Below are positions 1-64,000 of a DNA stretch of 64,000 nt, piece after piece; the first letter of the stretch is position 1; each line of letters opens with the position of its first letter. The DNA is from Couchioplanes caeruleus. Lineage in GTDB: Bacteria; Actinomycetota; Actinomycetes; Mycobacteriales; Micromonosporaceae. The position numbers and the translations under genes were made by a program. Where the stretch lies: positions 1,922,001-1,986,000 of the forward strand of contig NZ_RJKL01000001.1 in the NCBI RefSeq assembly GCF_003751945.1, in the 5' to 3' direction. The notes beneath the pieces were generated by a model that searched no databases, was not told the DNA's origin, and worked only from the letters and a program-made list of their open reading frames with translations.

Positions 1-307
1 GCAGCAGGGCCACCCCGACCGGCAGATACCGTACGGCGTTGAAGAAGCCGACCTGCGCCCCGCCGACGGCCAGCAGGCCGAACAGCCCGATGTCACCCAG
101 CGACCGGCCCGCCACCTGCCACCGTCCCCGCAGTGCGAACAGCGCGGGCACGAGCAGAATCACCGCGGCGGCACCGACCCGCGCGGCCACCGCCGCATCG
201 GCCGACCACCCGGCATCGATCAGCGAGCGCGCAAACGTCCCGGAGGTGCCGAACGTGGCCGCGGACAGCAGCGCCAGCCCGAAACCCACCCCGGCCGACC
301 GTCGCAT
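1..307 (-). CDS. EamA/DMT-family transporter, N-terminal part (cut by window edge)
   Basis: Reading leftward from an ATG at 305-307, about 102 codons remain before the window ends, so only the N-terminal third is visible. The peptide opens with a hydrophobic helix (start MRRSAGVGFGLALL), followed by AATFGTSGTFARSLIDAGWS, which resembles the first repeat of drug/metabolite (EamA) exporters, then two more hydrophobic segments around residues 40-55 and 75-100. A GGAAGGGG ribosome binding sequence lies 6-10 bases before the ATG. EamA proteins are 10-helix inner-membrane permeases for metabolites or drugs; the substrate cannot be told from this fragment. The assignment rests on the motif pattern only. 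Confidence 0.7.
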   Translation of the reverse strand, partial: MRRSAGVGFGLALLSAATFGTSGTFARSLIDAGWSADAAVAARVGAAAVILLVPALFALRGRWQVAGRSLGDIGLFGLLAVGGAQVGFFNAVRYLPVGVALL

Positions 308-421
308 GGGGCACCCCTTCCGGACCGAGCGCTGACAGGTCAGCCACACAGTATCCGGGCCTAGATCGACAACCGTCAGGGGCCCTGACCGGGACGGGGA
401 GCTGGAAGCGCGGCCGGTGAG

Positions 422-452
422 CCCGGCGGCCCGCGGTGGGCGGGCCGCCGGG
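422..452 (-). terminator. GC-rich hairpin terminator after the S15-type hydrolase gene
   Basis: A perfect 13-bp inverted repeat (422-434 with 440-452) encloses a 5-nt loop, 12 bases beyond the stop codon of the leftward hydrolase gene. No U-tract follows, as is common for actinomycete terminators. Confidence 0.6.
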
Positions 453-463
453 ACCGGGCCGGG

Positions 464-2080
464 TCAGTGGATCGGGACGTCCAGGTAGGAGCCGCCCGTG
501 ATGGTGATCGACTTGTGGGGCGCGTTCTCGTCGTAGTAGAGCGAGTCGACCGTGTCGATCACCAGGGTCAGGGAGTGACCCTCCGGCAGGTCGTACGCGG
601 TCGCCGTGAGGGGAAGGTCGACCGTGCGGGCGCCGCCCTTGGTGTCGAGCCAGGTGGTCGGGGCGTGGCTGATCAGCCAGGCGTTGCCGAAGATGTCGAG
701 GTCGTACAGGTACGCCACGAGGGTGCCCTTGGGCTCGGTGCCGGTGAGTTCGAGGTGCAGCTTCGGGATGCCCCGGATGCGCTGGGTCCTGGACGGCCGT
801 TCGGAGGCCCAGACCCCGGCACGGGACCGGTCCACCGTCGGTAGCCAGACCCACGGCTGCCATCCGGTGAAGGCGGCGAGACCGTTGGTGATCAGCGCGA
901 TGCCACCGTTGGCGAAGGTGTCCTTGTCGGTCGGCAGGGTCTTGCTCCAGCCGGTCGAGGGGGCACCGCCCAGCAGGCCCGTGCCGTCCCACGTACGGAT
1001 GGAGCCGAGTCCGTAGCGGCGGTTGTCGCCGGAGAGGGCGGACCAGTCGGCGTACTTCTCGGTGGCCGCGTTGAGCGGCTTGATCTCCACCGGCGGCTCG
1101 GATTCGACGCCGGTGGCGACGCCGCGCAGGTAGTGGTCGAACCAGCGGTACAGGCTGTTCCACACCGCGTTGTCCAGGCCGGCGAGGCCGGTCAGCTCGG
1201 CGATCGCATGGTCGCCCGGGCGCAGCTCGAGGCGCTTCGGACCTTCGAGAGCCCCGTAGAAGTCGACGAGCTGGTTCGGCGGGAAGAAGGTGTCGCCCCA
1301 GCCGTTGGCGATCAGCACGGCGGGCTTGTTGGCGTTGAGGCCGTCGAGGTACGTCTTCGCGGACCGGGACCTGCCCCAGGCGGCGACCTCGGCCGCGTTG
1401 CGGTTGGCGAAGAAGTCGTCGAGGGCCTTGTCGAGCTCCGGACTCGGATCGCCCAGCGTGTCGGCGGCGATCTTCAGGAATCCGGCGGACTGCCGGTGCC
1501 TGGTCTCCTCGGCGTAGAGCGACCACACGATGTCGGTCCAGCCGCTCATCATCACGACGGCACGGATGCGCTTGTCGTGGGCCGCGCCGATCAAGCTGAT
1601 CCCTCCGCCGTAGGAGATGCCGGCGGTGCCGATGCGGTTCGGGTCGGCCGGGGTGTTGGCGAGGGTCCAGTCGATCACCCGCGACAGGTCGGCCATGTCC
1701 TTCGGGCCGGCCGTGTCGATCTGACCGCCGGAGAACCACCATCCGCGCGGGGTGTACGACACCACGACGTACCCGCGCCCGGCGAGGGTCTGGGCCTGGG
1801 CGGCGTACTCGAGGTCGTTGAGGCCCCAGCTCGACGGCAGGACCAGGGCGGGGTACCGGCCGGCGACCGCCGGCGCGACGACGTTGGCCTTGAGCACCGC
1901 GTCGCCGCTGGTGATGTCGACGAACTTGATGCCGGTGGTGGACCGCGCCGCCGCGGCGGCGGGGGCCGCCACAGGGGTGTACGTGGTCGCGGCGGCGGCC
2001 GGGGCGGGTGGGCCGGCCAGGACGGTGGCGGTCATCAGCGAGAGCACGAGAGCGGGCACGACAGGGCGACGGGGCGCCAT
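464..2080 (-). CDS. Secreted S15/CocE-type alpha/beta-hydrolase (X-Pro dipeptidyl-peptidase-like)
   Basis: A 538-residue protein. The ATG at 2078-2080 is chosen because AGGAG lies at the right distance and the peptide then starts with a signal sequence (MAPRRPVVPALVLSLMTATV, Ala-rich cleavage region near residue 30). The hydrolase fold is clear: a nucleophile elbow G-I-S-Y-G-G-G near residue 150, an acid-loop candidate NGWGDTFF and a GDHA motif as the probable catalytic His. The second half has the jelly-roll seen in X-Pro peptidases and cocaine esterase (LVAYLYDLD, with SLYYDENAPHKS near the end). The family hydrolyses Xaa-Pro peptides or esters; the substrate is not predictable here. It is probably exported. 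A TetR gene is divergent, with a candidate operator between them, so substrate-responsive control is likely. Confidence 0.85.
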   Translation of the reverse strand: MAPRRPVVPALVLSLMTATVLAGPPAPAAAATTYTPVAAPAAAAARSTTGIKFVDITSGDAVLKANVVAPAVAGRYPALVLPSSWGLNDLEYAAQAQTLAGRGYVVVSYTPRGWWFSGGQIDTAGPKDMADLSRVIDWTLANTPADPNRIGTAGISYGGGISLIGAAHDKRIRAVVMMSGWTDIVWSLYAEETRHRQSAGFLKIAADTLGDPSPELDKALDDFFANRNAAEVAAWGRSRSAKTYLDGLNANKPAVLIANGWGDTFFPPNQLVDFYGALEGPKRLELRPGDHAIAELTGLAGLDNAVWNSLYRWFDHYLRGVATGVESEPPVEIKPLNAATEKYADWSALSGDNRRYGLGSIRTWDGTGLLGGAPSTGWSKTLPTDKDTFANGGIALITNGLAAFTGWQPWVWLPTVDRSRAGVWASERPSRTQRIRGIPKLHLELTGTEPKGTLVAYLYDLDIFGNAWLISHAPTTWLDTKGGARTVDLPLTATAYDLPEGHSLTLVIDTVDSLYYDENAPHKSITITGGSYLDVPIH

Positions 2081-2187
2081 GGGCACTCCTGAGGGTGTCG
2101 GGTGTCGATGGACCTGCCGACGGCCATCGCCCCCGGTCGGGGGCGGCGGCGAGCTGCAGCGCGTCAGTGGCGGCAGCGTAGGAGCCG

Positions 2188-2234
2188 GTACCGAGAAATT
2201 GAAGCCGGTGACATTCTCGTTACTTCTCGGTAAC
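2188..2234. promoter_or_regulatory. Candidate TetR operator: three copies of a GTWACCGAGAA element
   Basis: Between the divergent hydrolase and TetR genes, GTACCGAGAA (2188-2197) faces TTCTCGGTAAC (2224-2234) as an inverted repeat, and TTCTCGTTAC (2214-2223) is a third copy directly abutting the right arm. The site lies 29 bases before the TetR start, where an autoregulatory operator would be expected. Function is inferred from position and symmetry. Confidence 0.5.
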
Positions 2235-2262
2235 ATGTACGCCGACTCGAGGGGGCGGTTCA

Positions 2263-2868
2263 GTGGTGCTCTACGGTGCCCGGACGTCGCTCCGGCGGGA
2301 TGCCCGGCGTAATCGCATGGCCATCGTCGAGGCCGCGATCGAAGTGTTACGGGGTCGCGGATCCGCCGCCCTCATGCCGGAGATCGCCCGCCGGGCGGGC
2401 GTCGCCCTGGCCACCCTCTACCGCCACTTCCCCGACCGGCACGCGCTGACCGCCGCCGTCATCGGCCACCAGCTCCATCAGCTCGAGGAGGCCGCCGCGG
2501 CGAGCACCGACCGTCCCGCCACGTTCCGGCCGCTGTTGCGCACGGTTCTGCACTGGCTGATCGAGATGCGCGCCCTGATCGCCCTCGCCGAGGGGCTCGA
2601 TGCCGGCACCGTCCGGCGTTACCAGCAGCGGATGATCAAGGCCTTCACCAAGCCTCTGCGGCTCGCCCAGGACCATGGGTACGTACGCCGGGATCTCGTG
2701 CCCGGCGATCTGCTCCTGCTCTTCGCGATGGTGCAGAGCGTGGCCACCACCGGCGACGACACGGCGGCAGCCCGCGCGGCCGCGGACCGCTCGATCGACC
2801 TGATGCTCGACGGTGTCTTCCGCGAGACCCATCCCCCGCACGAGGACACCCTCCCGGCCGCGCCGTAG
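2263..2868 (+). CDS. TetR/AcrR-family transcriptional regulator
   Basis: A 201-residue protein with a GTG start after a G-rich stretch. The N-terminal HTH is typical: AIVEAAIEVLRGRGSAALMP, then EIARRAGVALATLYRHFPDR (residues about 20-65), where the last part is the TetR recognition helix and the signature YRHFP. The C-terminal region (about residues 75-190) is helical and would form the ligand pocket and dimer interface; it resembles no named subfamily. It is divergent from the S15-type hydrolase gene, and the intergenic region contains a three-copy dyad element, so it probably represses that gene and itself. The ligand is unknown. Confidence 0.9.
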   Translation: MVLYGARTSLRRDARRNRMAIVEAAIEVLRGRGSAALMPEIARRAGVALATLYRHFPDRHALTAAVIGHQLHQLEEAAAASTDRPATFRPLLRTVLHWLIEMRALIALAEGLDAGTVRRYQQRMIKAFTKPLRLAQDHGYVRRDLVPGDLLLLFAMVQSVATTGDDTAAARAAADRSIDLMLDGVFRETHPPHEDTLPAAP

Positions 2869-2885
2869 CGGCGACCGGGCGGCGG

Positions 2886-3581
2886 TCAGCCCAGGGCGTG
2901 GTCCGGCGGCAGCTTCGGCTCGCTGTCGAGCTCCTCCATCTGGTGCATCAGGTGGTTCTGCAGCGCGACCTGGTAGCTCTGCGCGAGGTGGGCCAGCCGG
3001 TCGATCTCGTCGAGCAGCGCCTCCCGCTTGACGCCCAGGCTGTTCATCGCGTCGGAATGATTGCGGCGGGCGTCGCCCTCGATCGTGCCGGCCCGCAACT
3101 GGGCCTCCCCGGTGAGCTGGGCGGCCTGGTCGCGGGCGGCGGCGAGCAGCGCCTCGGCCTCCTGCCGCGCGTCGATCAGGTGATCGTCGGCGGTGCGCTG
3201 GGCCATCATCAGGACCCGGGCGTGGCGCTCGTCGTCGCCGGCGGACGCGGGCACGGCCGGCGCCGCGGTGCGGGCCTGCTCCAACTGCGTCTGCAGGCTG
3301 CGGGCGTTCTGCTCCGCCCGGGCGCGTGCCTCCTGCATCCGCTCCAGCTTCGCCGCGACGTCGGCGAACTCGGAGGGCAGCACCATCGTCGTGGCGGCAG
3401 CGCCGGATGCGCCGCCGCGCTGGACCTGGTCCTGCAGCGCCCCGTTCTCCTCCAGCAGCCGGATGAGCTCCTGCTCCACCTCGTCGAGGAAGGCGTCGAC
3501 CTCTTCCTCGTCGTACCCCCGCTTTCCGATGGGTGGTTTCTTGAAGGCCATGTTGTGGACGTCGGCCGGAGTCAGCGGCAT
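2886..3581 (-). CDS. DivIVA/Wag31-type coiled-coil polarity protein
   Basis: A 231-residue protein with ATG at 3579-3581 and AAGGGAG upstream. Residues 1-45 carry the DivIVA membrane-binding signature ([36 protein letters not shown]), almost identical to Wag31/antigen 84. Long coiled-coil segments follow (about residues 30-60, 75-105 and 120-215, rich in E/Q/R/A). DivIVA proteins mark negatively curved membrane at poles and septa and recruit tip-growth machinery in actinobacteria. The classical gene sits in the dcw cluster beside sepF and ftsZ; here it stands alone between an ABC operon and a hydrolase, and it is shorter than Streptomyces DivIVA. It may be a second DivIVA paralogue with a specialised role. 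Confidence 0.88.
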
Positions 3582-3617
3582 CGCGCTCCCTTGGATTCGG
3601 CGACCGTACGGGGATCG

Positions 3618-3623
3618 ATCCTA
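3618..3623 (-). promoter_or_regulatory. Probable -10 element of the DivIVA gene
   Basis: TAGGAT on the minus strand lies about 37 bases before the DivIVA ATG and matches the actinomycete TAnnnT -10 pattern. No convincing -35 hexamer is visible. Confidence 0.4.
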
Positions 3624-3739
3624 TGCCGCCGCGCAAAGCCGCTCGCGGCGGACCGCGCACCGGCGGGCCGAGAGCCCGCCTGGGCTGCGAGGACTGAGGG
3701 CCCGCGCGGGCCGGGGAGGGCCGGAACCCGCGCGGGCCG

Positions 3740-3766
3740 GGCGCGCCCCGCCGGGTGGGGCGCGCC
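3740..3766 (-). terminator. Hairpin terminator after the ABC permease gene
   Basis: A perfect 10-bp inverted repeat, GGCGCGCCCC (3740-3749) with its complement (3757-3766) and a 7-nt loop, lies 31 bases past the permease stop. Two copies of the palindrome-containing CCCGCGCGGGCCGG (3701-3714 and 3727-3740) lie just beyond and may add structure. Confidence 0.5.
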
Positions 3767-3797
3767 GCCCGCCGGACGCAGCGGCGGGAGACAGATC

Positions 3798-5012
3798 TCA
3801 GACCGAGGCGAGCGCCTCGGTCGGGGTGAGCCGGGAGGCACGGACGGACGGGTACACGCCGGCCACGACGCCGACCAGGACGGCACCGCCGACTCCGGCG
3901 AGCACCGCGGGCACCGGCACCACGACCGGCCAGCCGTGGTACGCCGCGTACGCCACCGTCGCGAGGACGCCGAGGACCGTGCCGGCGATGCCGCCGAGGG
4001 CCGCGAGCGCCACGGCCTCGGTGAGGAACTGGACCCGGATCTGGCCCCGGTTGGCGCCCAGCGCCCGGCGAAGGCCGATCTCGCTGCGCCGCTCCAGCAC
4101 CGAGATGACCATGGTGTTGGCGACTCCGATGCCACCGACCAGCAGCGCCACCGCCGCCAGCCCGAGCAGCAGGGAGGAGAAGGTGTTCTCGGTGGCCCGC
4201 TTCGCCGCGAGCGCGTCCGACGGCCGGGTGACCATCACCTGCCCGGGCCGCTCGGGGTAGATCGTCGCGGGCAGGACGGCACGGACCGCCTCGAGCTGCG
4301 CCTCCTGCGCCCGCAGATAGATCACGGTCGGGTGGCCGTCGAAGCTCAGTCGGCTGCGGGCCGCGTCCCAGCCGACCAGCACCGACCGGTCGATGTCCGG
4401 CGACAGCGGTGTGGCGGCGAGGATGCCGACCACCGTGAACCACTCGTCGCGGATCATGACCTGCGGTGGCCGCGCGCCGGCGGGCAGGTCCGCGAAGCCC
4501 AGCCGGGCCGCCGCCTCGGACCCGAGGACGACCCCGGGGAAGGTGGCGGTGACCGTGGTGAGCCAGTTCCCGTACCGGACCCGGGCGTTGATCGCCGGCA
4601 GCAGGTCGAGGCGGCTCGCCAGCACGGTCAGCCCCGAGCCCTCCTTGGGATCGACCCGGTCGGAGCGGCGGACCACGGTGTGGGTGTTGGCCACCGCGCT
4701 GGCGACCGTCACCGGGGCGATGCGCCGGACCATGCCGACCGACTCCTCGGGCAGCAGCACCGGCGGATCCTGGTCCGGCATCGGCATGGCCTGCAACACG
4801 TCGGCGCCCAGGGCGGACAGCTCGCGCGACAGCGCGGCCTGGCTGGAGGCCGGGATGCCGGTGACCACGATCATCGTGGCGATGCCGATGGAGATGCCCA
4901 GGGCGGACAGCGCAGCCCGCAGCTTGCGGGTCCGCAGCCCGATCAGTCCGAGCCCGAGCAGGTCGAGCGGGGAGAGCCGCACCGGGCGGGTCGCCTCGCG
5001 GAGCCGGCTCAC
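3798..5012 (-). CDS. MacB/FtsX-family ABC transporter permease
   Basis: A 404-residue protein with a GTG start at 5010-5012 that shares four bases with the ATPase stop (GTGA). The topology is that of MacB-type permeases: a first membrane helix after [20 protein letters not shown], a large extracytoplasmic domain (about residues 60-270), then three C-terminal helices beginning at [20 protein letters not shown] and containing the conserved [13 protein letters not shown] motif. The protein ends TPTEALASV, another family hallmark. It probably works with the adjoining ATPase and adaptor in export or in envelope mechanotransmission. The substrate is unknown; peptide or antibiotic resistance is a common role of such operons next to two-component systems. 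Confidence 0.9.
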
Positions 5013-5713
5013 CGTGGGACCACCGATGTCGTGGCGCGGGCGCTGTCGGCGACCAGCCGCCCGTCGCGGATCTCGACCCGGCGGGGCAGCGACGCGGCGA
5101 TGTCCCGGTCATGGGTGATCAGCGCGATGGTGGTCCCGTCGGCGTGCAGCCGGTGCAGCAGGGCGAGGACGGCCTGCCCGGTGGCGGTGTCCAGGGCGCC
5201 GGTCGGCTCGTCGGCCAGCACCAGCGCCGGCCGGTTGACCAGCGCGCGGGCGATCGCGACCCGCTGGCGTTCGCCGCCGGAGAGCTGGCGCGGTTGGTGT
5301 CCCATCCGATGGGCGAGGCCGACCCGGGCCAGCGCCTCCTTCGCCAGGCCGTGGCGCTGCCGCCGGGGTACGCCGGCGTACAGCAGGCCGGTGGCCACGT
5401 TCTCCGCGGCGGTCAGGCCGTCGGTGAGATGGAAGTGCTGGAACACGAAGCCGAGCAGGCGGCCGCGCAGCGCGGAGAGGCGGCGGTCGGGCAGCCGGGC
5501 CGTGTCGTGCCCGTCGATGTGGACCGAGCCGGTGGTCGGCCGGTCGAGCGTACCCATCATGTGCAGCAGCGTGGACTTTCCCGAACCGGAAGGCCCGACG
5601 ATGGCGATCAGTTCCCCGGCCACGATGTCCAGGCAGACGCCGGCCAGGGCGGTGACGCCACCGGCGTACGTCCGTCTGACGTCGCGCAGGGAGAGGACGG
5701 TCTCCGCGCTCAC
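5009..5713 (-). CDS. ABC transporter ATP-binding protein (MacB/LolD-like)
   Basis: A 234-residue ATPase with GTG at 5711-5713, overlapping the adaptor stop by four bases. All motifs are visible: Walker [10 protein letters not shown] (about residue 42), Q-loop in FVFQHFHL, signature LSGGERQRV, Walker [14 protein letters not shown] and the H-switch ITHD. LolD/MacB-type ATPases pair with FtsX-fold permeases and couple ATP hydrolysis to substrate extrusion across the envelope. The stop-start overlaps with genes on both sides indicate one translationally coupled operon in the order adaptor, ATPase, permease. Confidence 0.95.
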
Positions 5714-6945
5714 GAGGTCGTCACGACCTCGATGCCCGCATCCAGGCCGGCGCCGCTGATCTCGACCATGCCCTTGGCGAACATGCCGGTCTCGACCCTG
5801 ACCAGGCCGCCGCCGCGCACCTGGACGGCGTACCCGCCCTCGCTGAGCGCGAGCAGCGCGCCGATCGGTGCGACCAGGACGTTCTCGTGCGTCTCCGCGG
5901 CGAAGAGCACCTCGACGTCGGCGGAGTCGAGGCCGGCGACCGTCCTGGGGTCGTCGACGGTGACGGTCACGGTGACCTTCGGGCTCTGCTCGGTGTTGCC
6001 GCCCTCCTCCGGCTTCGCGGCGGCGGTTCCCACGGCGGTGACCTTGCCGGGCACGGTCTTGTCGTCCGGCAGGGAGACGGTCACCTTGGCGCCGCGTCGG
6101 ATCGAGCCGGCCTGCGCGACCTCGAGGGGCACGGTGATCACCTTGTCGGTCGCGGTGACCGCGAGCAGAGGGCCGTTCGCCGGCGCGCCGGGCTGCACGG
6201 CGACGGAGTCGACGCGGACGGCGCCGCCGAGCACCAGGACGTCGCCGACGGCGACGCTGCCGGTCGCCGGCATCCCGGCGTCGGCCTGCCAGCGCTTGAC
6301 CGCGGCGATCAGCGGGGAAGTGAGGACTCCCTCGCCCTTGCGGACGGTCACCCACTCCGTGACGGTCTTGCCCTTCTCTTTCGTGGAGGCAGGCGGCGCG
6401 GAGCGGCTCTGGGCCACCCGCTCCCCCGGCGAGGGCTGGTAGCCGATCGAGTAGCCGAGCGCCTCGAGGTTGTCCGCCAGGATCCGGACGTCCCGGCCGA
6501 CCGTGTTGCGCCCGGAGATCGTCCGGAACAGCGGGATCGTGCCGTAGAACAGCGGCACCGGCTTGTCGTCCACCCGCAGGAGCTGCTTGCCGCGGGTCAC
6601 CTTGGTCCCGGTCCGGGGCAGCCAGGTCACCGTGCCCTCCCGGTTTCCGGTCAGCGTCCGTGGGGTGCCGTAGCCGAGCTTGCCGGAGATCGACTCGCTG
6701 GTGGAGAGGTCCTGCCGGACGAGGGCGACGCTCTGCACCGCGATCGGCGCGTCGGCCGGCCGACGCGCCGCGTCGGCGGCGCGCCACCGCCAGAACCCCG
6801 CCACGGCGCCGGCCAGCACCACGACCACCACGGCGAACACGACCAGAACCCGGCGGCGGCGCGGGGGTGCCGGCGCGTCCGCTTCGGCGGGGGGTGCGGA
6901 CACCAGGGGGATCAGCTCGGTCGGCGCCTCGGACGTCACATCCAT
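5710..6945 (-). CDS. Periplasmic adaptor (HlyD-like) with peptidoglycan-binding-like insert
   Basis: A 411-residue protein with ATG at 6943-6945, first gene of the ABC operon. An acidic N-terminus is followed by an Arg patch and one membrane helix ([20 protein letters not shown], residues about 28-50). The extracytoplasmic part has a lipoyl/barrel-sandwich-like start ([20 protein letters not shown]), an insert resembling a PG_binding_1 helix bundle ([17 protein letters not shown], then [18 protein letters not shown]), and a beta-barrel region ([20 protein letters not shown]). This architecture is common in actinobacterial MacA-like adaptors, where no outer membrane channel exists. It is divergent from the response regulator gene at 7036. 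Confidence 0.82.
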
Positions 6946-7022
6946 GCGGGCATCCTGATCATCGATTATGAGGATCCTGTCAGGTATCGCCGGCGTTCTT
7001 CGGCCCGCTGGCCGATCGCACC

Positions 7023-7036
7023 TATAGTCGCCGACG
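7023..7036 (+). promoter_or_regulatory. -10 element implying a leaderless response-regulator mRNA
   Basis: TATAGT (7023-7028) ends seven bases before the GTG start codon at 7036, so transcription would begin at or one base before the start codon. No Shine-Dalgarno sequence precedes the GTG, which agrees with a leaderless transcript. Confidence 0.5.
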
Positions 7037-7731
7037 TGTGTGCCCACGTACTCGTCGCCGAGGACGACCGCCGGCAGGCCGAGGTGCTGCGCCGCTACCT
7101 GGAGGCGGAGGGTCACCAGGCCTCGGTGGTGCACGACGGCCGCAGTGCCCTCGAGCGCGCCCGCCGCGATCCGCCCGACCTGCTGGTCCTCGACGTCATG
7201 ATGCCGGGCCTCGACGGCCTCAACGTGTGCCGGAGGCTGCGCCAGGAGTCCGACCTGCTGGTGCTCATGCTCACCGCCCGTTCCACCGAGGATGACCTGC
7301 TCCTCGGCCTGGAGCTGGGCGCCGACGACTACCTGACGAAGCCGTACAGCCCGCGGGAGCTGATGGCGCGGATCCGGACGCTGCTGCGCCGCAGCGGGCG
7401 CCGGACCGGCGCGCCCACCGCACCGGTCCTGCGGGTCGGCCCGCTCGCCGTCGATCCGGCCCGCCACGAGGTGCGGGCCCACGGCGCGCCGGTCGGCTGC
7501 ACCCCGGGCGAGTTCGCCATCCTGAAGGCGCTGGCCGCATACCCGGGACGCGTCTTCACCCGCGCGCAACTGCTCGAGCACACCCGCGGCATCGACCGCA
7601 GCTCCACCGAACGCACCATCGACGTGCACGTGAAGAACCTGCGCCGCAAGATCGAGGCGGATCCGCGCCGGCCCGGACTGCTGCTGACCGTGTACGGAAT
7701 CGGCTACAAGCTCACCGGCGGCGCGGAGTGA
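7036..7731 (+). CDS. OmpR-family response regulator
   Basis: A 231-residue protein. The receiver domain (1-115) shows the acidic pair E9-D10-D11, the phosphoacceptor Asp near residue 53 in LLVLDVMMPG, the Thr in MLTARS and the Lys in YLTKPYSP. The C-terminal winged helix (about 135-228) contains GEFAILKALAAYPGRVFTRA and the recognition region TERTIDVHVKNLRRKIE. The GTG start gives a complete receiver domain, and the preceding -10 suggests leaderless expression. The gene overlaps the kinase gene by four bases (GTGA) and is divergent from the ABC operon, so it most likely controls that exporter in response to an envelope signal. Confidence 0.93.
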   Translation: MCAHVLVAEDDRRQAEVLRRYLEAEGHQASVVHDGRSALERARRDPPDLLVLDVMMPGLDGLNVCRRLRQESDLLVLMLTARSTEDDLLLGLELGADDYLTKPYSPRELMARIRTLLRRSGRRTGAPTAPVLRVGPLAVDPARHEVRAHGAPVGCTPGEFAILKALAAYPGRVFTRAQLLEHTRGIDRSSTERTIDVHVKNLRRKIEADPRRPGLLLTVYGIGYKLTGGAE

Positions 7732-9557
7732 GCAGGGCGGCCGGCGCCCGGCGGGTTCCGCTGCACCGCAGCCTGATCACCCGGCTGCTGGCGACCTCCG
7801 TCCTGGTGGCCGTCGCCGCGATCGTGGCCACCGCCTGGCTGGCCACCCAGACCGTCACCCGCGCGATCCAGCAGGAGCAGGGCCGCTCGCTCGCGGACGA
7901 CAAGAGCGTCTACGACACCCTGGTGGGCTTCGCCGCCACCCACCGCGACTGGACCGGCGTGGACGTCGTCGTCGCCGAGCGCGCGGCGAAGCTGGGCCGG
8001 CGGATCACCCTGATGACCGAGGACCGACGGCCGATCGCCGACTCGGCGCCGGGCCCGTCGCTGGCCGCCGCGCGCCCGTCGGCGACGGTCGACCCGCTGC
8101 GCCTCGACCTCGCCCTGACCGGCAGCGACGTGCGCATCGATCCCCGCGTCGTGGGCCCGTACCGGCTGCCCGCCGACGAACGGACGGCCCTGGACAAGGC
8201 CGCCCAGGATCAGCTCGCCTGCCTGCGGGAGTCCGGCACCGGCGGAGAGCTCGTCAACTCGCCCACCGGGCGCCCGTCGGTGCGCACCAGCGGCAGCATC
8301 GCCGAGCTGGATGTGGGGGTGAGCTGCGACCGGCTCGGTGAGCTCGGCCGGACCCGCACGGAGGAGAAGGCGCTCTCCGACCTGGAGCGGCGGGCCGCGC
8401 CGTGCCTCGGCCTGGACGACCGGAGCTTTCTGCGGATCGACACCGACTTCACGGCGCGGGTGCTGAAGCTGCCCAACGGCGGATCGCTGCAGGACACCTC
8501 GGTCGCGGACAAGGCCGCCCGCTGCATCGAGAGGGCCCGGCAGGCGCAGCTCAAGCAGTACGTCGCCCCGCCGGCCCTGCTCTTCGTCACCGACCCGGAC
8601 GACAAGGCGGGGCAGCCGGTGTTCAACCTGTCGCGGACCAACACCCTGCGGATCGCGGTGGTGACCGGTGCTGTCCTCGTCGTCGCCGTCCTGGTGACGA
8701 TCCTGGCGGGACGGCGCCTGGTGCGGCCGCTGCGCGCCCTGACCGCGGCCGCCGACGGGCCCGCGGACCACCACTCCCGGGTGCCGGTGACCACCGCCGA
8801 CGAGATCGGTTACCTGGCCCGGGCCCTCAACGACCTCGCCGAGCGCCGGAAACGCTCGGAGAGCCTGCGCCGGGCGATGGTCAGCGACGTCGCGCACGAG
8901 TTGCGAACCCCGCTGACCAACATCCGTAGCTGGCTGGAAGCCGCCCAGGACGGCCTCACCACGACCGGCCCCGGGCTGCTGGAGCTGCTGCACGAGGAGG
9001 CGGTGCAGCTCCAGCACATCATCGACGACCTGAGCGACCTGGCGGCGGCCGACGCCGGCAACCTGCGGGTGCATCGGGACGAGGTGTACGTCCGCGACAT
9101 CCTGGCCCAGGTCGCGGAGGCGCACCGCAGCGCGGCCGAGACCGCGGGCGTACGGCTCAGCATGGAGGTCGCGGACGATCCGCAGGTGATGGCGGATCCC
9201 GTACGCCTGCGTCAGCTCGTCGGCAACCTGGTGTCGAACGGCATCCGGCACACCCCGGCGGGCGGCGCGGTGACGGTCAGCGCGGCCACCGACGACGCCG
9301 GGCTCACCGTCGAGGTGCGCGACACCGGCACCGGCATCGCGGCCGAGGACCTGCCGAAGATCTTCGACCGGTTCTGGCGTGCGGACCGCTCCCGCAACCG
9401 GGCCACGGGCGGCAGCGGGCTCGGGCTGTCCATCGTCCGCAAGCTCGTGGAGGCCCACGGCGGCGAGATCTCCGTGACCAGCGAGCCGGCCGCCGGCACC
9501 GTCTTCACGGTCCGGCTGCCGTCCGCCGTCTCAGCGGACCCGGGCCGGAGCCCGTGA
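7728..9557 (+). CDS. Sensor histidine kinase (HAMP-HisKA-HATPase)
   Basis: A 609-residue membrane kinase with a GTG start overlapping the regulator stop. The first membrane helix spans about residues 14-35, a 260-residue extracytoplasmic sensor domain follows with several Cys residues (for example QLACLRES and AAPCLGLDD), and the second helix is near 305-328. HAMP leads to the HisKA box SDVAHELRTPLTNI, with His near residue 390. The ATPase domain has the N-box NLVSNGIRHTP, the G1 box DTGTGIAAED and G2 GGSGLGLSIVRK. The extracellular domain is larger than average and unassigned. Its last 27 bases overlap the end of the convergent glycosyltransferase gene. Confidence 0.92.
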   Translation: MSRAAGARRVPLHRSLITRLLATSVLVAVAAIVATAWLATQTVTRAIQQEQGRSLADDKSVYDTLVGFAATHRDWTGVDVVVAERAAKLGRRITLMTEDRRPIADSAPGPSLAAARPSATVDPLRLDLALTGSDVRIDPRVVGPYRLPADERTALDKAAQDQLACLRESGTGGELVNSPTGRPSVRTSGSIAELDVGVSCDRLGELGRTRTEEKALSDLERRAAPCLGLDDRSFLRIDTDFTARVLKLPNGGSLQDTSVADKAARCIERARQAQLKQYVAPPALLFVTDPDDKAGQPVFNLSRTNTLRIAVVTGAVLVVAVLVTILAGRRLVRPLRALTAAADGPADHHSRVPVTTADEIGYLARALNDLAERRKRSESLRRAMVSDVAHELRTPLTNIRSWLEAAQDGLTTTGPGLLELLHEEAVQLQHIIDDLSDLAAADAGNLRVHRDEVYVRDILAQVAEAHRSAAETAGVRLSMEVADDPQVMADPVRLRQLVGNLVSNGIRHTPAGGAVTVSAATDDAGLTVEVRDTGTGIAAEDLPKIFDRFWRADRSRNRATGGSGLGLSIVRKLVEAHGGEISVTSEPAAGTVFTVRLPSAVSADPGRSP

Positions 9558-10250
9558 CGACACCGCGAAGCGCAGCAGCCGCCAGTAGATCCGCGCCGCG
9601 TCGCCCACCGGGTCGAAGTGCGAGGACGCGTTGTCGTCCAGGTACGTCGTGGCGATGGTGATCTCGTCGAAGGGCAGCCCGCGGCGCGACGCGTACAGCA
9701 GCACGTTCATCTCGTAGTCGAAACCCTCGCCGGGCACCGATCCCAGCCAGCCGAGCAGCTCGCCCGGGAATCCGCGCAGCCCGGTCTGGGTGTCGCCGAC
9801 CCGCCGCCCGGTCGCGGCCCGGAACAGCAGCCGGGTGGCGGTGTTGCCGATCCTGCTGCGCAGCGGCATGTGCGCGAAGCGGCGCACGCCCAGCACGGCC
9901 CGGCCGGCGTCCCGGGTACGGTCGGCGACCCGCAGCACGTCCGCCACGCTGTGCTGCCCGTCGGCGTCGGCGCAGACCACGTCCCGGCCCGGGTACGCGG
10001 CGGCGATGTGCCGGAAGCCCGTCTTGAGGGCCGCACCCTTGCCCCGGTTCACCGGGTGACGCAGCACGGTGCAGCCCAGCCCGGCGACGGCCGTCAGCAT
10101 CGGTGCCGCCGCGGGGTCGCTGCCGTCGTCGACCACCACCACGGCCGTTCCCGCCCGCGCGGCGCGTATGCCGTCGGCCAGCTCGGGCAGGTGGCCTCCC
10201 GGCTGGTACGTCGGCAGCAGCACCACCGCCGAGTCCTCGGCCGACTCCAT
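9531..10250 (-). CDS. Family 2 glycosyltransferase, DPM1/DPG-synthase-like
   Basis: A 239-residue protein with ATG at 10248-10250 after AAGGGGG. The GT-A features are visible: LLPTYQPGGHLPEL at the N-terminus, VVVVDDGSDP for nucleotide binding, HPVNRGKGAALKTGF, the metal-binding VVCADADGQH and the acceptor-loop region GDTQTGLRGFPGELL. The FDYEMNVLLYASRRGLPFDE segment is characteristic of polyprenyl-phosphate sugar synthases and related GT2 enzymes. It lacks a C-terminal GtrA-like membrane domain, so it is probably a soluble or peripheral enzyme. The acceptor and sugar donor are not predictable. It lies 40 bases downstream of the YdcF-like gene, so the two may be cotranscribed. Confidence 0.88.
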   Translation of the reverse strand: MESAEDSAVVLLPTYQPGGHLPELADGIRAARAGTAVVVVDDGSDPAAAPMLTAVAGLGCTVLRHPVNRGKGAALKTGFRHIAAAYPGRDVVCADADGQHSVADVLRVADRTRDAGRAVLGVRRFAHMPLRSRIGNTATRLLFRAATGRRVGDTQTGLRGFPGELLGWLGSVPGEGFDYEMNVLLYASRRGLPFDEITIATTYLDDNASSHFDPVGDAARIYWRLLRFAVSSRAPARVR

Positions 10251-10290
10251 CGGCGCCCCCTTCGATGCCGCTCGTCCGCGTCGTGGGGTC

Positions 10291-11031
10291 CTATACCCGC
10301 CCGTCCAGCGCCGAACGCGTGCGAGTGACCCGATCGAGCACCTCCGCGGCGACCGGGTCGGCCGCCGGCGCCCGGCGGCGCACCATCCGCTCGGTCCGGC
10401 GCAGCATCCGCTCGGCCCGGCGCAGCCCCGCGACCAGGCGGCGCTCGCGCCGTAGCAGGGCGGCGGCATCGCGCGTGCCCAGGAGAAAGACGCGGGAGAT
10501 CAGGTACGCCCACCGCTCCCCGCGCCGGGCATTCTCCTCCCCGCCGGGCACCGGTACGTCGACCAGCCCCGCACCACGCAGCCCGAGCACCTTGCCGGTG
10601 AGGTAGCGCACCCGCGGCAGATGCCAGGAGTGCGACACCAGACCGAGCGGTTCCCGCAGGTCGGCGAGCAAACCCTCCGCGGCGACGTGGAGGACGTTTT
10701 CCAGTGTGCTGCGCGAGCGGGTCTCGGCGCGCAGGTCCGCGTACCGGCCGATGCCGGAGGCGAGCGCGCGGCGCAGCATCAGATCGCCCTCGCGGCAGCC
10801 CACGGGCGGCTCCGCCGCCCCCTCGCACGCCTCGGCCCAACCGCCGCTGAAGACGATCCGGGCCGGTTCGCCGGCCGTCGCGGCATCGAGGAAGGCATCC
10901 CGGTGGCGCTGCACGTAGGCGACCGCGGCGTCCACCCGCGCGGCGCTTCCGGAGGTGAGGGCGTACCCGTCGCCGCAGCGGAGCACGCCGCGCCCGAAGA
11001 CGAGCAGCACGGTGGCGGTCGGCGCCGTCAT
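10291..11031 (-). CDS. YdcF/SanA-like DUF218 family protein
   Basis: A 246-residue protein with ATG at 11029-11031. The DUF218 (ElyC/SanA/YdcF) pattern is present: an N-terminal strand VLLVFGRGV, a V-F-S-G-G-W segment and the conserved E-T-R-S-R-S-T-L-E-N-V block, followed by LVSHSWHLPRVRYL. There is no membrane anchor, unlike SanA or ElyC, so it resembles the soluble YdcF. The C-terminal 60 residues are Arg-rich and helical (LLRRERRLVAGLRRAERMLR), an extension unusual for the family. ElyC-type proteins act in envelope biogenesis; YdcF binds nucleotide-like ligands. The role here is unknown, possibly tied to the adjacent glycosyltransferase. Confidence 0.75.
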   Translation of the reverse strand: MTAPTATVLLVFGRGVLRCGDGYALTSGSAARVDAAVAYVQRHRDAFLDAATAGEPARIVFSGGWAEACEGAAEPPVGCREGDLMLRRALASGIGRYADLRAETRSRSTLENVLHVAAEGLLADLREPLGLVSHSWHLPRVRYLTGKVLGLRGAGLVDVPVPGGEENARRGERWAYLISRVFLLGTRDAAALLRRERRLVAGLRRAERMLRRTERMVRRRAPAADPVAAEVLDRVTRTRSALDGRV

Positions 11032-11060
11032 GGTCCGACCGTACCTCCGCCGTCGACCGC

Positions 11061-12230
11061 TCAGGCGAGCTGGTTGAGCAGGATGCGGGTCACGGCCGCC
11101 ACCGGCGGCAGGTCGTCGAGGGTTACGAGGTGCTCCCCGCGGGTGCACAGTGCGTACCCCTGTCCCGGCCCGAGCACGACGGCGGTGAGCTCGTCGTCGG
11201 GGTGGTCGAGCAGGATGACCGACCGGGCCTGGCCGGCCAGTTCCTGCAGGGGGACGGTGAGCTCCGGTCGGCTCTCCGGCACGGAGGCCACCACGATGGC
11301 GGCGTCCTGCGCGACCGCGGTGTCCCGGAGCCGGGCGAGGGCCAGCGAGATGCTCTCGGGCGTGGCGGCCGTGGCGGCGGTGTGGCGCTCGGCGGTCTCA
11401 TAGGTCGTGCCGGTGGGCCGGTGGAAACCGGGCCGCGGCAGGCGCAGCGCGTGGGCCCCCGCGGCGTCGTAGCGGCGCGGGTCGATCTGGTCGAGACGGG
11501 CCGGCCGGCCGAACAACCAGCCCTGCCCCCACATGGCCCCGAGCATGCGCGCGGTGGCCAGGTCCGCCTCGGTCTCGATGCCCTCGGCGATCACCACGGC
11601 GCCGGTGCGCCGGGCCTGCGAGCGTACGACGGCGCAGACCGCGCGGGTGTGCTCGGTGTCCGGGTTGCGGATCAGGCTCATGTCGAGCTTGATCACTTCC
11701 GGTTCCAGCACGGGAAGCAGCGCCAGCGACATCGGGTCGACGCCCACGTCGTCGAGGGCCAGCCCGGTGCCCCAGTCCTGCGCCTGCGCGGCGATGCGCA
11801 TCATGCTGCCGGGTACGGCGGGCAGCGCCCGCTCGGTGAACTCGAGGATCTCGCGGAACGGCAGGCCACCCTGCACCAGCTCGATCAGCCGGGGTGACAG
11901 GGGCTGGTTCAGCGCGGCGGGCTCGGCGTTGACGAACAGCAGCGGCGGCGGGGCCGGCGCCGCCACGGCGCACTCCAGCGCCCGCTCGGAGCAGAGCATG
12001 TCCAGCTCACCGAGGCGGCCCGCGTCCCGGGCGGCGGCGAACAGGCGGTCCGGAAACTCCAGGGCGGTGCCCGCCGGGCCGCGGGCGAGCGCCTCCAGCC
12101 CCACCACGGCCTGGCTGGAGAGGTCGACGATCGGCTGGAACAAGGGCTGGACCAGCCGCCCCTGCAGCACCACACCGATCGTGACGTCGGTGTCCGGAGT
12201 CGCCGTGCTCCGCGCGGACGCGGTTTGCAT
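11061..12230 (-). CDS. EAL-domain cyclic-di-GMP phosphodiesterase-like protein with C-terminal sensory domain
   Basis: A 389-residue protein; the ATG at 12228-12230 is preferred over a TTG two codons upstream because GGAG lies eight bases before it. Residues about 20-255 form an EAL domain with most catalytic features kept: E-A-L-A-R, the Asn in LLFVNAEP, E-F-T-E, A-L-D-D-V-G (normally DDFG), KLDMSL, IAEGIETEAD and GQGWLFGRP (the usual QGY is QGW). The C-terminal 110 residues (SISLALARLRDTAVAQDAAI to the end) look like a small alpha/beta sensor similar to the DICT domains attached to EAL proteins in actinobacteria, an assignment made with low confidence. It likely hydrolyses or senses c-di-GMP. 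Confidence 0.85.
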   Translation of the reverse strand: MQTASARSTATPDTDVTIGVVLQGRLVQPLFQPIVDLSSQAVVGLEALARGPAGTALEFPDRLFAAARDAGRLGELDMLCSERALECAVAAPAPPPLLFVNAEPAALNQPLSPRLIELVQGGLPFREILEFTERALPAVPGSMMRIAAQAQDWGTGLALDDVGVDPMSLALLPVLEPEVIKLDMSLIRNPDTEHTRAVCAVVRSQARRTGAVVIAEGIETEADLATARMLGAMWGQGWLFGRPARLDQIDPRRYDAAGAHALRLPRPGFHRPTGTTYETAERHTAATAATPESISLALARLRDTAVAQDAAIVVASVPESRPELTVPLQELAGQARSVILLDHPDDELTAVVLGPGQGYALCTRGEHLVTLDDLPPVAAVTRILLNQLA

Positions 12231-12416
12231 GATCAAAGCTCCCTACCTGACGGCATCGGCACTCTTATCGACACCGGGACCGCGGACTCAAGGAACCGGC
12301 CCTCCCCGCATCCTCCGGCGGCGCCCCCGCGACGGTCCGGGAAACACGATAAAAAGGGCGATCTCCCGGCTTTCCCCGATCAAACGGTCGAGGTTTTCGC
12401 ATACTCAGTCCACCGG

Positions 12417-12422
12417 TATATT
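12417..12422 (+). promoter_or_regulatory. -10 element implying a leaderless mRNA for the small membrane protein
   Basis: TATATT ends eight bases before the ATG at 12431, so transcription should start at or two bases before the start codon. No ribosome binding site is visible upstream of the ATG. Confidence 0.45.
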
Positions 12423-12430
12423 CTCCGATC

Positions 12431-12871
12431 ATGACCGCAACGGCGCGCGATGACCGGCCGTCGCGCTTCTCCTCGAGGCTGCGTCCGGCACTCACCCTGC
12501 TGCCGCTCGGCGGCGCCGTCGCTCTCGCCGCGCTGCCGCTGCTGCGCCCGGACGAGCCGTTCGACGCCACCCTGCGGTGCACGGTCTGGCTGGCGGTGGT
12601 GGTCGCGGCGACCGCCGGGGCCGGCAAACCGGCGGCGCTGTTCGGCGCGGTGGCGGCGGTGGTCGAGACCTGTGCCCAGGTCACCAGCGGCGCCGAGGGA
12701 CCGGGGTCACCGATGCCCATCCCGGCCGCGCTCGTCGCGCTCGCCCTGGTCGCCACCCGGCGCCGGCCGAGCGCCCGCCGGATCATCGCCCGGCTGACCC
12801 GCCCGGCCGGGCGGCGCCCCTCAGCGACGGCGGCCGAGCGGCCCGCGCCCGGGACCGTGAAGATCGACTGA
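12431..12871 (+). CDS. Small membrane protein of unknown function
   Basis: A 146-residue protein whose codon use has the strong third-position GC bias of its neighbours. Three hydrophobic stretches are visible: about residues 18-40 (ALTLLPLGGAVALAALPLLR), 50-82 (VWLAVVVAATAGAGKPAALF onward) and 93-108 (IPAALVALALVATRR). The N- and C-termini are basic. I recognise no domain. It is divergent from the EAL gene and convergent with the lipase-like gene, and its start follows a good -10 directly, suggesting a leaderless transcript. Confidence 0.65.
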   Translation: MTATARDDRPSRFSSRLRPALTLLPLGGAVALAALPLLRPDEPFDATLRCTVWLAVVVAATAGAGKPAALFGAVAAVVETCAQVTSGAEGPGSPMPIPAALVALALVATRRRPSARRIIARLTRPAGRRPSATAAERPAPGTVKID

Positions 12872-12887
12872 CCGGCTCCCGGGCGTT

Positions 12888-14192
12888 TCAGCGGGCCGCG
12901 GCCGCGGCGACCAGCCAGGCGATCTCCGCGTGCACGATGTCGGAGTGCGCCCCCGAGAACGCCGACTTCCGGGTGTCGGCGATGACCCGGGCCGCATCGA
13001 CGCTGTGGAACGTTCCCGCGGCCAGACCGTACGCCGCCCCGGCCGGGAGCACCGTCAGCCGCCGCGCCGGAGTCGCGCCCCGGAAACCGTCAGCCCCCAG
13101 AGCGCCCCAGCGCAGGGCCGGGTCCACCCGGGCCGCGATGTCGTCGCGGGCGAGGAACGACGCCTTCGGATACCAGCGGCCCAGCGCCCAGTCGTGCCGG
13201 GTGAACGTCGCCACGAGCGGCCCGCCGACCCGGTCGGCGACCCGGTGCAGGGCCCCCGCCGAGCCGAACGGCATCGCGCTCAGCGGCGTGAAGGTGTAAT
13301 GCGAGAACGCGCCCTGCACGAGGCAGACGGAGGCGACGGGGCTCGCCGCCGCCGAGCCGATCCCGGCCAGCGCGAAGGAGATCAGCCGGGCACCGAAGCT
13401 GTGCCCGCCCAGGTGCACCCGCACGCCGGGCAGCCGCCGGCCCAACCGTTCCAGCAGCGGCCCGAGCCCGCGGCGGCCGATGTCGCCGGCCCGGCCCTTC
13501 ATCTCGTAGTAGGAGGCCATCCGCAGCGCGTCCCGGGCGCCGTTCCAGACCTTGCCCCAGAGGTCGCCGAAGCCCCGCTCGTCGCCGCGGGCCGGGGCGC
13601 TACCGAGGATGTCGGCGATGCGGGCGTACGCCACCTCGGGCCGATCGGCGAACAGCAGCACCTGCTCCCCCGAGTCCTCCGGAGCCTGCGGCGCGGTGAC
13701 GAAGACCGTGCCCAGCAGCCGGTGGAACTCGTCGAGCCGGGCCTGCTGGATCTCCGCACCGTCGATGCCGACGCCGGCCACGCCCTCGTCGACGAGCTCA
13801 CCCATCCGCGTCACGGCCGGGTGCAGGCCTTCCTCGAAGGAGTCCACGAGGGAGCGGGCGATCTCCGCGCCGGAGACCACGGCGTCCGCCACGCCCGGCC
13901 GGTTGGCCTCCATGGCCGCCCGCACCCGCTCCTCGGCCTCCGGTGGCGGGTCGGGAAACCACAACGCCGGCCAGAAGATCCCGGCGAAGCCGGCGGTGCC
14001 CGGCGCCATGCCCTCGATGAGCGGGAAGAGCGACCGGTAGAGGCCGCGGCTGCGCTGCTCGCCGCTGCCCCAGCCGTGGGCGAACACGAAGAGGTCGGTG
14101 ATGCCGTGCGCGGCCAGGTCGTCGAGGAAGGTCGTCTCGGTGGGCACGGTCAGCGTGCCGTAACGGTCGTACGCCAGCTCCCAGTAGTGCAC
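12888..14192 (-). CDS. Alpha/beta-hydrolase (serine hydrolase) of unknown specificity
   Basis: A 434-residue protein starting at a GTG (14190-14192), where the conserved-looking sequence VHYWELAYDRYGTL begins; the shine-dalgarno signal is weak, so the start is uncertain. An oxyanion-hole region F-V-F-A-H-G-W-G-S-G-E occurs near residue 37 and a nucleophile elbow L-G-G-H-S-F-G-A-R near residue 263; HSDIVHAEIAWL near the C-terminus may supply the catalytic His. A long helical insertion (about residues 95-190) separates the two. No signal peptide is present. The overall plan resembles lipase-like serine hydrolases; the substrate is unknown. The secreted beta-helix gene lies 126 bases upstream on the same strand. 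Confidence 0.7.
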   Translation of the reverse strand: MHYWELAYDRYGTLTVPTETTFLDDLAAHGITDLFVFAHGWGSGEQRSRGLYRSLFPLIEGMAPGTAGFAGIFWPALWFPDPPPEAEERVRAAMEANRPGVADAVVSGAEIARSLVDSFEEGLHPAVTRMGELVDEGVAGVGIDGAEIQQARLDEFHRLLGTVFVTAPQAPEDSGEQVLLFADRPEVAYARIADILGSAPARGDERGFGDLWGKVWNGARDALRMASYYEMKGRAGDIGRRGLGPLLERLGRRLPGVRVHLGGHSFGARLISFALAGIGSAAASPVASVCLVQGAFSHYTFTPLSAMPFGSAGALHRVADRVGGPLVATFTRHDWALGRWYPKASFLARDDIAARVDPALRWGALGADGFRGATPARRLTVLPAGAAYGLAAGTFHSVDAARVIADTRKSAFSGAHSDIVHAEIAWLVAAAAAR

Positions 14193-14318
14193 GGCGGCAC
14201 CGTAAGCGCCGCCGCGGCGTCCCGACAACGGGTGCTGCGCCCACCGGCAAACAAACCCTCGATGAGGCACCGGCCATGCGCACCGCCCAGGGTCGCGGTG
14301 CACACGGCCGGACGGCAC

Positions 14319-16190
14319 TCAGGGCGCCGGGTAGTCGTTCACGTAGACCGGCACGCCGACGTGGCCGGTGTCGGCCGGGCCGCCCACGCCGTTGACGACG
14401 TGGTCGATGGTGCCCGCGCTGAGATTCACGGTCATGATGTGGTGCAGCTTGACGCCCGGCCGCCGCGGGACCTCGAAGCCGTTCTCGGTGTGGATCGACG
14501 GGTTGTTCTGGTTGAACACGTAGACGCCGGCGCCGTGCAGGGTGTGGGTGCGTACCCGATCGCCGACCTTGTAGCCGGCGTAGCCTTCGACCGTCCCGTT
14601 CATCCAGTCCGCCTGCGTCGGCGGGTCGTACGGCAGCTCGTTCTGGTAGAGGATCGTCGTGCCGCGCTCGCCGTTCCAGGTCGTGTTGTAGCGCTGGAAG
14701 TGCTCGACGAACAGGCCCGTCGCCGTGACGTCGTCGCCGTTGACGACCGCGCCCTGCCGGCCGGTGTTGGTGCGCCAGCGCTGGGTGTCGCCGTTCACGC
14801 CCTCGGTGAAGCCCTCGACGCCGTGGTCGGCGCGCCACACCCAGGTGTGGTCGATGAGCACGTTGTCGCTGTTGACCTCGAGTGCCGTGTCGGTCTTGCC
14901 GATGTGCGGGCCGCCGACGCGGAAGTACACGTCGGACAGTGTCGTCGGGTTGTCCGGCGAGCTGATCCCGATGCCGTGCTTGCGGCCGACCCGCAACAGT
15001 GTCGTCGACTCCTCGGTGCCGGCGTCGATGGTCACGCCCGCGACGATGACGCCCGGCACGTCGGCGACGGTCAGCGGAGTCGCGCCGCCGACCGCGGTCA
15101 GGGTCGCGTGACCGATGCCCAGCACCACCGTGCCGGGACGCCACACGTCGATACTGCGGTCGATGTCGTACACGCCGGGGGTGAGCAGGAGATGCTTGCC
15201 GAGCGCGAGCTGGGCGTTGATCCGCCACACCGGGTCGGAGGGCCTGGCGACGAAGAAGGCGCTGAGCGGGAGCGTACGCCCGGCGGTCAGCCCCTCACCC
15301 CAGGACGTGCCCGCGGTGCCGCGGTGCGCGGACGGCACCCGGACCTGGTAGCGGCCCCGCGCGTCGACGAACAGGTACGGCTTCTCCCGGCTCAGCGGCG
15401 TTCGCGCGACGGTGGTGTACGGCGGCACCGGGAACGTCGCGTCGTCCGGCGCCCCCTCGACGCCGGAGAAGACCTGGTTCCACACGCCGTTCGACCAGCT
15501 CTTGACGGAGCTGTCGCGGGTGAGCCACTGCTGCTGCGAGCCGCTGACGACGTCGGGCAGCGCGGAGTCGGCGATGAAGCCGCCGCTGGCGTACTGCGGA
15601 CCGGCCGTGCAGTAGTCCATCAGGGACAGATTGCCGCCCTTGATGTCGAGCCGGCGCAGCGAGACGGCCTGCGACACGGCCCAGAAGTTGGCCGAGGCAC
15701 GGCAGCCGTCCTGGCCCGCGCCGTTGACGTTGATCGTCAGATTGGAGAGCGTACGCCAGAAGTTGACCAGCGCCAGGCAGTTGGCGGTGCCGCCGTCGGC
15801 CAGGCAGCGGTTGTAGACCTCGACCTTGCCGTTGATGACGACGTCGGACGGGGAGGCGCCGAGCCCCGAGATCTCGGTGTAGTACCCGACCTTGATCTGC
15901 AACGGCTTCTCCGCCGTGCCGTAGGTGCCGGGCCTGAAGAGGTAGGCGTAGCGGTCGGTGCCCATCTCGTTGTCGACCTGCCGGGCATGGGTGGCGTCCA
16001 GAACGGCCTGGATCTGCTCGACCGGCATGCTCGGGTCGAAGACGGTGACACCGGCGCCGAGGGCCGGCGCGGCGCCGAGGGCCGGTGCCGCGGACGCGGA
16101 CGTACCCGTCAGCGCGCCGGCGGTCACCAGGGCGAGACCGGCGGCGAGGATCCGGCCGGGTCGCCGGCGCCCGGGAGGGCGAGTCGTCAT
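14319..16190 (-). CDS. Secreted right-handed parallel beta-helix protein
   Basis: A 623-residue protein with ATG at 16188-16190 and AAAGGA upstream. A signal peptide is evident (RRRPGRILAAGLALVTAGAL, cleavage near ASA-AP), followed by a short duplication APALGAAPALG. The body shows repeated beta-strand coils typical of pectate-lyase-fold carbohydrate enzymes: YLFRPGTYGTAEKPLQIKVG, VVINGKVEVYNRC, LSNLTINVNGAGQDGC, then a second half with LLLTPGVYDIDRSIDVWRPG and VLIDHTWVWRADHGVEG. Such proteins are often polysaccharide lyases or hydrolases but databases label close relatives inconsistently. Catalytic residues cannot be assigned with confidence. It is probably an exported polysaccharide-active enzyme. 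Confidence 0.75.
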   Translation of the reverse strand: MTTRPPGRRRPGRILAAGLALVTAGALTGTSASAAPALGAAPALGAGVTVFDPSMPVEQIQAVLDATHARQVDNEMGTDRYAYLFRPGTYGTAEKPLQIKVGYYTEISGLGASPSDVVINGKVEVYNRCLADGGTANCLALVNFWRTLSNLTINVNGAGQDGCRASANFWAVSQAVSLRRLDIKGGNLSLMDYCTAGPQYASGGFIADSALPDVVSGSQQQWLTRDSSVKSWSNGVWNQVFSGVEGAPDDATFPVPPYTTVARTPLSREKPYLFVDARGRYQVRVPSAHRGTAGTSWGEGLTAGRTLPLSAFFVARPSDPVWRINAQLALGKHLLLTPGVYDIDRSIDVWRPGTVVLGIGHATLTAVGGATPLTVADVPGVIVAGVTIDAGTEESTTLLRVGRKHGIGISSPDNPTTLSDVYFRVGGPHIGKTDTALEVNSDNVLIDHTWVWRADHGVEGFTEGVNGDTQRWRTNTGRQGAVVNGDDVTATGLFVEHFQRYNTTWNGERGTTILYQNELPYDPPTQADWMNGTVEGYAGYKVGDRVRTHTLHGAGVYVFNQNNPSIHTENGFEVPRRPGVKLHHIMTVNLSAGTIDHVVNGVGGPADTGHVGVPVYVNDYPAP

Positions 16191-16401
16191 ACGGGGTGGT
16201 CCTTTCCCTAGGTATGCCAGGAACCAGGTCACAGCAAGCGATAGGCGAGGGCCGATGTCAAGGCAGGGAGCGCTCTCCCGCCCCCACATTCAGGTCTGCA
16301 TGCGGACATCCCGCCCCGGTTCCGGAACCGGCCGGGCCGAACGGAGGAGCGCCCGGCGATACCATCCGCGTGCCGAGTCCCCCCGAAGACCGGAAGGTCC
16401 C

Positions 16402-17649
16402 TTGAGCGCTGTCCCCACGGTTCCGCCCGGCACCCACGACCGCGCCGCGACCCAACGCCGCATCCTGTCCGTCCTGGTCGCCTCGCAGATCCTCAGCGGC
16501 GCCGGCCTCGCCGCCGGCATCACGGTCGGCGCGCTGCTGGCCCAGGACATGCTCGGCGGCACCGGCCTCGCCGGGCTGCCCAGCGCGCTGTTCACCGCCG
16601 GTTCCGCCCTCGCCTCGGTCGTCGTCGGCCGTCTCTCCCAGGCCCGCGGGCGCCGGCCCGGCCTGGTCCTCGGCTACCTCACCGGGGCCGTCGGCAGCGC
16701 CGGCGTGATCGTCGCCGCCGTCGCCGGCAGCGCCGTCCTGCTGTTCCCCGCCCTGTTCCTGTACGGCGCCGGCACCGCCGCCAACCTCCAGGCCCGGTAC
16801 GCCGGTGCCGACCTCGCCGACCGCACCCACCGCAGCCGCGCCGTGTCCACCGTCCTCGTGGCCACCACCGTCGGCGGCGTCGTCGGCCCGAACCTCGCCC
16901 CGGTGGCCGGCGACCTCGCCCGTACCCTCGGCATCCCGCACCTCGCCGGGCCGTTCCTGCTCTCCGGCACCGCCTATGCGCTCGCCGCGCTCGCCCTGAC
17001 CCGCTGGCTGCGCCCCGATCCGCTGCTGCTGGCCCGCTCCCTCGCCACCGCCGAGCCCGGCTCCGGACGCACCGCCGAGCCGCACTCCCCCGGCGGTGGC
17101 CCCGGGCGCGTGATGGTGGGCGCCGCCATCATGGTCCTCACCCAGGTCGTCATGGTCGGCATCATGACCATGACGCCGATCCACATGCACGACCACGGCC
17201 TCGGCATCGCCGCCTCCGGGCTGGTCATCGCCGTCCACGTCGCGGCCATGTACCTGCCGTCGCCGGTGACCGGCTGGCTCGTCGACCGGTTCGGCAGCCG
17301 CCCCATCGCCGCCGCCGGGGCGGTCACGCTGCTGGCCGCCGGCATCGTCGCCGCCGCCGCGCCCGGCGGCTCGATCCCGGCGCTCGGCCTGGCGCTCGGC
17401 CTGCTCGGCGCCGGTTGGAACCTCGGCATCGTCTCCGGCACCGCGATCGTCACCGACGCCCTGCCGCTGGAGACCCGCGCCAGGACGCAGGGCCTGGTCG
17501 ACGTCGCCATCGCCCTCGCCGGGGCGACCGGCGGCATGACCTCCGGCGTCGTGGTCGCCACCGCGAGCTACTCCGTCCTGGCCACCGCCGGCGGCGTCTT
17601 CGCTCTGGCGCTGCTCCCGGTCATCGCCGCCGGCGCCGCCCGCCGATGA
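16402..17649 (+). CDS. MFS transporter
   Basis: A 415-residue, 12-helix permease. The start chosen is TTG at 16402, because GGAAGG lies six bases upstream and the next in-frame candidates lie inside the first helix. Helix 1 begins ILSVLVASQILSGAGLAAGI. The loop between helices 2 and 3 is G-R-L-S-Q-A-R-G-R-R-P-G, the MFS signature, and the matching loop of the second half is VTGWLVDRFGSRPIA. A Met/His-rich stretch MTMTPIHMHDHGLGIAASG sits in the eighth-helix region and is often seen in this MFS branch. Substrate is unknown. The gene is convergent with the nuclease-like gene, across a tandem repeat. Confidence 0.88.
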   Translation: MSAVPTVPPGTHDRAATQRRILSVLVASQILSGAGLAAGITVGALLAQDMLGGTGLAGLPSALFTAGSALASVVVGRLSQARGRRPGLVLGYLTGAVGSAGVIVAAVAGSAVLLFPALFLYGAGTAANLQARYAGADLADRTHRSRAVSTVLVATTVGGVVGPNLAPVAGDLARTLGIPHLAGPFLLSGTAYALAALALTRWLRPDPLLLARSLATAEPGSGRTAEPHSPGGGPGRVMVGAAIMVLTQVVMVGIMTMTPIHMHDHGLGIAASGLVIAVHVAAMYLPSPVTGWLVDRFGSRPIAAAGAVTLLAAGIVAAAAPGGSIPALGLALGLLGAGWNLGIVSGTAIVTDALPLETRARTQGLVDVAIALAGATGGMTSGVVVATASYSVLATAGGVFALALLPVIAAGAARR

Positions 17650-17650
17650 C

Positions 17651-17722
17651 TCTCCCGGGCCGGCTCTCCCGGGCCGGCTCTCCCGGACCGGCTCTCCCGG
17701 ACCGGCTCTCAGCAGCCGGCTT
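17651..17722. repeat. 14-bp tandem repeat array between convergent genes
   Basis: Four consecutive copies of TCTCCCGGRCCGGC occupy 17651-17706, followed by two diverged copies (17707-17720 and 17721 onward) that run into the stop codon of the leftward gene. Each unit contains a CCGGRCCGG near-palindrome, so the array could act as a bidirectional terminator. Confidence 0.8.
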
Positions 17723-18976
17723 TCAGCGGCCGAAGGCGATGGTGCGGCCCTCCTTGACCTGCCCGGCGCGGTAAGTCACCTCGTCGATGGGCGTGCCCAG
17801 CGCGTCCAGCAGGGTGATCGTCCCCCCGGTGTTGCCCAGCGCGAACGAGCCGTTCCCGGCGATCTGGGCCACCACGCCGCCACCCAGCGTGCCGGTCAAC
17901 CGCTGCGCGCGGCCGTTGCGGTCCCGCAGCGTCCACCCGGTCAGGTCGATCTGCCCGGCGGTGGTGTTGAGCAGCGTCAGCCGCTCCTTGCCGCGGTCCG
18001 ACCCGGCCGGGTCCGGCAGGGCCGCCACGATGAGGACGTCGCCCGCGGCCAGCGCCGGCGGCAGCGTCGGCGCGCCCGGCGGCGCCGGATCCGGGTCGAT
18101 GATGAAGTCCTCGGGCCACACCGTCATCCGGATGCGGTGCCCAGCGGCCTCGATCACGTCGTGCAGATTGCCGCTCTCGAGCCGGTCCAGCAGGAACAGC
18201 GAGTCGTCCCGGTTGACCGGATCCGAGCGCAGCCAGGCGTCGAAGCCGTCGAAGTTCGCGGCGCCCGCGGCCAGGAACGGCACCAGCCGGCGGAACAGCT
18301 TCGGCCAGCAGACCAGCCGTTGCAGGCCGACCAGATCGGTGACCGTGGCGGCGCCGTCCGGGTCGGCCGTCGAGACGGGCCAGATCCCGGCGCCCTCGGC
18401 GCGGGCCTTACGGGAAACCCCGGCGAGATGCGTACGCAGCGTCGCCGGCAACGTGGCGTAGAACGCGGGATATGCCAGGCCCGCAGCGAGCAGCCGCGCG
18501 TTGACCGACCGGTCGGCACCGGCGTCGTCGAGGAAGACGGTGCCGCCGGCGGGCCCCGGCGGCTCGTCCGGGTAGACGAAGCCGATCATGCGGCCGTTGG
18601 CGTCGATCCCGTTGGACAGCACGTGCCCCCGCATGCTGTCCCGGTCGGCGGCGCGCACCTTGTTCGGCAGGTCGTCGAAGAACTCCACACCCGTGAACCC
18701 CAGGAGGTGCAGCATCTCGTCGCGCGCGGCGTTGGCACCGGCGAGCTCCTGGTGCGTCTCGCCGAAATGAGTCTCCAGCGCGTCGATCGCCTCCAGGCGT
18801 ACCGAGATCCCGCGGGCATTCAGGTCCGGCGGCGTGCCGGACGGCCGGGGCAGCCTCTCCACCAGCGCCGGCGAATCCGGGCGGAACTTGACGGTGTCCC
18901 CATCCGGTTCCGGGCCCTGGCGCGGGAGATCCGCGTAACGAATAACGAATTGTCCGGTCAGCACCGTATAGGTCAT
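17723..18976 (-). CDS. Nuclease-fold (SNase-like) protein with C-terminal lamin-tail domain
   Basis: A 417-residue protein with ATG at 18974-18976 and GGTGAGG upstream. Residues about 20-210 resemble staphylococcal-nuclease-type OB folds: GDTVKFRP, SVRLEAIDALETHF, RLLAAGLAYPAFY and SRKARAEGAGIWP, the last matching the helix that ends SNase domains. The C-terminal 110 residues are a lamin-tail beta-sandwich (ERLTLLNTTAGQIDLTGWTL, NGSFALGNTGGTITLLDALG). Lamin-tail domains often accompany secreted nucleases, but this protein has no signal peptide. The classical SNase Arg/Glu triad is not obvious, so activity is uncertain. Confidence 0.75.
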   Translation of the reverse strand: MTYTVLTGQFVIRYADLPRQGPEPDGDTVKFRPDSPALVERLPRPSGTPPDLNARGISVRLEAIDALETHFGETHQELAGANAARDEMLHLLGFTGVEFFDDLPNKVRAADRDSMRGHVLSNGIDANGRMIGFVYPDEPPGPAGGTVFLDDAGADRSVNARLLAAGLAYPAFYATLPATLRTHLAGVSRKARAEGAGIWPVSTADPDGAATVTDLVGLQRLVCWPKLFRRLVPFLAAGAANFDGFDAWLRSDPVNRDDSLFLLDRLESGNLHDVIEAAGHRIRMTVWPEDFIIDPDPAPPGAPTLPPALAAGDVLIVAALPDPAGSDRGKERLTLLNTTAGQIDLTGWTLRDRNGRAQRLTGTLGGGVVAQIAGNGSFALGNTGGTITLLDALGTPIDEVTYRAGQVKEGRTIAFGR

Positions 18977-19216
18977 GGCGACCTCACCACCCACGTCGGA
19001 AGGCTCGAGACCCGGGCCTTCCCGCACCGTATTCCCGGTCGTGACCAGCGCAGAACGGCTGCGTCGGCTACGCGTCCGCAGTTCTGACCGTTCGGCGGTG
19101 CCGGCTCGTCTCAACGGCGCCCGCCGCTGTGCCGTCCTCCGCCGGGATACGGTCCCGAAGTCCCACTCCGAGGTGCGGCACTGGCGGAAGGTCCGGGTTT
19201 TAGGCAGCATGGCTGG

Positions 19217-20521
19217 GTGTCCCAGCCGTCCCCGCTCCTGGCTCCCCGCCAGCAGGCCCAGGCGCTCGCCGACTCCGGCGATCTCGTGAGGGCCCGCGCG
19301 CTCCTCGAGCACGCCGTCGACCTGGGACGGGCCAACCTCGGCGAGGACGACCCCGAGGTGCTGGCCACGGCGCAGCAGTTGGCCGCCGTACATCGACGGG
19401 CCGGCGACCCCTCGTCCGCCCGCCGGGTGCTCGAGGAGGCCCACGCGGCCGGGCAGTGGCGGCTCGGCGACGCCGATCCGGTGATGCTGGGCATCTCCTT
19501 CGACCTGGGCACGGTCGCCGAGGAGATGGAGAACCGCCACGAAGCGCGCCGGGCGTTCGGCCGGGTGGCCGCGCACGGCCCGGCAGTGCTCGGCCCGGAC
19601 CACTGGACGGTCACGCAGGCGCGTTCCTACCTGGGAGAGGACCCTCCTACCGTACGCATCGAGCTCCCGGTCCCCCCGCCGTCCACCCCCTTCTCGCCCC
19701 CGCCTCCAGCCTCCGCCCTGCCGGTCGCCGCCCCATACTCGCCCGCCCCGCCGCCGGTCGCCGCCGCCTTCTCGTCCGCCCCGCCGTCGGTGCCGGTGCA
19801 GCGGCAGCCCGAGCCCTCCCCCGCTCCCCCGCAGCCCGATCCCTTTGCCGCCCCGCAGCCCGATCGCTTTACCGCCCCGCCACCCGGGTCCGCCTTCACC
19901 GCCCCGCCACCCGGGTCCGCCTTCACCGCCCCGCCGGCCCGGCCGGTCTTCACCGCCCCGCAGGCCGGGCCCGACTCGACCGGCGCGGGTCATGAGCCCG
20001 GTTCCGGCCCGTCGCGGTTCGAGCAGCCGGGGCCGGCGATCGCCACGGCGCCGTCCGATTCGTCCGATACCGGCCGGTCCTCGTACGCCGGCAAGGCTCC
20101 CGCCCTGTTCGCGGCGATCGCCGCGGTCCTCGGCGTGATCATCGCCGTGGTCGCGCTCGTGGTCGTCCTGGCGAAGCCGGACGACGGCGGCGACGACTCC
20201 GAGGTGCCGACCCTGAGCGGGCCGGCGCCCACCGATGTGCGGATGCGCGATTACGGATCGTCGGTGCGGCTGACCTGGACGGACCCCGCGAACGGCCGCA
20301 CGTCGTTCCTGGTCACCGGCGGCCGCCGCGGCGAGCAGCTCAAGCCGATGGGCCAGGTCGGGCCCGCCACGACCTCGTTCGACCTCAACGGTCTCAACGC
20401 CGGGCTGGACTACTGCTTCGCCGTGGTGGCGGTCTACAGCACCAGCCAGTTCGCCACGTCACCGCAGGCGTGCACCAACCGTACGCAGAGTGACGCCAGC
20501 CCCGGGCAACCGCGCAGATGA
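19217..20521 (+). CDS. TPR - proline-rich - transmembrane - fibronectin type III protein
   Basis: A 434-residue protein of modular design. Residues 8-135 are three TPR-like helical pairs (ALADSGDLVRARALLEHAVD and two more, each with acidic E/D-D-P). Residues 150-270 are Pro/Ala-rich linker with a short perfect repeat PPPGSAFTAPPPGSAFTAPP. One membrane helix spans about 298-322 (LFAAIAAVLGVIIAVVALVV). The C-terminal 100 residues form one FN3 domain (DYGSSVRLTWTDPANGRTSF, GLDYCFAVVAVYSTSQF). The TPR part would be cytoplasmic and the FN3 outside. It precedes the FN3-MoxR-DUF58-transglutaminase operon, so it may be a partner in the same envelope system. Confidence 0.8.
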   Translation: MSQPSPLLAPRQQAQALADSGDLVRARALLEHAVDLGRANLGEDDPEVLATAQQLAAVHRRAGDPSSARRVLEEAHAAGQWRLGDADPVMLGISFDLGTVAEEMENRHEARRAFGRVAAHGPAVLGPDHWTVTQARSYLGEDPPTVRIELPVPPPSTPFSPPPPASALPVAAPYSPAPPPVAAAFSSAPPSVPVQRQPEPSPAPPQPDPFAAPQPDRFTAPPPGSAFTAPPPGSAFTAPPARPVFTAPQAGPDSTGAGHEPGSGPSRFEQPGPAIATAPSDSSDTGRSSYAGKAPALFAAIAAVLGVIIAVVALVVVLAKPDDGGDDSEVPTLSGPAPTDVRMRDYGSSVRLTWTDPANGRTSFLVTGGRRGEQLKPMGQVGPATTSFDLNGLNAGLDYCFAVVAVYSTSQFATSPQACTNRTQSDASPGQPRR

Positions 20522-20589
20522 TCACCGTGCGCGATCATTACAATCCACAACCGTGACTTGCCGCATGCCCAAGTCGCTCCGCGTGCCCC

Positions 20590-20595
20590 TATGAT
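20590..20595 (+). promoter_or_regulatory. Candidate -10 element for the FN3/MoxR operon
   Basis: TATGAT lies 50 bases before the GTG start at 20646 and fits the TAnnnT consensus. The best -35-like hexamer (TTGCCG, 20558-20563) is 26 bases away, too far for a standard promoter. Confidence 0.35.
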
Positions 20596-20645
20596 GGCCT
20601 GCGTCCTCGGCGATGAAAGCCGGTGCAGCGGAAGGGATGCGAACC

Positions 20646-23327
20646 GTGGCCAGTGCGAAAGCGTCCAGTGAGGACGCCGTCACCGACCGGCGTGGGAAGC
20701 GCTGGCGCGGCCGTGGTGGGCTCGTCACCATCGGCACGGTGCTGGCCCTCGTCGCGGGCCTCGGGCTCACCGTGTTGGGCCTCGGCGCCGCCGATCAGGC
20801 CGTCGCCAGCTTCGACGCCGCCTCCTGGGTGTGGAGCCGCACCAAGGGCGAGGCCGCCCGGGTCAACGGCGTCACCGCCCGGGTGGACACCAGGGTCGAC
20901 GTGCCACGCGCCCGCGGGCACCAGGTCCAGGTCACCCAGAATGACCGCTTCGTCATCCTGCGCGACGTGCAGACCGGCGTGGTGAGCACGATGGATCTCG
21001 TCTCCCTCAAAGAGGCGGCGACCGCCCAGACCACCTCCGGCCTCGGCGTGCGGGTCGCTCTCGACGAGGACGCCGCCTTCATCATCGACGCCGTGCAGGG
21101 CGAGGTGCGCCAGCTCGACCCGCGCACGCTGACCCCGGTCGGGCAGTCGCTGCGCTTCCCGCCCGGCATCACGGGCGGCGTCTTCGACGGCAAGGGCAAT
21201 CTGTGGATCGCCGTGCCCAGCGAGGGCACGGTGTCGGTGATCACTCCCGCGCCCCTGCCCGACGAGGCCGCCACCAGCGGCTCCGGCGCCGGGTCGGCCG
21301 CGGGAGCCGGGAAGGCGGCCGCGGGCCCCGCGCTCGTGCGCACCGAGTCGGTCGCCCCGGGCAACCACGACCTCACCATCTCCACGCTGGAGAGCGGCGT
21401 CGCCGTGCTCAACCGCACGACCAACGAGCTCACGACCGTGCGCGACGCCGCCAAGCAGACCGTCGAGCTGCCGCTGGAGGGTCCCGGCTCGCTGCCCGCA
21501 CACACCGAGGGCGACGTCATCCCGGTCACCGTCCCCGACGCCCGGCGCGTCTACGGCGTGAGCCAGGGCCGGACCACCGCCGACTTCCCCGTGCCGGGCG
21601 ACGGCCCCGAACTGCAGGCCGCGGTCGCCTGGGAGGGCTTCTTCTACGTCGCCGACGAGTCCACCGGCACGGTGCACGTCTTCGACCAGGCCGGGCGCGT
21701 GCGCAAGGACATCGGCTTCACCGACCCCGGCGGCCCGCTCGAGCTCGAGGTCCGCGAGAGCTACCTGTTCATCAACGCGCCCAGCGCGTCCACCGCCCGG
21801 GTCGTCGACGGCGCGCACACCGTGCGGGTGGTCGACAAGTACGCCGACGACGTCCTCGGTGGCGACCCGCCGCCGACCCCGGCGGACCCGCCGCCACCCC
21901 CGCCGAAGCCGAAGAAGCCGCCGGTCACCAAGCCCGGCGCGCCCCGTGCCGTGCGGGCCGCGGCCGGCGACGCCCAGGTGCGGGTGACCTGGCAGGCGGC
22001 ACCCGCCAACGGCGCGCCCATCACCCGATACGTGGTCGAGGGCGCGGAGCGCACCTTCCCGGTCGGCGCCAACCAGCGGTCTCTCGACGTCACCGGGCTG
22101 ACCAACGGCGAGACGTACCAGTTCACCGTGCGCGCGGTCAATCAGAAGGGCGAGGGCCCGACCCGCACCAGCAATGCGGTCACGCCCACGGCGGAGGTGC
22201 CGGACGCGCCGACGGCCGTCAACGCCGAGGCCAAGCCGGACGGCACGGTCGTGGTGAGCTGGCCCGCCGCCAACGGGCAGGGACTGGAGATCGAGCGCTA
22301 CGCGGTCACCGCGATCAGCGAGGGCGGCAGCTCGCCGGTGGGCGAGGCCAAGGACGGCACGTCGTTCACCGTCCCCGGCGGCCAGCTCGAGTACGGCAAG
22401 CAGTACGCGTTCACCGTCGTCGCCGTCAACGAGCGCGGCGCCGGCTCGAAGGCGTCGCCGGTCAGCGCGAGCGTGGTGCCCTTCACCAGGCCCGGCCGCA
22501 CCGAGGGCGTCGACGCCGCGACGGTCGGCGACCGGCCCGGCACCATCCGGGTCTCCTGGGCCGCCCCGGCTGACAACGGCCGCCCGATCACCAGGTACGT
22601 CGTCGCCGCCGGCGGCCGCACCACCGAGGTCACCGACGGCACCGGTGCCACGCTGGAGGGCTTCGGCGAGGGCGAGACCGTCGCCGTCGAGGTCCGCGCG
22701 GTCAACGAGGCCGGCCCGGGTGAGCCGGGCTCCGCGACCGCCCGCACGGTGGCGAAGCCCGCGGTGACGATCACCGGGTCCTCGGCCACCTTCAACAGCG
22801 CGACGGTGACCTTCACCGTCGACGCGGGCGGCGGCACGGCGACCTGCTCGATCTCGGCCTCCGACGGCGGCGGCACCGCCACGGGCAGCTGCACCAGCCT
22901 TCAGCTCACCGGCCTCAAGCCCAGCACGGCCTACACGTTCACGGTCAGCGCGCGCAACGCGGCCGGGGAGGAGTCGAAGACCCGGGAGCAGAGGACCGAC
23001 GCCCTCTTCGGCACCGCGACATGCAACAACGGCAGGAACGGCGACACCGCCACCTACTGCGACGAGGATCGCGCCGGCCGCAACGGCAACGAGATCTTCA
23101 GCGTCACCCGGCAGGACAACGGCAGGCAGGTCGGCTGGGCCAAGCCCGGCACCCGGCTCGAGGCGTACTGCAAGAAGCAGGGCGAAGAGGTCTACGCCTA
23201 CATCTACAACAATGACAAGCGCAGCACCTGGTGGATCCAGGTCAACTACGAAGGCAAGAACTACATCCCGTTCGCGTGGCTCAACCTCGACGGTGGCGAC
23301 AATGTGAACGACCTGCCCACGTGTTGA
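20646..23327 (+). CDS. Membrane-anchored fibronectin type III repeat protein
   Basis: An 893-residue protein. The GTG at 20646 is chosen since GGAAGGG precedes it at normal spacing; an ATG 11 codons earlier lacks such a site. One membrane helix (VTIGTVLALVAGLGLTVLGL, about residues 27-50) anchors a long extracellular part. Residues 60-390 look like a beta-propeller (NHL/YVTN-style blades such as NDRFVILRDVQTG and GNLWIAVPSEGTVSVI). After a Pro-rich linker come four FN3 domains (about 435-780). A Cys-containing C-terminal domain of 110 residues (TATCNNGRNGDTATYC to DLPTC) has four Cys and looks like a small disulfide-stabilised beta domain. Heads the MoxR operon. Confidence 0.82.
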   Translation: MASAKASSEDAVTDRRGKRWRGRGGLVTIGTVLALVAGLGLTVLGLGAADQAVASFDAASWVWSRTKGEAARVNGVTARVDTRVDVPRARGHQVQVTQNDRFVILRDVQTGVVSTMDLVSLKEAATAQTTSGLGVRVALDEDAAFIIDAVQGEVRQLDPRTLTPVGQSLRFPPGITGGVFDGKGNLWIAVPSEGTVSVITPAPLPDEAATSGSGAGSAAGAGKAAAGPALVRTESVAPGNHDLTISTLESGVAVLNRTTNELTTVRDAAKQTVELPLEGPGSLPAHTEGDVIPVTVPDARRVYGVSQGRTTADFPVPGDGPELQAAVAWEGFFYVADESTGTVHVFDQAGRVRKDIGFTDPGGPLELEVRESYLFINAPSASTARVVDGAHTVRVVDKYADDVLGGDPPPTPADPPPPPPKPKKPPVTKPGAPRAVRAAAGDAQVRVTWQAAPANGAPITRYVVEGAERTFPVGANQRSLDVTGLTNGETYQFTVRAVNQKGEGPTRTSNAVTPTAEVPDAPTAVNAEAKPDGTVVVSWPAANGQGLEIERYAVTAISEGGSSPVGEAKDGTSFTVPGGQLEYGKQYAFTVVAVNERGAGSKASPVSASVVPFTRPGRTEGVDAATVGDRPGTIRVSWAAPADNGRPITRYVVAAGGRTTEVTDGTGATLEGFGEGETVAVEVRAVNEAGPGEPGSATARTVAKPAVTITGSSATFNSATVTFTVDAGGGTATCSISASDGGGTATGSCTSLQLTGLKPSTAYTFTVSARNAAGEESKTREQRTDALFGTATCNNGRNGDTATYCDEDRAGRNGNEIFSVTRQDNGRQVGWAKPGTRLEAYCKKQGEEVYAYIYNNDKRSTWWIQVNYEGKNYIPFAWLNLDGGDNVNDLPTC

Positions 23328-23337
23328 GGACGTCTCT

Positions 23338-24320
<983 letters not shown>

Positions 24321-24324
<4 letters not shown>

Positions 24325-26138
24325 GCGCACCCGGCCCCCGCCCCCGGCTCCGCCTCCCCGGCCGAAGCCCCCGGCGACCGACACCCCCCATCCCCGACAC
24401 TTCCGTGCCCAATACCTTCACCGCCCACCCCTCAACCCCCGACACCGTCACCGCCGACCCCTCAACCCCCGACACCGTCAGTGCCCACCCCTCAACCCCC
24501 GACACCCTCACCCCCAGCACCGAGGCCGCCGTCCCCGGACCCGCCGCCGGAGCCGAGACCATCACGCGCGGGACCGAGACCACCACCCGAGCGAGCGGGC
24601 TCACCGCTTCCGGACCCGCCCCCCGACCCGAGACCGCCACTCGCGGCACCTCGCGGGCCACCGCCGGACCCGAGATCACGACCCGCCGCAGCGCAACCAC
24701 TGCGCACGTGAGCGAGACCGTCACCCGCGAAAGCGAGCTCACCGCGCCCGGACCCGGCAGCGGCACCCCCCGGCGCGGGCTCCTTACCCGCCTGCTCGGA
24801 CTCGCCGCCCGCCGATCCGAGCTCACCGCGCACCGCGACGGGCTTGCCACCGGCCGCGGGCCTGCCGAACGCGGCGGGCCTGACGGGCGCCGCGGGCCTG
24901 CCGGGCGCCGCGGGCCTGCCGGGCGCCGCGGGCCTGACGGGCGCCGCGGGCCTGCCGGGCGCCGCGGGCTTGCCGGGCGTCGTCCCGGGGCCGCCGGGCG
25001 CGGCGCGAAGATGACCGCTCGGGGCGCCGGGGTCGTCGCCGCCGCCGTCATGCTGCTCGCGATCGGGTTCCTCTTCGGCTATCCCGACCTCGCACTGCTC
25101 GGCGCGGCCGCGGCCACGGCCGTTCTCTGCGCGGTGGCGTTCGGGCTGTGGCGGCCCCGGCTCGGCGTGGACCGGGTCGCCGAGCCCGACCGCGTCCCCC
25201 GGGGCGAGCCCGCGTCGATGACGCTGACCGTCCGCAACACCAGCCGCCTGCGGGCCGCCAACCTCGTCGCCACCGACCGGTGCGGTCCGGCGAGCGTGCC
25301 GGTGCCCCTGCTACACCTGCGCCCCGGGCGGGACACCACCGTGGAATACCCGGTGCCGACCACCCGGCGCGGGGTGGTGCCGGTCGGGCCGCTGCGGGTC
25401 ACGCGTGACGATCCGCTGGGGCTGCTCACGCTGTCGCGGGCGTACGGCGGCACCACCACCGTCTGGGTGCACCCCCGGATCCACCTGCTGCGCGCCGTAC
25501 CGGCGGGGATGGCGCGCAGCCTCGACGGGCGGATCGACAAGGTGCCGCACGGCACGATCACCTTCGACTCGCTGCGGGAGTACGTCGTCGGCGACGAGCT
25601 GCGCCGGGTGCACTGGCGCAGCTCGGCCAAGGTCGGCGAGCTGATGGTCCGCGAGCAGCTCGACACCAGCGAACCGACGATCGTCGTGGTGCTCGACGAC
25701 CGCGCCGCGGCGCACCCGGCGCAGCGCGACGGCGTCGCCGAGTCGTTCGAGGCGGCATGCGAGGCAGCCGCCTCGATCGTCGCCGCCGCCGTCCGGGAGG
25801 ATCTGCCCGTCGCCCTGCACCTCGTCTCGGGCCCGGTCACCGGACCGTTCCTCGATGTCCTCACCGAGGCCGGGCTGCGCGACGGCGACCTCACCCGGAC
25901 CGTACGCAGCCTGCGCCGGAGCCGGCTCGGCGACACCCTCGTCTACCTCACCGGACCGGGCGGCCGGTCCGATCTCGGGACGGTGAGCGCGCTGCACGGG
26001 CCGTACCCGGTGGTGATCGCCGGCCTGTTCGGCGACCCTGACGCGGCACCGGTCGCCGCGGGCGGCGGGATGATCGTCATCGAGGCCGAGGACGGCGAGC
26101 AGTTCGCGGGTGCCTGGGACGGGGTCCGCGGATGGTGA
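24321..26138 (+). CDS. DUF58-domain protein with repetitive N-terminal extension
   Basis: A 605-residue reading starting at a GTG that overlaps the MoxR stop. The family core begins near residue 231 (MTARGAGVVAAAVMLLAIGF), with two membrane helices, a beta-rich region (PRGEPASMTLTVRNTSRLRA) and the DUF58 motif ITFDSLREYVVGDELRRVHW near residue 415, followed by a VWA-like segment EPTIVVVLDDRAAAHPA. The first 230 residues are low complexity: Pro/Thr-rich decapeptides TAHPSTPDTV and a run of GRRGPA hexapeptides. Neither is usual for the family. Translation could alternatively start at ATG 25011 (375 residues), which has only a weak ribosome site; the GTGA overlap favours the long form. Confidence 0.8.
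24421..24510. repeat. Three 30-bp tandem repeats in the DUF58 gene
   Basis: Units at 24421-24450, 24451-24480 and 24481-24510 differ at only a few bases and encode the decapeptide TAHPSTPDTV and variants. The reading frame is preserved because the unit is a multiple of three. Confidence 0.9.
24885..24974. repeat. Five 18-bp tandem repeats in the DUF58 gene
   Basis: Five near-identical units GGGCGCCGCGGGCCTGMC encode GRRGPA or GRRGPD. Diverged copies extend the array on both sides (about 24849-25000), giving a strongly basic Gly/Pro/Arg stretch. Confidence 0.9.
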
Positions 26139-28444
26139 GGTGGCTGCGGGCGGCGGTCGTACCCTTGGCCCTGACGGTCCTGATCGCCCTGTCCGGGGTG
26201 GTGCTCGGGCGCATCTATGCCGACGATCTGCTGCTGCGGCTGGTCGCGGGCGCGGCGCTGGGTTCCGTGGGCGTCGGCGTCGCCGTGCGGCGGCTGCCGT
26301 CGTGGACCGTCGCGCCGATCTCGGTCGTGGCGCTGGCGGGGTACACGGTCGGAGCGCTCAAGATCGCCGCCGGGCACGCCGCGCTCACCGACCCGCTGTC
26401 GCAGATCGTCACCGACGCCCTGGTCAACGGCATTCCGCGGCTGCTGACCGCCATGATCCCGGTGGAGGCCACGCCGGACACCGTGGTCGTACCGGTGATC
26501 GCCGCCTGGCTGGCCGGGCTCGCCGGGAGCGAGGTCGCGGTCCGCGCCGGCCGGGTGCTGCTGGGCTGCGTACCGGCGGCGGCCCTGTACGGCGGCGCGC
26601 TCTACGTCGTCGGGCCGAACGCGGGAAGCGCCGGATGGCCGACGCTCACCTTCGCCGGCGCGGTGGTCGCCGCCCTGGCCGTCACCGCGCGTCCCGCCGG
26701 CGGCCCGTCGCTGGCCGGCATGCCGGCGAAGACCCGCGCCGCGGTGCGGGGCCGCGCGCTCGCCGGGTCGGCCGCCGGCCTGACGGTCCTCGTCGGCCTG
26801 ATCGCGGCGCTCGGCCCGTGGGTCGGCGGCCGGGTCACCGCGACCCCGGTCGACCCGCGACGGTACGTCGAACCGCCGCGAGTGGACAGCCTGGACGAAA
26901 GCCCGCTGAACCGGATCTCGGGCTGGGCGCTCGCCCCGGAGCAGAAGCTGCTCGAGGTCGGCCCGGCCGTGGCGGGCAAGGGCAAGATGCGGCTGCGGCT
27001 CGCGGTGCTCCCGGACTACGACGGCATCACGTGGCGGGTCGGGGCGACGTACCGCAATGCCGGACGGGTGCTGCCCCGGGCGCCGCTGCTGCCGGACGTG
27101 CCCGTCACCAGGGTCACCCAGGACATCACGGTGCAGGAGCTGACCGGACGGCTGCTGCCGGTGGTGCCGACCCCGGCCGGCGTGGACGGCACCCGCATCG
27201 CGTACGACGCCGCCACCGGCACGGTGATCCGCCCGGAGGAGCTGCGGCCCGGGCTGCGCTACACCGTCACGTCGGACACCCAGGAGCCGGACTTCAACCT
27301 GCTGCCCACCGCCGACTCGCCCACCGGTGACGCGGTGGCCCGTTTCCTCACCGTCGGCGCGGGCGTGCCCGAGCCGATCCAGCGCCTCGCCGACGACCTG
27401 GCGGACGGCAACGGCGCCGCCTACGACCGCGCGATGGCGATCGAGGAGTTCCTCGCCGAGCACTACCGCATGGTGGCGGACGCGCCGAGCGGTCACGCGT
27501 ACCCGAATCTGTCGTACTTCCTGTTCGGTCCCCGTGACCGCGGCGGCCAGCGCGGCACCTCGGAGCAGTTTGCGGCGTCCTTCGCCCTGCTGGCGCGCCT
27601 CACCGGCCTGCCGTCGCGGGTGGTCGTCGGCTTCGACGCACCGAAGGCGGGCGGCCCGGTGACCGGCGGCGACGCGATCGCCTGGCCGGAGGTGCTCTTC
27701 GACGACCTGGGCTGGGTGGCGTTCGACCCCCTGCCCAAGAGCGACGACCCACCCCGCCCGGTCGAGGACGACTTCACGCCCAAACCCTCGCCTCCGCCAC
27801 CCGCCTCGGAACCGCCGCCGGCGACGGACCTCCCGAGCTCCTCGGCGCCGCCGGCGGTGGCCGCTCCTCCGGCCCGCACCGGCGGCGGGCCGTCCCGGGT
27901 CCTGGTGGCCTCGGGTACGAGCGGAGCGACACTGCTGGTCCTCGCCGCGGCCGCCGCCACACTGCTGTCGATGCGCCGGAGCCTGCGCCGCCGCCGCTTG
28001 TCCACCGGCGGCGCGGCGGAGCGGATCACCGGCGCCTGGTTCGAGTTCACCGACGCGCTCAGGTTGGCCGGCAGCCCGGTACCCACCCACCTGGCCGCCA
28101 CCGAGGCGGCAGCCTTCGCCGCCAACGCCTTCCCTTCGCGGGCGACGGCCCCGGACACCGCCGAGACCCGGGACGCCTCACATGAGGAGGCCTCGGCCGA
28201 GGCGCCGCCCCTGCGCCGCGCCGCGCCCTCGGCGGACGCCGGCCTGCCGCCGCTGGATGCGCTGGTCACGGCCGTCAACACGGTGGCCTTCGCCCCCGCG
28301 TCGGCGACGGACGACCAGGCGCAGCGCGCCGGCGGCCAAGCGGTCGCCTACGCCACCGCCCTGCGGCAGCGCCGATCCTGGTGGCGGCGCGCGTGGTGGA
28401 GCCTGCACCCGGGCCCGCTGCGCTGGCACCCACCCCGCCGCTGA
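26132..28444 (+). CDS. Transglutaminase-like membrane protein (TgpA type), catalytic residues replaced
   Basis: A 770-residue protein overlapping the DUF58 gene by seven bases. Five to six N-terminal helices (residues 5-235) precede an extracytoplasmic domain with a DUF3488-like region and a transglutaminase fold (about 420-545), then a Pro-rich linker, one helix near 590 and a cytoplasmic tail with DUF4129-like features. In the fold, the position of the catalytic Cys in G-x-C-x-x-F-A reads G-T-S-E-Q-F-A, and the His of H-A-W-x-E reads I-A-W-P-E; the Asp of GWVAFDP is kept. Catalysis by the Cys-His-Asp triad therefore looks impossible, as in several actinobacterial relatives. It probably has a structural or binding role with MoxR and DUF58. 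Confidence 0.88.
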   Translation: MVRWLRAAVVPLALTVLIALSGVVLGRIYADDLLLRLVAGAALGSVGVGVAVRRLPSWTVAPISVVALAGYTVGALKIAAGHAALTDPLSQIVTDALVNGIPRLLTAMIPVEATPDTVVVPVIAAWLAGLAGSEVAVRAGRVLLGCVPAAALYGGALYVVGPNAGSAGWPTLTFAGAVVAALAVTARPAGGPSLAGMPAKTRAAVRGRALAGSAAGLTVLVGLIAALGPWVGGRVTATPVDPRRYVEPPRVDSLDESPLNRISGWALAPEQKLLEVGPAVAGKGKMRLRLAVLPDYDGITWRVGATYRNAGRVLPRAPLLPDVPVTRVTQDITVQELTGRLLPVVPTPAGVDGTRIAYDAATGTVIRPEELRPGLRYTVTSDTQEPDFNLLPTADSPTGDAVARFLTVGAGVPEPIQRLADDLADGNGAAYDRAMAIEEFLAEHYRMVADAPSGHAYPNLSYFLFGPRDRGGQRGTSEQFAASFALLARLTGLPSRVVVGFDAPKAGGPVTGGDAIAWPEVLFDDLGWVAFDPLPKSDDPPRPVEDDFTPKPSPPPPASEPPPATDLPSSSAPPAVAAPPARTGGGPSRVLVASGTSGATLLVLAAAAATLLSMRRSLRRRRLSTGGAAERITGAWFEFTDALRLAGSPVPTHLAATEAAAFAANAFPSRATAPDTAETRDASHEEASAEAPPLRRAAPSADAGLPPLDALVTAVNTVAFAPASATDDQAQRAGGQAVAYATALRQRRSWWRRAWWSLHPGPLRWHPPRR

Positions 28445-28488
28445 CCGGTCCCCGGCGTAAGCCCGCCGACCGCGGGTAGGAATTGAGC

Positions 28489-29403
28489 ATGAGACTCGGC
28501 CTCCGGCTCACCACCGCCTCCGCGCTGGCGATCGGCGTGCTCGTGCCGTTCGCCCTGCTCGCCGCGCTCGTGGCGGGCGGCTGGGCACCGCTGCACGAGG
28601 CGGACGCCGGCCTCACCGACACGCTGCACAGGTGGGCGCTGGAACATCCCGGCTGGACCGGCGCCACGGCCTGGTGGACCACCGTCTTCGCCCCCTTTCC
28701 CCTCCGGTTCGCCGCCCTGTTCCTGGTGATCTGGCTCCTCCGCCGGCATGCCCGGCAGACGGCGCTCTGGGTGGTGACCACCATGGCGGTCGGCGGCCTG
28801 CTCGGGGCCCTGCTGAAACTGCTCTTCGGCCGGCATCGTCCCGACCTGCTCGACCCGGTCGCACGGGCGACCGGTTTCTCGTTCCCCTCCGGCCACGCCC
28901 TCAACGCGACCCTCGCCGCCGGGGTCTTCGTTCTGGTCCTGCTCCCGGTGGTACGCCACCGCCGCCTGCTCTGGGCCGGCGCCATCCTGGTGGCGGCCCT
29001 GACCGGGATCAGCCGGATCATCCTCGGCGTGCACTACGCCAGCGACGTCATCGCCGGCTGGCTCCTCGGCGTAGCACTCCTGGCCGCAACGACGATGGCC
29101 TTCACCCGTCGCGGCCTCGGGTCCATCGTGGACCGGGGACTCACCCCCGACGACGCAGAGCAGAGGCCCGAGACGTCGAAGCACAGGTCGGTGGACCAGG
29201 GACTCGCTTCCCACACGCCGCAGAGGCCCGAGACGTCGAAGCGCAGCTCGGTGGACCAGGGACTCGCTTCTCCCACGCCGCAGAGGGCCGAGACGTCGAT
29301 GCTCGGGTCGCCGGTCCGCCCAGAGCCCGCGTGCTCCGACGGCGGGCCGCGGAGCCGAGAAGACCTGCGGCCGCGCGGTGGCCCGAGCGGAAGCGGAAGG
29401 TAG
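28489..29403 (+). CDS. PAP2-family membrane phosphatase with repetitive C-terminal tail
   Basis: A 304-residue protein; ATG at 28489 has TAGGA upstream. The three PAP2 motifs are intact: K-L-L-F-G-R-H-R-P (about residue 108), F-P-S-G-H-A (about 129) and S-R-I-I-L-G-V-H-Y-A-S-D (about 172), within six membrane helices. Such enzymes dephosphorylate lipid phosphates such as undecaprenyl or phosphatidic acid phosphates. The catalytic unit ends near residue 210; the remaining 90 residues are hydrophilic and contain near-identical 20-residue repeats beginning QRPETSK and ending GLAS-TP. This tail is encoded by 60-bp DNA repeats and may be a recent acquisition by readthrough into a repeat array. Confidence 0.88.
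   Translation: MRLGLRLTTASALAIGVLVPFALLAALVAGGWAPLHEADAGLTDTLHRWALEHPGWTGATAWWTTVFAPFPLRFAALFLVIWLLRRHARQTALWVVTTMAVGGLLGALLKLLFGRHRPDLLDPVARATGFSFPSGHALNATLAAGVFVLVLLPVVRHRRLLWAGAILVAALTGISRIILGVHYASDVIAGWLLGVALLAATTMAFTRRGLGSIVDRGLTPDDAEQRPETSKHRSVDQGLASHTPQRPETSKRSSVDQGLASPTPQRAETSMLGSPVRPEPACSDGGPRSREDLRPRGGPSGSGR
29161..29310. repeat. 60-bp tandem repeats at the 3' end of the PAP2 gene
   Basis: Two full units (29161-29220 and 29221-29280) are over 90% identical, a third half unit runs to about 29310, and a diverged partial unit precedes them (about 29126-29160). Both strands are open across the array. Confidence 0.9.
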
Positions 29404-29433
29404 GCTGTCCTAACTTCGAGAGCGGGGTGGGAC

Positions 29434-30138
29434 GTGGCGGAACCGGAGTCGCTGGCCGAGGTGCTGGGCGGGCGCCGGGCCGCCCTCGACGCGACCGTGC
29501 CGCCCGTCGTGTTCGTCGGTGGCTGGCTGGCCGGGGGACGCTCGATCTGGGTCGGTGCGGGGGCCGCTCTGGTGGCTGCCCTGGTCGTCGCCGGGATGCG
29601 GCTGCGGCAGGGCGACCGTCCGCGGGCCGTGCTCGTCGGGTTGCTCGGCGTGTGCGTCGCGGCGCTGGTCGCCTTGCGGACCGGACGGGCCGAGGATTTC
29701 TTCCTGCTGCAGATCGTCAGCAATGCCGCGAGCGCTTTGCTGTGGGCGGTCAGCATCGTGATCCGGTGGCCGCTGCTGGGTCTGGTCGTCGGGGCGGTGC
29801 TCGGGCAGAAGACGCGGTGGCGGCGCGATCCTGACCTGCTCCGGGCGTACGGACGCGGCAGTTGGATCTGGGTCTTGCAGTATGTCGTGCGGCTAGCGGT
29901 CTTCGTGCCGCTGTGGGCCGCCCATGCCGTGGTGGCGCTCGGGGTCGCGCGGGCCGTGCTGACCTGGCCGCTGGTCGCCGCGTGTCTGGCGGTGAGCTGG
30001 TGGGTGATCCGGCGCAGCCTGCCCGGCGACCATCCGGGGCTGCGGCATCCGCGGACCGGCGAACCCGCGACCGCCACCGTTGCGGACCGGGAAGCGCCGG
30101 GCGGGTCAGCTCCGGCCGGTGCTGACCATCTCGGGTGA
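29434..30138 (+). CDS. DUF3159-family membrane protein
   Basis: A 234-residue protein with a GTG start after GGGGTGG. Five to six hydrophobic segments lie between residues 22 and 195. Recognisable family features are the opening LAEVLGGRRAALDATVPPVV, the middle I-V-I-R-W-P-L-L-G-L-V-V-G segment and the D-P-D-L-L-R-A-Y block, which lead me to DUF3159, a family of actinobacterial membrane proteins of unknown function. Its last 33 bases overlap the decayed glycosyltransferase on the other strand, an overlap that an intact neighbour would not normally need. Confidence 0.8.
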   Translation: MAEPESLAEVLGGRRAALDATVPPVVFVGGWLAGGRSIWVGAGAALVAALVVAGMRLRQGDRPRAVLVGLLGVCVAALVALRTGRAEDFFLLQIVSNAASALLWAVSIVIRWPLLGLVVGAVLGQKTRWRRDPDLLRAYGRGSWIWVLQYVVRLAVFVPLWAAHAVVALGVARAVLTWPLVAACLAVSWWVIRRSLPGDHPGLRHPRTGEPATATVADREAPGGSAPAGADHLG

Positions 30139-30567
30139 GTCGATGTCGCCGCCGAAGCCCTCGCGGTGCATCGTGCCCCACACCGCCGTGCGGCCACGCC
30201 AGGCGCCGAGGACGCCGGCGACCTGCCAGAAGGCGAGCAGTTGGCGGTAGCCGAAGTTCTCCAGGACGGCCGCCAGCTCGACGAACCACCACGACCTCGT
30301 AGCGCGGGTAGCGCAGCGCGGTCATCGCCCGGACCGCGGCGACGATGCCGGCGCCCTCGTTGTGCGCGGGGACGATCACCGACACCGGCACGGTCCGCGG
30401 GGCTGCGGAACATCGTCGGCGCCGGCGAACGGGATGCGCCGTAGATGCCTGCCGAACTCGAGGCCGGCCAGCGCGATCAGCACCAGGTAGCTGCTGTTGA
30501 GTGCGATGAAGTACCCGAAGATCGCCAGGTCGGTGTAGCGCAGCGCCTCGCGCACCACCTCCGTCAC
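30106..30567 (-). pseudogene. Remnant of a family 2 glycosyltransferase
   Basis: Starts with GTG at 30565-30567 overlapping the HEAT remnant stop (GTGA). The first frame gives a membrane helix and GT2 leader (TDLAIFGYFIALNSSYLVLI, LEFGRHLRRIPFAG). Around 30400 the frame shifts and continues as PVSVIVPAHNEGAGIVAAVR and YPRYEVVVV, the start of a GT2 catalytic domain. Near 30290 nearly the whole catalytic domain is missing and a third frame encodes the C-terminal part (FVELAAVLENFGYRQLLAFW, GAWRGRTAVWGTMHREGF) to a TGA at 30106-30108. One frameshift plus a large internal deletion make it non-functional. Confidence 0.82.
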
Positions 30568-31072
30568 CGTGCGGCTCCGACCCGCTCGTCGCTGCGCACC
30601 TCGGCGAGCGCGAGCGCCTCCTCGGCGTGCGAGGCCGCCGCCGACCGCTGGTCGTGCGCGCCCATCCCCGCGGCCTGGGCCGCCGCCCGGTCTGCCGCGA
30701 TGACGTCGCGCTGGGCTTCGAGGCCGGCGGGGCCGCTGCGGCGCAGCGCGTGCGCGGCCTCGTGGGCGACCTGGAACGCATCGTCGCCTAGCAGGTTCAC
30801 CAGCGGCCTCGCCGCGGAGCTTGCCGAGCAGCGCCAGGGCGTGCGGTTCGGCGGCACGCCAAGCGTCGTCGGGGATGGCCACGAGCTCGTCGCCGCCCTC
30901 CTCGCCGTTGTCGGCCACGAAGGCGAGCAGCGCCTTGCGGGGCGGGGGGGGCGAGCCGGGCGCGCTTCTACTGGCGTACGCGGCGGGTCACGCGCACGAC
31001 GATGATGCCGGCGGCGGTCACGGCGACCACGGCGGCGAGGATCGCGATGACGACCGTGAACAGGCCCAGCAT
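30564..31072 (-). pseudogene. Remnant of a membrane-anchored HEAT-repeat-like protein
   Basis: Begins with ATG at 31070-31072, sharing one base with the regulator stop. It encodes a membrane helix (MLGLFTVVIAILAAVVAVTA, then GIIVVRVTRRVRQ) and stops at an in-frame TAG (30968-30970). The following sequence continues as helical HEAT-like repeats (ALLAFVADNGEEGGDELVAI, DDAWRAAEPHALALLGKLRG) in a frame reached by a shift at the G8 tract 30944-30951. A second shift near 30805 leads to PLVNLLGDDAFQVAHEAAHA and a stop at 30564-30566. A nonsense codon and two frameshifts indicate decay. The 34-residue first piece could still be translated. The HEAT label is tentative. Confidence 0.72.
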
Positions 31073-31446
31073 CACCGGGCCACCCGCGCGAGCGCGGCCT
31101 CCACGCGTTCCAGCAGTTCCCGCGGGCTGAACGGCTTCACGACATAGTCGGTGGCGCCGGCCGCGTACCCCTGCTCGAGGTCCTGGGGCCGCGAGCGGGC
31201 GGTCAGCATGATGATCGGTACGTCGGCGGTCAGCGGCCCGGCGCGCAGCTCGCGGCAGACCTCGATGCCCGACATGCACGGCATGCGGACGTCGAGCAGG
31301 ACCAGGTCCGGCGGCTGCGCCCGGACCGCGCGGAGCGCGGAGACCCCGTCGGCCACGGCGACGACGTCCAAGCCCCCTTTTCCGAGTTTGTGCGACACCA
31401 GATGCCGGATGTCCGGGTCGTCCTCGACGAGGAGAATGGTGCTCAT
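31072..31446 (-). CDS. Single-domain response regulator (CheY-like), apparently intact
   Basis: A 124-residue receiver with ATG at 31444-31446. It has the acidic pair in LLVEDDPD, the phosphoacceptor in LVLLDVRMP (about residue 52), the Thr in IMLTARS and the Lys in YVVKPFSP. There is no output domain. Directly upstream of its start is a run of 12 G on the coding strand in place of a normal ribosome site. It is divergent from a broken histidine kinase and upstream of broken HEAT and GT2 genes, so its partners are gone. A paralogue with an intact kinase lies at 41556-41930 (similar KPFSPREL ending). Confidence 0.9.
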   Translation of the reverse strand: MSTILLVEDDPDIRHLVSHKLGKGGLDVVAVADGVSALRAVRAQPPDLVLLDVRMPCMSGIEVCRELRAGPLTADVPIIMLTARSRPQDLEQGYAAGATDYVVKPFSPRELLERVEAALARVAR

Positions 31447-31448
31447 CG

Positions 31449-31460
31449 CCCCCCCCCCCC
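31449..31460. repeat. Homopolymer of 12 C (12 G upstream of the regulator start)
   Basis: Twelve consecutive C on the plus strand, two bases from the ATG of the leftward regulator, occupy the ribosome-binding position. Tracts of this length are prone to slippage, both in cells and in sequencing. Confidence 0.9.
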
Positions 31461-31591
31461 GGATCGTCGGACCGGCCCCTCACCTGCCCAACATATCCGT
31501 TATGTGAGCTTCCCTCGCCGCGAACGGGAGCAAAGCGGCAACCGCCCGCGCCGCCTCTCAATCGCGTTCCGGCGGCTCCGATAGAGGCAAC

Positions 31592-32856
31592 GTGACGTTC
31601 ACCAGGTGGATGCGGGCGGCCGGCCCGCGCGGCACCGCCCTCGCCGCCGCGACGCTCGCCCTCGGGCTGGGCACCGGCGCGGCCGCCACCGCCGGAATCG
31701 CCACCGCCGAACGCGACGCCACGACCGCGGCGCTCACCCTGCGCAGCGCCGGCGTGCACGCCGCCCTCGACACCGCTTTCCAACGGTACGCCGACACGGT
31801 GCACGACATCGCCGCGGCCGCCGCCACCCAGCCCGCCGCCACCCTGTCGCCCACCGTCGCGCGCATCGCCGGCGCCCGGCTCGCCGGAGCGCACCAGGTC
31901 GTGGTCACCGACGCGGCCGGCGGCATCCTGGCCCAGCACACCGTCGACGGCAGCACGCCGCCCCCGCGCACCGCGCTCGACCCGGAGCCGCGCCTGGCCG
32001 AGACCATGCGCCTCGCCGGGAGAACGGCCGCCTCGTCGCCGGGCCGGTGCACGTCCTGCCCGCCGACCGCGGCCTGCCGGCGGCCGGACGGCCCGCCGCG
32101 TTCGATCTGGTCGCGCCCGTGTACGGCACCGGGTTCCGCGGCTGGATCGTGGTCGCCGTCCGCGCACCCGAGCTGCTCCGGGAGTCGCTGCGCACGGCGG
32201 ACGTCACCGGCGTGACCGCCGTCGTCACCGGGACCGCCACCGACGGCCGCTCACACGAGATCGCCCGGTGGACCGGGGACGGCGGCCCGGTGGGCAGCCT
32301 CCGGGACACCGTCGACGTGGAAGTCGCCGGGACCGTGTGGCACGTGCTCGTCCGCCCGACGGCCGCACTGGCCGGCACCGGGCGTACGGTCGCGGCGCCG
32401 CTGACCATGCTCGGCGCGGTCGTCGTCAGCCTGCTGGCCGCCGCGGGACTGCTCGCCGCCGAGGCGGGTCGCAACCGGGCCGCGGCGCGCGCCCGGCGCG
32501 AGGCCGCCGACGCCCGCACGGCCGAAGGTCGGGAGCGCGCGGCGAACGACCGGGCCCGCGCGGCGAACGACGAGGCCCGCGCGGCGCGCGACCAGCTCCT
32601 GGCCGCCGAGGATGCGGTGCGGGAGCGGGAGGCGGAGTTGTCCGGCTTCGCGACCGCGGCCGGCGAGCGTCTACACGCCCCGCTGCACACGATCGCGAGC
32701 GTCACCGAGATGCTCGTGGAGGACGCCGCCGCGCAGCTCGACCAGGCTTCGCGCGAACCCAACCCCGGCGGCGGCAGCATCTTCTGGTTCACGGTCGCCG
32801 CCGCGACCACCGCTCCCGCCCCGGAGACGGAGCTCTTCGCCGCCGACCTCGCCTGA
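31592..32856 (+). pseudogene. Remnant of a CHASE-type sensor histidine kinase
   Basis: Opens with a GTG and a signal-anchor helix (GTALAAATLALGLGTGAAAT), then a CHASE-like extracellular region to about residue 140. Near 32020 the frame shifts by one; the continuation (GRLVAGPVHVLPADRGLPAA, APVYGTGFRGWIVVAVRAPE) includes the second helix and a long coiled coil (AADARTAEGRERAANDRARA). The dimerisation helix reads ELSGFATAAGERLHAPLHTI, where family members have His-Asp in place of Glu-Arg, so the phosphorylatable His is lost. Sequence then jumps directly to PGGGSIFWFTV, the last strand of a HATPase domain: the N, G1 and G2 boxes are deleted. Three independent lesions mark it as dead. Confidence 0.85.
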
Positions 32857-32877
32857 GGCGTCGACGTCGCCGCGAAA

Positions 32878-32883
32878 TATGAT
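32878..32883 (+). promoter_or_regulatory. -10 element implying a leaderless mRNA for the YciI-like gene
   Basis: TATGAT ends seven bases before the ATG at 32890, which puts the transcription start on the start codon. No ribosome binding site is visible. Confidence 0.5.
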
Positions 32884-32889
32884 CTTGAA

Positions 32890-33174
32890 ATGTTCGTGGT
32901 GACACTGACCTACCGCACCGACCTCACCCAGATCGACGAAGCGCTTCAAGATCACGTCGCCTGGCTGGATCAGCAGTATGCGGACGGGGTGTTCATCGCC
33001 TCCGGCCCTCGGGTGCCCCGGGTCGGCGGCGTGATCCTGGCCCGGAACCTCTCCCGGGAAGACCTCGAGCGCAGGCTCGCGACGGATCCTTTCCACCAGC
33101 GCGGCCTCGCCGACTATGCGGTGACGGAGTTCGTTCCCGCCCGCACGGCCGAAGGGTTCGCACATCTGAAGTAG
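32890..33174 (+). CDS. YciI-family protein
   Basis: A 94-residue protein of the YciI/ferredoxin-like fold: MFVVTLTYRTDLTQIDEALQ, then the conserved H in LQDHVAWLDQQYADGVF, a G-P-R-V-P-R-V-G-G loop and DPFHQRGLADYAVTEFVP at the C-terminus, where the family has D-P-F. Related small proteins act as dehalogenase-like or muconolactone-isomerase-like enzymes, but most have no known function. The His-Asp pair thought to be functional in YciI seems retained. It stands alone after the dead kinase and probably uses a leaderless transcript. Confidence 0.88.
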   Translation: MFVVTLTYRTDLTQIDEALQDHVAWLDQQYADGVFIASGPRVPRVGGVILARNLSREDLERRLATDPFHQRGLADYAVTEFVPARTAEGFAHLK

Positions 33175-33363
33175 GCACCGGCCGCATCTTGTGATTCACG
33201 GCCCGCGCGGCGCCCGGGAGGTCAGCCGGCGCCGGAACGCGCTGTGGATCACGTACCTGTCGCGGCTGTCGGCCATCGGGACGTCTCTCCGTTGCGGTTG
33301 TCGCGAGGGCGGCAGGACGCGCGACAGAGTAGCCATCGCCGTCCACCCACGACCGTGTCGCCA
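33175..33363. other. Intergenic region between the convergent YciI-like and BenE genes
   Basis: No convincing gene. A leftward 26-codon frame (33196-33276) with a weak GAGACG ribosome site is the only candidate and is probably chance. Confidence 0.5.
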
Positions 33364-34560
33364 TCAGCGGCGGCGGGTCACCAGGGCGGTGAGGACGCCG
33401 GCGAGGAGGCCCCAGAAGGCCGAGCCGATGCCGAGCAGGCTCACCCCGGACGCCGTGGCCAGGAACGTCACCAGGGCCGGCTCGCGCCAGCGCTCGTCGG
33501 TCAGGGCGGACGCGAGGGAGCCGCCGATGGTGCCGAGCAGGCCCAGCCCGGCGATGGCCAGCACGAGGACCGCGGGCAGCGCGGTGAGCAGGGCCGCGAC
33601 CGTGGCCCCGAAGAGGCCGACGACCAGGTAGAAGGCTCCGGCCCAGACCGACGCCAGGTAGCGCTGCCGGCGGTCCGGGTGGGCCTGCTCCCCCGTGCAG
33701 ATCGCCGCGGTGATCGCGGCCAGGTTGAGGCCGAAGCAGCCGAACGGGGCCAGCAGCGTGTTGACCGCGCCGGTCCAGCCGATCAACGGCGAGACGGGTA
33801 CCTGATAACCGGCGTTGCGCAGGACCGCGACGCCGGGCAGGTTCTGCGAGGCCATGGTGACCACGAACAGCGGCAGCCCGACGCTGACGATCATCTGGGC
33901 GTCGAACGCGGGCATGGTGAAGACGGGTTCGGCGAGGGCTATGCGTACGGCGCCCGGATGCAGCGAGCCGTCGAGGGTCGCCGCCACCACGCCGACGGCG
34001 AGCGCCACCAGCACCGCGTACCGGGGCAGCCAGCGGCGGCTCGCCAGGTACGCGAGGAACATGGGCAGCACCACGAGCAGGTCGTCGTCGAGGGCCCCGA
34101 ACAGCCCGGTGCCGAACTGGACCAGCACCCCGGCGAGCAGTCCGGAGGCCAGCGGCACCGGCACCCGGTCCATCACCCGTTCGAACCAGCCGGTCAGACC
34201 GCTGAGGGTGATCAGCAGCGCGGAGACGAGGAAGGCCCCGACCGCCTGCGGCATCGTGGCCCCGTCCAGGCCGGTCGCCATCAGGGCGGCGCCGGGGGTC
34301 GACCAGGCGGTGACCACCGGGGCCCGGTAGCGCAGCGACAGGCCGATGCAGGTGACGCCCATGCCGACGCCGAGCGCGAGCATCCACGAGGCGATCTGCC
34401 CGGGAGTGCCACCGGCCGCCTCTGCGGCGGTGAAGACGATCGCGGCCGAACTGGTGACGCCGACCAGCACCGCGACCAGGCCGGCGGTCACGGCCGACGG
34501 CGCCATCACCCGTCCGGCGGCGCGGGCGAGATCGGCGGTCGGCAGGCGGGGCGGCGGCAC
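33364..34560 (-). CDS. BenE-family benzoate/H+ symporter-like transporter
   Basis: A 398-residue permease with about 12 helices and a GTG start. BenE features include AVTAGLVAVLVGVTSSAAIV at helix 1, SWMLALGVGMGVTCIGLSLR, the A-W-S-T-P-G-A-A-L motif near residue 85, MASQNLPGVAVLRNAGYQVP (about 240) and GCFGLNLAAITAAICTG (about 275). BenE imports benzoate with protons in soil bacteria; relatives may carry other aromatic acids. No benzoate catabolic genes are near. It lies 21 bases downstream of a chemoreceptor gene on the same strand, suggesting that sensing and uptake of a carbon source may be coordinated. Confidence 0.9.
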   Translation of the reverse strand: MPPPRLPTADLARAAGRVMAPSAVTAGLVAVLVGVTSSAAIVFTAAEAAGGTPGQIASWMLALGVGMGVTCIGLSLRYRAPVVTAWSTPGAALMATGLDGATMPQAVGAFLVSALLITLSGLTGWFERVMDRVPVPLASGLLAGVLVQFGTGLFGALDDDLLVVLPMFLAYLASRRWLPRYAVLVALAVGVVAATLDGSLHPGAVRIALAEPVFTMPAFDAQMIVSVGLPLFVVTMASQNLPGVAVLRNAGYQVPVSPLIGWTGAVNTLLAPFGCFGLNLAAITAAICTGEQAHPDRRQRYLASVWAGAFYLVVGLFGATVAALLTALPAVLVLAIAGLGLLGTIGGSLASALTDERWREPALVTFLATASGVSLLGIGSAFWGLLAGVLTALVTRRR

Positions 34561-34581
34561 CGGGTGACTCTACTGACCCCG

Positions 34582-36279
34582 TCAGCGGCGGGAGATCAAG
34601 GCCTCCAGCCGCTCCCCCGCGTCGGTCACCCGCGTGGTGAGGTCGGCGACGACGGACTCCTGCTCGGTGGTCAGCTCCTGGGCGTCCGCCGTGGTGTGGT
34701 CGATCGCCGAGATGGTGTCGCTCATCGCGGTCATGATCTCCACGACCGCCGTCACGTGCTGGTTCAGCTCGCCGAGGGTGGCGCTGATCGTCTCGGTGGA
34801 CTCGGCCGTGGTGCCGGCCAGGTTCTTGACCTCGTTGGCCACCACGGCGAAGCCCTGGCCGGCCTCGCCGGCGCGGGCCGCCTCGATGGTGGCGTTGAGC
34901 GCCAGCAGGTTGGTCTGCTTGGCGATCCCGCCGATGAACTGGGCGACCTCGCCGACCTTGAGCAGGCTCTCGTGCAGGGTCCCGACGGCCTGGCTGGCCG
35001 CGGTGTTGTTCTCCAGCAGGCGGCTCGCCGCCAGCCGGGCGTCGCGGACGCGTTCGTCGATGCGCCCGGCCGCCTCGCCTACCGTCGCGGCCCGGTCGGA
35101 CACGTCGCCGAGCTGGCGGGCGACGAAGGCCGACGTCTCGTCGACCAGCGCGCGGGCCTGTTCCTGCGCCTCCCGTTCCGCCGCGCTCTGCCGCTCGTGC
35201 GTCCGCTCGAGCTCCTCCCGGCGTTGCTGCTGCTCGGTCTCCAGGAGGCGGTCACGGTCGGCGATGGTGTCGAGCATGGCGTCGATGGTGCGGCCCAGTG
35301 CGGCGATGTCGTCGCTGCCGGTGGCGTCGACCCGCAACTCGTAGTCGCCCGAGGCGACGATCTGCTCGGTGGTCTGCCGCAACGGGCGGACCCGGCGGCT
35401 CACCGCCCGCCGGCCCGACCAGGCGACCAGCACCACGATCAGCAGGGTGGCGACGGCGATGAAGGCGAACAGCTTGACCGCGGTGCTCGTGGCGGCGGCG
35501 TGGATCGGGCGGCCCTGCACCGACTCGAGGACGAGCCGCTTGCCGTCGACGGTGGCGATGCTCGCGTGCAGCGCGATGCTGTCCCCACTCAGCACGGTGG
35601 TTCCCACGTCGAGGGTGCCGACGAGGCTCGGCAGCGACTGCGTGACCGCATCGCCGCGCGGCTGCTCGGCGACGGTGGTGGGCAGGTTGATCTCCTTGCC
35701 GAACTGCGCCATCCGCTCCGCGCCGAGCCGCTGGATGATCACCAGGCCTCCGGACGACTTGCCCTCGCCGCTGCTGGGGTAGACCGGCAGGCCGCAGAAG
35801 AGGTACATCACGTCGGCGGCGACGACTCCGCAGCGGGCGCTGCCGGCCTCACCTTCGGGGTCGTAGAGGCCGCTGAGCACCGCGGGGTCGATGAGCTGCG
35901 CCGCCGGCCTCTGGAAGCCGTCCGCGCTGAGGGTGCCACCGGTTACCAGCCGGCCGTCACGGCTGACGCCGAGGACGCCGTCATAGTTGCCCCCGCTATC
36001 GGCGGGATCGGAGTAAAAGTCCTCGGCGAAGGTCTCCGCGTCCTCCTTCGCCACGTCCTGGTAGGCGTTGTCCCAGACCGCGTTGGTGGCGCCGAACGTG
36101 ATGAGCAGCCGGGCCTGGGTGTCCAGGCCGATCCGCATCCGGTCGGCGTCCTGCGCCACCTGACGCGCCTCCAGGCCGTCGAACGCGCTGGTCGCCACGT
36201 TGCGCAGCAGCAGGAAGCCGGCGCCGCAGCCCAGGAGCGCGGCGATGACCGGGATGAATCGTCTGAACTTTGCGGGCAC
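34582..36279 (-). CDS. Methyl-accepting chemotaxis protein (CHASE4-HAMP-MCP)
   Basis: A 565-residue receptor from GTG 36277-36279, chosen because the anchor helix ([20 protein letters not shown]) begins a few residues later; an upstream GTG at 36345 and ATG at 36333 are possible but lack ribosome sites. The periplasmic region (about 30-250) has CHASE4-like features ([20 protein letters not shown]). The second helix is near 265-285, followed by HAMP and a long coiled coil. The signalling tip reads [40 protein letters not shown], the MCP hallmark. No methylation-site consensus was checked. It signals to CheA, implying a motile or zoosporic life stage, or an alternative Che-like output. Confidence 0.92.
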
Positions 36280-36358
36280 GGAAGGCCTGTCGGCAGGCGG
36301 TACGGGACAGATGAGCGGAGAAGAGGCTCCCATGACGCGACTCACGTCCGGCGAGGCC

Positions 36359-36364
36359 TAGGCT
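36359..36364 (+). promoter_or_regulatory. -10 element implying a leaderless aminotransferase mRNA
   Basis: TAGGCT ends seven bases before the ATG at 36372. No ribosome binding site intervenes, so transcription probably starts on the start codon. Confidence 0.5.
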
Positions 36365-36371
36365 CGAGCGT

Positions 36372-37580
36372 ATGTTCTCCCAGGCGAGCAGGCTGAAGAA
36401 TGTCCGGTACGACATCCGCGGCCCGGTGCTGCGGCGCGCGCAGGAGCTGGAGAACGCGGGCCACCGCATCCTCAAGCTGAACCTCGGCAATCCCGCGCCG
36501 TGGGGACTCAACACGCCCGAGGCGATCGTCGCCGACATGGTGCACAACCTGCCGTCCGCCGAGGGTTACAGCGACGCCCGCGGCATCTACTCGGCCCGGG
36601 TCGCGGTGGCGCAGTACTACCAGACCCTCGGCGTCGAGCACGTCCAGCCCGACGACGTGTTCCTGGGCAACGGCGTCTCCGAGCTCATCGTCATGTCCCT
36701 GCAGGCGTTGCTCAACACCGGCGACGAGGTGCTCGTGCCGAGCCCCGACTACCCGCTCTGGACCGGCGCGGTGACGCTGTGCGGCGGGCAGCCGGTGCAC
36801 TACCGCTGCGACCCGGCGCAGGGCTGGCAGCCGGACCTGGAGCACGTGGCGGCGTCCATCACCTCCCGGACCCGGGCCCTCGTGATCATCAACCCGAACA
36901 ATCCGACCGGCGCGGTCTACTCGCGGGAGACCCTGCTGGGCCTGCTCGAGATCGCCCGGCGGCACGGGCTGCTCGTGCTCTCCGACGAGATCTACGACAA
37001 GATCGTCTACGACGAGGCGCGGCATCTCTGCGCGGCGGCGCTCGCCCCGGACCTGCTCGTGCTCACCATGGGCGGGCTGTCGAAGACGTACCGGGCGGCG
37101 GGTTTCCGGTCGGGCTGGATGGCGGTGAGCGGCCCGGCCACCCACGCCACCGAATACCTCGAGGGCCTGCAACTGCTCGCGAACATGCGGCTCTGCCCGA
37201 ACGTGCCGGCCCAACACGCCGTGCAGACCGCCCTGGGCGGATTCCAGAGCATCACCACGCTCATCCGGCCCGGCGGCCGCCTGTACGAGCAGCGCGAGCA
37301 CGCCTGGCGCAAGATGACCGAGATCCCGGGCGTCGACTGCGTGAAGCCGGAGGGCGCGCTGTATCTCTTCGCCCGGCTCGATCCCGAGGTGCACAAGATC
37401 CGAGATGACCAGCGGCTGATCATCGATCTGCTGGAGCAGCAGCTCATGCTGCTGTCGCACGGCACGGGGTTCAATCTGCCCACGCCGGACCACCTCCGGA
37501 TGGTCTTCCTGGCGCCGGTCGACGTGCTCGACGACGCGACCGACCGCCTGCGCCGCTTCCTCGAGACATACCAGCAGTAA
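36372..37580 (+). CDS. PLP-dependent aminotransferase, AlaA-type
   Basis: A 402-residue fold-type I aminotransferase. Its N-terminus (LKNVRYDIRGPVLRRAQELE, KLNLGNPAPWG) closely matches the glutamate-pyruvate aminotransferase AlaA/YfbQ. Catalytic features are the Asn-Pro-Asn-Asn-Pro-Thr-Gly loop, the Asp-Tyr pair in LLVLSDEIYDKIVYD and the Schiff-base Lys in G-G-L-S-K-T-Y-R (about residue 240), with the carboxylate-binding Arg in LRMVFLAP. AlaA makes alanine from pyruvate and glutamate. The gene stands alone, with a leaderless-type promoter overlapping the divergent chemoreceptor 5' region. Confidence 0.92.
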   Translation: MFSQASRLKNVRYDIRGPVLRRAQELENAGHRILKLNLGNPAPWGLNTPEAIVADMVHNLPSAEGYSDARGIYSARVAVAQYYQTLGVEHVQPDDVFLGNGVSELIVMSLQALLNTGDEVLVPSPDYPLWTGAVTLCGGQPVHYRCDPAQGWQPDLEHVAASITSRTRALVIINPNNPTGAVYSRETLLGLLEIARRHGLLVLSDEIYDKIVYDEARHLCAAALAPDLLVLTMGGLSKTYRAAGFRSGWMAVSGPATHATEYLEGLQLLANMRLCPNVPAQHAVQTALGGFQSITTLIRPGGRLYEQREHAWRKMTEIPGVDCVKPEGALYLFARLDPEVHKIRDDQRLIIDLLEQQLMLLSHGTGFNLPTPDHLRMVFLAPVDVLDDATDRLRRFLETYQQ

Positions 37581-37713
37581 CAGAAGGTCCACCTTCCGTA
37601 CGCGGGCCGGCGGATGATCGGCCATTCGCGCTGTCCGCCGCGCGACGCGACCATGGTGCCCGGAGCCTCGCGGGCGTCTGCTGAACGGCAGGACGACACG
37701 AGGAGTGGTTCGC

Positions 37714-39486
37714 ATGGCTGTCCCCTTGCAGGAATTCCACTACAGCGCCGCCGAGGACACGGACACCGAGCGGGAAGCGGTCTCGCGCACGCCCGCCTCG
37801 TTCGGCGCTGCGGACGCCGGCCCGGATGCCGGCACGGATGCCGCCGCATCGGCGGGACCGATGTTCACCAGCAACGAGGCGGCGGCCCGGTTCTATCTGG
37901 ACGAGCTGCTGCGCCGGGACGAGCGCCCGGCCATGCAGGCCGTGGTGGCGCCCGAGCGGCCCGAGCGCGTGCCCGGCCTGGTCGTCAAGAAGGACGAGGA
38001 CCTTCCGGCCGTGGGTACGCGCCAGGTCCGCTTCACCCAGACGCACCGAAGCATCCCGGTCTTCGGCGCCGGCGCCGTGGTCGAGCTCACCAGCGACCGC
38101 GATCTGGTGAGCGTGACCGCCCAGCTCGACGAGGTCACCGGCGTCGACCCGGTGGAGAGCCTGAGCCGCATGGAGGCGCTGGAGAAGGTGGCCACCTGGA
38201 CGGGCAAGACGATCCCGGCCGAGGCCGGCGTCGACGGCCGTCTCATGTACTACAAGGAGGACGAGTCCGGGGAATGGCACCTGGCATGGTTCTTCAAGGC
38301 CCTGCCGGCCTCGCCGCCGGCTCCCGACGAGCCTGACCCGGCGATCCTGCGCGGGCACGGCCTCGGTCCGCGACCGGTCCCGGAGAGCGTCAACTACCTC
38401 GTCGACGCCCACGACGGCCGCATCCTCTTCTGCTACAGCGCGATCGCCACCGGCGCCCCGATCCCGCCGCCGACCAAGTGCACCGGCGTCGACGAGGACG
38501 AGACGAAGCAGACCTTCTTCGGCCGTCTGGAAGCCGACGGCGCCGGTTGCCAGATGGACGACCCGCTGCGCAACGTCCGCACGTACGACATCGAGTTCGC
38601 GGACATCTTCGACGGCCCGCCGTTGCCGCAGCGGGCGGTGGCCGCCACGTCCAGCGACTACGGCTCCACCAACCGGGCCGCCGTCTCCGCCCACCTCAAC
38701 GCCTCCCGGGTGCAGGACTTCTACAAGTCGGTCCTGCAGCGTGAGGGCATCGACGGGCAGGGCATGGTGCTCGTCTCGATCGTCAACACCACCGCCTCCG
38801 GTTTCGGCACGCCGCCGGAGCTCAAGAACGCGTTCTGGTCGCAGGGCCGGATGTGGTACGGCCAAACCCGCGACGCGCAGGGCCGTCTCGTGAGCCTCTC
38901 CCGCTACCTGGACGTGATCGGCCACGAGCTGACCCACGGCGTGATCGAGTCGACCTCGAACCTGGTGTACGCGACCCAGTCGGGCGCACTGAACGAGTCC
39001 TTCGCCGACTGCGCAGGGGTCATCATCAACAACTGGTACACCGCTCCCGACCGCGAGGACGTCCGTACGTGGAACTGGGAGATCGGCGCGGGCCTGGGCG
39101 GCGACAACCTGCCGTTGCGCGACTTCGCCGATCCCGCCCGGCTGGGAGATCCGGCGCACATGCGCGACTTCAAGCGCCTGCGCCCCGGCGAGCTGCCGCA
39201 TCCGCAGCGCAACGACTCGGGCTGGGTGCACGTCAACAGCAACATCCACAACAAGGCGGTGCACAACCTGCTGACCATGGAGGAGAACGGCACGCGCGTG
39301 TTCACCGTCCAGGATGTGGCCGTGCTGACCTATCTGGGCATGGCCCGGCTGGTCCCGCTCGCCACCTTCCCGCAGGCGCTGCGGTCGATCGTGGACGTGG
39401 CGGCGACGTACTTCGGCGGCAGCCCGCAGCGCGACGCGAAGATGGCGGCGATCCGCCGCGCCTACGACCTCGTCGGCATCAGCTGA
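37714..39486 (+). CDS. M4-family (thermolysin-like) metallopeptidase without signal peptide
   Basis: A 590-residue protein with ATG at 37714 and GAGGAG upstream. The N-terminal part contains an FTP/PepSY-like propeptide (QVRFTQTHRSIPVFGAGAVV, residues about 105-150). The catalytic domain has the zinc site V-I-G-H-E-L-T-H-G near residue 407, the third ligand in SGALNESFADCAGVI and the proton-donor region HVNSNIHNKAVHNL. The C-terminal helical domain is present. M4 enzymes are normally exported, but this one begins MAVPLQEFHYSAAEDTDTER, hydrophilic and acidic, with no signal sequence. It may be cytoplasmic or exported by another route, like protealysin-type members. Confidence 0.93.
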   Translation: MAVPLQEFHYSAAEDTDTEREAVSRTPASFGAADAGPDAGTDAAASAGPMFTSNEAAARFYLDELLRRDERPAMQAVVAPERPERVPGLVVKKDEDLPAVGTRQVRFTQTHRSIPVFGAGAVVELTSDRDLVSVTAQLDEVTGVDPVESLSRMEALEKVATWTGKTIPAEAGVDGRLMYYKEDESGEWHLAWFFKALPASPPAPDEPDPAILRGHGLGPRPVPESVNYLVDAHDGRILFCYSAIATGAPIPPPTKCTGVDEDETKQTFFGRLEADGAGCQMDDPLRNVRTYDIEFADIFDGPPLPQRAVAATSSDYGSTNRAAVSAHLNASRVQDFYKSVLQREGIDGQGMVLVSIVNTTASGFGTPPELKNAFWSQGRMWYGQTRDAQGRLVSLSRYLDVIGHELTHGVIESTSNLVYATQSGALNESFADCAGVIINNWYTAPDREDVRTWNWEIGAGLGGDNLPLRDFADPARLGDPAHMRDFKRLRPGELPHPQRNDSGWVHVNSNIHNKAVHNLLTMEENGTRVFTVQDVAVLTYLGMARLVPLATFPQALRSIVDVAATYFGGSPQRDAKMAAIRRAYDLVGIS

Positions 39487-39492
39487 GCCCGG

Positions 39493-39525
39493 CCGTCCCC
39501 GCCGGTCGGGACCCGGCGGGGACGG
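39493..39525. terminator. Bidirectional hairpin terminator
   Basis: A perfect 13-bp stem (39493-39505 with 39513-39525) with a 7-nt loop lies between the convergent peptidase and histidine kinase genes and could serve both. Confidence 0.65.
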
Positions 39526-39548
39526 TCCGCCACGGGGCGAGGTCCTCC

Positions 39549-41540
39549 TCATCCGGCAGGCAGCCGGATGGTGACGGTCGTGCCGGATCCCTCGACGGAC
39601 TGCACCGAGATGTGCCCGCCGTGGTTCTCCACGATCTTGTGGACGATGGCCAGTCCGAGGCCCGTACCGGGGATGGCCCGGTGGACCGCGTTGCTGGCCC
39701 GGAAGAACCGGGAGAACAGCCCTTGTTGTTCGCCGGACGGGATGCCCATGCCGGTGTCCGACACGGACACGTGGATCTCGTCGGCCTCGCGGCGGACGAC
39801 CAGGGTGACCGTTCCCCGCGCCGGGGTGAACTTGACCGCGTTGGACAGCAGGTTCGTCAGGACGCGGTCGAGCTGGTCCGGGTCCGCGGTCAGCTCGAGC
39901 GACCGGTCCACCTCGCTGCGCAGCTCGACCTCGCCCTTGGCCGCCGCCGGCGCCATCCCGGCGACCGCGCTCTCGGCGAGCTCGGTCAGGTCGACGGGGC
40001 GGCGGGACGCGCGGAACGACCCAGACTCGATCTTGGACAGGATGAGGATGTCCTCGATCAGTTCCCGCAGCCGCCGGGTGTTGCGCCCGATGACCTCCAG
40101 CATCTTGCGCTGCGGCGGTGCCAGCTCGCCGGCGTCCGCGTCGAGCAGCAGCTCCAGATAGCCGGCGATGCTGGTCAGCGGCGTACGCAGCTCGTGCGAG
40201 ACGGTCGACATGAAGTCCTTCTTCGCCGTGTCCAGCTCCTTGAGCCGGGCCACCAGATGCTGCTCCCGCTCGAACAGGCGGGCGTGGTGCACCCCGCGGC
40301 CCAGGTCCGCGGCGACCGCCTCGACCAGCCGTACGTCGGCCGGGGTCCAGGCCGGCCCGCCGTCGCGGATGAGGGTGAGCGCGCCCAGGCGCTCGTCGCC
40401 GACGCTGACCGCCGCGGTCAGGACCGTTCCGTCGCCGACCGCGGCCCAGGCCCGCCGTTCCGGCTCGGGCGGTGCCGCCTGGCCGGCCGCGGCCTGCTCG
40501 TCGGTGGTCCAGACGTCGCCGCTGCCGAGCCAGGAGGCGTCGCATCCGGCGAGCTCCTCGAGCACCCCGCCGGCGTGCTCGTCGCGCAGGCTCACCAGCG
40601 GCGGCACGTCGGTCTGCCCGGGTGCCATCCGCACCAGGACGTGATCGGCGTGGAAGATCTCGGCGAGGCCGCGTACGGCCTCGGTCAGCGCGTCCCCGAC
40701 CCACAGGTGCGCGCGGATGCGGTAGCCGAGCTGCCGGACCTCGGCGCGCAGCCGCGCGGAGTCCTTCTCGGCGGCGCGGATGCGGTCGCCGACCTCGGCC
40801 ATCTCGTTGATCGCCTGCGCGACCGCCCGGATCTCGACCGGTCCCGCGGTCGCGTCGGCGCGGATGTCCAGTTCCCCGGAGCGCCGCCGGCCGATGACGG
40901 AAATGATCCGCGCCAGCGGTCGGGTGATCTTGCGGGCGGTCTGCACCGCCGCGAGGACGGCGGTGATCGCCGCCAGCACGGTGAGGGCCACGACGACGGC
41001 GGTCGTCACGACGCCGAGGGTGGCGCTGCGCTCGCGCAGGTCGGCGGCGCGGGCGGCCAGCGCGGCGTCGAAGGCCTGGTTCTCGGAGTGGAACGCCTGG
41101 AAGAGCGGCTTGCCCTGTGCCACGAACCCCGCTGCCGCGGAGCTGCGCGGCGGGGCCGTGCGCTGCCGCTCGGCGAGCGCCCACCAGTGGCCGGCCTTGG
41201 CGAGCTGCCGGGCCACGGCGTCCTTCTCGTCGTCCCGGGACAGCTTCCGCAGCGTGGCCGCGACCTGCTCGAAGTCGGTGCGTGCCGCCCCGTACGAGGC
41301 GAGCAGCTCGCCGTCGCCGGTCAGCAGGTAGCCCCGCAGGCCGCGCTGGCCGTCGGCGAGCACGCTACGCAGGTCGGCGTTGGCGAGCTGGAGCGGCTGG
41401 ACGCGGGTGGAGAGCTCGTCGACGACCCGGTGCTGCATGACCAGCGCGGTGGTCTCGGCGACGCCGGTGCACACGATCAGTACGACCAGCACGCCGAACG
41501 CCCTCGTCAGCAAGCGCCCGACGGTCCGCTCCCGGGGCAT
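39549..41540 (-). CDS. Sensor histidine kinase (CHASE3-HAMP-GAF-HisKA-HATPase)
   Basis: A 663-residue membrane kinase with ATG at 41538-41540. Helix 1 (LLTRAFGVLVVLIVCTGVAE) is followed by a CHASE3-type helical region (QRGLRGYLLTGDGELLASYG), helix 2 near residue 175, HAMP (KITRPLARIISVIGRRRSGE), a GAF domain (about 280-430), HisKA S-T-V-S-H-E-L-R-T-P-L and an ATPase domain (NLLSNAVKFTPA, DTGMGIPSGEQQ, GTGLGLAIVHKIVE). The receiver gene at 41556 precedes it by 15 bases, so they form an operon. CHASE3/GAF kinases with CheY-like partners usually start phosphorelays; the output is unknown. The pair looks like the functional counterpart of the broken locus at 30-32.9 kb. Confidence 0.93.
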   Translation of the reverse strand: MPRERTVGRLLTRAFGVLVVLIVCTGVAETTALVMQHRVVDELSTRVQPLQLANADLRSVLADGQRGLRGYLLTGDGELLASYGAARTDFEQVAATLRKLSRDDEKDAVARQLAKAGHWWALAERQRTAPPRSSAAAGFVAQGKPLFQAFHSENQAFDAALAARAADLRERSATLGVVTTAVVVALTVLAAITAVLAAVQTARKITRPLARIISVIGRRRSGELDIRADATAGPVEIRAVAQAINEMAEVGDRIRAAEKDSARLRAEVRQLGYRIRAHLWVGDALTEAVRGLAEIFHADHVLVRMAPGQTDVPPLVSLRDEHAGGVLEELAGCDASWLGSGDVWTTDEQAAAGQAAPPEPERRAWAAVGDGTVLTAAVSVGDERLGALTLIRDGGPAWTPADVRLVEAVAADLGRGVHHARLFEREQHLVARLKELDTAKKDFMSTVSHELRTPLTSIAGYLELLLDADAGELAPPQRKMLEVIGRNTRRLRELIEDILILSKIESGSFRASRRPVDLTELAESAVAGMAPAAAKGEVELRSEVDRSLELTADPDQLDRVLTNLLSNAVKFTPARGTVTLVVRREADEIHVSVSDTGMGIPSGEQQGLFSRFFRASNAVHRAIPGTGLGLAIVHKIVENHGGHISVQSVEGSGTTVTIRLPAG

Positions 41541-41555
41541 GGGCGGCCGGTCCCG

Positions 41556-41930
41556 TCAGGCCGGGGTCCGGCTCAGCAATGCCTGGATCCGCGACACGAG
41601 CTCGCGCGGACTGAAGGGCTTGGTGACATAGTCGTCGGCGCCCGCGCTGAACCCGCCCTCGACGTCCTGATCCTGCACCCGGGCGGTGAGCATGATGATC
41701 AGCGTCCCGGCGGTGACGGGATCCGCGCGCAGCATCCGGCACACGTCGATGCCGGAGAGGCCGGGCATCGACACGTCCAGGACCGCGAGCGTGGGTCGCC
41801 GGGCCCGGGCCTGCTCCACCGCGGCCTGCCCGTCCTCGACGGCGATCACCTCGAGGCCGGCCTGTTCGAGTTTGAACGCGACGAGGTCCCGGATGTCGGC
41901 GTCGTCGTCGGCGACCAGCACCACCGGCAC
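41556..41930 (-). CDS. Single-domain response regulator (CheY-like)
   Basis: A 124-residue receiver with a GTG start (41928-41930) preceded by AGGGGGA. It has the acidic cluster V-A-D-D-D-A-D, the phosphoacceptor in LAVLDVSMPG, the Thr in IMLTARV and the Lys in YVTKPFSPRELV. No output domain follows. It sits 15 bases upstream of the kinase gene and is similar in length and C-terminus to the regulator at 31072-31446. Both regulator genes have the motif AWAACGGATAT shortly upstream, suggesting common control. Confidence 0.92.
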   Translation of the reverse strand: MPVVLVADDDADIRDLVAFKLEQAGLEVIAVEDGQAAVEQARARRPTLAVLDVSMPGLSGIDVCRMLRADPVTAGTLIIMLTARVQDQDVEGGFSAGADDYVTKPFSPRELVSRIQALLSRTPA

Positions 41931-41965
41931 GGTTCCCCCTATGGGTTTCGCTCGTTATTAGCACG

Positions 41966-41975
41966 ATATCCGTTT
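41966..41975 (-). promoter_or_regulatory. Shared upstream motif AAACGGATAT of the receiver gene
   Basis: AAACGGATAT on the minus strand lies 36 bases before the receiver start; nearly the same decamer, TAACGGATAT (31493-31502, minus), lies 47 bases before the paralogous receiver. It may be a promoter element or regulator site. Confidence 0.35.
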
Positions 41976-42097
41976 AGTCCGCTCTGCGATTGCCGCTCGC
42001 CGCAACCGCATGGCAACTGCCGTGCAGCGCAGATGCAGCCCCATCCGGGTGTCCTGGACGCAGACGCCCGTCCGCGAGCGCACGGTAGGAGGATCTG

Positions 42098-42337
42098 ATG
42101 ACCGCTGTGGAAACCGACGACATCCGCTCCGAGGCGCTGTTCGTCTCCGACCTGCAGAGCTCTCAGCACCCGTCGCCCGAGCTCATCCGGGCCGCCGTCA
42201 GCGCCACGGTCGACCGCCTCGGCGAGCAGGGCTGCGCCGAGCTGGTGGCGCAGGAGTTCGGCGAGCACCCGGACTGCGCGCTGGGCCGGATGCGGTGGGC
42301 CCGCGGGGCGGTGCGCAGCGCGTTCGAGGCCGCCTGA
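42098..42337 (+). CDS. Small conserved-looking protein of unknown function
   Basis: A 79-residue protein with a strong ribosome site (AGGAGG, seven bases before the ATG). It is acidic and predicted helical: SPELIRAAVSATVDRLGEQG, CAELVAQEFGEHPDCALGRM, RWARGAVRSAFEA. Two Cys residues are present. I recognise no domain. It lies divergent from the receiver-kinase operon and ends two bases before the convergent YiaA-like gene, and might belong to that sensory system. Confidence 0.75.
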   Translation: MTAVETDDIRSEALFVSDLQSSQHPSPELIRAAVSATVDRLGEQGCAELVAQEFGEHPDCALGRMRWARGAVRSAFEAA

Positions 42338-42339
42338 CC

Positions 42340-42831
42340 TCACCGCGTGACGGTCGTGGTGGTCGTGACCGCCGCGGGCGGCACGGCGTACGACGTCGGC
42401 GCCGGCGACGCGGCGTGCGACGGCGCCCGGAACAGCAGCATGTCCCGCACGTTCTTCTGCACGGCGACCGCGGCGAACAAGGTCAAGACGAACGCCAGCC
42501 CGTAGAAGCCCTTCTCGCTGAGCAGCATCCCGCTGTTCCAGAGGCCGACCACCAGCATCACGACGCCGAGGCCGACCGTGGCCCACGACAGGCCGAGGTA
42601 CAACGCCGACACCGGCAGACCCTCCGCCTTGTCGCGCACCGACTTCTGCAGGGACACGGCGGCGAACAGGCCCAGGACGAGGACCGAGGCGTAGAAGCCC
42701 TTCTCACTCTTCGTCATCTCGGCGTTCCACAGCCCGACCGCGTAGCACAGGACGCCGAGGAACAGGGCGGCCCAGGAGGCGCCGACGAAGGCGGCGGTGG
42801 GCTTGACCGAGAAGGACGGCTGAGCGGTCAT
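42340..42831 (-). CDS. YiaA/YiaB-family inner membrane protein (duplicated two-helix domain)
   Basis: A 163-residue protein with ATG at 42829-42831 and GGAGAA upstream. Two tandem copies of the YiaAB two-helix unit are visible: GLWNAEMTKSEKGFYASVLV to VSLQKSVRD and GLWNSGMLLSEKGFYGLAFV to VAVQKNVRD, each preceded by another hydrophobic helix, giving four membrane segments. A Pro/Ala/Thr-rich tail (residues 135-163) follows. YiaA proteins are membrane proteins of unknown biochemical function. The internal duplication is normal for YiaA itself. Confidence 0.88.
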   Translation of the reverse strand: MTAQPSFSVKPTAAFVGASWAALFLGVLCYAVGLWNAEMTKSEKGFYASVLVLGLFAAVSLQKSVRDKAEGLPVSALYLGLSWATVGLGVVMLVVGLWNSGMLLSEKGFYGLAFVLTLFAAVAVQKNVRDMLLFRAPSHAASPAPTSYAVPPAAVTTTTTVTR

Positions 42832-43059
42832 GGCATTTCTCCGAATCACGTGGAGGGCGGGGTTGACGTGCTCAAACAGTCTGCGGGCGGCCGGGCCGAC
42901 GACCGTGAGTAGTCGTACTTATCCGCGCTGAGCCGTCGCGCGGTACGGACGGGCGGCCCACGGACACCTGAAAGGCCGACGTAAGCGCTCACCGGTGCAC
43001 CTACGGTGGGTGATGTTTCCGCCCGGTAACCGGCGGACAGCCGGGAAGGGGCGGAAGTC

Positions 43060-43578
43060 GTGCGGCAGCGGATGAGGGCCCGGCACCGGGCGGTCCGGTC
43101 GCGCCGGTGGCCCTGGACGGTGGTCGCCGCGGCGCTGCTCACGCTGGCCGCCACGATTCCCCTGCTGCTGCGCGACGCGGGTACGCCGCAGGCCGCCGTA
43201 CCGTTGCCGGCCGTCTCGATCCCGCAGCCGCCCACGGCCGACCCGCCCCCGGGCTCCCGGCAGCCGCTGCGGGCGGTCACCCAGGCTCGCAAGGCCGACA
43301 CCGCCACGCCCAGCCCGGCTCCCGCGACTCCGGTGCTGCTCGGCCCGTCCGACGCCGCCGGGCTGCCCCCGCTCCTGGGCTCCTACTGCCAGGACACCGC
43401 CGGGAAGCACACGATCGCCATGCTCACCGGCGGCGTATGGGTCTGCGGCCGCGCATCCCGCGACCCGGCCCCGATCGACATGGACGCGATGTGCGGCTGG
43501 CGCTACGGCACCGGCGCGTACGCCCAGCACGTCTCCAGGGATCCCACGGGGTGGCGCTGCTACCGCGACGGCCCGTAA
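43060..43578 (+). CDS. Secreted or membrane-anchored protein of unknown function
   Basis: A 172-residue protein from a GTG preceded by AAGGGGCGG; an ATG four codons later is an alternative. An Arg-rich N-terminus leads to one membrane helix (WPWTVVAAALLTLAATIPLL, residues about 17-36), a Pro-rich linker (40-95) and a small extracytoplasmic domain with four Cys (GSYCQDTAG, VWVCGRAS, DAMCGWRYG, GWRCYRDG), which could form two disulfides. No known family is recognised. Its stop codon overlaps the probable -10 of the trp leader. Confidence 0.7.
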   Translation: MRQRMRARHRAVRSRRWPWTVVAAALLTLAATIPLLLRDAGTPQAAVPLPAVSIPQPPTADPPPGSRQPLRAVTQARKADTATPSPAPATPVLLGPSDAAGLPPLLGSYCQDTAGKHTIAMLTGGVWVCGRASRDPAPIDMDAMCGWRYGTGAYAQHVSRDPTGWRCYRDGP

Positions 43579-43581
43579 GCT
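43576..43581 (+). promoter_or_regulatory. -10 element of the trp leader transcript
   Basis: TAAGCT lies eight bases before the ATG of the leader peptide, so the leader mRNA is probably leaderless or starts within two bases of the ATG. Confidence 0.5.
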
Positions 43582-43589
43582 TCCCAGCC

Positions 43590-43652
43590 ATGTACGCGCA
43601 ACCGAGCATGTGGTGGCCCGCCGACCCGGCGGCCACACCCTCCCGCGCGTAA
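43590..43652 (+). CDS. Trp leader peptide with tandem Trp codons
   Basis: A 20-codon frame encodes MYAQPSMWWPADPAATPSRA. Two adjacent TGG codons (43611-43616) sit inside the left arm of the first leader hairpin, as needed for ribosome-stalling control. It begins eight bases after a TAAGCT hexamer without a ribosome site, like leaderless trp leader peptides of Streptomyces. Its function is to sense charged tRNA-Trp for the downstream anthranilate synthase gene. Confidence 0.85.
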   Translation: MYAQPSMWWPADPAATPSRA

Positions 43653-43686
43653 CCCACCACCGCGGCCGCCTCCGACGAGGCGGCCG
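43613..43686 (+). promoter_or_regulatory. Transcription attenuator of the fused anthranilate synthase gene
   Basis: Three pairings can be drawn. Hairpin 1:2 pairs 43613-43623 with 43627-43636 (10 bp, one bulged C) over the Trp codons. Terminator 3:4 pairs 43663-43672 with 43677-43686 (10 bp, CGAC loop). The alternative 2:3 antiterminator pairs GGCGGCC (43628-43634) with GGCCGCC (43664-43670) and excludes both. A ribosome stalled at the Trp codons would block 1:2, allow 2:3 and permit readthrough. No U-tract follows the terminator, as is usual in high-GC actinobacteria. Confidence 0.8.
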
Positions 43687-43739
43687 TCGTCGTAGGGACG
43701 GATTCCTCGCCGGGCGGCCCTGAGCCGATCGAGGAACCC

Positions 43740-45542
43740 ATGGAACCCTTCGCCCTGCTGCATCGCGACGGCGCCGAGCACGTCGAGATCCTGCACGGCG
43801 ACGTCGTCACGGTGCCGACGCTCGCCGACATACCTCTGCCCGCCGGGAGCGGACCGCGGACGCTCGCCCTCGTCCCCTACCGCCAGATCGCCGAACGCGG
43901 CTTCGCCTGCATCGACGACGGCACGCCGCTGGAATGCCTGCGGATCCGGGCGGCCCGGACCGTACCGGTGGCCGAGATGATCGACTCTCTGCCCGCCACG
44001 CCGCCGCGCCTGACCGGCCAGGGCTTCGACATCCCGGACGAGGACTACGGCCGGATCGTGGAGGCGGTCCTGCACGACGAGATCGGGCGCGGCGAGGGCG
44101 CCAACTTCGTCGTCCACCGGGTCTTCGAGGCGACCCTCTCCGGTGACCCGCTCGAGGCCGCCCGGGCGGCGTTCCGCAACCTGCTCACCGGCGAGCGCGG
44201 CGCGTACTGGACGTTCCTGGTGCACACCGGCACCCGTACGCTCGTCGGCGCCACCCCCGAGCGGCACGTCAGCGTCGACGCCGGGCTGACGATGATGAAT
44301 CCCATCAGCGGCACCTTCCGCCACGACGGCGAGCGCGACCTGGTGGAGTTCCTCGCCGACCCCAAGGAGATCGACGAGCTCGCCATGGTGCTCGACGAGG
44401 AGCTCAAGATGATGGCCGCCGTCGCCGAGCACGGCGGCCAGGTCATCGGGCCGCACCTGAAGCGGATGGCGCATCTCACCCACACCGAGTACCTGCTCGC
44501 CGGGCACGGCTCGCGAGACGTGCGCGAGGTGCTCCGCGAGACGATGTTCGCGCCGACAGTGACCGGCAGCCCGGTGGCGAACGCCAGCCGGGTGATCGCC
44601 CGCCACGAGCGCCGCGGCCGGGGCTACTACGCCGGGGTGCTGGCCCTGCTCGGGCACGACGACGAGGGCCGGCAGACGCTGGACGCGCCGATCCTCATCC
44701 GCACCGCGGAGATCTCACCCGCAGGCAGGCTGCGCGTGCCGGTCGGCGCCACGCTCGTGCGGCACTCCACGCCCACGGGCGAGATCGCGGAAACCCACGC
44801 CAAGGCCGCGGGCGTTCTGGCCGCACTCGGTGCCACCCGCATGACGACTTCCGTACGCCCGGAGCCCGACGACCCCGCGATCCGGGCCGCACTGGCGTCC
44901 CGCAACGACGGCCTCGCCCGATTCTGGCTGGACCAGCGCCGGCCGGGCGCGCTCACGATGCCGGCGCTCGCCGGCCGCAGCGCGGTGGTCGTCGACGCCG
45001 AGGACGCCTTCACCGCCATGCTGGCCCACCAACTGCGAGCGCTCGGCCTGACCGTCACCGTGATGCCCTGGACGGTCCCGGTCGTCCCGGCGGCCGACCT
45101 GCTGATCATGGGCCCGGGCCCCGGCGACCCCGCCGCCGACGACGACCGGATGAGCACCCTGCGCTCCCTGGTAGCCGGCGCGCTCGCCGACCGGCGCCCG
45201 CTGCTGGGCGTGTGCCTGGGCCACCAGATCCTGGCCGCGGCCCTCGGCCTGCGCCTGCGCCGCCGGCACGCGCCCTATCAGGGCCTGGCGCGCGACATCG
45301 ATCTGTTCGGCACCCGGCGGCGGGTCGGCTTCTACTCCAGCTTCACCGCGCTGGACGCGCCGGTGCCCGGCGTGGAGATCGCCGCGGACGCCGACGGAGC
45401 CGTCCACGCGCTGCGCGGTGACGGCTTCGCCGGGGTGCAGTTCCACCCGGAATCCGTGCTCAGCGCGGACGGCCTCAGCGTCCTCGCGGAACTCCTCCCA
45501 CCACTTCTCTCCCGGGCGATTAGTCCGGCGGCGAGCGGGTAG
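43740..45542 (+). CDS. Fused anthranilate synthase (TrpE-TrpG fusion, PhzE-like)
   Basis: A 600-residue fusion with GAGGAA before the ATG. Residues 1-400 are the chorismate-binding subunit (MNPISGTFRHDG, ELKMMAAVAEHGGQVIGPHL, APTVTGSPVANASRVI, RIRTAEISPAG-like end). Residues 410-590 are a class I glutamine amidotransferase with the nucleophile in LLGVCLGHQILAAAL and the His-Glu in VQFHPESVLS. Such fusions make anthranilate (TrpEG) or aminodeoxyisochorismate (PhzE). The chorismate domain resembles PhzE, but there are no other phenazine genes nearby and a trp attenuator precedes it, so anthranilate synthesis is preferred. Glutamine supplies ammonia through the amidotransferase domain. Confidence 0.88.
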   Translation: MEPFALLHRDGAEHVEILHGDVVTVPTLADIPLPAGSGPRTLALVPYRQIAERGFACIDDGTPLECLRIRAARTVPVAEMIDSLPATPPRLTGQGFDIPDEDYGRIVEAVLHDEIGRGEGANFVVHRVFEATLSGDPLEAARAAFRNLLTGERGAYWTFLVHTGTRTLVGATPERHVSVDAGLTMMNPISGTFRHDGERDLVEFLADPKEIDELAMVLDEELKMMAAVAEHGGQVIGPHLKRMAHLTHTEYLLAGHGSRDVREVLRETMFAPTVTGSPVANASRVIARHERRGRGYYAGVLALLGHDDEGRQTLDAPILIRTAEISPAGRLRVPVGATLVRHSTPTGEIAETHAKAAGVLAALGATRMTTSVRPEPDDPAIRAALASRNDGLARFWLDQRRPGALTMPALAGRSAVVVDAEDAFTAMLAHQLRALGLTVTVMPWTVPVVPAADLLIMGPGPGDPAADDDRMSTLRSLVAGALADRRPLLGVCLGHQILAAALGLRLRRRHAPYQGLARDIDLFGTRRRVGFYSSFTALDAPVPGVEIAADADGAVHALRGDGFAGVQFHPESVLSADGLSVLAELLPPLLSRAISPAASG

Positions 45543-45552
45543 CGCTAGGGAT

Positions 45553-45597
45553 GTCGGTGGTTCAAGCGGATCGAGAGCCTCCGCTTGGGCCACCGGC
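45553..45597 (+). terminator. 18-bp hairpin between the anthranilate synthase gene and the retron
   Basis: Positions 45553-45570 pair with 45580-45597 around a 9-nt loop. Three of the 18 pairs are G-U as RNA on the plus strand and would be mismatches on the minus strand, so the plus-strand transcript is the folded form. It starts ten bases after the stop codon and probably ends the upstream transcript. Confidence 0.6.
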
Positions 45598-45601
45598 CCT
45601 C

Positions 45602-45607
45602 TACACT
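45602..45607 (+). promoter_or_regulatory. Candidate -10 element of the retron RNA
   Basis: TACACT lies so that transcription would start at about 45613, the first base of the a1 repeat. No good -35 is visible. Confidence 0.45.
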
Positions 45608-45612
45608 CGTCC

Positions 45613-45782
45613 ACCGGTGGCAGCGTGTCCCCGAGCTGGCCGCCGGTCCGCCGACGGCCTCTCCGGGGTACCCCCGGGGGCGAGAGATTGAGCCACGCAG
45701 CGCATCGCCGGCGCGCCGCCGCGCTCCGCGCGGGACAGCGCAGGCACGACCGGGCAACGTCGGGGCACGCTGTTCCACCGGT
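45613..45782 (+). ncRNA. Predicted retron msr-msd RNA
   Basis: A 170-nt region directly before the reverse transcriptase gene is closed by a long inverted repeat: 45613-45634 (a1) pairs with 45760-45782 (a2) over 21 base pairs, interrupted by one bulged U (45628) and a UU bulge (45773-45774). AGC follows at 45634-45636, with G45635 as the likely branching guanosine, as in characterised retrons. Next come msr-like hairpins: 45638-45646 with 45651-45659 (UCCG loop, one C-A mismatch) and 45660-45668 with 45672-45680 (9 bp, UAC loop, two G-U pairs). The rest, about 45683-45759, is the likely msd, with a perfect CCGCGC/GCGCGG hairpin at 45719-45733. Boundaries between msr and msd are inferred. Confidence 0.72.
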
Positions 45783-45786
45783 ACGC

Positions 45787-47070
45787 GTGTCGGCCGCGCT
45801 CGCCGACGCCCTCCTGACCAGCCGCTGGCGCCCCGGCCCCCTGCAGCGCACCGGCACGGCGGTGCTCGGCGGCCGGCCGCCGTGGCTGCGCATCGCCGTG
45901 GTCGCGGTGCTGCGGGCGTACCGGCACGCCCCGGCCGACCGTCCGCGCGAGCTCGCCGCCTTCCTGTCCTGTCTGGAACGCTCCGGACGCCCCCTGGTGC
46001 GCCGCCATCCCATCCGGCTGCGCCGGGCCACCCCGGTCCGGATCGTGCGCATGCGCTGGGACACTCCCCGCATCGACGACCTCGCCGCGCTCGCGGACTT
46101 CCTCGGCGTCGACGGCGACCACCTCGACTGGTACGCCGACCGCCGGCACCTCAACCGCCACGCCCGCGACGAGCGGCTCCGGCACTACCGCTACGCCTGG
46201 CTGCCCCACCGCCTCATCGAGGCTCCGAAGCCCCGCCTGCGTGCCCTCCAGCGCCGGCTCCTCGACGACCTCCTCGGACGGCTGCCGGTCCACCCCCACG
46301 CCCACGGGTTCGTCCCCGGCCGCGGCGTGCACACCTTCGCCGCACCCCACGCCGGGCAGAAGCTCGTCATCGGCCTGGACCTGACCGCGTTCTTCAGCTC
46401 GATCACCGCCGCCCGGATCCACGGCCTGTTCCGCACCGCGGGCTACCCCGAGCCGGTCGCCCACACGCTGACCGCCCTCACGACGACCGCCACCCCCGCG
46501 GCGGTGCTGCGCGGACGCACGGACCCGCACCGGGCCGCGCTGCTGCGCCGCCCCCATCTTCCCCAGGGCGCGCCGACGTCGCCCGCCCTGGCGAACCTGG
46601 TCGCGTACCGCCTCGACCGGCGGCTGACCGGTCTGGCCGACCGCTTCGGGCTGCACTACACCCGCTACGCCGACGACCTGGCCTTCTCCGGCACCCTCGG
46701 CAGAGGCGAGCCGGCCCATCTCATCGCCGCGGTCCATACGATCGCCGCCGACGAGGGTTTCCGGGTACACCCGCGCAAGACCCGCGTCCGAGGCCGAGGC
46801 GACCGGCAGCGTCTAGCCGGTCTGGTGGTCAACGAACGACCGGCCGCCTCCCGGGAGGACTACGACCGGCTCCGGGCGGTGCTGCACGACGCCGCCCGAC
46901 GGGGCCCCCTCGTGGCGAACCGCGAGGGACACGACGACTTCCCCGCGTACCTGCGAGGCCGGGTCGCCTGGGTCTCCCACCGCCACCCGGCCCGGGCCGC
47001 CAAGCTCCACCGGATGCTGGCTGTCGCCCTGGCCGGGCCCGCCGCACCCCCCACCGTGACGACCCCTTAG
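45787..47070 (+). CDS. Retron-type reverse transcriptase
   Basis: A 427-residue RT starting at GTG 45787, four bases after the a2 repeat; no ribosome site is visible, so the start is set by the RNA boundary and the frame. RT motifs in order: HAHGFVPGRG (about residue 172), KLVIGLDLTAFFSSI with catalytic D198, LPQGAPTSPALANL (Q260), YTRYADDLAFSG (YADD at 294-297), GFRVHPRKTRVRG and LAGLVVNE (about 343). Retron-specific signatures are FAAPH (family NAxxH) and LAGLVVN (family VTGLVVN). The N-terminal 120 residues (SAALADALLTSRWRPGPLQR, LADFLGVDGDHLDWYADRRH) are longer than in small retron RTs. Retrons make msDNA for phage defence. No toxin or effector gene is adjacent; the convergent XRE gene overlaps by four bases. 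Confidence 0.9.
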   Translation: MSAALADALLTSRWRPGPLQRTGTAVLGGRPPWLRIAVVAVLRAYRHAPADRPRELAAFLSCLERSGRPLVRRHPIRLRRATPVRIVRMRWDTPRIDDLAALADFLGVDGDHLDWYADRRHLNRHARDERLRHYRYAWLPHRLIEAPKPRLRALQRRLLDDLLGRLPVHPHAHGFVPGRGVHTFAAPHAGQKLVIGLDLTAFFSSITAARIHGLFRTAGYPEPVAHTLTALTTTATPAAVLRGRTDPHRAALLRRPHLPQGAPTSPALANLVAYRLDRRLTGLADRFGLHYTRYADDLAFSGTLGRGEPAHLIAAVHTIAADEGFRVHPRKTRVRGRGDRQRLAGLVVNERPAASREDYDRLRAVLHDAARRGPLVANREGHDDFPAYLRGRVAWVSHRHPARAAKLHRMLAVALAGPAAPPTVTTP

Positions 47071-48233
47071 CGGACGTCGCGCAACGCCTCCCGGAAGCCG
47101 TCGGCGGCGGGCTCGCCCGCAAACCGCCGGTGCAGCTCCACATCCAGCTCCCCGGCCACCATCAGCAGCGACGGCAGCGACCTCCGGCCCGCGGCCAACG
47201 CCCCGACCCCGGTCGACACCGCCTCTTCGAGGTTCCCGGCGCGCGCCGCGACGGCCGCCAGCGTCAGGCGCGCCTCGGCCATCCGCATGGGCGCCCTCTC
47301 GCCGTCCGGCCCGGCGCCCAGCGTCAGCACCGTCCGGGCGTGCCGCGCGGCCCGCTCGTCGTCCCCGGCCAGCCGGTAGGCGTCCATCGCGTAGAAATCC
47401 CACTTGTCGGGGTCCACCACGAAGTGGTGGTCCGGCCGATCCGGCGCCGGCATCCGGTCCAGCAACGCCCGGCCCCGGCCCAGTGCCTCCTGCACCCCGG
47501 CGACGTCCCCGAGGCGGGCGAAAGCCTTCGCCTCCTGCCCGGCCAACTGCACGGCCGCCGAGCCGCTCGGCGCGACCGCCTGTCCGGCCTGCGCGGCCGT
47601 GAGCACATCCCGGTAGCGGGACTGCGTCAACGCGAACCAGGCGGCCATCTCCTGTGCCCACGCGATGATCTCGGGATGCCCGGCCTCGTCACCCAACTGC
47701 CGTGCGGCCGTGCGGGTCGCCTCGGCGCCGGCCCGCATGCCCAGGTCGTACTCCACGCACCCCACGAGCAGGGCCAGCCACCCGGCGGCCACCAACAGCT
47801 CGCGGTGCGCCGCGAGCCCGGTCGGCCGGTGCAACAGCCGGGCCACCTCCCGCATCCACCCGTGGGCTTCTCCACGCAGCTCGGCGGCCGGCTGGGTGGC
47901 GTACTGACAACAGAGCTCGACAACGGTGGCATGCAACGCCTCGACGGTCGCAGGACCCGCGTCGTTGGCCTGCACCCGACGTAGGAGCTCGGCCGTCTCC
48001 CACGGCCGCGCATCATCCGCGGCCACCGCGTCGAGATGAGACGCCGCCACGATGTCACCCCGTGCGCCCAGCACCTCATCGATACGCCGGGCCAGCTCCG
48101 CCGTAGGGCGACGCCCTCCGTTCTCGATCCGCGACAGATGCCCCTTGTCGCACGGAACGACGGCGGCCAGCTCCGACAGCGACCACCCGCGCTCGATCCG
48201 CGCCGCGCGGACCCGTTGCGCGAATGCCGCCAC
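47067..48233 (-). CDS. XRE-family regulator with TPR-like sensor domain
   Basis: A 388-residue protein from GTG 48231-48233, preceded by GGGGAGG. Residues 1-60 are an HTH (FAQRVRAARIERGWSLSELA, CDKGHLSRIENGGRRPTAEL). The rest is helical TPR-like repeats (TVEALHATVVELCCQYATQP, LLVAAGWLALLVGCVEYDLG, RYRDVLTAAQAGQAVAPSGS), typical of actinobacterial regulators that control an adjacent divergent small gene. Two small genes do lie divergent at 48376 and 48597. It converges on the retron RT gene with a four-base overlap, so it is not cotranscribed with the RT; an involvement in the retron is possible but unsupported. Confidence 0.88.
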   Translation of the reverse strand: MAAFAQRVRAARIERGWSLSELAAVVPCDKGHLSRIENGGRRPTAELARRIDEVLGARGDIVAASHLDAVAADDARPWETAELLRRVQANDAGPATVEALHATVVELCCQYATQPAAELRGEAHGWMREVARLLHRPTGLAAHRELLVAAGWLALLVGCVEYDLGMRAGAEATRTAARQLGDEAGHPEIIAWAQEMAAWFALTQSRYRDVLTAAQAGQAVAPSGSAAVQLAGQEAKAFARLGDVAGVQEALGRGRALLDRMPAPDRPDHHFVVDPDKWDFYAMDAYRLAGDDERAARHARTVLTLGAGPDGERAPMRMAEARLTLAAVAARAGNLEEAVSTGVGALAAGRRSLPSLLMVAGELDVELHRRFAGEPAADGFREALRDVR

Positions 48234-48375
48234 AGTGACCTCCCCGACCACCTGTTGCGGGGGTTGCCGGCGCCACCGTGGCAACCCGCACCTATTCCAC
48301 CGATGACGGTACCGCCAGATGGGGTGAATACCCGGCGCACAGGACGACCGGGCATCAACGACATGGGAGGAACCG

Positions 48376-48600
48376 ATGGGCTGGACGACGTGCCTACGCC
48401 ACCGCATACGGCGCGATCGCACCGCGGATCTCGCCGCCGCGGAAACCGCCGACGCGACCGAGCGCTCCGCCGCCCGGGAACGGGTGATCAAGATCGCCTA
48501 CCCCGATCGATGGCCCGGATGGAATGCACCTACTGCCTCTTACCGGCCGCTGATGACGAGAGGGCAGGCCGCGCGAGGGCAGGGCGGGCGGCGACCATGA
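48376..48600 (+). CDS. Small protein divergent from the XRE regulator
   Basis: A 74-residue protein with an excellent ribosome site (GGGAGGAA, four bases before the ATG). The sequence (MGWTTCLRHRIRRDRTADLA, ETADATERSAARERVIKIAY) is charged and helical; I recognise no family. Its TGA overlaps the next ATG (ATGA), so the two genes are translationally coupled. Position suggests it is controlled by the XRE regulator. Confidence 0.6.
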   Translation: MGWTTCLRHRIRRDRTADLAAAETADATERSAARERVIKIAYPDRWPGWNAPTASYRPLMTRGQAARGQGGRRP

Positions 48601-48832
48601 CCGGCATCGGGGCCGACGCCATCGTGACGTTCCGCGACGCGGACGAACCCCGCCCGCTGGCCAGCCGTCTCGTCGCCACCGCGCACCGGCACCCGAGGGA
48701 TGGTCGCTGCACATTCCCGGCGCCGCCCTGAAGACGGGGCACCTCACCGTCGACGATGCTGTGGCGACGGTCACCAGATCCACCGGCATCCGGCGCGTCC
48801 TCATGGTGTGGATCGAGGTCGGCGTGGTGTGA
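48597..48832 (+). pseudogene. Small coupled gene carrying an apparent one-base frameshift
   Basis: Starts with ATG 48597 overlapping the preceding stop. The frame gives MTGIGADAIVTFRDADEPRP and LASRLVATAHRHP, then turns into Arg/Cys-rich sequence with a stop at 48731. From about 48697 another frame continues smoothly as GWSLHIPGAALKTGHLTVDD, AVATVTRSTGIRRVLMVWIE to a TGA at 48830-48832. Restoring one base near 48697 would give a coherent 78-residue protein. It is either a young pseudogene or a sequencing error. No family recognised. Confidence 0.55.
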
Positions 48833-49037
48833 CCAGCTATCTCTCCGGTACGTGCAGCCGAAAAGCCCGACCTATGCGCGTCCGCGCGTACCCAAAAGGA
48901 TTTGCGAGGGGGATTCGGAGCCTGCATGGTGGCCCGCGGAGGTGGCCGCCGTCACGCGTTCTCGCGACCGGGACCGCGGATGATCCTCCAGCACTGACAA
49001 TGGCAGGGATCCGAACGGCCACACCAGGAGATTCACT
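48833..49037. other. Intergenic region before the DHA2 transporter
   Basis: No gene is visible; base composition drops somewhat below that of neighbouring genes. AGGAG at 49024-49028 is the ribosome site of the transporter. No clear promoter or operator was found. Confidence 0.5.
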
Positions 49038-50621
49038 GTGAGTAGTCAACCCGTGGCGGCGCCAGACAAGCTGGATGCCGCCGTACTCAAGGTCGCCGGG
49101 GTGGTCGTCCTCGGGGCGATCATGTCGATCCTCGACGTGACCGTGGTCAGCGTGGCGCTGCCCACCTTCCAGACCAAGTTCAACGCCTCGTACGCCGAGG
49201 TCGCCTGGACCATGACCGGGTACACACTGGCGCTGGCCACAGTGATCCCGCTGACCGGCTGGGCCGCCGACCGCTTCGGCACGAAGCGGCTCTACATGGC
49301 CGCGCTGTTGCTGTTCACCCTCGGTTCCGGCCTGTGCGCCACCGCGGACTCGATCGGCCAGCTCATCGGCTACCGGGTGCTGCAGGGCCTCGGCGGCGGC
49401 ATGCTGATGCCACTCGGCATGACGATCATGACGCGGGCGGCCGGTCCTGACCGGATCGGCCGGCTCATGGCGGTGCTGGGCATTCCGATGCTGCTCGGCC
49501 CGATCGGCGGCCCGATCCTGGGCGGCTGGCTCATCGACGTCGCGAGCTGGCAGTGGATCTTCCTGATCAACCTGCCGATCGGCGCGATCGGGCTCGTCTA
49601 CGCGGCGTGGGCGCTGCCCAAGGACGCCCCGGAGCCGTCCGAGTCCTTCGACTTCCTCGGCATGCTGATGCTCTCGCCGGGCCTCGCCGCCTTCCTGTAC
49701 GGCGTCTCCACGCTGCCCGAGGCCGGCACGATGTCGGATCCCGAGGTGTGGGTGCCGATGCTGCTCGGTGGCCTGCTCGTCGTCGGGTTCGTGTTCTATT
49801 CGTTCAAGCCGCAGCATCCGCTGCTCGACCTGCGGCTGCTGCGCAACCGCAACCTCAGCGTCGCCTCCATCACGATGGCCGTGTTCATGGTCGCCTTCAT
49901 GGGGGCCGGGCTGCTGTTCCCCAGCTACTTCCTGCAGGTGCGCGGTGAGACGACGCTCGATGCCGGTCTGCTGATGGCGCCGCAGGGCATCGGCGCGATG
50001 GTCACCATGCCGATCGCCGGCATGCTGGCCGACAAGATCCCGGTCGGGCGTACGGTGCCGTTCGCACTGATCCTGCTCGCGGTCGGGTTCTTCGGCTTCA
50101 CCCAGGTCGGCACCGACACGTCGTACGTGCTGCTGTGCGGCTCGCTGTTCGTCATGGGTCTCGGCATGGGCGGCACCATGATGCCGATCATGACCTCCGC
50201 GCTGAAGACGCTCACCAACCACGAGGTGGCGCGCGGCTCCACGCTGTTGAACATCCTCCAGCAGATCGCGGGCTCGGTCGGCTCGGCGCTCATGTCCGTG
50301 ATCCTCACCAGCAAACTCAACGACTCCCCGGCCATCCCCGGTGTCGTCGACCCGGTCACCAAGGAGCCGGTCACGGAGGCCGGCCTGGCGATCGTCGTCC
50401 AGCAGAAGCCGGAGCTGGCGCAGCAGTTCCCGGTCGAGCCGGGTCTCCTGCAGCGCGGGCTGGAGTTCGTCGCCGACTCTTTCGCCACGACGTTCTGGGT
50501 GGGCTTCGTCCTGGTGCTGGTGACCTTCATCCCGGCGTTCTTCCTGCCGCGCAGGCGCGAGGAGTCCCACCTGCTCGACGACGAGCAGGGTGACCGCGCC
50601 GCGCCGGTGATGCTGCACTGA
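49038..50621 (+). CDS. DHA2-family MFS multidrug transporter (EmrB/QacA type)
   Basis: A 527-residue, 14-helix exporter with a GTG start after AGGAG. Signatures: LDVTVVSVALPTFQTKF in helix 1 (motif D1), GWAADRFGTKRLY (motif A), YRVLQGLGGGMLMPLGMTI (motif B) and GIPMLLGPIGGPILGGWLID in helix 5 (motif C of antiporters). DHA2 proteins expel cationic drugs or secondary metabolites using protons. Helices 13-14 flank a loop with DPVTKEPVTEAGLAIVVQQK. No TetR or MarR regulator is adjacent; the next gene is a methyltransferase on the same strand 127 bases away. Confidence 0.94.
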   Translation: MSSQPVAAPDKLDAAVLKVAGVVVLGAIMSILDVTVVSVALPTFQTKFNASYAEVAWTMTGYTLALATVIPLTGWAADRFGTKRLYMAALLLFTLGSGLCATADSIGQLIGYRVLQGLGGGMLMPLGMTIMTRAAGPDRIGRLMAVLGIPMLLGPIGGPILGGWLIDVASWQWIFLINLPIGAIGLVYAAWALPKDAPEPSESFDFLGMLMLSPGLAAFLYGVSTLPEAGTMSDPEVWVPMLLGGLLVVGFVFYSFKPQHPLLDLRLLRNRNLSVASITMAVFMVAFMGAGLLFPSYFLQVRGETTLDAGLLMAPQGIGAMVTMPIAGMLADKIPVGRTVPFALILLAVGFFGFTQVGTDTSYVLLCGSLFVMGLGMGGTMMPIMTSALKTLTNHEVARGSTLLNILQQIAGSVGSALMSVILTSKLNDSPAIPGVVDPVTKEPVTEAGLAIVVQQKPELAQQFPVEPGLLQRGLEFVADSFATTFWVGFVLVLVTFIPAFFLPRRREESHLLDDEQGDRAAPVMLH

Positions 50622-50748
50622 CGCCGTGGGGCGGCCGGTCCCAGCCGGACCCGCCGCCCTCCGTGTCGGCGTCCCGGCGGTATACGTATCGACTCCCTCG
50701 AGCTACGGTGGCCACGCAGATCGTCGTCCACAAGGGAGAGAGTCGCGG

Positions 50749-51561
50749 ATGACCACCGAGCCGCCTGCGGTGACATATGCCTTCGACAACGACGTCTCCG
50801 AGGCGGCGAACCAGCTCCGGCACATCGGTGACACCGTGGATCCCCACTCCATCGCCGTGCTCGACACCCTCGGCGTGAAGTCCGGCTCGACCTGCTGGGA
50901 CGTCGGCGCGGGCTCGGGGTCCATCGCCCGGTGGCTGGCGCAACGCGTGGGGCCGCACGGGCGCGTCCTGGCAACCGACATCAAGCCGCAGCATGTTCAG
51001 GTTCAGGACAACCTGGAGATTCTCCGGCACGACGTACGGACCGACCCCTTTCCGCCGGACCGCTTCGATCTCATCCATGCCAGGCTCCTGCTGATGCACC
51101 TGCCGGCGCGGGAGCAGATTCTCGGCCGGCTGGTCGAGGCGCTGAAGCCGGGAGGCATCCTGGTGGTCTCCGACTGGGAGACCAGTCATCTGGACCTCGT
51201 GCTGGACAGCCCCGACGAGAACGGCACCCGGGTGTTCCAGCGGTTCCTCGAGACCTGCCTGGCGGGAAGCCCGGCGGTCGGCATCGATCCCCGGTGGGCG
51301 GCCCGGGCCAACGGCGCCATGCGCAGGGCCGGCCTCACGGACGTCACCACCACCGTCCACGCCCGGTCGTGGGCGGGCGGGACCGGCGCCTGCCTCCTCC
51401 ATCGGAGCAACACGATCCAGCTTCAGCCCCACCTGCTGCTGGGCGGCTTCACAGAGGACGAGCTGACCACCCTCCGGGAGCTACTCATCGATCCCCGTTT
51501 CGTCATCTCGTCCTACCTGATGTTCACCACGGTGGGTGTGCGAGCGCCGGAGCGCCCCTAG
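50749..51561 (+). CDS. Class I SAM-dependent methyltransferase
   Basis: A 270-residue enzyme with ATG at 50749 and GGGAGAGA upstream. The SAM-binding motif I is STCWDVGAGSGSIARWLAQR (residues about 47-66), motif II is VLATDIKPQHV, and the post-I region DRFDLIHARLLLMHLP and LKPGGILVVSDWE follow. The C-terminal 100 residues would bind the acceptor. The plan resembles UbiE/Coq5-like and antibiotic-type methyltransferases, so the substrate is probably a small molecule. The next gene starts 11 bases after its stop, and that gene's -10 lies across the stop codon. Confidence 0.88.
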   Translation: MTTEPPAVTYAFDNDVSEAANQLRHIGDTVDPHSIAVLDTLGVKSGSTCWDVGAGSGSIARWLAQRVGPHGRVLATDIKPQHVQVQDNLEILRHDVRTDPFPPDRFDLIHARLLLMHLPAREQILGRLVEALKPGGILVVSDWETSHLDLVLDSPDENGTRVFQRFLETCLAGSPAVGIDPRWAARANGAMRRAGLTDVTTTVHARSWAGGTGACLLHRSNTIQLQPHLLLGGFTEDELTTLRELLIDPRFVISSYLMFTTVGVRAPERP

Positions 51562-51572
51562 GATCGCAGGGC

Positions 51573-52151
51573 ATGGACGTCACCTACTTCTTCGATCCGG
51601 CCTGCCCGTTCACCTGGCGCACGTCGCGGTGGCTGGTGGCCGTGGCGCCGGAGCGCAATCTGACGGTGCGGTGGCGGGCGTTCAGCCTGTCCATCCTCAA
51701 CGGTGACGACATCCCGGAGCGTTACCGGGCGGTGGCGGCGGCGTCCAGCAGGGCGTTGCGGCTGGTCGAGGCGTTGCGTGCCGATCACCGCGACGACGAC
51801 GTCGCCGCGTTCTACACCGAGATGGGCACACGGACGCACGAGGCGGGCACGCCCCTGAGCGACGAGATCGTGGTGCAGGCGGCCACGGCCGCCGGGATCG
51901 CCGACCCCGAGGCGGTGCTGGACGACGCCTCGTGGGACGAGGCCGTCCGTGAGTCGCACGAGCTGGCGTTCGGCTCGGCGGGGCCGGACATCGGCTCGCC
52001 GGTGCTGCTGGTCGAGGGCGCGGCCCGGGCCGTGCACGGCCCGGTGATCGGCGACGTGCCCGCTCGGGAGGAGGCCCTCGCGATCTGGGACGCGGTGGTG
52101 CCGCTGGCCCGCAGCGACACCTTCTTCACCCTTCAGCGTGGCCATTCCTGA
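51573..52151 (+). CDS. DsbA-family oxidoreductase, Rv2466c-like (mycothiol-dependent nitroreductase type)
   Basis: A 192-residue thioredoxin-fold protein. The N-terminus MDVTYFFDPACPFTWRTSRW carries one active-site Cys in a C-P-F-T-W motif, where Rv2466c has C-P-W-C; the second Cys is absent. The helical insert (ERYRAVAAASSRALRLVEAL) and the cis-Pro region I-G-S-P-V-L-L-V-E-G are present. Rv2466c uses mycothiol as electron donor; a single-Cys site suggests isomerase- or transferase-like chemistry. TAGGAT (51559-51564), spanning the previous stop, ends eight bases before the ATG, so a leaderless transcript is possible. Confidence 0.85.
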   Translation: MDVTYFFDPACPFTWRTSRWLVAVAPERNLTVRWRAFSLSILNGDDIPERYRAVAAASSRALRLVEALRADHRDDDVAAFYTEMGTRTHEAGTPLSDEIVVQAATAAGIADPEAVLDDASWDEAVRESHELAFGSAGPDIGSPVLLVEGAARAVHGPVIGDVPAREEALAIWDAVVPLARSDTFFTLQRGHS

Positions 52152-52194
52152 CCTCGGCGTTTGCGGGCCGCTTCCCGGCGGGTACAGGCCCGCC

Positions 52195-52464
52195 ATGGTC
52201 GAGCCGCACGTCACCTTGGACCCGAACAGCCTGAGCCCGGTCGAGGAGAAGCTCCGCGGGCCGCTGGAGAAGCAGCTCTCCTCGGCCCTGCAGGCCGCGA
52301 CCGAGCGGGTCTGCGACGAGTACGCCGGGGAGCCGGTCGACGAGGTCGCCACGGAGCTGCTCGACGAGACGAAGTCCGGCCTGCACCGCGACATCGCCGA
52401 CGGATTCGTGCCGGACCAGCGCGAGCTGCGCCGCGTCGCGGAGGCCATCGTCCGCGAAGCCTGA
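52195..52464 (+). CDS. Small acidic helical protein of unknown function
   Basis: An 89-residue protein from ATG 52195. Its sequence (LDPNSLSPVEEKLRGPLEKQ, LSSALQAATERVCDEYAGEP, VDEVATELLDETKSGLHRDI) is helical and acidic with one Cys; no family recognised. A TACAGG hexamer ends six bases upstream, and no ribosome site is seen, so it may be leaderless. Tandem repeats follow its stop. Confidence 0.65.
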   Translation: MVEPHVTLDPNSLSPVEEKLRGPLEKQLSSALQAATERVCDEYAGEPVDEVATELLDETKSGLHRDIADGFVPDQRELRRVAEAIVREA

Positions 52465-52472
52465 TCCCGCCG

Positions 52473-52569
52473 GCCGGTCATCGCACCCGGGTGACGGGCC
52501 ACCAGCCGGTCACCGCACCCGGGTGGCGCGGTCGCCGGCCGGTCACGCACCCGGGTGGCGGGGTCGCCG
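52473..52569. repeat. Three tandem 32-33 bp repeats between convergent genes
   Basis: Units start with GCCGGTCA and contain GCACCCGGGTGRCG at 52473-52504, 52505-52537 and 52538-52569, with a truncated fourth unit entering the next gene's end. Each has the palindrome CACCCGGGTG or a near version, so the array may act as terminator. Confidence 0.8.
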
Positions 52570-52579
52570 GCCGGGCCGG

Positions 52580-55500
52580 TCAGCCCATGCGGGTGAGGGC
52601 GGCGCGGACGCGGCTCATGTCCCGGCGGCGCCGTTCGAGGGTCATGGCCAGGCCGACGAGCAGCAGGCCGGCGACGGCGAGCGGGATCCAGCGCGGCAGC
52701 AGGTCCCACACCAGGACCACTTCGTGCAGGGCCACCAGCGCCAGCACCGCCCCGCCGGTCACCACCGGCGCCTGCAGGCGTGCCCGGGCCCCGGCGAGCA
52801 CCACCGCCAGCGCCGCCACCCCGAGCAGCAGCCGGCGCACCGGCTCGCCGTCGGCGATCAGCACCGACGCCAGGGTGGGCAGCAGCGCGGCGGCGAGCGC
52901 CGGACCGTAGGCCACCCAGCTCGACATCGCGGCGCGGCGGCGGGCCAGCCAGCCGGCGAGCAGCGCCACCGCGGCCGCCGGGATCGTGTACGCCTCCACG
53001 ACCGCGACCTGCTCCGCGGCCAGCAGCAGCCACCACCCGCCGAGCTCCACCGAGGCCGCCGCGACGACGTGCGAGCGCCGTCCGCCCGCCTTCCGGACCA
53101 GCGCGCGGACGCCCAACGCCACGCCCCAGAGGGTGCACACGGCGGCCGCATACCGGATCGAACCGACCGTGAGCAGCAGCGCCACGCCGGCCCCGCCATG
53201 CGCCGCCGCCTGCACCACACGCCCCTCCACCGCGCGGCGCCCCGAAAGCACGCCCGCCCGGGAAAGCACGCCAGCCCCGGAAAGCACGCCCACCGGGGAC
53301 AGCACGCCCACCGGAGAAGACACGCCCGCCGCGCCGCGCGCCAGGAGGACGCCGGCCGCCAGCACCACGGCCGCCGCGGCCAGCACGAGGAGAGCCGTGC
53401 GTTCCACGGGCAGCGCCGCAGCCCGCCCGGCCGTGTACGCCATGACCAGCGCGGACCCCGCAGCCCCCGCCCATCCGGCGACCCGCGCCGCGAGCGCCCG
53501 GCCGCCGGCACCGGCCGCCACACCCGCGACCAGCGTCGCGCCGAAGGCGGCCAGCGTCGCCGCGTGCGTGGCCAGTGCCCCGGCAAGCGCGGCGCCGACC
53601 AGCCCGGCCCCCACCGGCGTCATGACCGCGGCACGCCGGGCGGTGCCGTGCAGCGCCGCCACGACCAGACCCGCGAGGCCGGCGAGCAGCGCCGCACCCG
53701 GCACGCCGGGCCAGGGTGCCCGCGCCGCCGCCGTGGCAAGCACCGCCGCCACCGCGACGACCGGCGCCGCCGTCCAGAGCGCCGCTCGCCACCCGCGCAG
53801 CAGCCGGGCGCCGACGGCCGCCGCGACCGCGGCGATCGCCAGGGCGGCGACGTCGGCCCACGCCACGAACCCGGTCCACCGCGACCCGGCGTGCAGCCAG
53901 GGTCCGGCGAAGAGCGTCAGCAGACCATCCGCCACCCCGGCGAGGAGCGTGACACCCAGCACCGCCCCGGCAACCCCGGCCCGCCACGACTCCGGTCCCC
54001 GCACCGCCGGCACCATCGACGCGGTCAGCACCAGACCGGCGGCCGCGTAGATCGCGGGCGAGTCGCCCGAGGCCAGCGCCCACGCCGGCGCGGTCACGAC
54101 CACCAGCAGCAGCGCGGACGACGCCCACCCCCGGTCGATCCGGTACACCACCGCGACCAGCGCCGCGGCGGCGGCCAGGGCCACCCGGCTCTGCACCGCG
54201 GGGGACCAGCCGGCCTCCGCGGCGGCCTGCCACAGCGCCGCCGGGACGGCCGGGACAGCCACGGCGAGGGCCACGCCCCCGATCCATCGGGGCGCTCGCC
54301 ACGTCGTCACCGCCGCGATGGCGGCGACGGCCACGAGCGTCGCCGCGGCCACCCCCGGCCGCTGCCACGAGACCACCACCGCGTGCGCCGTCAGCAGCGC
54401 CGCGACGCCGGACGCCCAGCCGGCACCGCGTGCCACCAGCAGGAGCGCGGCCACCACGACCGCGAGGTCCAGCGGGGAGGCACTCCACCAGGGCAGGCCG
54501 AACCCGGCGGGTACCGCCAGCGCCAGCACCGCCGCCCCGGCGAGTCCGGCCGGGACGAGTGGCAGCAGGGTCATCGCACCCGCGGTCAGCACCGCGATCA
54601 TCGCGGGAAGCCGCCAGTCGGCGTCCCCGGTCAGCACCGCGGTCCCCGTCTCCTGCACGGCCACCAGTGCCGCCAGGCCCCCGACGGCGAGGGCACCGAG
54701 GCGCGGCCCCGGGCGGACGGCGACGGGAAGCAGACGCACCACCAGCGCCGACGCCGTCACAACCAGGGCGACCAGGACGGGCGCCAGGTGGTCGCCACCG
54801 GCGACCGCAGCGAACCGACCGCCGGCGATCACGGAAGCGACCACCACCAGGGCGCCGGCGCCGGCCCGCACGGCGGGCCACGGCGTCCCCCGCGTGCCCG
54901 CGAGCACCACCAGCGCCGCCACGACCAGCGCCGCGCCCGCCACCGCGGCCTTCCCGGCCGTCCCGGCCAGCGCCAGCGCGGTCAGCCCGGCGAGCCCCGC
55001 GACACCGGCCGCCAGCGCGCCGAGACCGTACGCGGCGATCTGCACCGCGCCCACCGCCGACGGCCGCAGCCGGACGACGGCCAGGTCGACCAGTGCGACG
55101 GCGCTCAGCGTGAACGCCCACCCTGCCGCGTCCGGGTGGAACGGCGCGACCAACAGCGGCAGCACCGGCTGGGCCACCGCCAGTGCGACGAAGCGCGGGC
55201 CGACCAGGCCGGTGACGTGCTCGTATCCGGCGGCGACCGCGGCGGTCACCGCGCAGACGGCCCCCGCGTAGCCGAGCGCCGAGTAGTCCGCGATGCCGAA
55301 CAGGTTGACGTACCAGGCCGCGTACCCGTCGAGCAGGACCAGCAGCAGGCCGACCGCGGCGAAGGTCTCCGCGGTGGCGGTCAGCCGCCGGCGGAGCGCG
55401 ACCAGCGGCGCGGTGAGGGCCACGACGGTGACGACGGCGAGCAGCCCGGCGCGGCCCTTCAGCCCGAACTGCGACCAGGCCACGGCGGTGAACACGATCG

Positions 55501-55903
55501 CGGCGATGGCCAGCAGCAGGCCGCCGAGGGAGAACAGGGTGTTCTGCACCAGCTTGGTGGACGCCTCGGTCACCAGCCGGGCGGAGGCCTCGGCGGTGGC
55601 CGTGGTCACCGGCGCGGTCATCGCGGGCGCGCCGGCCGGCCGCGGCGCGGCCTTCGCGGCGGTGGAGACGGCGGCACGCACCCGCGCGGCGGCGGCTTCG
55701 CGCCCGGTCCAGGCCCGGCGCAGCGCCCCGTCGGCGGCCGTCACCGCTTCCCGAGCGGCCACCAGCCTGGCGGTCAGCACGGGAATCTCCGCGTCGAGGC
55801 GAACGACCTCGGCGGCGTCGGGGTCCGGGCCGCGGCCGCAGGCCGGGCAGCCGGTGGCCAGCGAGGCTTCGGTACGGCAGAAGGGGCACGGGTACGAGGT
55901 CAC
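52580..55903 (-). CDS. Giant polytopic membrane protein with N-terminal zinc ribbon (SCO7613-like)
   Basis: An 1107-residue protein with a GTG start at 55901-55903. The N-terminus has a zinc-ribbon CPFCRTEASLATGCPACG (two CxxC pairs), a coiled-coil region (30-75) and then roughly 30 hydrophobic segments to the end. The first helices (LFSLGGLLLAIAAIVFTAVA, WSQFGLKGRAGLLAVVTVVA) resemble DUF2157-type membrane proteins, and overall it matches the actinobacterial SCO7613 C-terminal-domain family. The function is unknown. An array of 18-bp repeats (53244-53333) encodes GVLSPV/GVLSGA-type hexapeptides within a loop near residue 865. Confidence 0.8.
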   Translation of the reverse strand: MTSYPCPFCRTEASLATGCPACGRGPDPDAAEVVRLDAEIPVLTARLVAAREAVTAADGALRRAWTGREAAAARVRAAVSTAAKAAPRPAGAPAMTAPVTTATAEASARLVTEASTKLVQNTLFSLGGLLLAIAAIVFTAVAWSQFGLKGRAGLLAVVTVVALTAPLVALRRRLTATAETFAAVGLLLVLLDGYAAWYVNLFGIADYSALGYAGAVCAVTAAVAAGYEHVTGLVGPRFVALAVAQPVLPLLVAPFHPDAAGWAFTLSAVALVDLAVVRLRPSAVGAVQIAAYGLGALAAGVAGLAGLTALALAGTAGKAAVAGAALVVAALVVLAGTRGTPWPAVRAGAGALVVVASVIAGGRFAAVAGGDHLAPVLVALVVTASALVVRLLPVAVRPGPRLGALAVGGLAALVAVQETGTAVLTGDADWRLPAMIAVLTAGAMTLLPLVPAGLAGAAVLALAVPAGFGLPWWSASPLDLAVVVAALLLVARGAGWASGVAALLTAHAVVVSWQRPGVAAATLVAVAAIAAVTTWRAPRWIGGVALAVAVPAVPAALWQAAAEAGWSPAVQSRVALAAAAALVAVVYRIDRGWASSALLLVVVTAPAWALASGDSPAIYAAAGLVLTASMVPAVRGPESWRAGVAGAVLGVTLLAGVADGLLTLFAGPWLHAGSRWTGFVAWADVAALAIAAVAAAVGARLLRGWRAALWTAAPVVAVAAVLATAAARAPWPGVPGAALLAGLAGLVVAALHGTARRAAVMTPVGAGLVGAALAGALATHAATLAAFGATLVAGVAAGAGGRALAARVAGWAGAAGSALVMAYTAGRAAALPVERTALLVLAAAAVVLAAGVLLARGAAGVSSPVGVLSPVGVLSGAGVLSRAGVLSGRRAVEGRVVQAAAHGGAGVALLLTVGSIRYAAAVCTLWGVALGVRALVRKAGGRRSHVVAAASVELGGWWLLLAAEQVAVVEAYTIPAAAVALLAGWLARRRAAMSSWVAYGPALAAALLPTLASVLIADGEPVRRLLLGVAALAVVLAGARARLQAPVVTGGAVLALVALHEVVLVWDLLPRWIPLAVAGLLLVGLAMTLERRRRDMSRVRAALTRMG
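53244..53333. repeat. Five 18-bp tandem repeats inside the SCO7613-like gene
   Basis: Five units of the type GAAAGCACGCCCGCCCGG encode (leftward) GVLSRA, GVLSGA, GVLSPV and related hexapeptides in an inter-helix loop. The unit length keeps the frame, so copy number can vary without frameshift. Confidence 0.85.
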
Positions 55904-55961
55904 GCCGTAGATCCTCGCGGCCCGGGCCGCGGAACTCCTGAGTCGTCGTACTCAGCGGTAA

Positions 55962-58586
55962 CTAGGTGGTCGGCCGGTGCAGGGTGAGGATGAGGTCGAC
56001 GACCAGGGCGGTCCAGCCGGTCTGATGCCACGCGCCCAGCCCGGCGCCGTTGTCGCCGTGGAAGTACTCCGGGAAGACGATCAGGTCCTTCCAGGCCGGG
56101 TGGTTCTGGAGGAGCTCGCAGGCCCCGTAGATCGGCCGCCGGCCCTGCGAGTCGGGCACGAACAGCGACACCAACCGCCGGGACAGGTCGTCGGCAACCC
56201 GGCTGAGCGGCATCTTCGTCTGCGAGCCGGTGGGGTACTCCACCTGCAGGTCGTCGCCGAAGAACGCGGCGAAGTCCCGCAGCGCCTCGATGAGCAGGAA
56301 GTTCACCGGCATCCAGAGCGGGCCCCGCCAGTTCGAGTTGCCGCCGAACAGGCCGCTGGTGCTCTCCGCCGGCTCGTAGCCGACGGTGAAGTCCGAGCCG
56401 CCCAGCGACACCGTGAAGGGCTTCTCCAGGTGCGAGCGCGACAGCGTACGCAACCCGTACGGGGACAGGAACTCCTCCGGGTCGAGCATCCGGGCCAGGA
56501 CCCGCAGCAACTGGTCCTGACCCACCATCGACAGCAGGCGCTGCTGGCGCCCGTCCGCCGACAGCCGCCGGGCGCTGATCACGTCGGCGTAGTCCGGCCG
56601 GTTGGCCAGCAGCCAGCGCAACCGGGCCCCGAGCTCCGGCAGCCGGTTCAGCGTGCCGGCGCTCAGCCGGGTGGTCGCCGCGAGCGGGAGCAGGCCGACG
56701 ATCGAGCGAGCCTTGAGCGGCAGCTTGTGGCCGTCCGGTAGGCGCAGCACGTCGTAGAAGAAGCAGTCCTCCTCGTCCCACAGGCCCTGCCGGTACGCCG
56801 CCTCCGCGATATACGCGAAGTGCTCGAAGAACTTGGTCGCCATGTCCTCGTAGGCGCGGTCGTGCAGCGCGAGGTGGACCGACATGTCCAACAGGTTGAG
56901 CGCGTACATCGCCATCCAGCCGGTGCCGTCGGACTGCTCGAGGACGCCGGCCACCGGCAGGGCGGCCGAGCGGTCGAACGGGCCGACGTTGTCCAGGCCG
57001 AGGAAGCCGCCCTCGAACACGTTCATGCCGCCGACGTCCTTGCGGTTGACCCACCAGGTGAAGTTCAGCAGCAGCTTGTGCATGATCCGGGCCAGGAAGT
57101 CGTGGTCGTGCCCGCCGTCGATCTCGAAGACCTTCAGCGCCGCCCACGCATGCACCGGCGGGTTCACGTCACCGAACGCCCACTCGTACGCGGGGATCTG
57201 GCCGTTGGGGTGCATGTACCACTCGCGCAAGAGCAACAGGAGCTGCGCCTTGGCGAAGCCCGGATCGACGCGGGCGATCGTCACGCAGTGGAACGCCAGG
57301 TCCCAGGCGGCGTACCAGGGATACTCCCAGGGATCGGGCATGGAGATCACGTCGAAGCTGTTCATGTGCCACCAGGCGTTGTTGCGCCCGTAGCGCCGAC
57401 CCGGCGGCGGCGGCGGCGACCCCGGATCGCCGTGCAGCCACCGCTTGACGTCGAAGTGGTAGAACTGCTTTCCCCACATCAGCCCGGCGATGCCCTGCCG
57501 GACGACGGCGGCTTCCTCCGCGGACGCCGCCGCCGGGATGAGCTCGGCGAAGAAGGCGTCCGCCTCGGCCCGGCGGGCCGCGACCACCTCGGCGAAGCCG
57601 GCCCCGAGGTCGAGCTCCACCGGTTCGTCCGCCTCGGTCAGCCGCAGCCGGATCTCGCGGCTCTCCCCCGGCCCGAGCGTGACCTTGTAGTGCAGGGCGC
57701 CCTTGGTGCCGGTGCCTGCCGGGTTCACCGTGGGGGCCCCGGCCACGAGGAAGTCGTTGACGCCGTCCTTGGGAAACATGCTCGTGCCGGGCAACCCCCA
57801 CAGGCGCTGCGAGTTCGTCTCGTTGTCGCACATCAGGGCCTGTGGGTCGCCCTCACCCGCGAGCGTCAGGTACCCGAGGCTGCGGTGCAGGCCGGTGAGG
57901 CGGCCCGGCGTTCCGGCCAGCACCGGGACCCGGCGGTTGGGCAGCCCCCACGACCAGGTGTTGCGGAACCACAGGGTCGGCAGAACGTGCAGGGTCGCCT
58001 CGTCCGGCCCCCGGTTGGCGACGCTGATCACGATGCACAGGTCCCGCGGCGAGGCCTTGGCGTAGTTGACGGTCACCACCCAGAACCGGTCGTCATCGAA
58101 GACGCCGGTGTCGACGAGCTCGTACTCCGGCTCGTCCCGGGAGCGCCGCCCGTTGACGGTGACCAGCTCGTTGTACGGAAACGGGGCCTGCGGATAGTGG
58201 TAGCGCCAGGTCATCCACGAGTGGGTGGGCGTGGAGTCCTGGTACCACCAGTACTCCTTGACGTCCTCCCCGTGGTTGCCGCCGTCGCCGCCGAGCCCGA
58301 ACATCCGCTCCTTGATGATCGGATCCCGGCCGTTCCACAACCCGAGGGCGAAACAGAACGTCTGCCGGTCGTCACAGATGCCGGCCATGCCGTCGTCGTT
58401 CCACCGGTACGCCCGCGAGCGCGCATGATCGTGCGGGAAGTAGTCCCACGCGGTGCCGTGCTCGCTGTAGTCCTCCCGTACGGTGCCCCAGGCCCGCTCG
58501 GCGAGGTACGGCCCCCAGGCTCGCCACGGCTGCTCCCCGGAGTCCGCCTGCGCCAGGCGCTCCCGCTCCGCCACGCCGTAGCTCAC
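55962..58586 (-). CDS. GH63-like glucosidase (MGH1-type glycoside hydrolase)
   Basis: An 874-residue enzyme; the GTG at 58584-58586 has AGGAGG upstream, better than starts further out. The sequence matches the large bacterial GH63-type family: WGPYLAERAWGTVREDYSEH, YFPHDHARSRAYRWNDDGMA at the N-terminus, then the (alpha/alpha)6 barrel with YGRNNAWWHMNSFDVISMPD, EYPWYAAWDLAFHCVTIARV (Asp of W-D general acid region), NGQIPAYEWAFGDVNPPVHA and GGNSNWRGPLWMPVNFLLIE. It has no signal peptide. Members act on alpha-glucosides such as mannosylglycerate- or glucosylglycerate-type compatible solutes. A second glucan-active enzyme lies at the window end. Confidence 0.88.
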   Translation of the reverse strand: MSYGVAERERLAQADSGEQPWRAWGPYLAERAWGTVREDYSEHGTAWDYFPHDHARSRAYRWNDDGMAGICDDRQTFCFALGLWNGRDPIIKERMFGLGGDGGNHGEDVKEYWWYQDSTPTHSWMTWRYHYPQAPFPYNELVTVNGRRSRDEPEYELVDTGVFDDDRFWVVTVNYAKASPRDLCIVISVANRGPDEATLHVLPTLWFRNTWSWGLPNRRVPVLAGTPGRLTGLHRSLGYLTLAGEGDPQALMCDNETNSQRLWGLPGTSMFPKDGVNDFLVAGAPTVNPAGTGTKGALHYKVTLGPGESREIRLRLTEADEPVELDLGAGFAEVVAARRAEADAFFAELIPAAASAEEAAVVRQGIAGLMWGKQFYHFDVKRWLHGDPGSPPPPPGRRYGRNNAWWHMNSFDVISMPDPWEYPWYAAWDLAFHCVTIARVDPGFAKAQLLLLLREWYMHPNGQIPAYEWAFGDVNPPVHAWAALKVFEIDGGHDHDFLARIMHKLLLNFTWWVNRKDVGGMNVFEGGFLGLDNVGPFDRSAALPVAGVLEQSDGTGWMAMYALNLLDMSVHLALHDRAYEDMATKFFEHFAYIAEAAYRQGLWDEEDCFFYDVLRLPDGHKLPLKARSIVGLLPLAATTRLSAGTLNRLPELGARLRWLLANRPDYADVISARRLSADGRQQRLLSMVGQDQLLRVLARMLDPEEFLSPYGLRTLSRSHLEKPFTVSLGGSDFTVGYEPAESTSGLFGGNSNWRGPLWMPVNFLLIEALRDFAAFFGDDLQVEYPTGSQTKMPLSRVADDLSRRLVSLFVPDSQGRRPIYGACELLQNHPAWKDLIVFPEYFHGDNGAGLGAWHQTGWTALVVDLILTLHRPTT

Positions 58587-58856
58587 CCCCACCTCCTCGA
58601 CCGTCCCACCGCGGTAGCCGCTGCACCCGACACTAACGGACACCGTCACCTTATTGATCGACTACCGGATTCGCGGCCGCAAAGGGACCCATCCGCTCAG
58701 GCTCGCCTTGCCCCCGGACGGCGCGGCAGTCCGCTCGACCTCGGCGAGGGCAGGGCATACCGGGTGACTACTCGCCGGGGCGACCGTTGTCGTCTCGCTC
58801 GATGAGCGGCCGGGCATCGTGATGATCTGGTCGAGCGTGCCGTGGGCGGCGACCGG
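58587..58856. other. Intergenic region upstream of the GH63-like gene
   Basis: No open frame with a ribosome site was found. On the minus strand the stretch at about 58640-58670 is relatively AT-rich (TCAATAAGG, GTTAGTG) and probably holds the glucosidase promoter. Confidence 0.45.
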
Positions 58857-59678
58857 CTAATCTCCCGCCCACTTCTCGAGGTCGAGATTGTTCAGCACGT
58901 GGGGGGCGAACATGCCCAGGACGGCCAGGACCGCCACCAGGGTGAAGAGGGAGCGCAGCACCAGGGTCTCGCCCTTGCCACCGACCTTGACCGCCATGCC
59001 GTTCGGGACGCCGACCATGCGCCACATGCGGCGGCCGGTGGGGATGGGCCAGAGGATGGGGACGCCGTTCTTGGTGATCATGTCGCCGAAGAGGTGGACG
59101 ACGCAGCCGACGCCGACCGCCATTCCCAGCATCGGGTAGCCGCGGTCGCCCGGGAGGTGGGCCGCCGTGAACCAGGCGATCGCGCCGGACGTCAGGGTCA
59201 CGATCAGCCAGCCGGCGCGCTCGGCCCATTCGTCGAAAAGGCCGCGCAGGGCGAGGCCGGCCATGAGGAAGACGACCGCGACGACCGCCCATTTACCGTA
59301 CGAGGCGCAGAGCGTGGTCGTGCCCCAGCCCACGAGGCCTGCGAACGGCAGCGTGTGAGTGAACGTCCGGTGCCCGTTGGTGCGGCGCGGGTCGCGGCTG
59401 AGCTTCGTCGCGGTGTAGACGCCGAGCGAGACCTTCTCGACGACCTCCGCCACGAAGAGCGAGAAGACGCCGAAGGTGCGGGCCACCGTCGCGCCGCCCT
59501 GGTTGCGGGTGACCTTTCCGGACAGGTCCAGGTCGGGCAGCAGAGCACCGCCGGCGCAGACCGTGGCGCCGACCGCCACGGCGAGCGGGCTCTGGCCGTA
59601 CCCGCCGAAGTGGTCCATGGCCCAGCATCCGGCCAGCCAGACGGACGCACCCGACAGTGCGTGCGACGGACCCATCAT
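58857..59678 (-). CDS. YdjM-like membrane-bound metal-dependent hydrolase
   Basis: A 273-residue protein from ATG 59676-59678 (a second ATG follows directly). Features of the YdjM/LexA-binding inner-membrane hydrolase family: MMGPSHALSGASVWLAG with the conserved His, GGALLPDLDL with two Asp, the T-N-G-H-R-T-F-T-H-T motif (about residue 132) and HLFGDMITKNGVPILWPIPT with a third acidic group. Six or so helices are present. The His/Asp residues likely bind metal; E. coli YdjM is SOS-induced, but the substrate is unknown. Confidence 0.9.
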   Translation of the reverse strand: MMGPSHALSGASVWLAGCWAMDHFGGYGQSPLAVAVGATVCAGGALLPDLDLSGKVTRNQGGATVARTFGVFSLFVAEVVEKVSLGVYTATKLSRDPRRTNGHRTFTHTLPFAGLVGWGTTTLCASYGKWAVVAVVFLMAGLALRGLFDEWAERAGWLIVTLTSGAIAWFTAAHLPGDRGYPMLGMAVGVGCVVHLFGDMITKNGVPILWPIPTGRRMWRMVGVPNGMAVKVGGKGETLVLRSLFTLVAVLAVLGMFAPHVLNNLDLEKWAGD

Positions 59679-59770
59679 GGTTGTGCCCACCCCTCCCCGT
59701 AGGGCGACCACTGTCGCATCGAGGGATGGGGCAGGCAACGACCGCCACGTCCACTCTGGAGTGCGTAAGA

Positions 59771-60223
59771 TCACCGATGGTGCGGCGCGAGATGGGCGCG
59801 GTAGTACCGGTCGCGGTGGGCCGCGCCGTGTCGGGCGTGCTTCATCAGGCCGATGACCAGGAACGCGAGCGGGATCGCCGGCCAGAAGAAGTGCGCGCCG
59901 GAGAGCACCCACAGCCCGGTGAGAAGCACCGCCAGCAGCGCCACGATGCCGGCGTGGCGGCGCACGTCCCGGCGTGTCGCGGCGCGGGCCTGTGGCGTCT
60001 CGGCGAGCGCCCGACGGCCGCCGTCGGGCAGGTCGGCGGTGAGCGGGACGAGCTCGTCACGGTACGTGGCGGCGTACCCGGCGCTGAGCCGTTCCTCGCC
60101 CTCGTCCAGGGTGAGGCGGCCCTCGGCCATCGCGGCGCGCAGGATCGTGGCGACCTGCTCGCGCTCTGCGTCGGAGGTCCGGAGCCGTTGCGGGCCGGAC
60201 CACGGTGCGTCGCTGGGATGCAT
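59771..60223 (-). CDS. DUF1707 protein with two transmembrane helices
   Basis: A 150-residue protein with AGGAGG seven bases before the ATG at 60221-60223. The DUF1707 segment is clear: RTSDAEREQVATILRAAMAE, GRLTLDEGEERLSAGYAATY, RDELVPLTADLP (residues 15-70). A hydrophobic region (about 92-125) holds two helices (HAGIVALLAVLLTGLWVLSG and FFWPAIPLAFLVIGLMKHAR) and a basic His/Arg tail follows. DUF1707 proteins are common in actinobacteria and often adjoin two-component systems, as here, but the function is unknown. Confidence 0.9.
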   Translation of the reverse strand: MHPSDAPWSGPQRLRTSDAEREQVATILRAAMAEGRLTLDEGEERLSAGYAATYRDELVPLTADLPDGGRRALAETPQARAATRRDVRRHAGIVALLAVLLTGLWVLSGAHFFWPAIPLAFLVIGLMKHARHGAAHRDRYYRAHLAPHHR

Positions 60224-60432
60224 GTTGACCTCCTGGGTGTGGCATCTGGATCCAGGATGGCCGTTGCGCCGCCGGCAGGCGTCGCCCCGGCGGAGCATTC
60301 GCGGACGCGGCGAGCGACGCAGCCGAGGCGCACCGGCATACGCCACCGGGAGTACGTGACCGGCCCGTGGTACTCCCGGCGCGGCAGCGGGGAACCCGCC
60401 CGCACGCCGATGCCCGGCCGGCCGGGGTGCCG

Positions 60433-60438
60433 TAGCGT
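60433..60438 (+). promoter_or_regulatory. -10 element implying a leaderless two-component mRNA
   Basis: TAGCGT ends seven bases before the GTG start at 60446 with no ribosome site between, consistent with a leaderless transcript. Confidence 0.4.
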
Positions 60439-60445
60439 CGTCGGC

Positions 60446-61642
60446 GTGGAAGACCACCGCCGGCACCGGCCTCCGTGGCGGCCGGGTGCCGCGCGGCACG
60501 GCGGCCGCCACGGCGCGGTCGTCGCGGCGCTGTGCTTCCACGTCTTCGGCAACTGGTCGCAGGCGGTGGACCTGCCACGTCCCGCAGGGTTCGCCGCATG
60601 CGCGCTGCTGCTGGCCGGACCGCTCGCGCTGAGCCGCCGCGACAAGGCCCCGATCGCCGTCCTGGCGGTGGCCGGCGCGGCGAGCATCGGGTTCGCCACC
60701 CAGGTCCCGCCCTCGTGGACGTTCGCGGTCGCCCCGGCCATCGCGTTGTTCGGCGCCGTCAAGGCCGGCCGGGCACGCCCGGCGGTCCCGGTGACGGGCG
60801 CCCTCTACGCCGCGTACCTCTGCGTCACCTTGTTCTTCGCCGGACCGCTCGGGGTGGGCGAGGTCGCCCGGCCGGGGCTGCGGGTGGCGGTGCTGACCGC
60901 GCTCGCCCTGGCGCTGATCGTCTTCCTCGGCGGCGCGGCGCGGTCCCGGGCCGAGTACCTCGCCGGGCTGGCCAAGGTCCACGCCGAGCGGGCGCGCGCC
61001 CGGGAGGAGCAGGAGCGCCGCCAGGCCTCCGACGAGCGGCTCCGGATCGCCCGCGAGCTGCACGACGTCCTCGGCCACCACCTGTCGCTGATCAACGTGC
61101 AGGCCGGGGTGGGCCTGCATCTGATGGACAACCGCCCGGAGCAGGCCCGCGAGGCACTCACGGCGATCAAGACTGCGAGCGCCGAGGCCCTGCGGGAAGT
61201 GCGGGCGGTGCTCGGCGTGCTACGTCCCGAGGAGGAGGCGGCTCCCCGGCAGCCGGCGCTCGGCCTCGACCGGCTCGACGATCTCACCGCGGATGCGGGG
61301 CTGCCGGTCACGACCACCACGTCCGGGGGCAGGCGTCCGCTGCCCGCCGAGGTCGACCGGGCGGCGTACCGGATCGTGCAGGAGGCCCTGACCAACGTGC
61401 GCCGCCACGCCGCCGCGGGTGCCGCCGAGGTCGCGATCGAGTACGCCCCCGCCGAGCTGCGCCTGCGGATCCGCAACGACGGCGCCGCGGCGGGCGAGCC
61501 GGACGGGTCCGGATCCGGGATCGCCGGGATGCGCGCCCGCGCGGCCAGCCTGGGCGGCACGCTGAGCGCGGGCCCGCTGCCGCAGGGCGGCTACCTCGTG
61601 ACGGCGACCCTGCCCACCGCTGCCATCGAGGGGGATACGTGA
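60446..61642 (+). CDS. NarL-type sensor histidine kinase (HisKA_3)
   Basis: A 398-residue membrane kinase from a GTG. Residues 20-175 include about five helices (GFAACALLLAGPLALSRRDK, WTFAVAPAIALFGAVKAGRA, LRVAVLTALALALIVFLGGA). The dimerisation box is ERLRIARELHDVLGHHLSLI, with the phosphoacceptor His in R-E-L-H-D, followed by HATPase YRIVQEALTNVRRHAAAGAA and GSGIAGMRARAASLGGTLSA. This is the DesK/LiaS-like class that partners NarL regulators; the regulator gene overlaps by four bases. No extracellular sensor domain is present, so it probably senses membrane state. Confidence 0.93.
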   Translation: MEDHRRHRPPWRPGAARHGGRHGAVVAALCFHVFGNWSQAVDLPRPAGFAACALLLAGPLALSRRDKAPIAVLAVAGAASIGFATQVPPSWTFAVAPAIALFGAVKAGRARPAVPVTGALYAAYLCVTLFFAGPLGVGEVARPGLRVAVLTALALALIVFLGGAARSRAEYLAGLAKVHAERARAREEQERRQASDERLRIARELHDVLGHHLSLINVQAGVGLHLMDNRPEQAREALTAIKTASAEALREVRAVLGVLRPEEEAAPRQPALGLDRLDDLTADAGLPVTTTTSGGRRPLPAEVDRAAYRIVQEALTNVRRHAAAGAAEVAIEYAPAELRLRIRNDGAAAGEPDGSGSGIAGMRARAASLGGTLSAGPLPQGGYLVTATLPTAAIEGDT

Positions 61643-62325
61643 TCACGGTGCTGCTCGCCGACGACCAGGCGCTGGTCCGGGCGGGTTTCCGGGCCCTGCT
61701 CGACGCAGAACCGGACATCGACGTGGTCGGCGAGGCGGGCGACGGGCTGGCCGCGGTGAGCCTCGCGGCGCAGACGCGCCCCGACGTGGTGCTCATGGAC
61801 ATCCGCATGCCCGGCGTCGACGGCCTCGAGGCGACCCGCCGGATCGTCGCGGAGCCCGCGCTCGCCGCGACCCGGGTGGTCATCCTCACCACGTTCGAAC
61901 TCGACGAGTACGTCTTCGAGGCGCTGCGTACCGGCGCGTCGGGCTTCCTCGTGAAGGACACCGAGCCGGTGGACCTGCTGCGCGGCATCCGGGCGGTGGC
62001 GGCCGGCGACGCCCTGCTGTCGCCCAGCGTCACCCGACGGGTCATCGGCGAGTTCGCCACGGCGGCCGGGCGGGGCCGGGCCGGCACGCCGCCGGACGGG
62101 GCCGATCGCCGGTTGGACCAGCTCACCGACCGGGAACGCGAGGTGATGGTGCTGGTCGGCGAGGGGCTGTCCAACGACGAGATCGCCGGCCGGCTGCTGA
62201 TCAGCCCGGCGACGGCGAAGACACACGTCAGCCGCACGATGGTCAAGCTCGGCGCCCGCGACCGGGCGCAACTCGTGGTGTTCGCGTACGAAGCGGGCCT
62301 GATCCGCCCCGGCTGGCTGGCCTGA
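61639..62325 (+). CDS. NarL/FixJ-family response regulator
   Basis: A 228-residue protein with GTG start overlapping the kinase stop (GTGA). The receiver shows L-L-A-D-D-Q, phosphoacceptor VVLMDIRMPG (about residue 54), VVILTTF and the Lys in FLVKDTEP. The LuxR-type HTH (about 155-222) is LTDREREVMVLVGEGLSNDE, ISPATAKTHVSRTMVKLGAR. It probably controls envelope-stress genes, perhaps the divergent DUF1707 gene, but no target site was identified. Confidence 0.95.
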   Translation: MITVLLADDQALVRAGFRALLDAEPDIDVVGEAGDGLAAVSLAAQTRPDVVLMDIRMPGVDGLEATRRIVAEPALAATRVVILTTFELDEYVFEALRTGASGFLVKDTEPVDLLRGIRAVAAGDALLSPSVTRRVIGEFATAAGRGRAGTPPDGADRRLDQLTDREREVMVLVGEGLSNDEIAGRLLISPATAKTHVSRTMVKLGARDRAQLVVFAYEAGLIRPGWLA

Positions 62326-62329
62326 GCGG

Positions 62330-62812
62330 TTACGGAGTCTCGCCGGGCTGGGCGAACCAGGCCGGGGCACCGTCCTCGAGGGCCGTGCGGATGCGCCGGT
62401 GGGCGAACGGGCTCAGCTCCGGCAGGCCGTCCATCGCGAACCAGCCGACCGCGATCGACTCGGAGTCGTTGACCCGGGCCTCGCCACCGACCGCCCGGCA
62501 CCGGAACCAGGTGTTGAGCATCTGGCAGTGGTCGCCGTTCGGATAGGTGACCTCGTGCAACGCGACCCCGGCCAGGCGCTCCACCTTGATCTGCACCGCG
62601 GTCTCCTCGAGCACTTCGCGCACGATGGCCTCGGCGGGCTGCTCGCCGGGGTCCATCAACCCGGCGGGGAGCGACCACTGCCCGTTGTCACTGCGCTGGC
62701 CGAGCAGGATCTCGCCGCGGTCGTTGAGCACGACGGCACTCACCGTGGGGAACATGATGAGGTCGTGGCCGACCTTGGCGCGCAGGTTCTTCACGTAATC
62801 CGATGCAGGCAC
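62330..62812 (-). CDS. Nudix hydrolase
   Basis: A 160-residue protein with a GTG start at 62810-62812. The Nudix box is G-L-M-D-P-G-E-Q-P-A-E-A-I-V-R-E-V-L-E-E-T (residues about 50-72), with all catalytic Glu present; the Gly after E-E-x is replaced by Ala (TAV). It fits the ADP-ribose/NADH pyrophosphatase-like group (VVLNDRGEILLGQRSDNGQW, SESIAVGWFAMDGLPEL). The gene ends four bases from the convergent regulator stop and begins 10 bases before the stop of the debranching-type gene, so it could be cotranscribed downstream of it. Confidence 0.93.
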   Translation of the reverse strand: MPASDYVKNLRAKVGHDLIMFPTVSAVVLNDRGEILLGQRSDNGQWSLPAGLMDPGEQPAEAIVREVLEETAVQIKVERLAGVALHEVTYPNGDHCQMLNTWFRCRAVGGEARVNDSESIAVGWFAMDGLPELSPFAHRRIRTALEDGAPAWFAQPGETP

Positions 62813-62822
62813 GCGGGCTACC

Positions 62823-64000
62823 TTACGGCCCGGAGAGCCGGCGGGCGCGCAGCGATTCAGCGACCGACCAGGCCTGGAAGGGACAGCCCGTCGCGCCGTG
62901 CGGGGCGTCGGCGTCCGCCGTCTCGGAGACCGAGCCCAGCCCGTACTCGCCGAGGTGGCCGTCGGCGTCCGACAGGGTCTGTTCCGCCGACACCCCGAGC
63001 CGGTGCCAGGCCGCCACGTACGGGCCGGTCAGCCACGGCCAGACCGTACCGGTGTGATAAGCCGAGTCCCGCTCGGCGGGCGTGCCGCGGTGCCGCCCGC
63101 GGTATCCGGGCGACCCGGGCGCCTGACTGCGCGGTCCCAACGGCGTCATGAGGGCCGTCCCGATCGCCTGCAACGCGGCCGGCTCGGGGCGCAGCGGCGC
63201 GTACGGCAGCGACCACGCCAGCAGTTGGTTGGGCCGCAGCGTCGCGTCGTCGCCGCCCGGGCCGTCGACCACGTCGTACAGCAGCCCGTTGCCGGCCCTG
63301 GCGATGGGGAACCGCCGCGCGAAGGACGCGAGCGCCGCAGGATGGGCCCGCACGGCCGCGCCCGCGTTCGTCCGCGCCTGCCACGCCAGCTTGATCACCA
63401 TCGCCAGCCCGTTGATCCACAGCGCGTTGACCTCGACCGGCTTGCCGGCGCGCGGCGTGACCGGCACGCCGTCGACCCGGGCGTCCATCCAAGTCAGCGC
63501 CTCACCGTCGGCACCCTGCCGCAGCAGTGCGTCGGCCGGGTCGGCGCCGATGCCGTACCGCGTACCGGCGAGATGCGCGTCGACCACCGAGCGCAGGGCC
63601 GGCAGCAGCTCGGCGGCCAGGTCGGTGTCGCCGGTCAGCGCCACGTGCCGCCCCACCGCGTGCAGGAACCACAGGGTGCCGTCGACCGTGTTGTACTCGA
63701 CGCTGCCGGTGTCCGCGGTGTTGGCGAGCATCCCTTGCGACAGCGTCGCCGCGTAGTGCCGCAGCAGGGACCGGCCCAGCGACTCCCGCCCGGTCGCGAG
63801 GAACAGTCCCTCGTAGCCGATCATCGTGTCGCGCGACCACGCGCCGAACCACGGATATCCGGCGACCACGTCCGGTCCGGCCGCGGTCTGCACCACGAAG
63901 GCGTCGGCGGCCAGCGCCAGGGTGGCCTGCACGTCGTCGGCCGGTCCGGCCGCTGCCGCGACCGCCCGATGCCGGGTACGGGCCGCGGCGACGACCTCCT
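62823..64000 (-). CDS. Amylo-alpha-1,6-glucosidase / glycogen debranching-type enzyme, C-terminal part (cut by window edge)
   Basis: About 392 codons remain; the reading frame continues past the window end. The sequence is the (alpha/alpha)6-barrel GDE_C domain: AGYPWFGAWSRDTMIGYEGL with the catalytic-region R-D-T, VEYNTVDGTLWFLHAVGRHV, EALTWMDARVDGVPVTPRAG with Asp, KPVEVNALWINGLAMV, and the C-terminal AYHTGTVWPWLTGPYVAAWH. These are hallmarks of bacterial glycogen debranching enzymes, which release glucose at alpha-1,6 branch points. Together with the GH63-like enzyme at 56-58.6 kb it suggests glucan or glucoside metabolism in this stretch. Confidence 0.88.
   Translation of the reverse strand, partial: EVVAAARTRHRAVAAAAGPADDVQATLALAADAFVVQTAAGPDVVAGYPWFGAWSRDTMIGYEGLFLATGRESLGRSLLRHYAATLSQGMLANTADTGSVEYNTVDGTLWFLHAVGRHVALTGDTDLAAELLPALRSVVDAHLAGTRYGIGADPADALLRQGADGEALTWMDARVDGVPVTPRAGKPVEVNALWINGLAMVIKLAWQARTNAGAAVRAHPAALASFARRFPIARAGNGLLYDVVDGPGGDDATLRPNQLLAWSLPYAPLRPEPAALQAIGTALMTPLGPRSQAPGSPGYRGRHRGTPAERDSAYHTGTVWPWLTGPYVAAWHRLGVSAEQTLSDADGHLGEYGLGSVSETADADAPHGATGCPFQAWSVAESLRARRLSGP

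Follow-up and report, generated by a model that had tools for sequence, protein, structure and literature searches.

The 64,000-nt stretch of the Couchioplanes caeruleus genome analysed here (the window) bears on its plus strand an inverted repeat, hairpins between the two arms and then a gene for a 427-aa reverse transcriptase (RT). Retrons are today read mainly as RNA, RT and toxin, and the locus raises the question of whether this RNA and RT make up a retron and whether any effector goes with them. The original prediction had claimed a retron of a poorly characterised kind, a reading supported by the RNA model, its covariation and the family and fold of the RT, and the element at 45613-47070 is, in our judgement, very probably a retron. 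Its features and their surroundings are the following.

43740-45542, upstream of the retron: gene for a fused chorismate-binding and glutamine-amidotransferase protein, present in 40 of 40 genus genomes
45602..45607, plus strand: -10 box TACACT; TANNNT is conserved ahead of the a1 core
45613-45782, plus strand: structured RNA from a1 through a2, directly preceding the RT gene
45613..45634, plus strand: a1 arm, pairing with a2; 14 of 15 consensus pairs are changed on both sides among 77 relatives
45635..45635, plus strand: predicted branching (priming) G, directly 3' of the closing A-U pair of a1/a2
45636..45681, plus strand: msr, containing a conserved hairpin (45660-45680) with a GGGG-NNN-CCCC core
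45682..45759, plus strand: msd, template of the predicted msDNA, with a hairpin at 45707-45745; helices 4 and 5 covary
45760..45782, plus strand: a2 arm, pairing with a1 with covariation
45787..47070, plus strand: retron-type RT, GTG start, 427 aa
RT residues 1-62: N-terminal helical region of no assigned family; the RT core begins at about residue 99

The structured RNA and its conservation

In the single sequence, the imperfect inverted repeat originally pointed out (45613-45634 with 45760-45782) is present, as is the AGC beside it (45634-45636). The a1/a2 duplex has an energy of -39.5 kcal/mol, equalled by one of 20,000 random placements of the same geometry in the window, which is probably the site itself as the energy is exactly identical. 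Single-sequence folding gave the RNA a z-score of -1.46, with an equal or better fold in 15 of 200 shuffled sequences, and in a coarse best-duplex scan 2 of 150 random neighbourhoods matched the retron site. Single-sequence evidence for an RNA in this GC-rich DNA is thus weak, and with a z-score of only -1.46 such folding was ruled out as proof of the RNA. Since the lone sequence is not special for GC-rich DNA, the case is decided by comparison with relatives. No Rfam family was matched at its gathering score anywhere in the window.

From a contig scan for relatives of the RT, which found 129, 80 loci were kept (L001-L080), and a covariance model, R1, was built on 28 aligned RNAs from 32 Micromonosporaceae sources, the window included. 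The consensus fold of these 28 RNAs has 35 pairs, eight of them with compensatory changes. With the window and 79 loci as sources (L068 was left out of the RNA searches, being without upstream DNA), R1 places the RNA 5' of the RT gene in 77 of 80 at E≤0.02. Besides all 32 Micromonosporaceae, the matches cover 45 of the 48 sources outside the family used for building, among them Nocardioides, Acidimicrobiia, Patulibacter, planctomycete and verrucomicrobial records. The RNA was missed by R1 in L075, L076 and L077 and matched only partially in L069.

In the 77-row alignment, which was fitted to R1 and in this way favours a paired result, 96.5% of the cells pair and 27 of the 35 pairs are changed on both sides, compared with a shuffled mean of 15 and with none of 500 shuffles reaching this number. 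Likewise, 251 cells are changed on both sides, versus a shuffled mean of 48 and values of 30-56 in slid structures. The alignment made by MAFFT only (A1), from which L004, L005, L012 and L029 are absent because a regular expression missed them (all four were found by R1), agrees on four of five covariation measures, though with less variation; its count of further pair types does not exceed that of shuffles (464 of 500). Aligned separately with MAFFT, 24 RNAs of Nocardioides and its allies have, by eye, the same arms, the GGGG-CCCC hairpin and CGAG. The consensus stem of a1 and a2 comprises 45619-45634 with 45760-45774, the outermost arm bases 45613-45618 lying outside it. The original prediction had made its case depend on arm covariation and on a conserved RNA upstream of homologous RTs, and both are found, in 14 of the 15 a1/a2 pairs and in 77 of the 80 sources, respectively. 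Its claim of RNA-specific G-U pairing is borne out as well, the pair 45662/45678 being U-G in 61 and C-G in 16 of the 77 relatives.

Beyond these loci, R1 finds the RNA just upstream of the RT in all three plasmid records carrying an RT of this family (Burkholderia, Tsukamurella and Dietzia; E-values 0.00015, 0.0048 and 0.015). The Couchioplanes-type RNA differs from that of other retrons in that R1 has no match at E≤1 at any of 11 further retron loci, to 10 of which PADLOC assigns a type (L154 is without typing). In genomes of the family, a pattern of the RNA motif matches 27 of 200, whereas the reversed pattern matches none. Of these 27, 26 belong to the 32 genomes whose RT match reaches E≤1e-80; the remaining one (G153) has a weak RNA match (47.8 bits) near a contig end, with no RT in the 3 kb examined. 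Six genomes combine a strong RT match with no exact pattern, and R1 finds the RNA in each of the four examined (G000, G115, G188 and G194). One RNA fold thus accompanies one RT family in records of Actinomycetota, Planctomycetota, Verrucomicrobiota and Pseudomonadota.

The a1/a2 stem is closed by the A-U pair 45634/45760, and the next base, G45635, is G in 76 of 76 relatives (the partial L069 is excluded from the counts of branching G and promoter). The triplet at the a1 end is AGC in 41, AGA in 30, AGT in 4 and AGG in 1 of these, hence the textbook AGC is relaxed in this family. Branching at G45635 is predicted by analogy with known retrons. The TACACT box, said originally to start the transcript on the repeat, lies at 45602-45607, and in 72 of 76 relatives a TANNNT begins 7-18 nt ahead of the a1 core, compared with a mean of 0.78 and a maximum of 4 at random places (500 draws). 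With a box at this distance, the transcript should begin on a1. In the msr hairpin, the GGGG-NNN-CCCC core is invariant in all 77 RNAs and compensatory changes lie outside it; the msd hairpin covaries. Comparison of relatives shows the RNA with its pairing, an AG that never varies, a promoter box and the family to which the RT belongs.

The distance between RNA and RT varies. In L004, L005 and L012 (Winogradskya and Actinoplanes sp. TFC3), the RNA lies about 310-660 nt upstream of the RT start with repeat-rich DNA between. In three Dactylosporangium loci (L006, L013 and L020), the a2 arm reaches into the RT frame and shares its first codons, so that a1/a2 pairing could affect the translation start there.

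The reverse transcriptase

The mechanical open reading frame of the RT begins at 45418, but the nearest homologues align from 45787. By profile, the enzyme is a member of the PADLOC groups RT_other and RT_outgroup, whose models match best and at nearly full length (560 and 534 bits); RT_other is also the top model for the 10 other family members scanned. Type XIII comes next at about half the score (303 bits, aligned from residue 92), followed by III-A, and PADLOC recognised no type XIII partner gene in the neighbours scanned. NCBIfam retron models match below cut-off (157.5 versus 235), and the group II maturase model group_II_RT_mat scores 44.6 bits against a cut-off of 300; with no Rfam intron RNA in the window either, a group II intron is not indicated. 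The solved folds nearest to the AlphaFold2 model of the RT (pLDDT 92.6) are the Ec86, Ec67, Eco8 and Ec78 RTs, ahead of group II and DGR RTs. By profile and fold, the RT belongs to the retron lineage.

The FAAPH and LAGLVVN that had been noticed in place of the usual retron motifs are found at residues 184-188 and 343-349. YADD and the histidine of region X are kept in 44 of 44 family RTs; of the other NAxxH positions, the alanine is present in 36 and the asparagine in 4. In region Y an exact VTG occurs in 5 of the 44, and by the triplets listed the third-position G is kept in all. A 2014 survey of retron-like RTs gives NAxxH in 59% and VTG in 47% (PMC4244168), and according to a 2019 review substitutions in both occur in proven retrons (PMC6868368). 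Compared to the retrons Ec86/Eco1, Ec67/Eco2 and Ec78, the Couchioplanes-type family is thus relaxed in AGC, NAxxH and VTG alike.

A further difference from these three is about 95 extra N-terminal residues in the Couchioplanes RT, which precede the RT core and are kept in most of the RT family. This region yielded no Pfam family at cut-off when scanned in five pieces and no PDB match at E≤0.001 (model pLDDT 75), and a known domain was rejected for it on these searches. From the VIA second look nothing is claimed on it, as residues 1-80 were barely covered.

The original prediction had also proposed placing the RT in a tree of retron clades. In a 42-row tree, rooted towards a far group of two group II-like RTs, the RT family forms a grade next to or outside the typed retrons. 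A basal position is only a hint, as the branch to the far group has a length of 6.56, long rows occur among the typed retrons too, no DGR row is included and the bootstrap is unsettled. The same genome has two more RVT_1 genes (C1:7201509-7202210 and C1:840714-841400), which lie far from retron RTs in the tree and are possibly group II intron RTs.

Genomic setting and the search for an effector

The upstream gene (43740-45542) is followed by a terminator-like hairpin at 45555-45595. In 25 loci of this gene without a retron in the examined stretch (L117, L118 and L121-L143), similarity to the window stops at 45597-45605, which places the retron in a variable intergenic site. Near 45599, where homology ends, only the variable region begins; reading this point as the edge of a precise mobile unit was rejected. 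Several genomes without a retron at this locus carry one elsewhere. Distribution of the RT is patchy: a match at E≤1e-80 was obtained for 32 of 200 genomes of the family and one at E≤1e-40 for 11 of 296 genomes of the class, and partial RT genes are found in G111, G116, G144 and G123. Phages or plasmids as carriers were considered and rejected: 9 of 50,697 phage records match, none with 60% identity or more, and 81 of 72,556 plasmid records, of which three match across 80% or more of the query. RTs of the family also occur in metagenome bins labelled Bifidobacterium breve and Klebsiella pneumoniae (L031 and L068), labels which look doubtful.

For the neighbourhood, open reading frames from 81 loci (the window and L001-L080) were called with a simple gene picker in about 5 kb around the RT where the contig allowed. 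Clustering of these frames gave the RT as the only common cluster (75 members). No neighbour cluster occurs in more than 8 of the 81 loci, the next after the RT being an SDR enzyme at scattered positions (8 of 81), and the downstream neighbour clusters with nothing in 52 of the 74 loci having one. Recurrent neighbours are an NADH-dehydrogenase-like flavoprotein, MerR and TetR regulators, an acyltransferase, a chitinase, an aldo/keto reductase, a HAD hydrolase, a DinB/mycothiol-transferase protein and an unknown 93-aa frame, and by Pfam they are housekeeping. When nine recurrent neighbours and the MFS gene of the window were scanned with PADLOC, only the MerR protein matched, to mad1. The 93-aa frame lies shortly 3' of the RT in five Nocardioides loci (L033:6369-6647 and homologues in L035, L038, L043 and L044) and has no Pfam or PADLOC match.

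After clustering, inspection of the nearest neighbours and family scans, a linked effector in the neighbourhood was thus rejected. As a result confined to the neighbourhood, no effector gene is linked to the RNA and RT, which sets the Couchioplanes retron apart from the typed-effector retrons Ec86/Eco1, Ec67/Eco2 and Ec78. Retrons without a clear effector are mentioned in print (PMC8867640). The system may accordingly work without an effector, use an unlinked host protein or have a role other than abortive defence.

The best surviving alternative is an ordinary defence retron of the tripartite kind, its effector being either the product of a distant gene in the genome or the N-terminal helical region of the RT itself. 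Known retrons usually have an effector, the RT carries roughly 95 residues ahead of its core, and the patchy distribution with broken RT copies would suit an accessory defence trait. However, the 81 loci share no neighbour, and the Pfam and PDB searches with the N-terminal region returned nothing, so that we regard this alternative as possible but do not favour it. As a whole, the locus is in all likelihood best explained as a two-part retron of RNA and RT without linked effector, the transcript of which would give rise to branched msDNA. Weighing against it are the relaxed motifs, the NCBIfam matches under their cut-offs, the ordinary fold of the single sequence, the one A1 measure that does not beat shuffles, the loci in which R1 misses the RNA or matches it in part and the lack of a linked effector.

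Predicted msDNA and scattered msd segments

With priming, branching and msr recognition modelled on known retrons, the promoter with its -10 box at 45602 would give a transcript running from a1 through msr, msd and a2 into the RT gene, and pairing of a1 with a2 would place G45635 beside the first template base, G45759. The RT would then bind the conserved msr hairpin, start DNA synthesis on the 2'-OH of G45635, copy leftwards through the msd and stop just before the msr hairpin, at about 45682-45690. The expected product is a branched msDNA of about 70-78 nt primed at this G.

Searching the own genome (G000) with R1 and then with 81 bases of msd revealed two extra segments away from the retron, C1:4877991-4878065 (92%; L207:1992-2066) and C1:2158271-2158329 (93%; L208:1972-2030). 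By eye, the first of these begins at a TGA resembling the stop codon of the preceding gene. Among 67 genus genomes, 14 extra msd-like places were found at E≤1e-8, all in seven retron carriers (G000, G056, G111, G202, G212, G213 and G512), and local comparison adds two more in G213, giving 16 msd-only copies in total. In the latter genome, an array of three msd-like segments (L218:1876-2085) resembles the msd of its own retron. Hits of lower strength (E 1e-5 to 1e-3) turned up in carriers as well as in non-carriers and were disregarded, and two short matches (19 and 25 nt, in L216 and L209) do not enter the number of copies.

At E≤1e-8, copies are hence present in 7 of 27 carriers (25 checked by tblastn, plus G000 and G182) and in none of 40 genomes of the same genus without detected retron, absence being judged from the msd search and for part of them also from an RT search; the Fisher p of 0.001 is uncorrected for kinship and refers to a threshold chosen after seeing the hits. 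For 15 of the 16 copies, the resident msd is the best or equal-best match among 57 msds. Some of the ties represent the same assembly twice and others sister genomes (G000 with G056, G111 copies 2 and 3 with those, and G512 with G212), while no other genome ties for six copies (two of G202, three of G213 and copy 3 of G512). For G111 copy 1, three other entries outscore the own msd.

With 200 nt around the parent RNA offered, all 16 copies nevertheless align within the equivalent of 45682-45766. Two (G111 copy 2 and the G212 copy) end exactly at 45759, the base before a2. Left ends fall at 45689-45690 (G000 copy 1, G111 copies 2 and 3, and G202 copy 2), at 45693 (G512) and at 45682 (G213 copies 1 and 2), and the remaining copies are shorter pieces. 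Ends within the msd span are likely those of the predicted msDNA, and the msd-only copies scattered in carrier genomes are a footprint that indirectly supports conversion of the msd segment into DNA. We read the copies as probable insertions of msDNA, often partial.

Alternatively, the segments could be an independent dispersed palindrome of the REP type, the retron itself being left untouched by this reading. Palindromic repeats can spread along other routes, and the msd is strongly palindromic; the array in G213, two G512 copies in similar flanks 280 nt apart and the three copies in G111, where only RT residues 218-423 match, are compatible with such an origin. A clean empty site, looked for at both copies of the own genome, was not obtained, and msDNA insertion is therefore inferred rather than traced base by base. 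For own-genome copy 2, G056 has a homologous place with 92% identity up to 11 nt from the copy and nothing msd-like in it, but the conserved flanks are spaced differently (312 versus 175 nt). For copy 1, the flank on the left and that on the right have their matches at separate places in other genomes. The restriction of copies to carriers, their match to the resident msd and their ends, all inside the msd span with two exactly at the base before a2, argue against an independent palindrome, which we consider the less likely origin. Very improbable is a third alternative, an older relative of retron RTs using the RNA otherwise, for example by untethered template copying with no branched product, for which the position of the family as a grade outside the typed retrons and the non-universal AGC could be cited.

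A more speculative extension of the main reading, offered as a tentative idea only, is that an effector-less retron repeatedly seeds msDNA hairpins into the host chromosome, perhaps as the function of this lineage, its RTs possibly standing near the retron base and retaining a pre-effector lifestyle. By their titles, papers of Lampson and Rice in 1997 and of Lampson et al. in 2002, cited in PMC6868368, describe partial msDNA copies elsewhere in the chromosome of Nannocystis exedens and propose retrotransposition. That organism is a myxobacterium, whereas the present copies come from seven genomes of a Micromonosporaceae genus and were compared with the resident msd and with genomes without detected retron. 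A partial literature search found no paper on the RNA of the Couchioplanes-type RT family and none on msd copies in actinobacteria, from which we claim no unpublished status for either. PADLOC terms these RTs "other" and "outgroup", and the RNA of the family is described here for 77 sources.

One RNA fold accompanying one RT family without a shared neighbour would mean either that effectors are non-essential to retrons or that the effector lies elsewhere in the genome. With the scattered msd copies, an old question, that of a return of msDNA to the chromosome, can be put to the test in soil bacteria amenable to culture, and the RNA together with its RT may provide a high-GC retron for making single-stranded DNA in actinomycetes.
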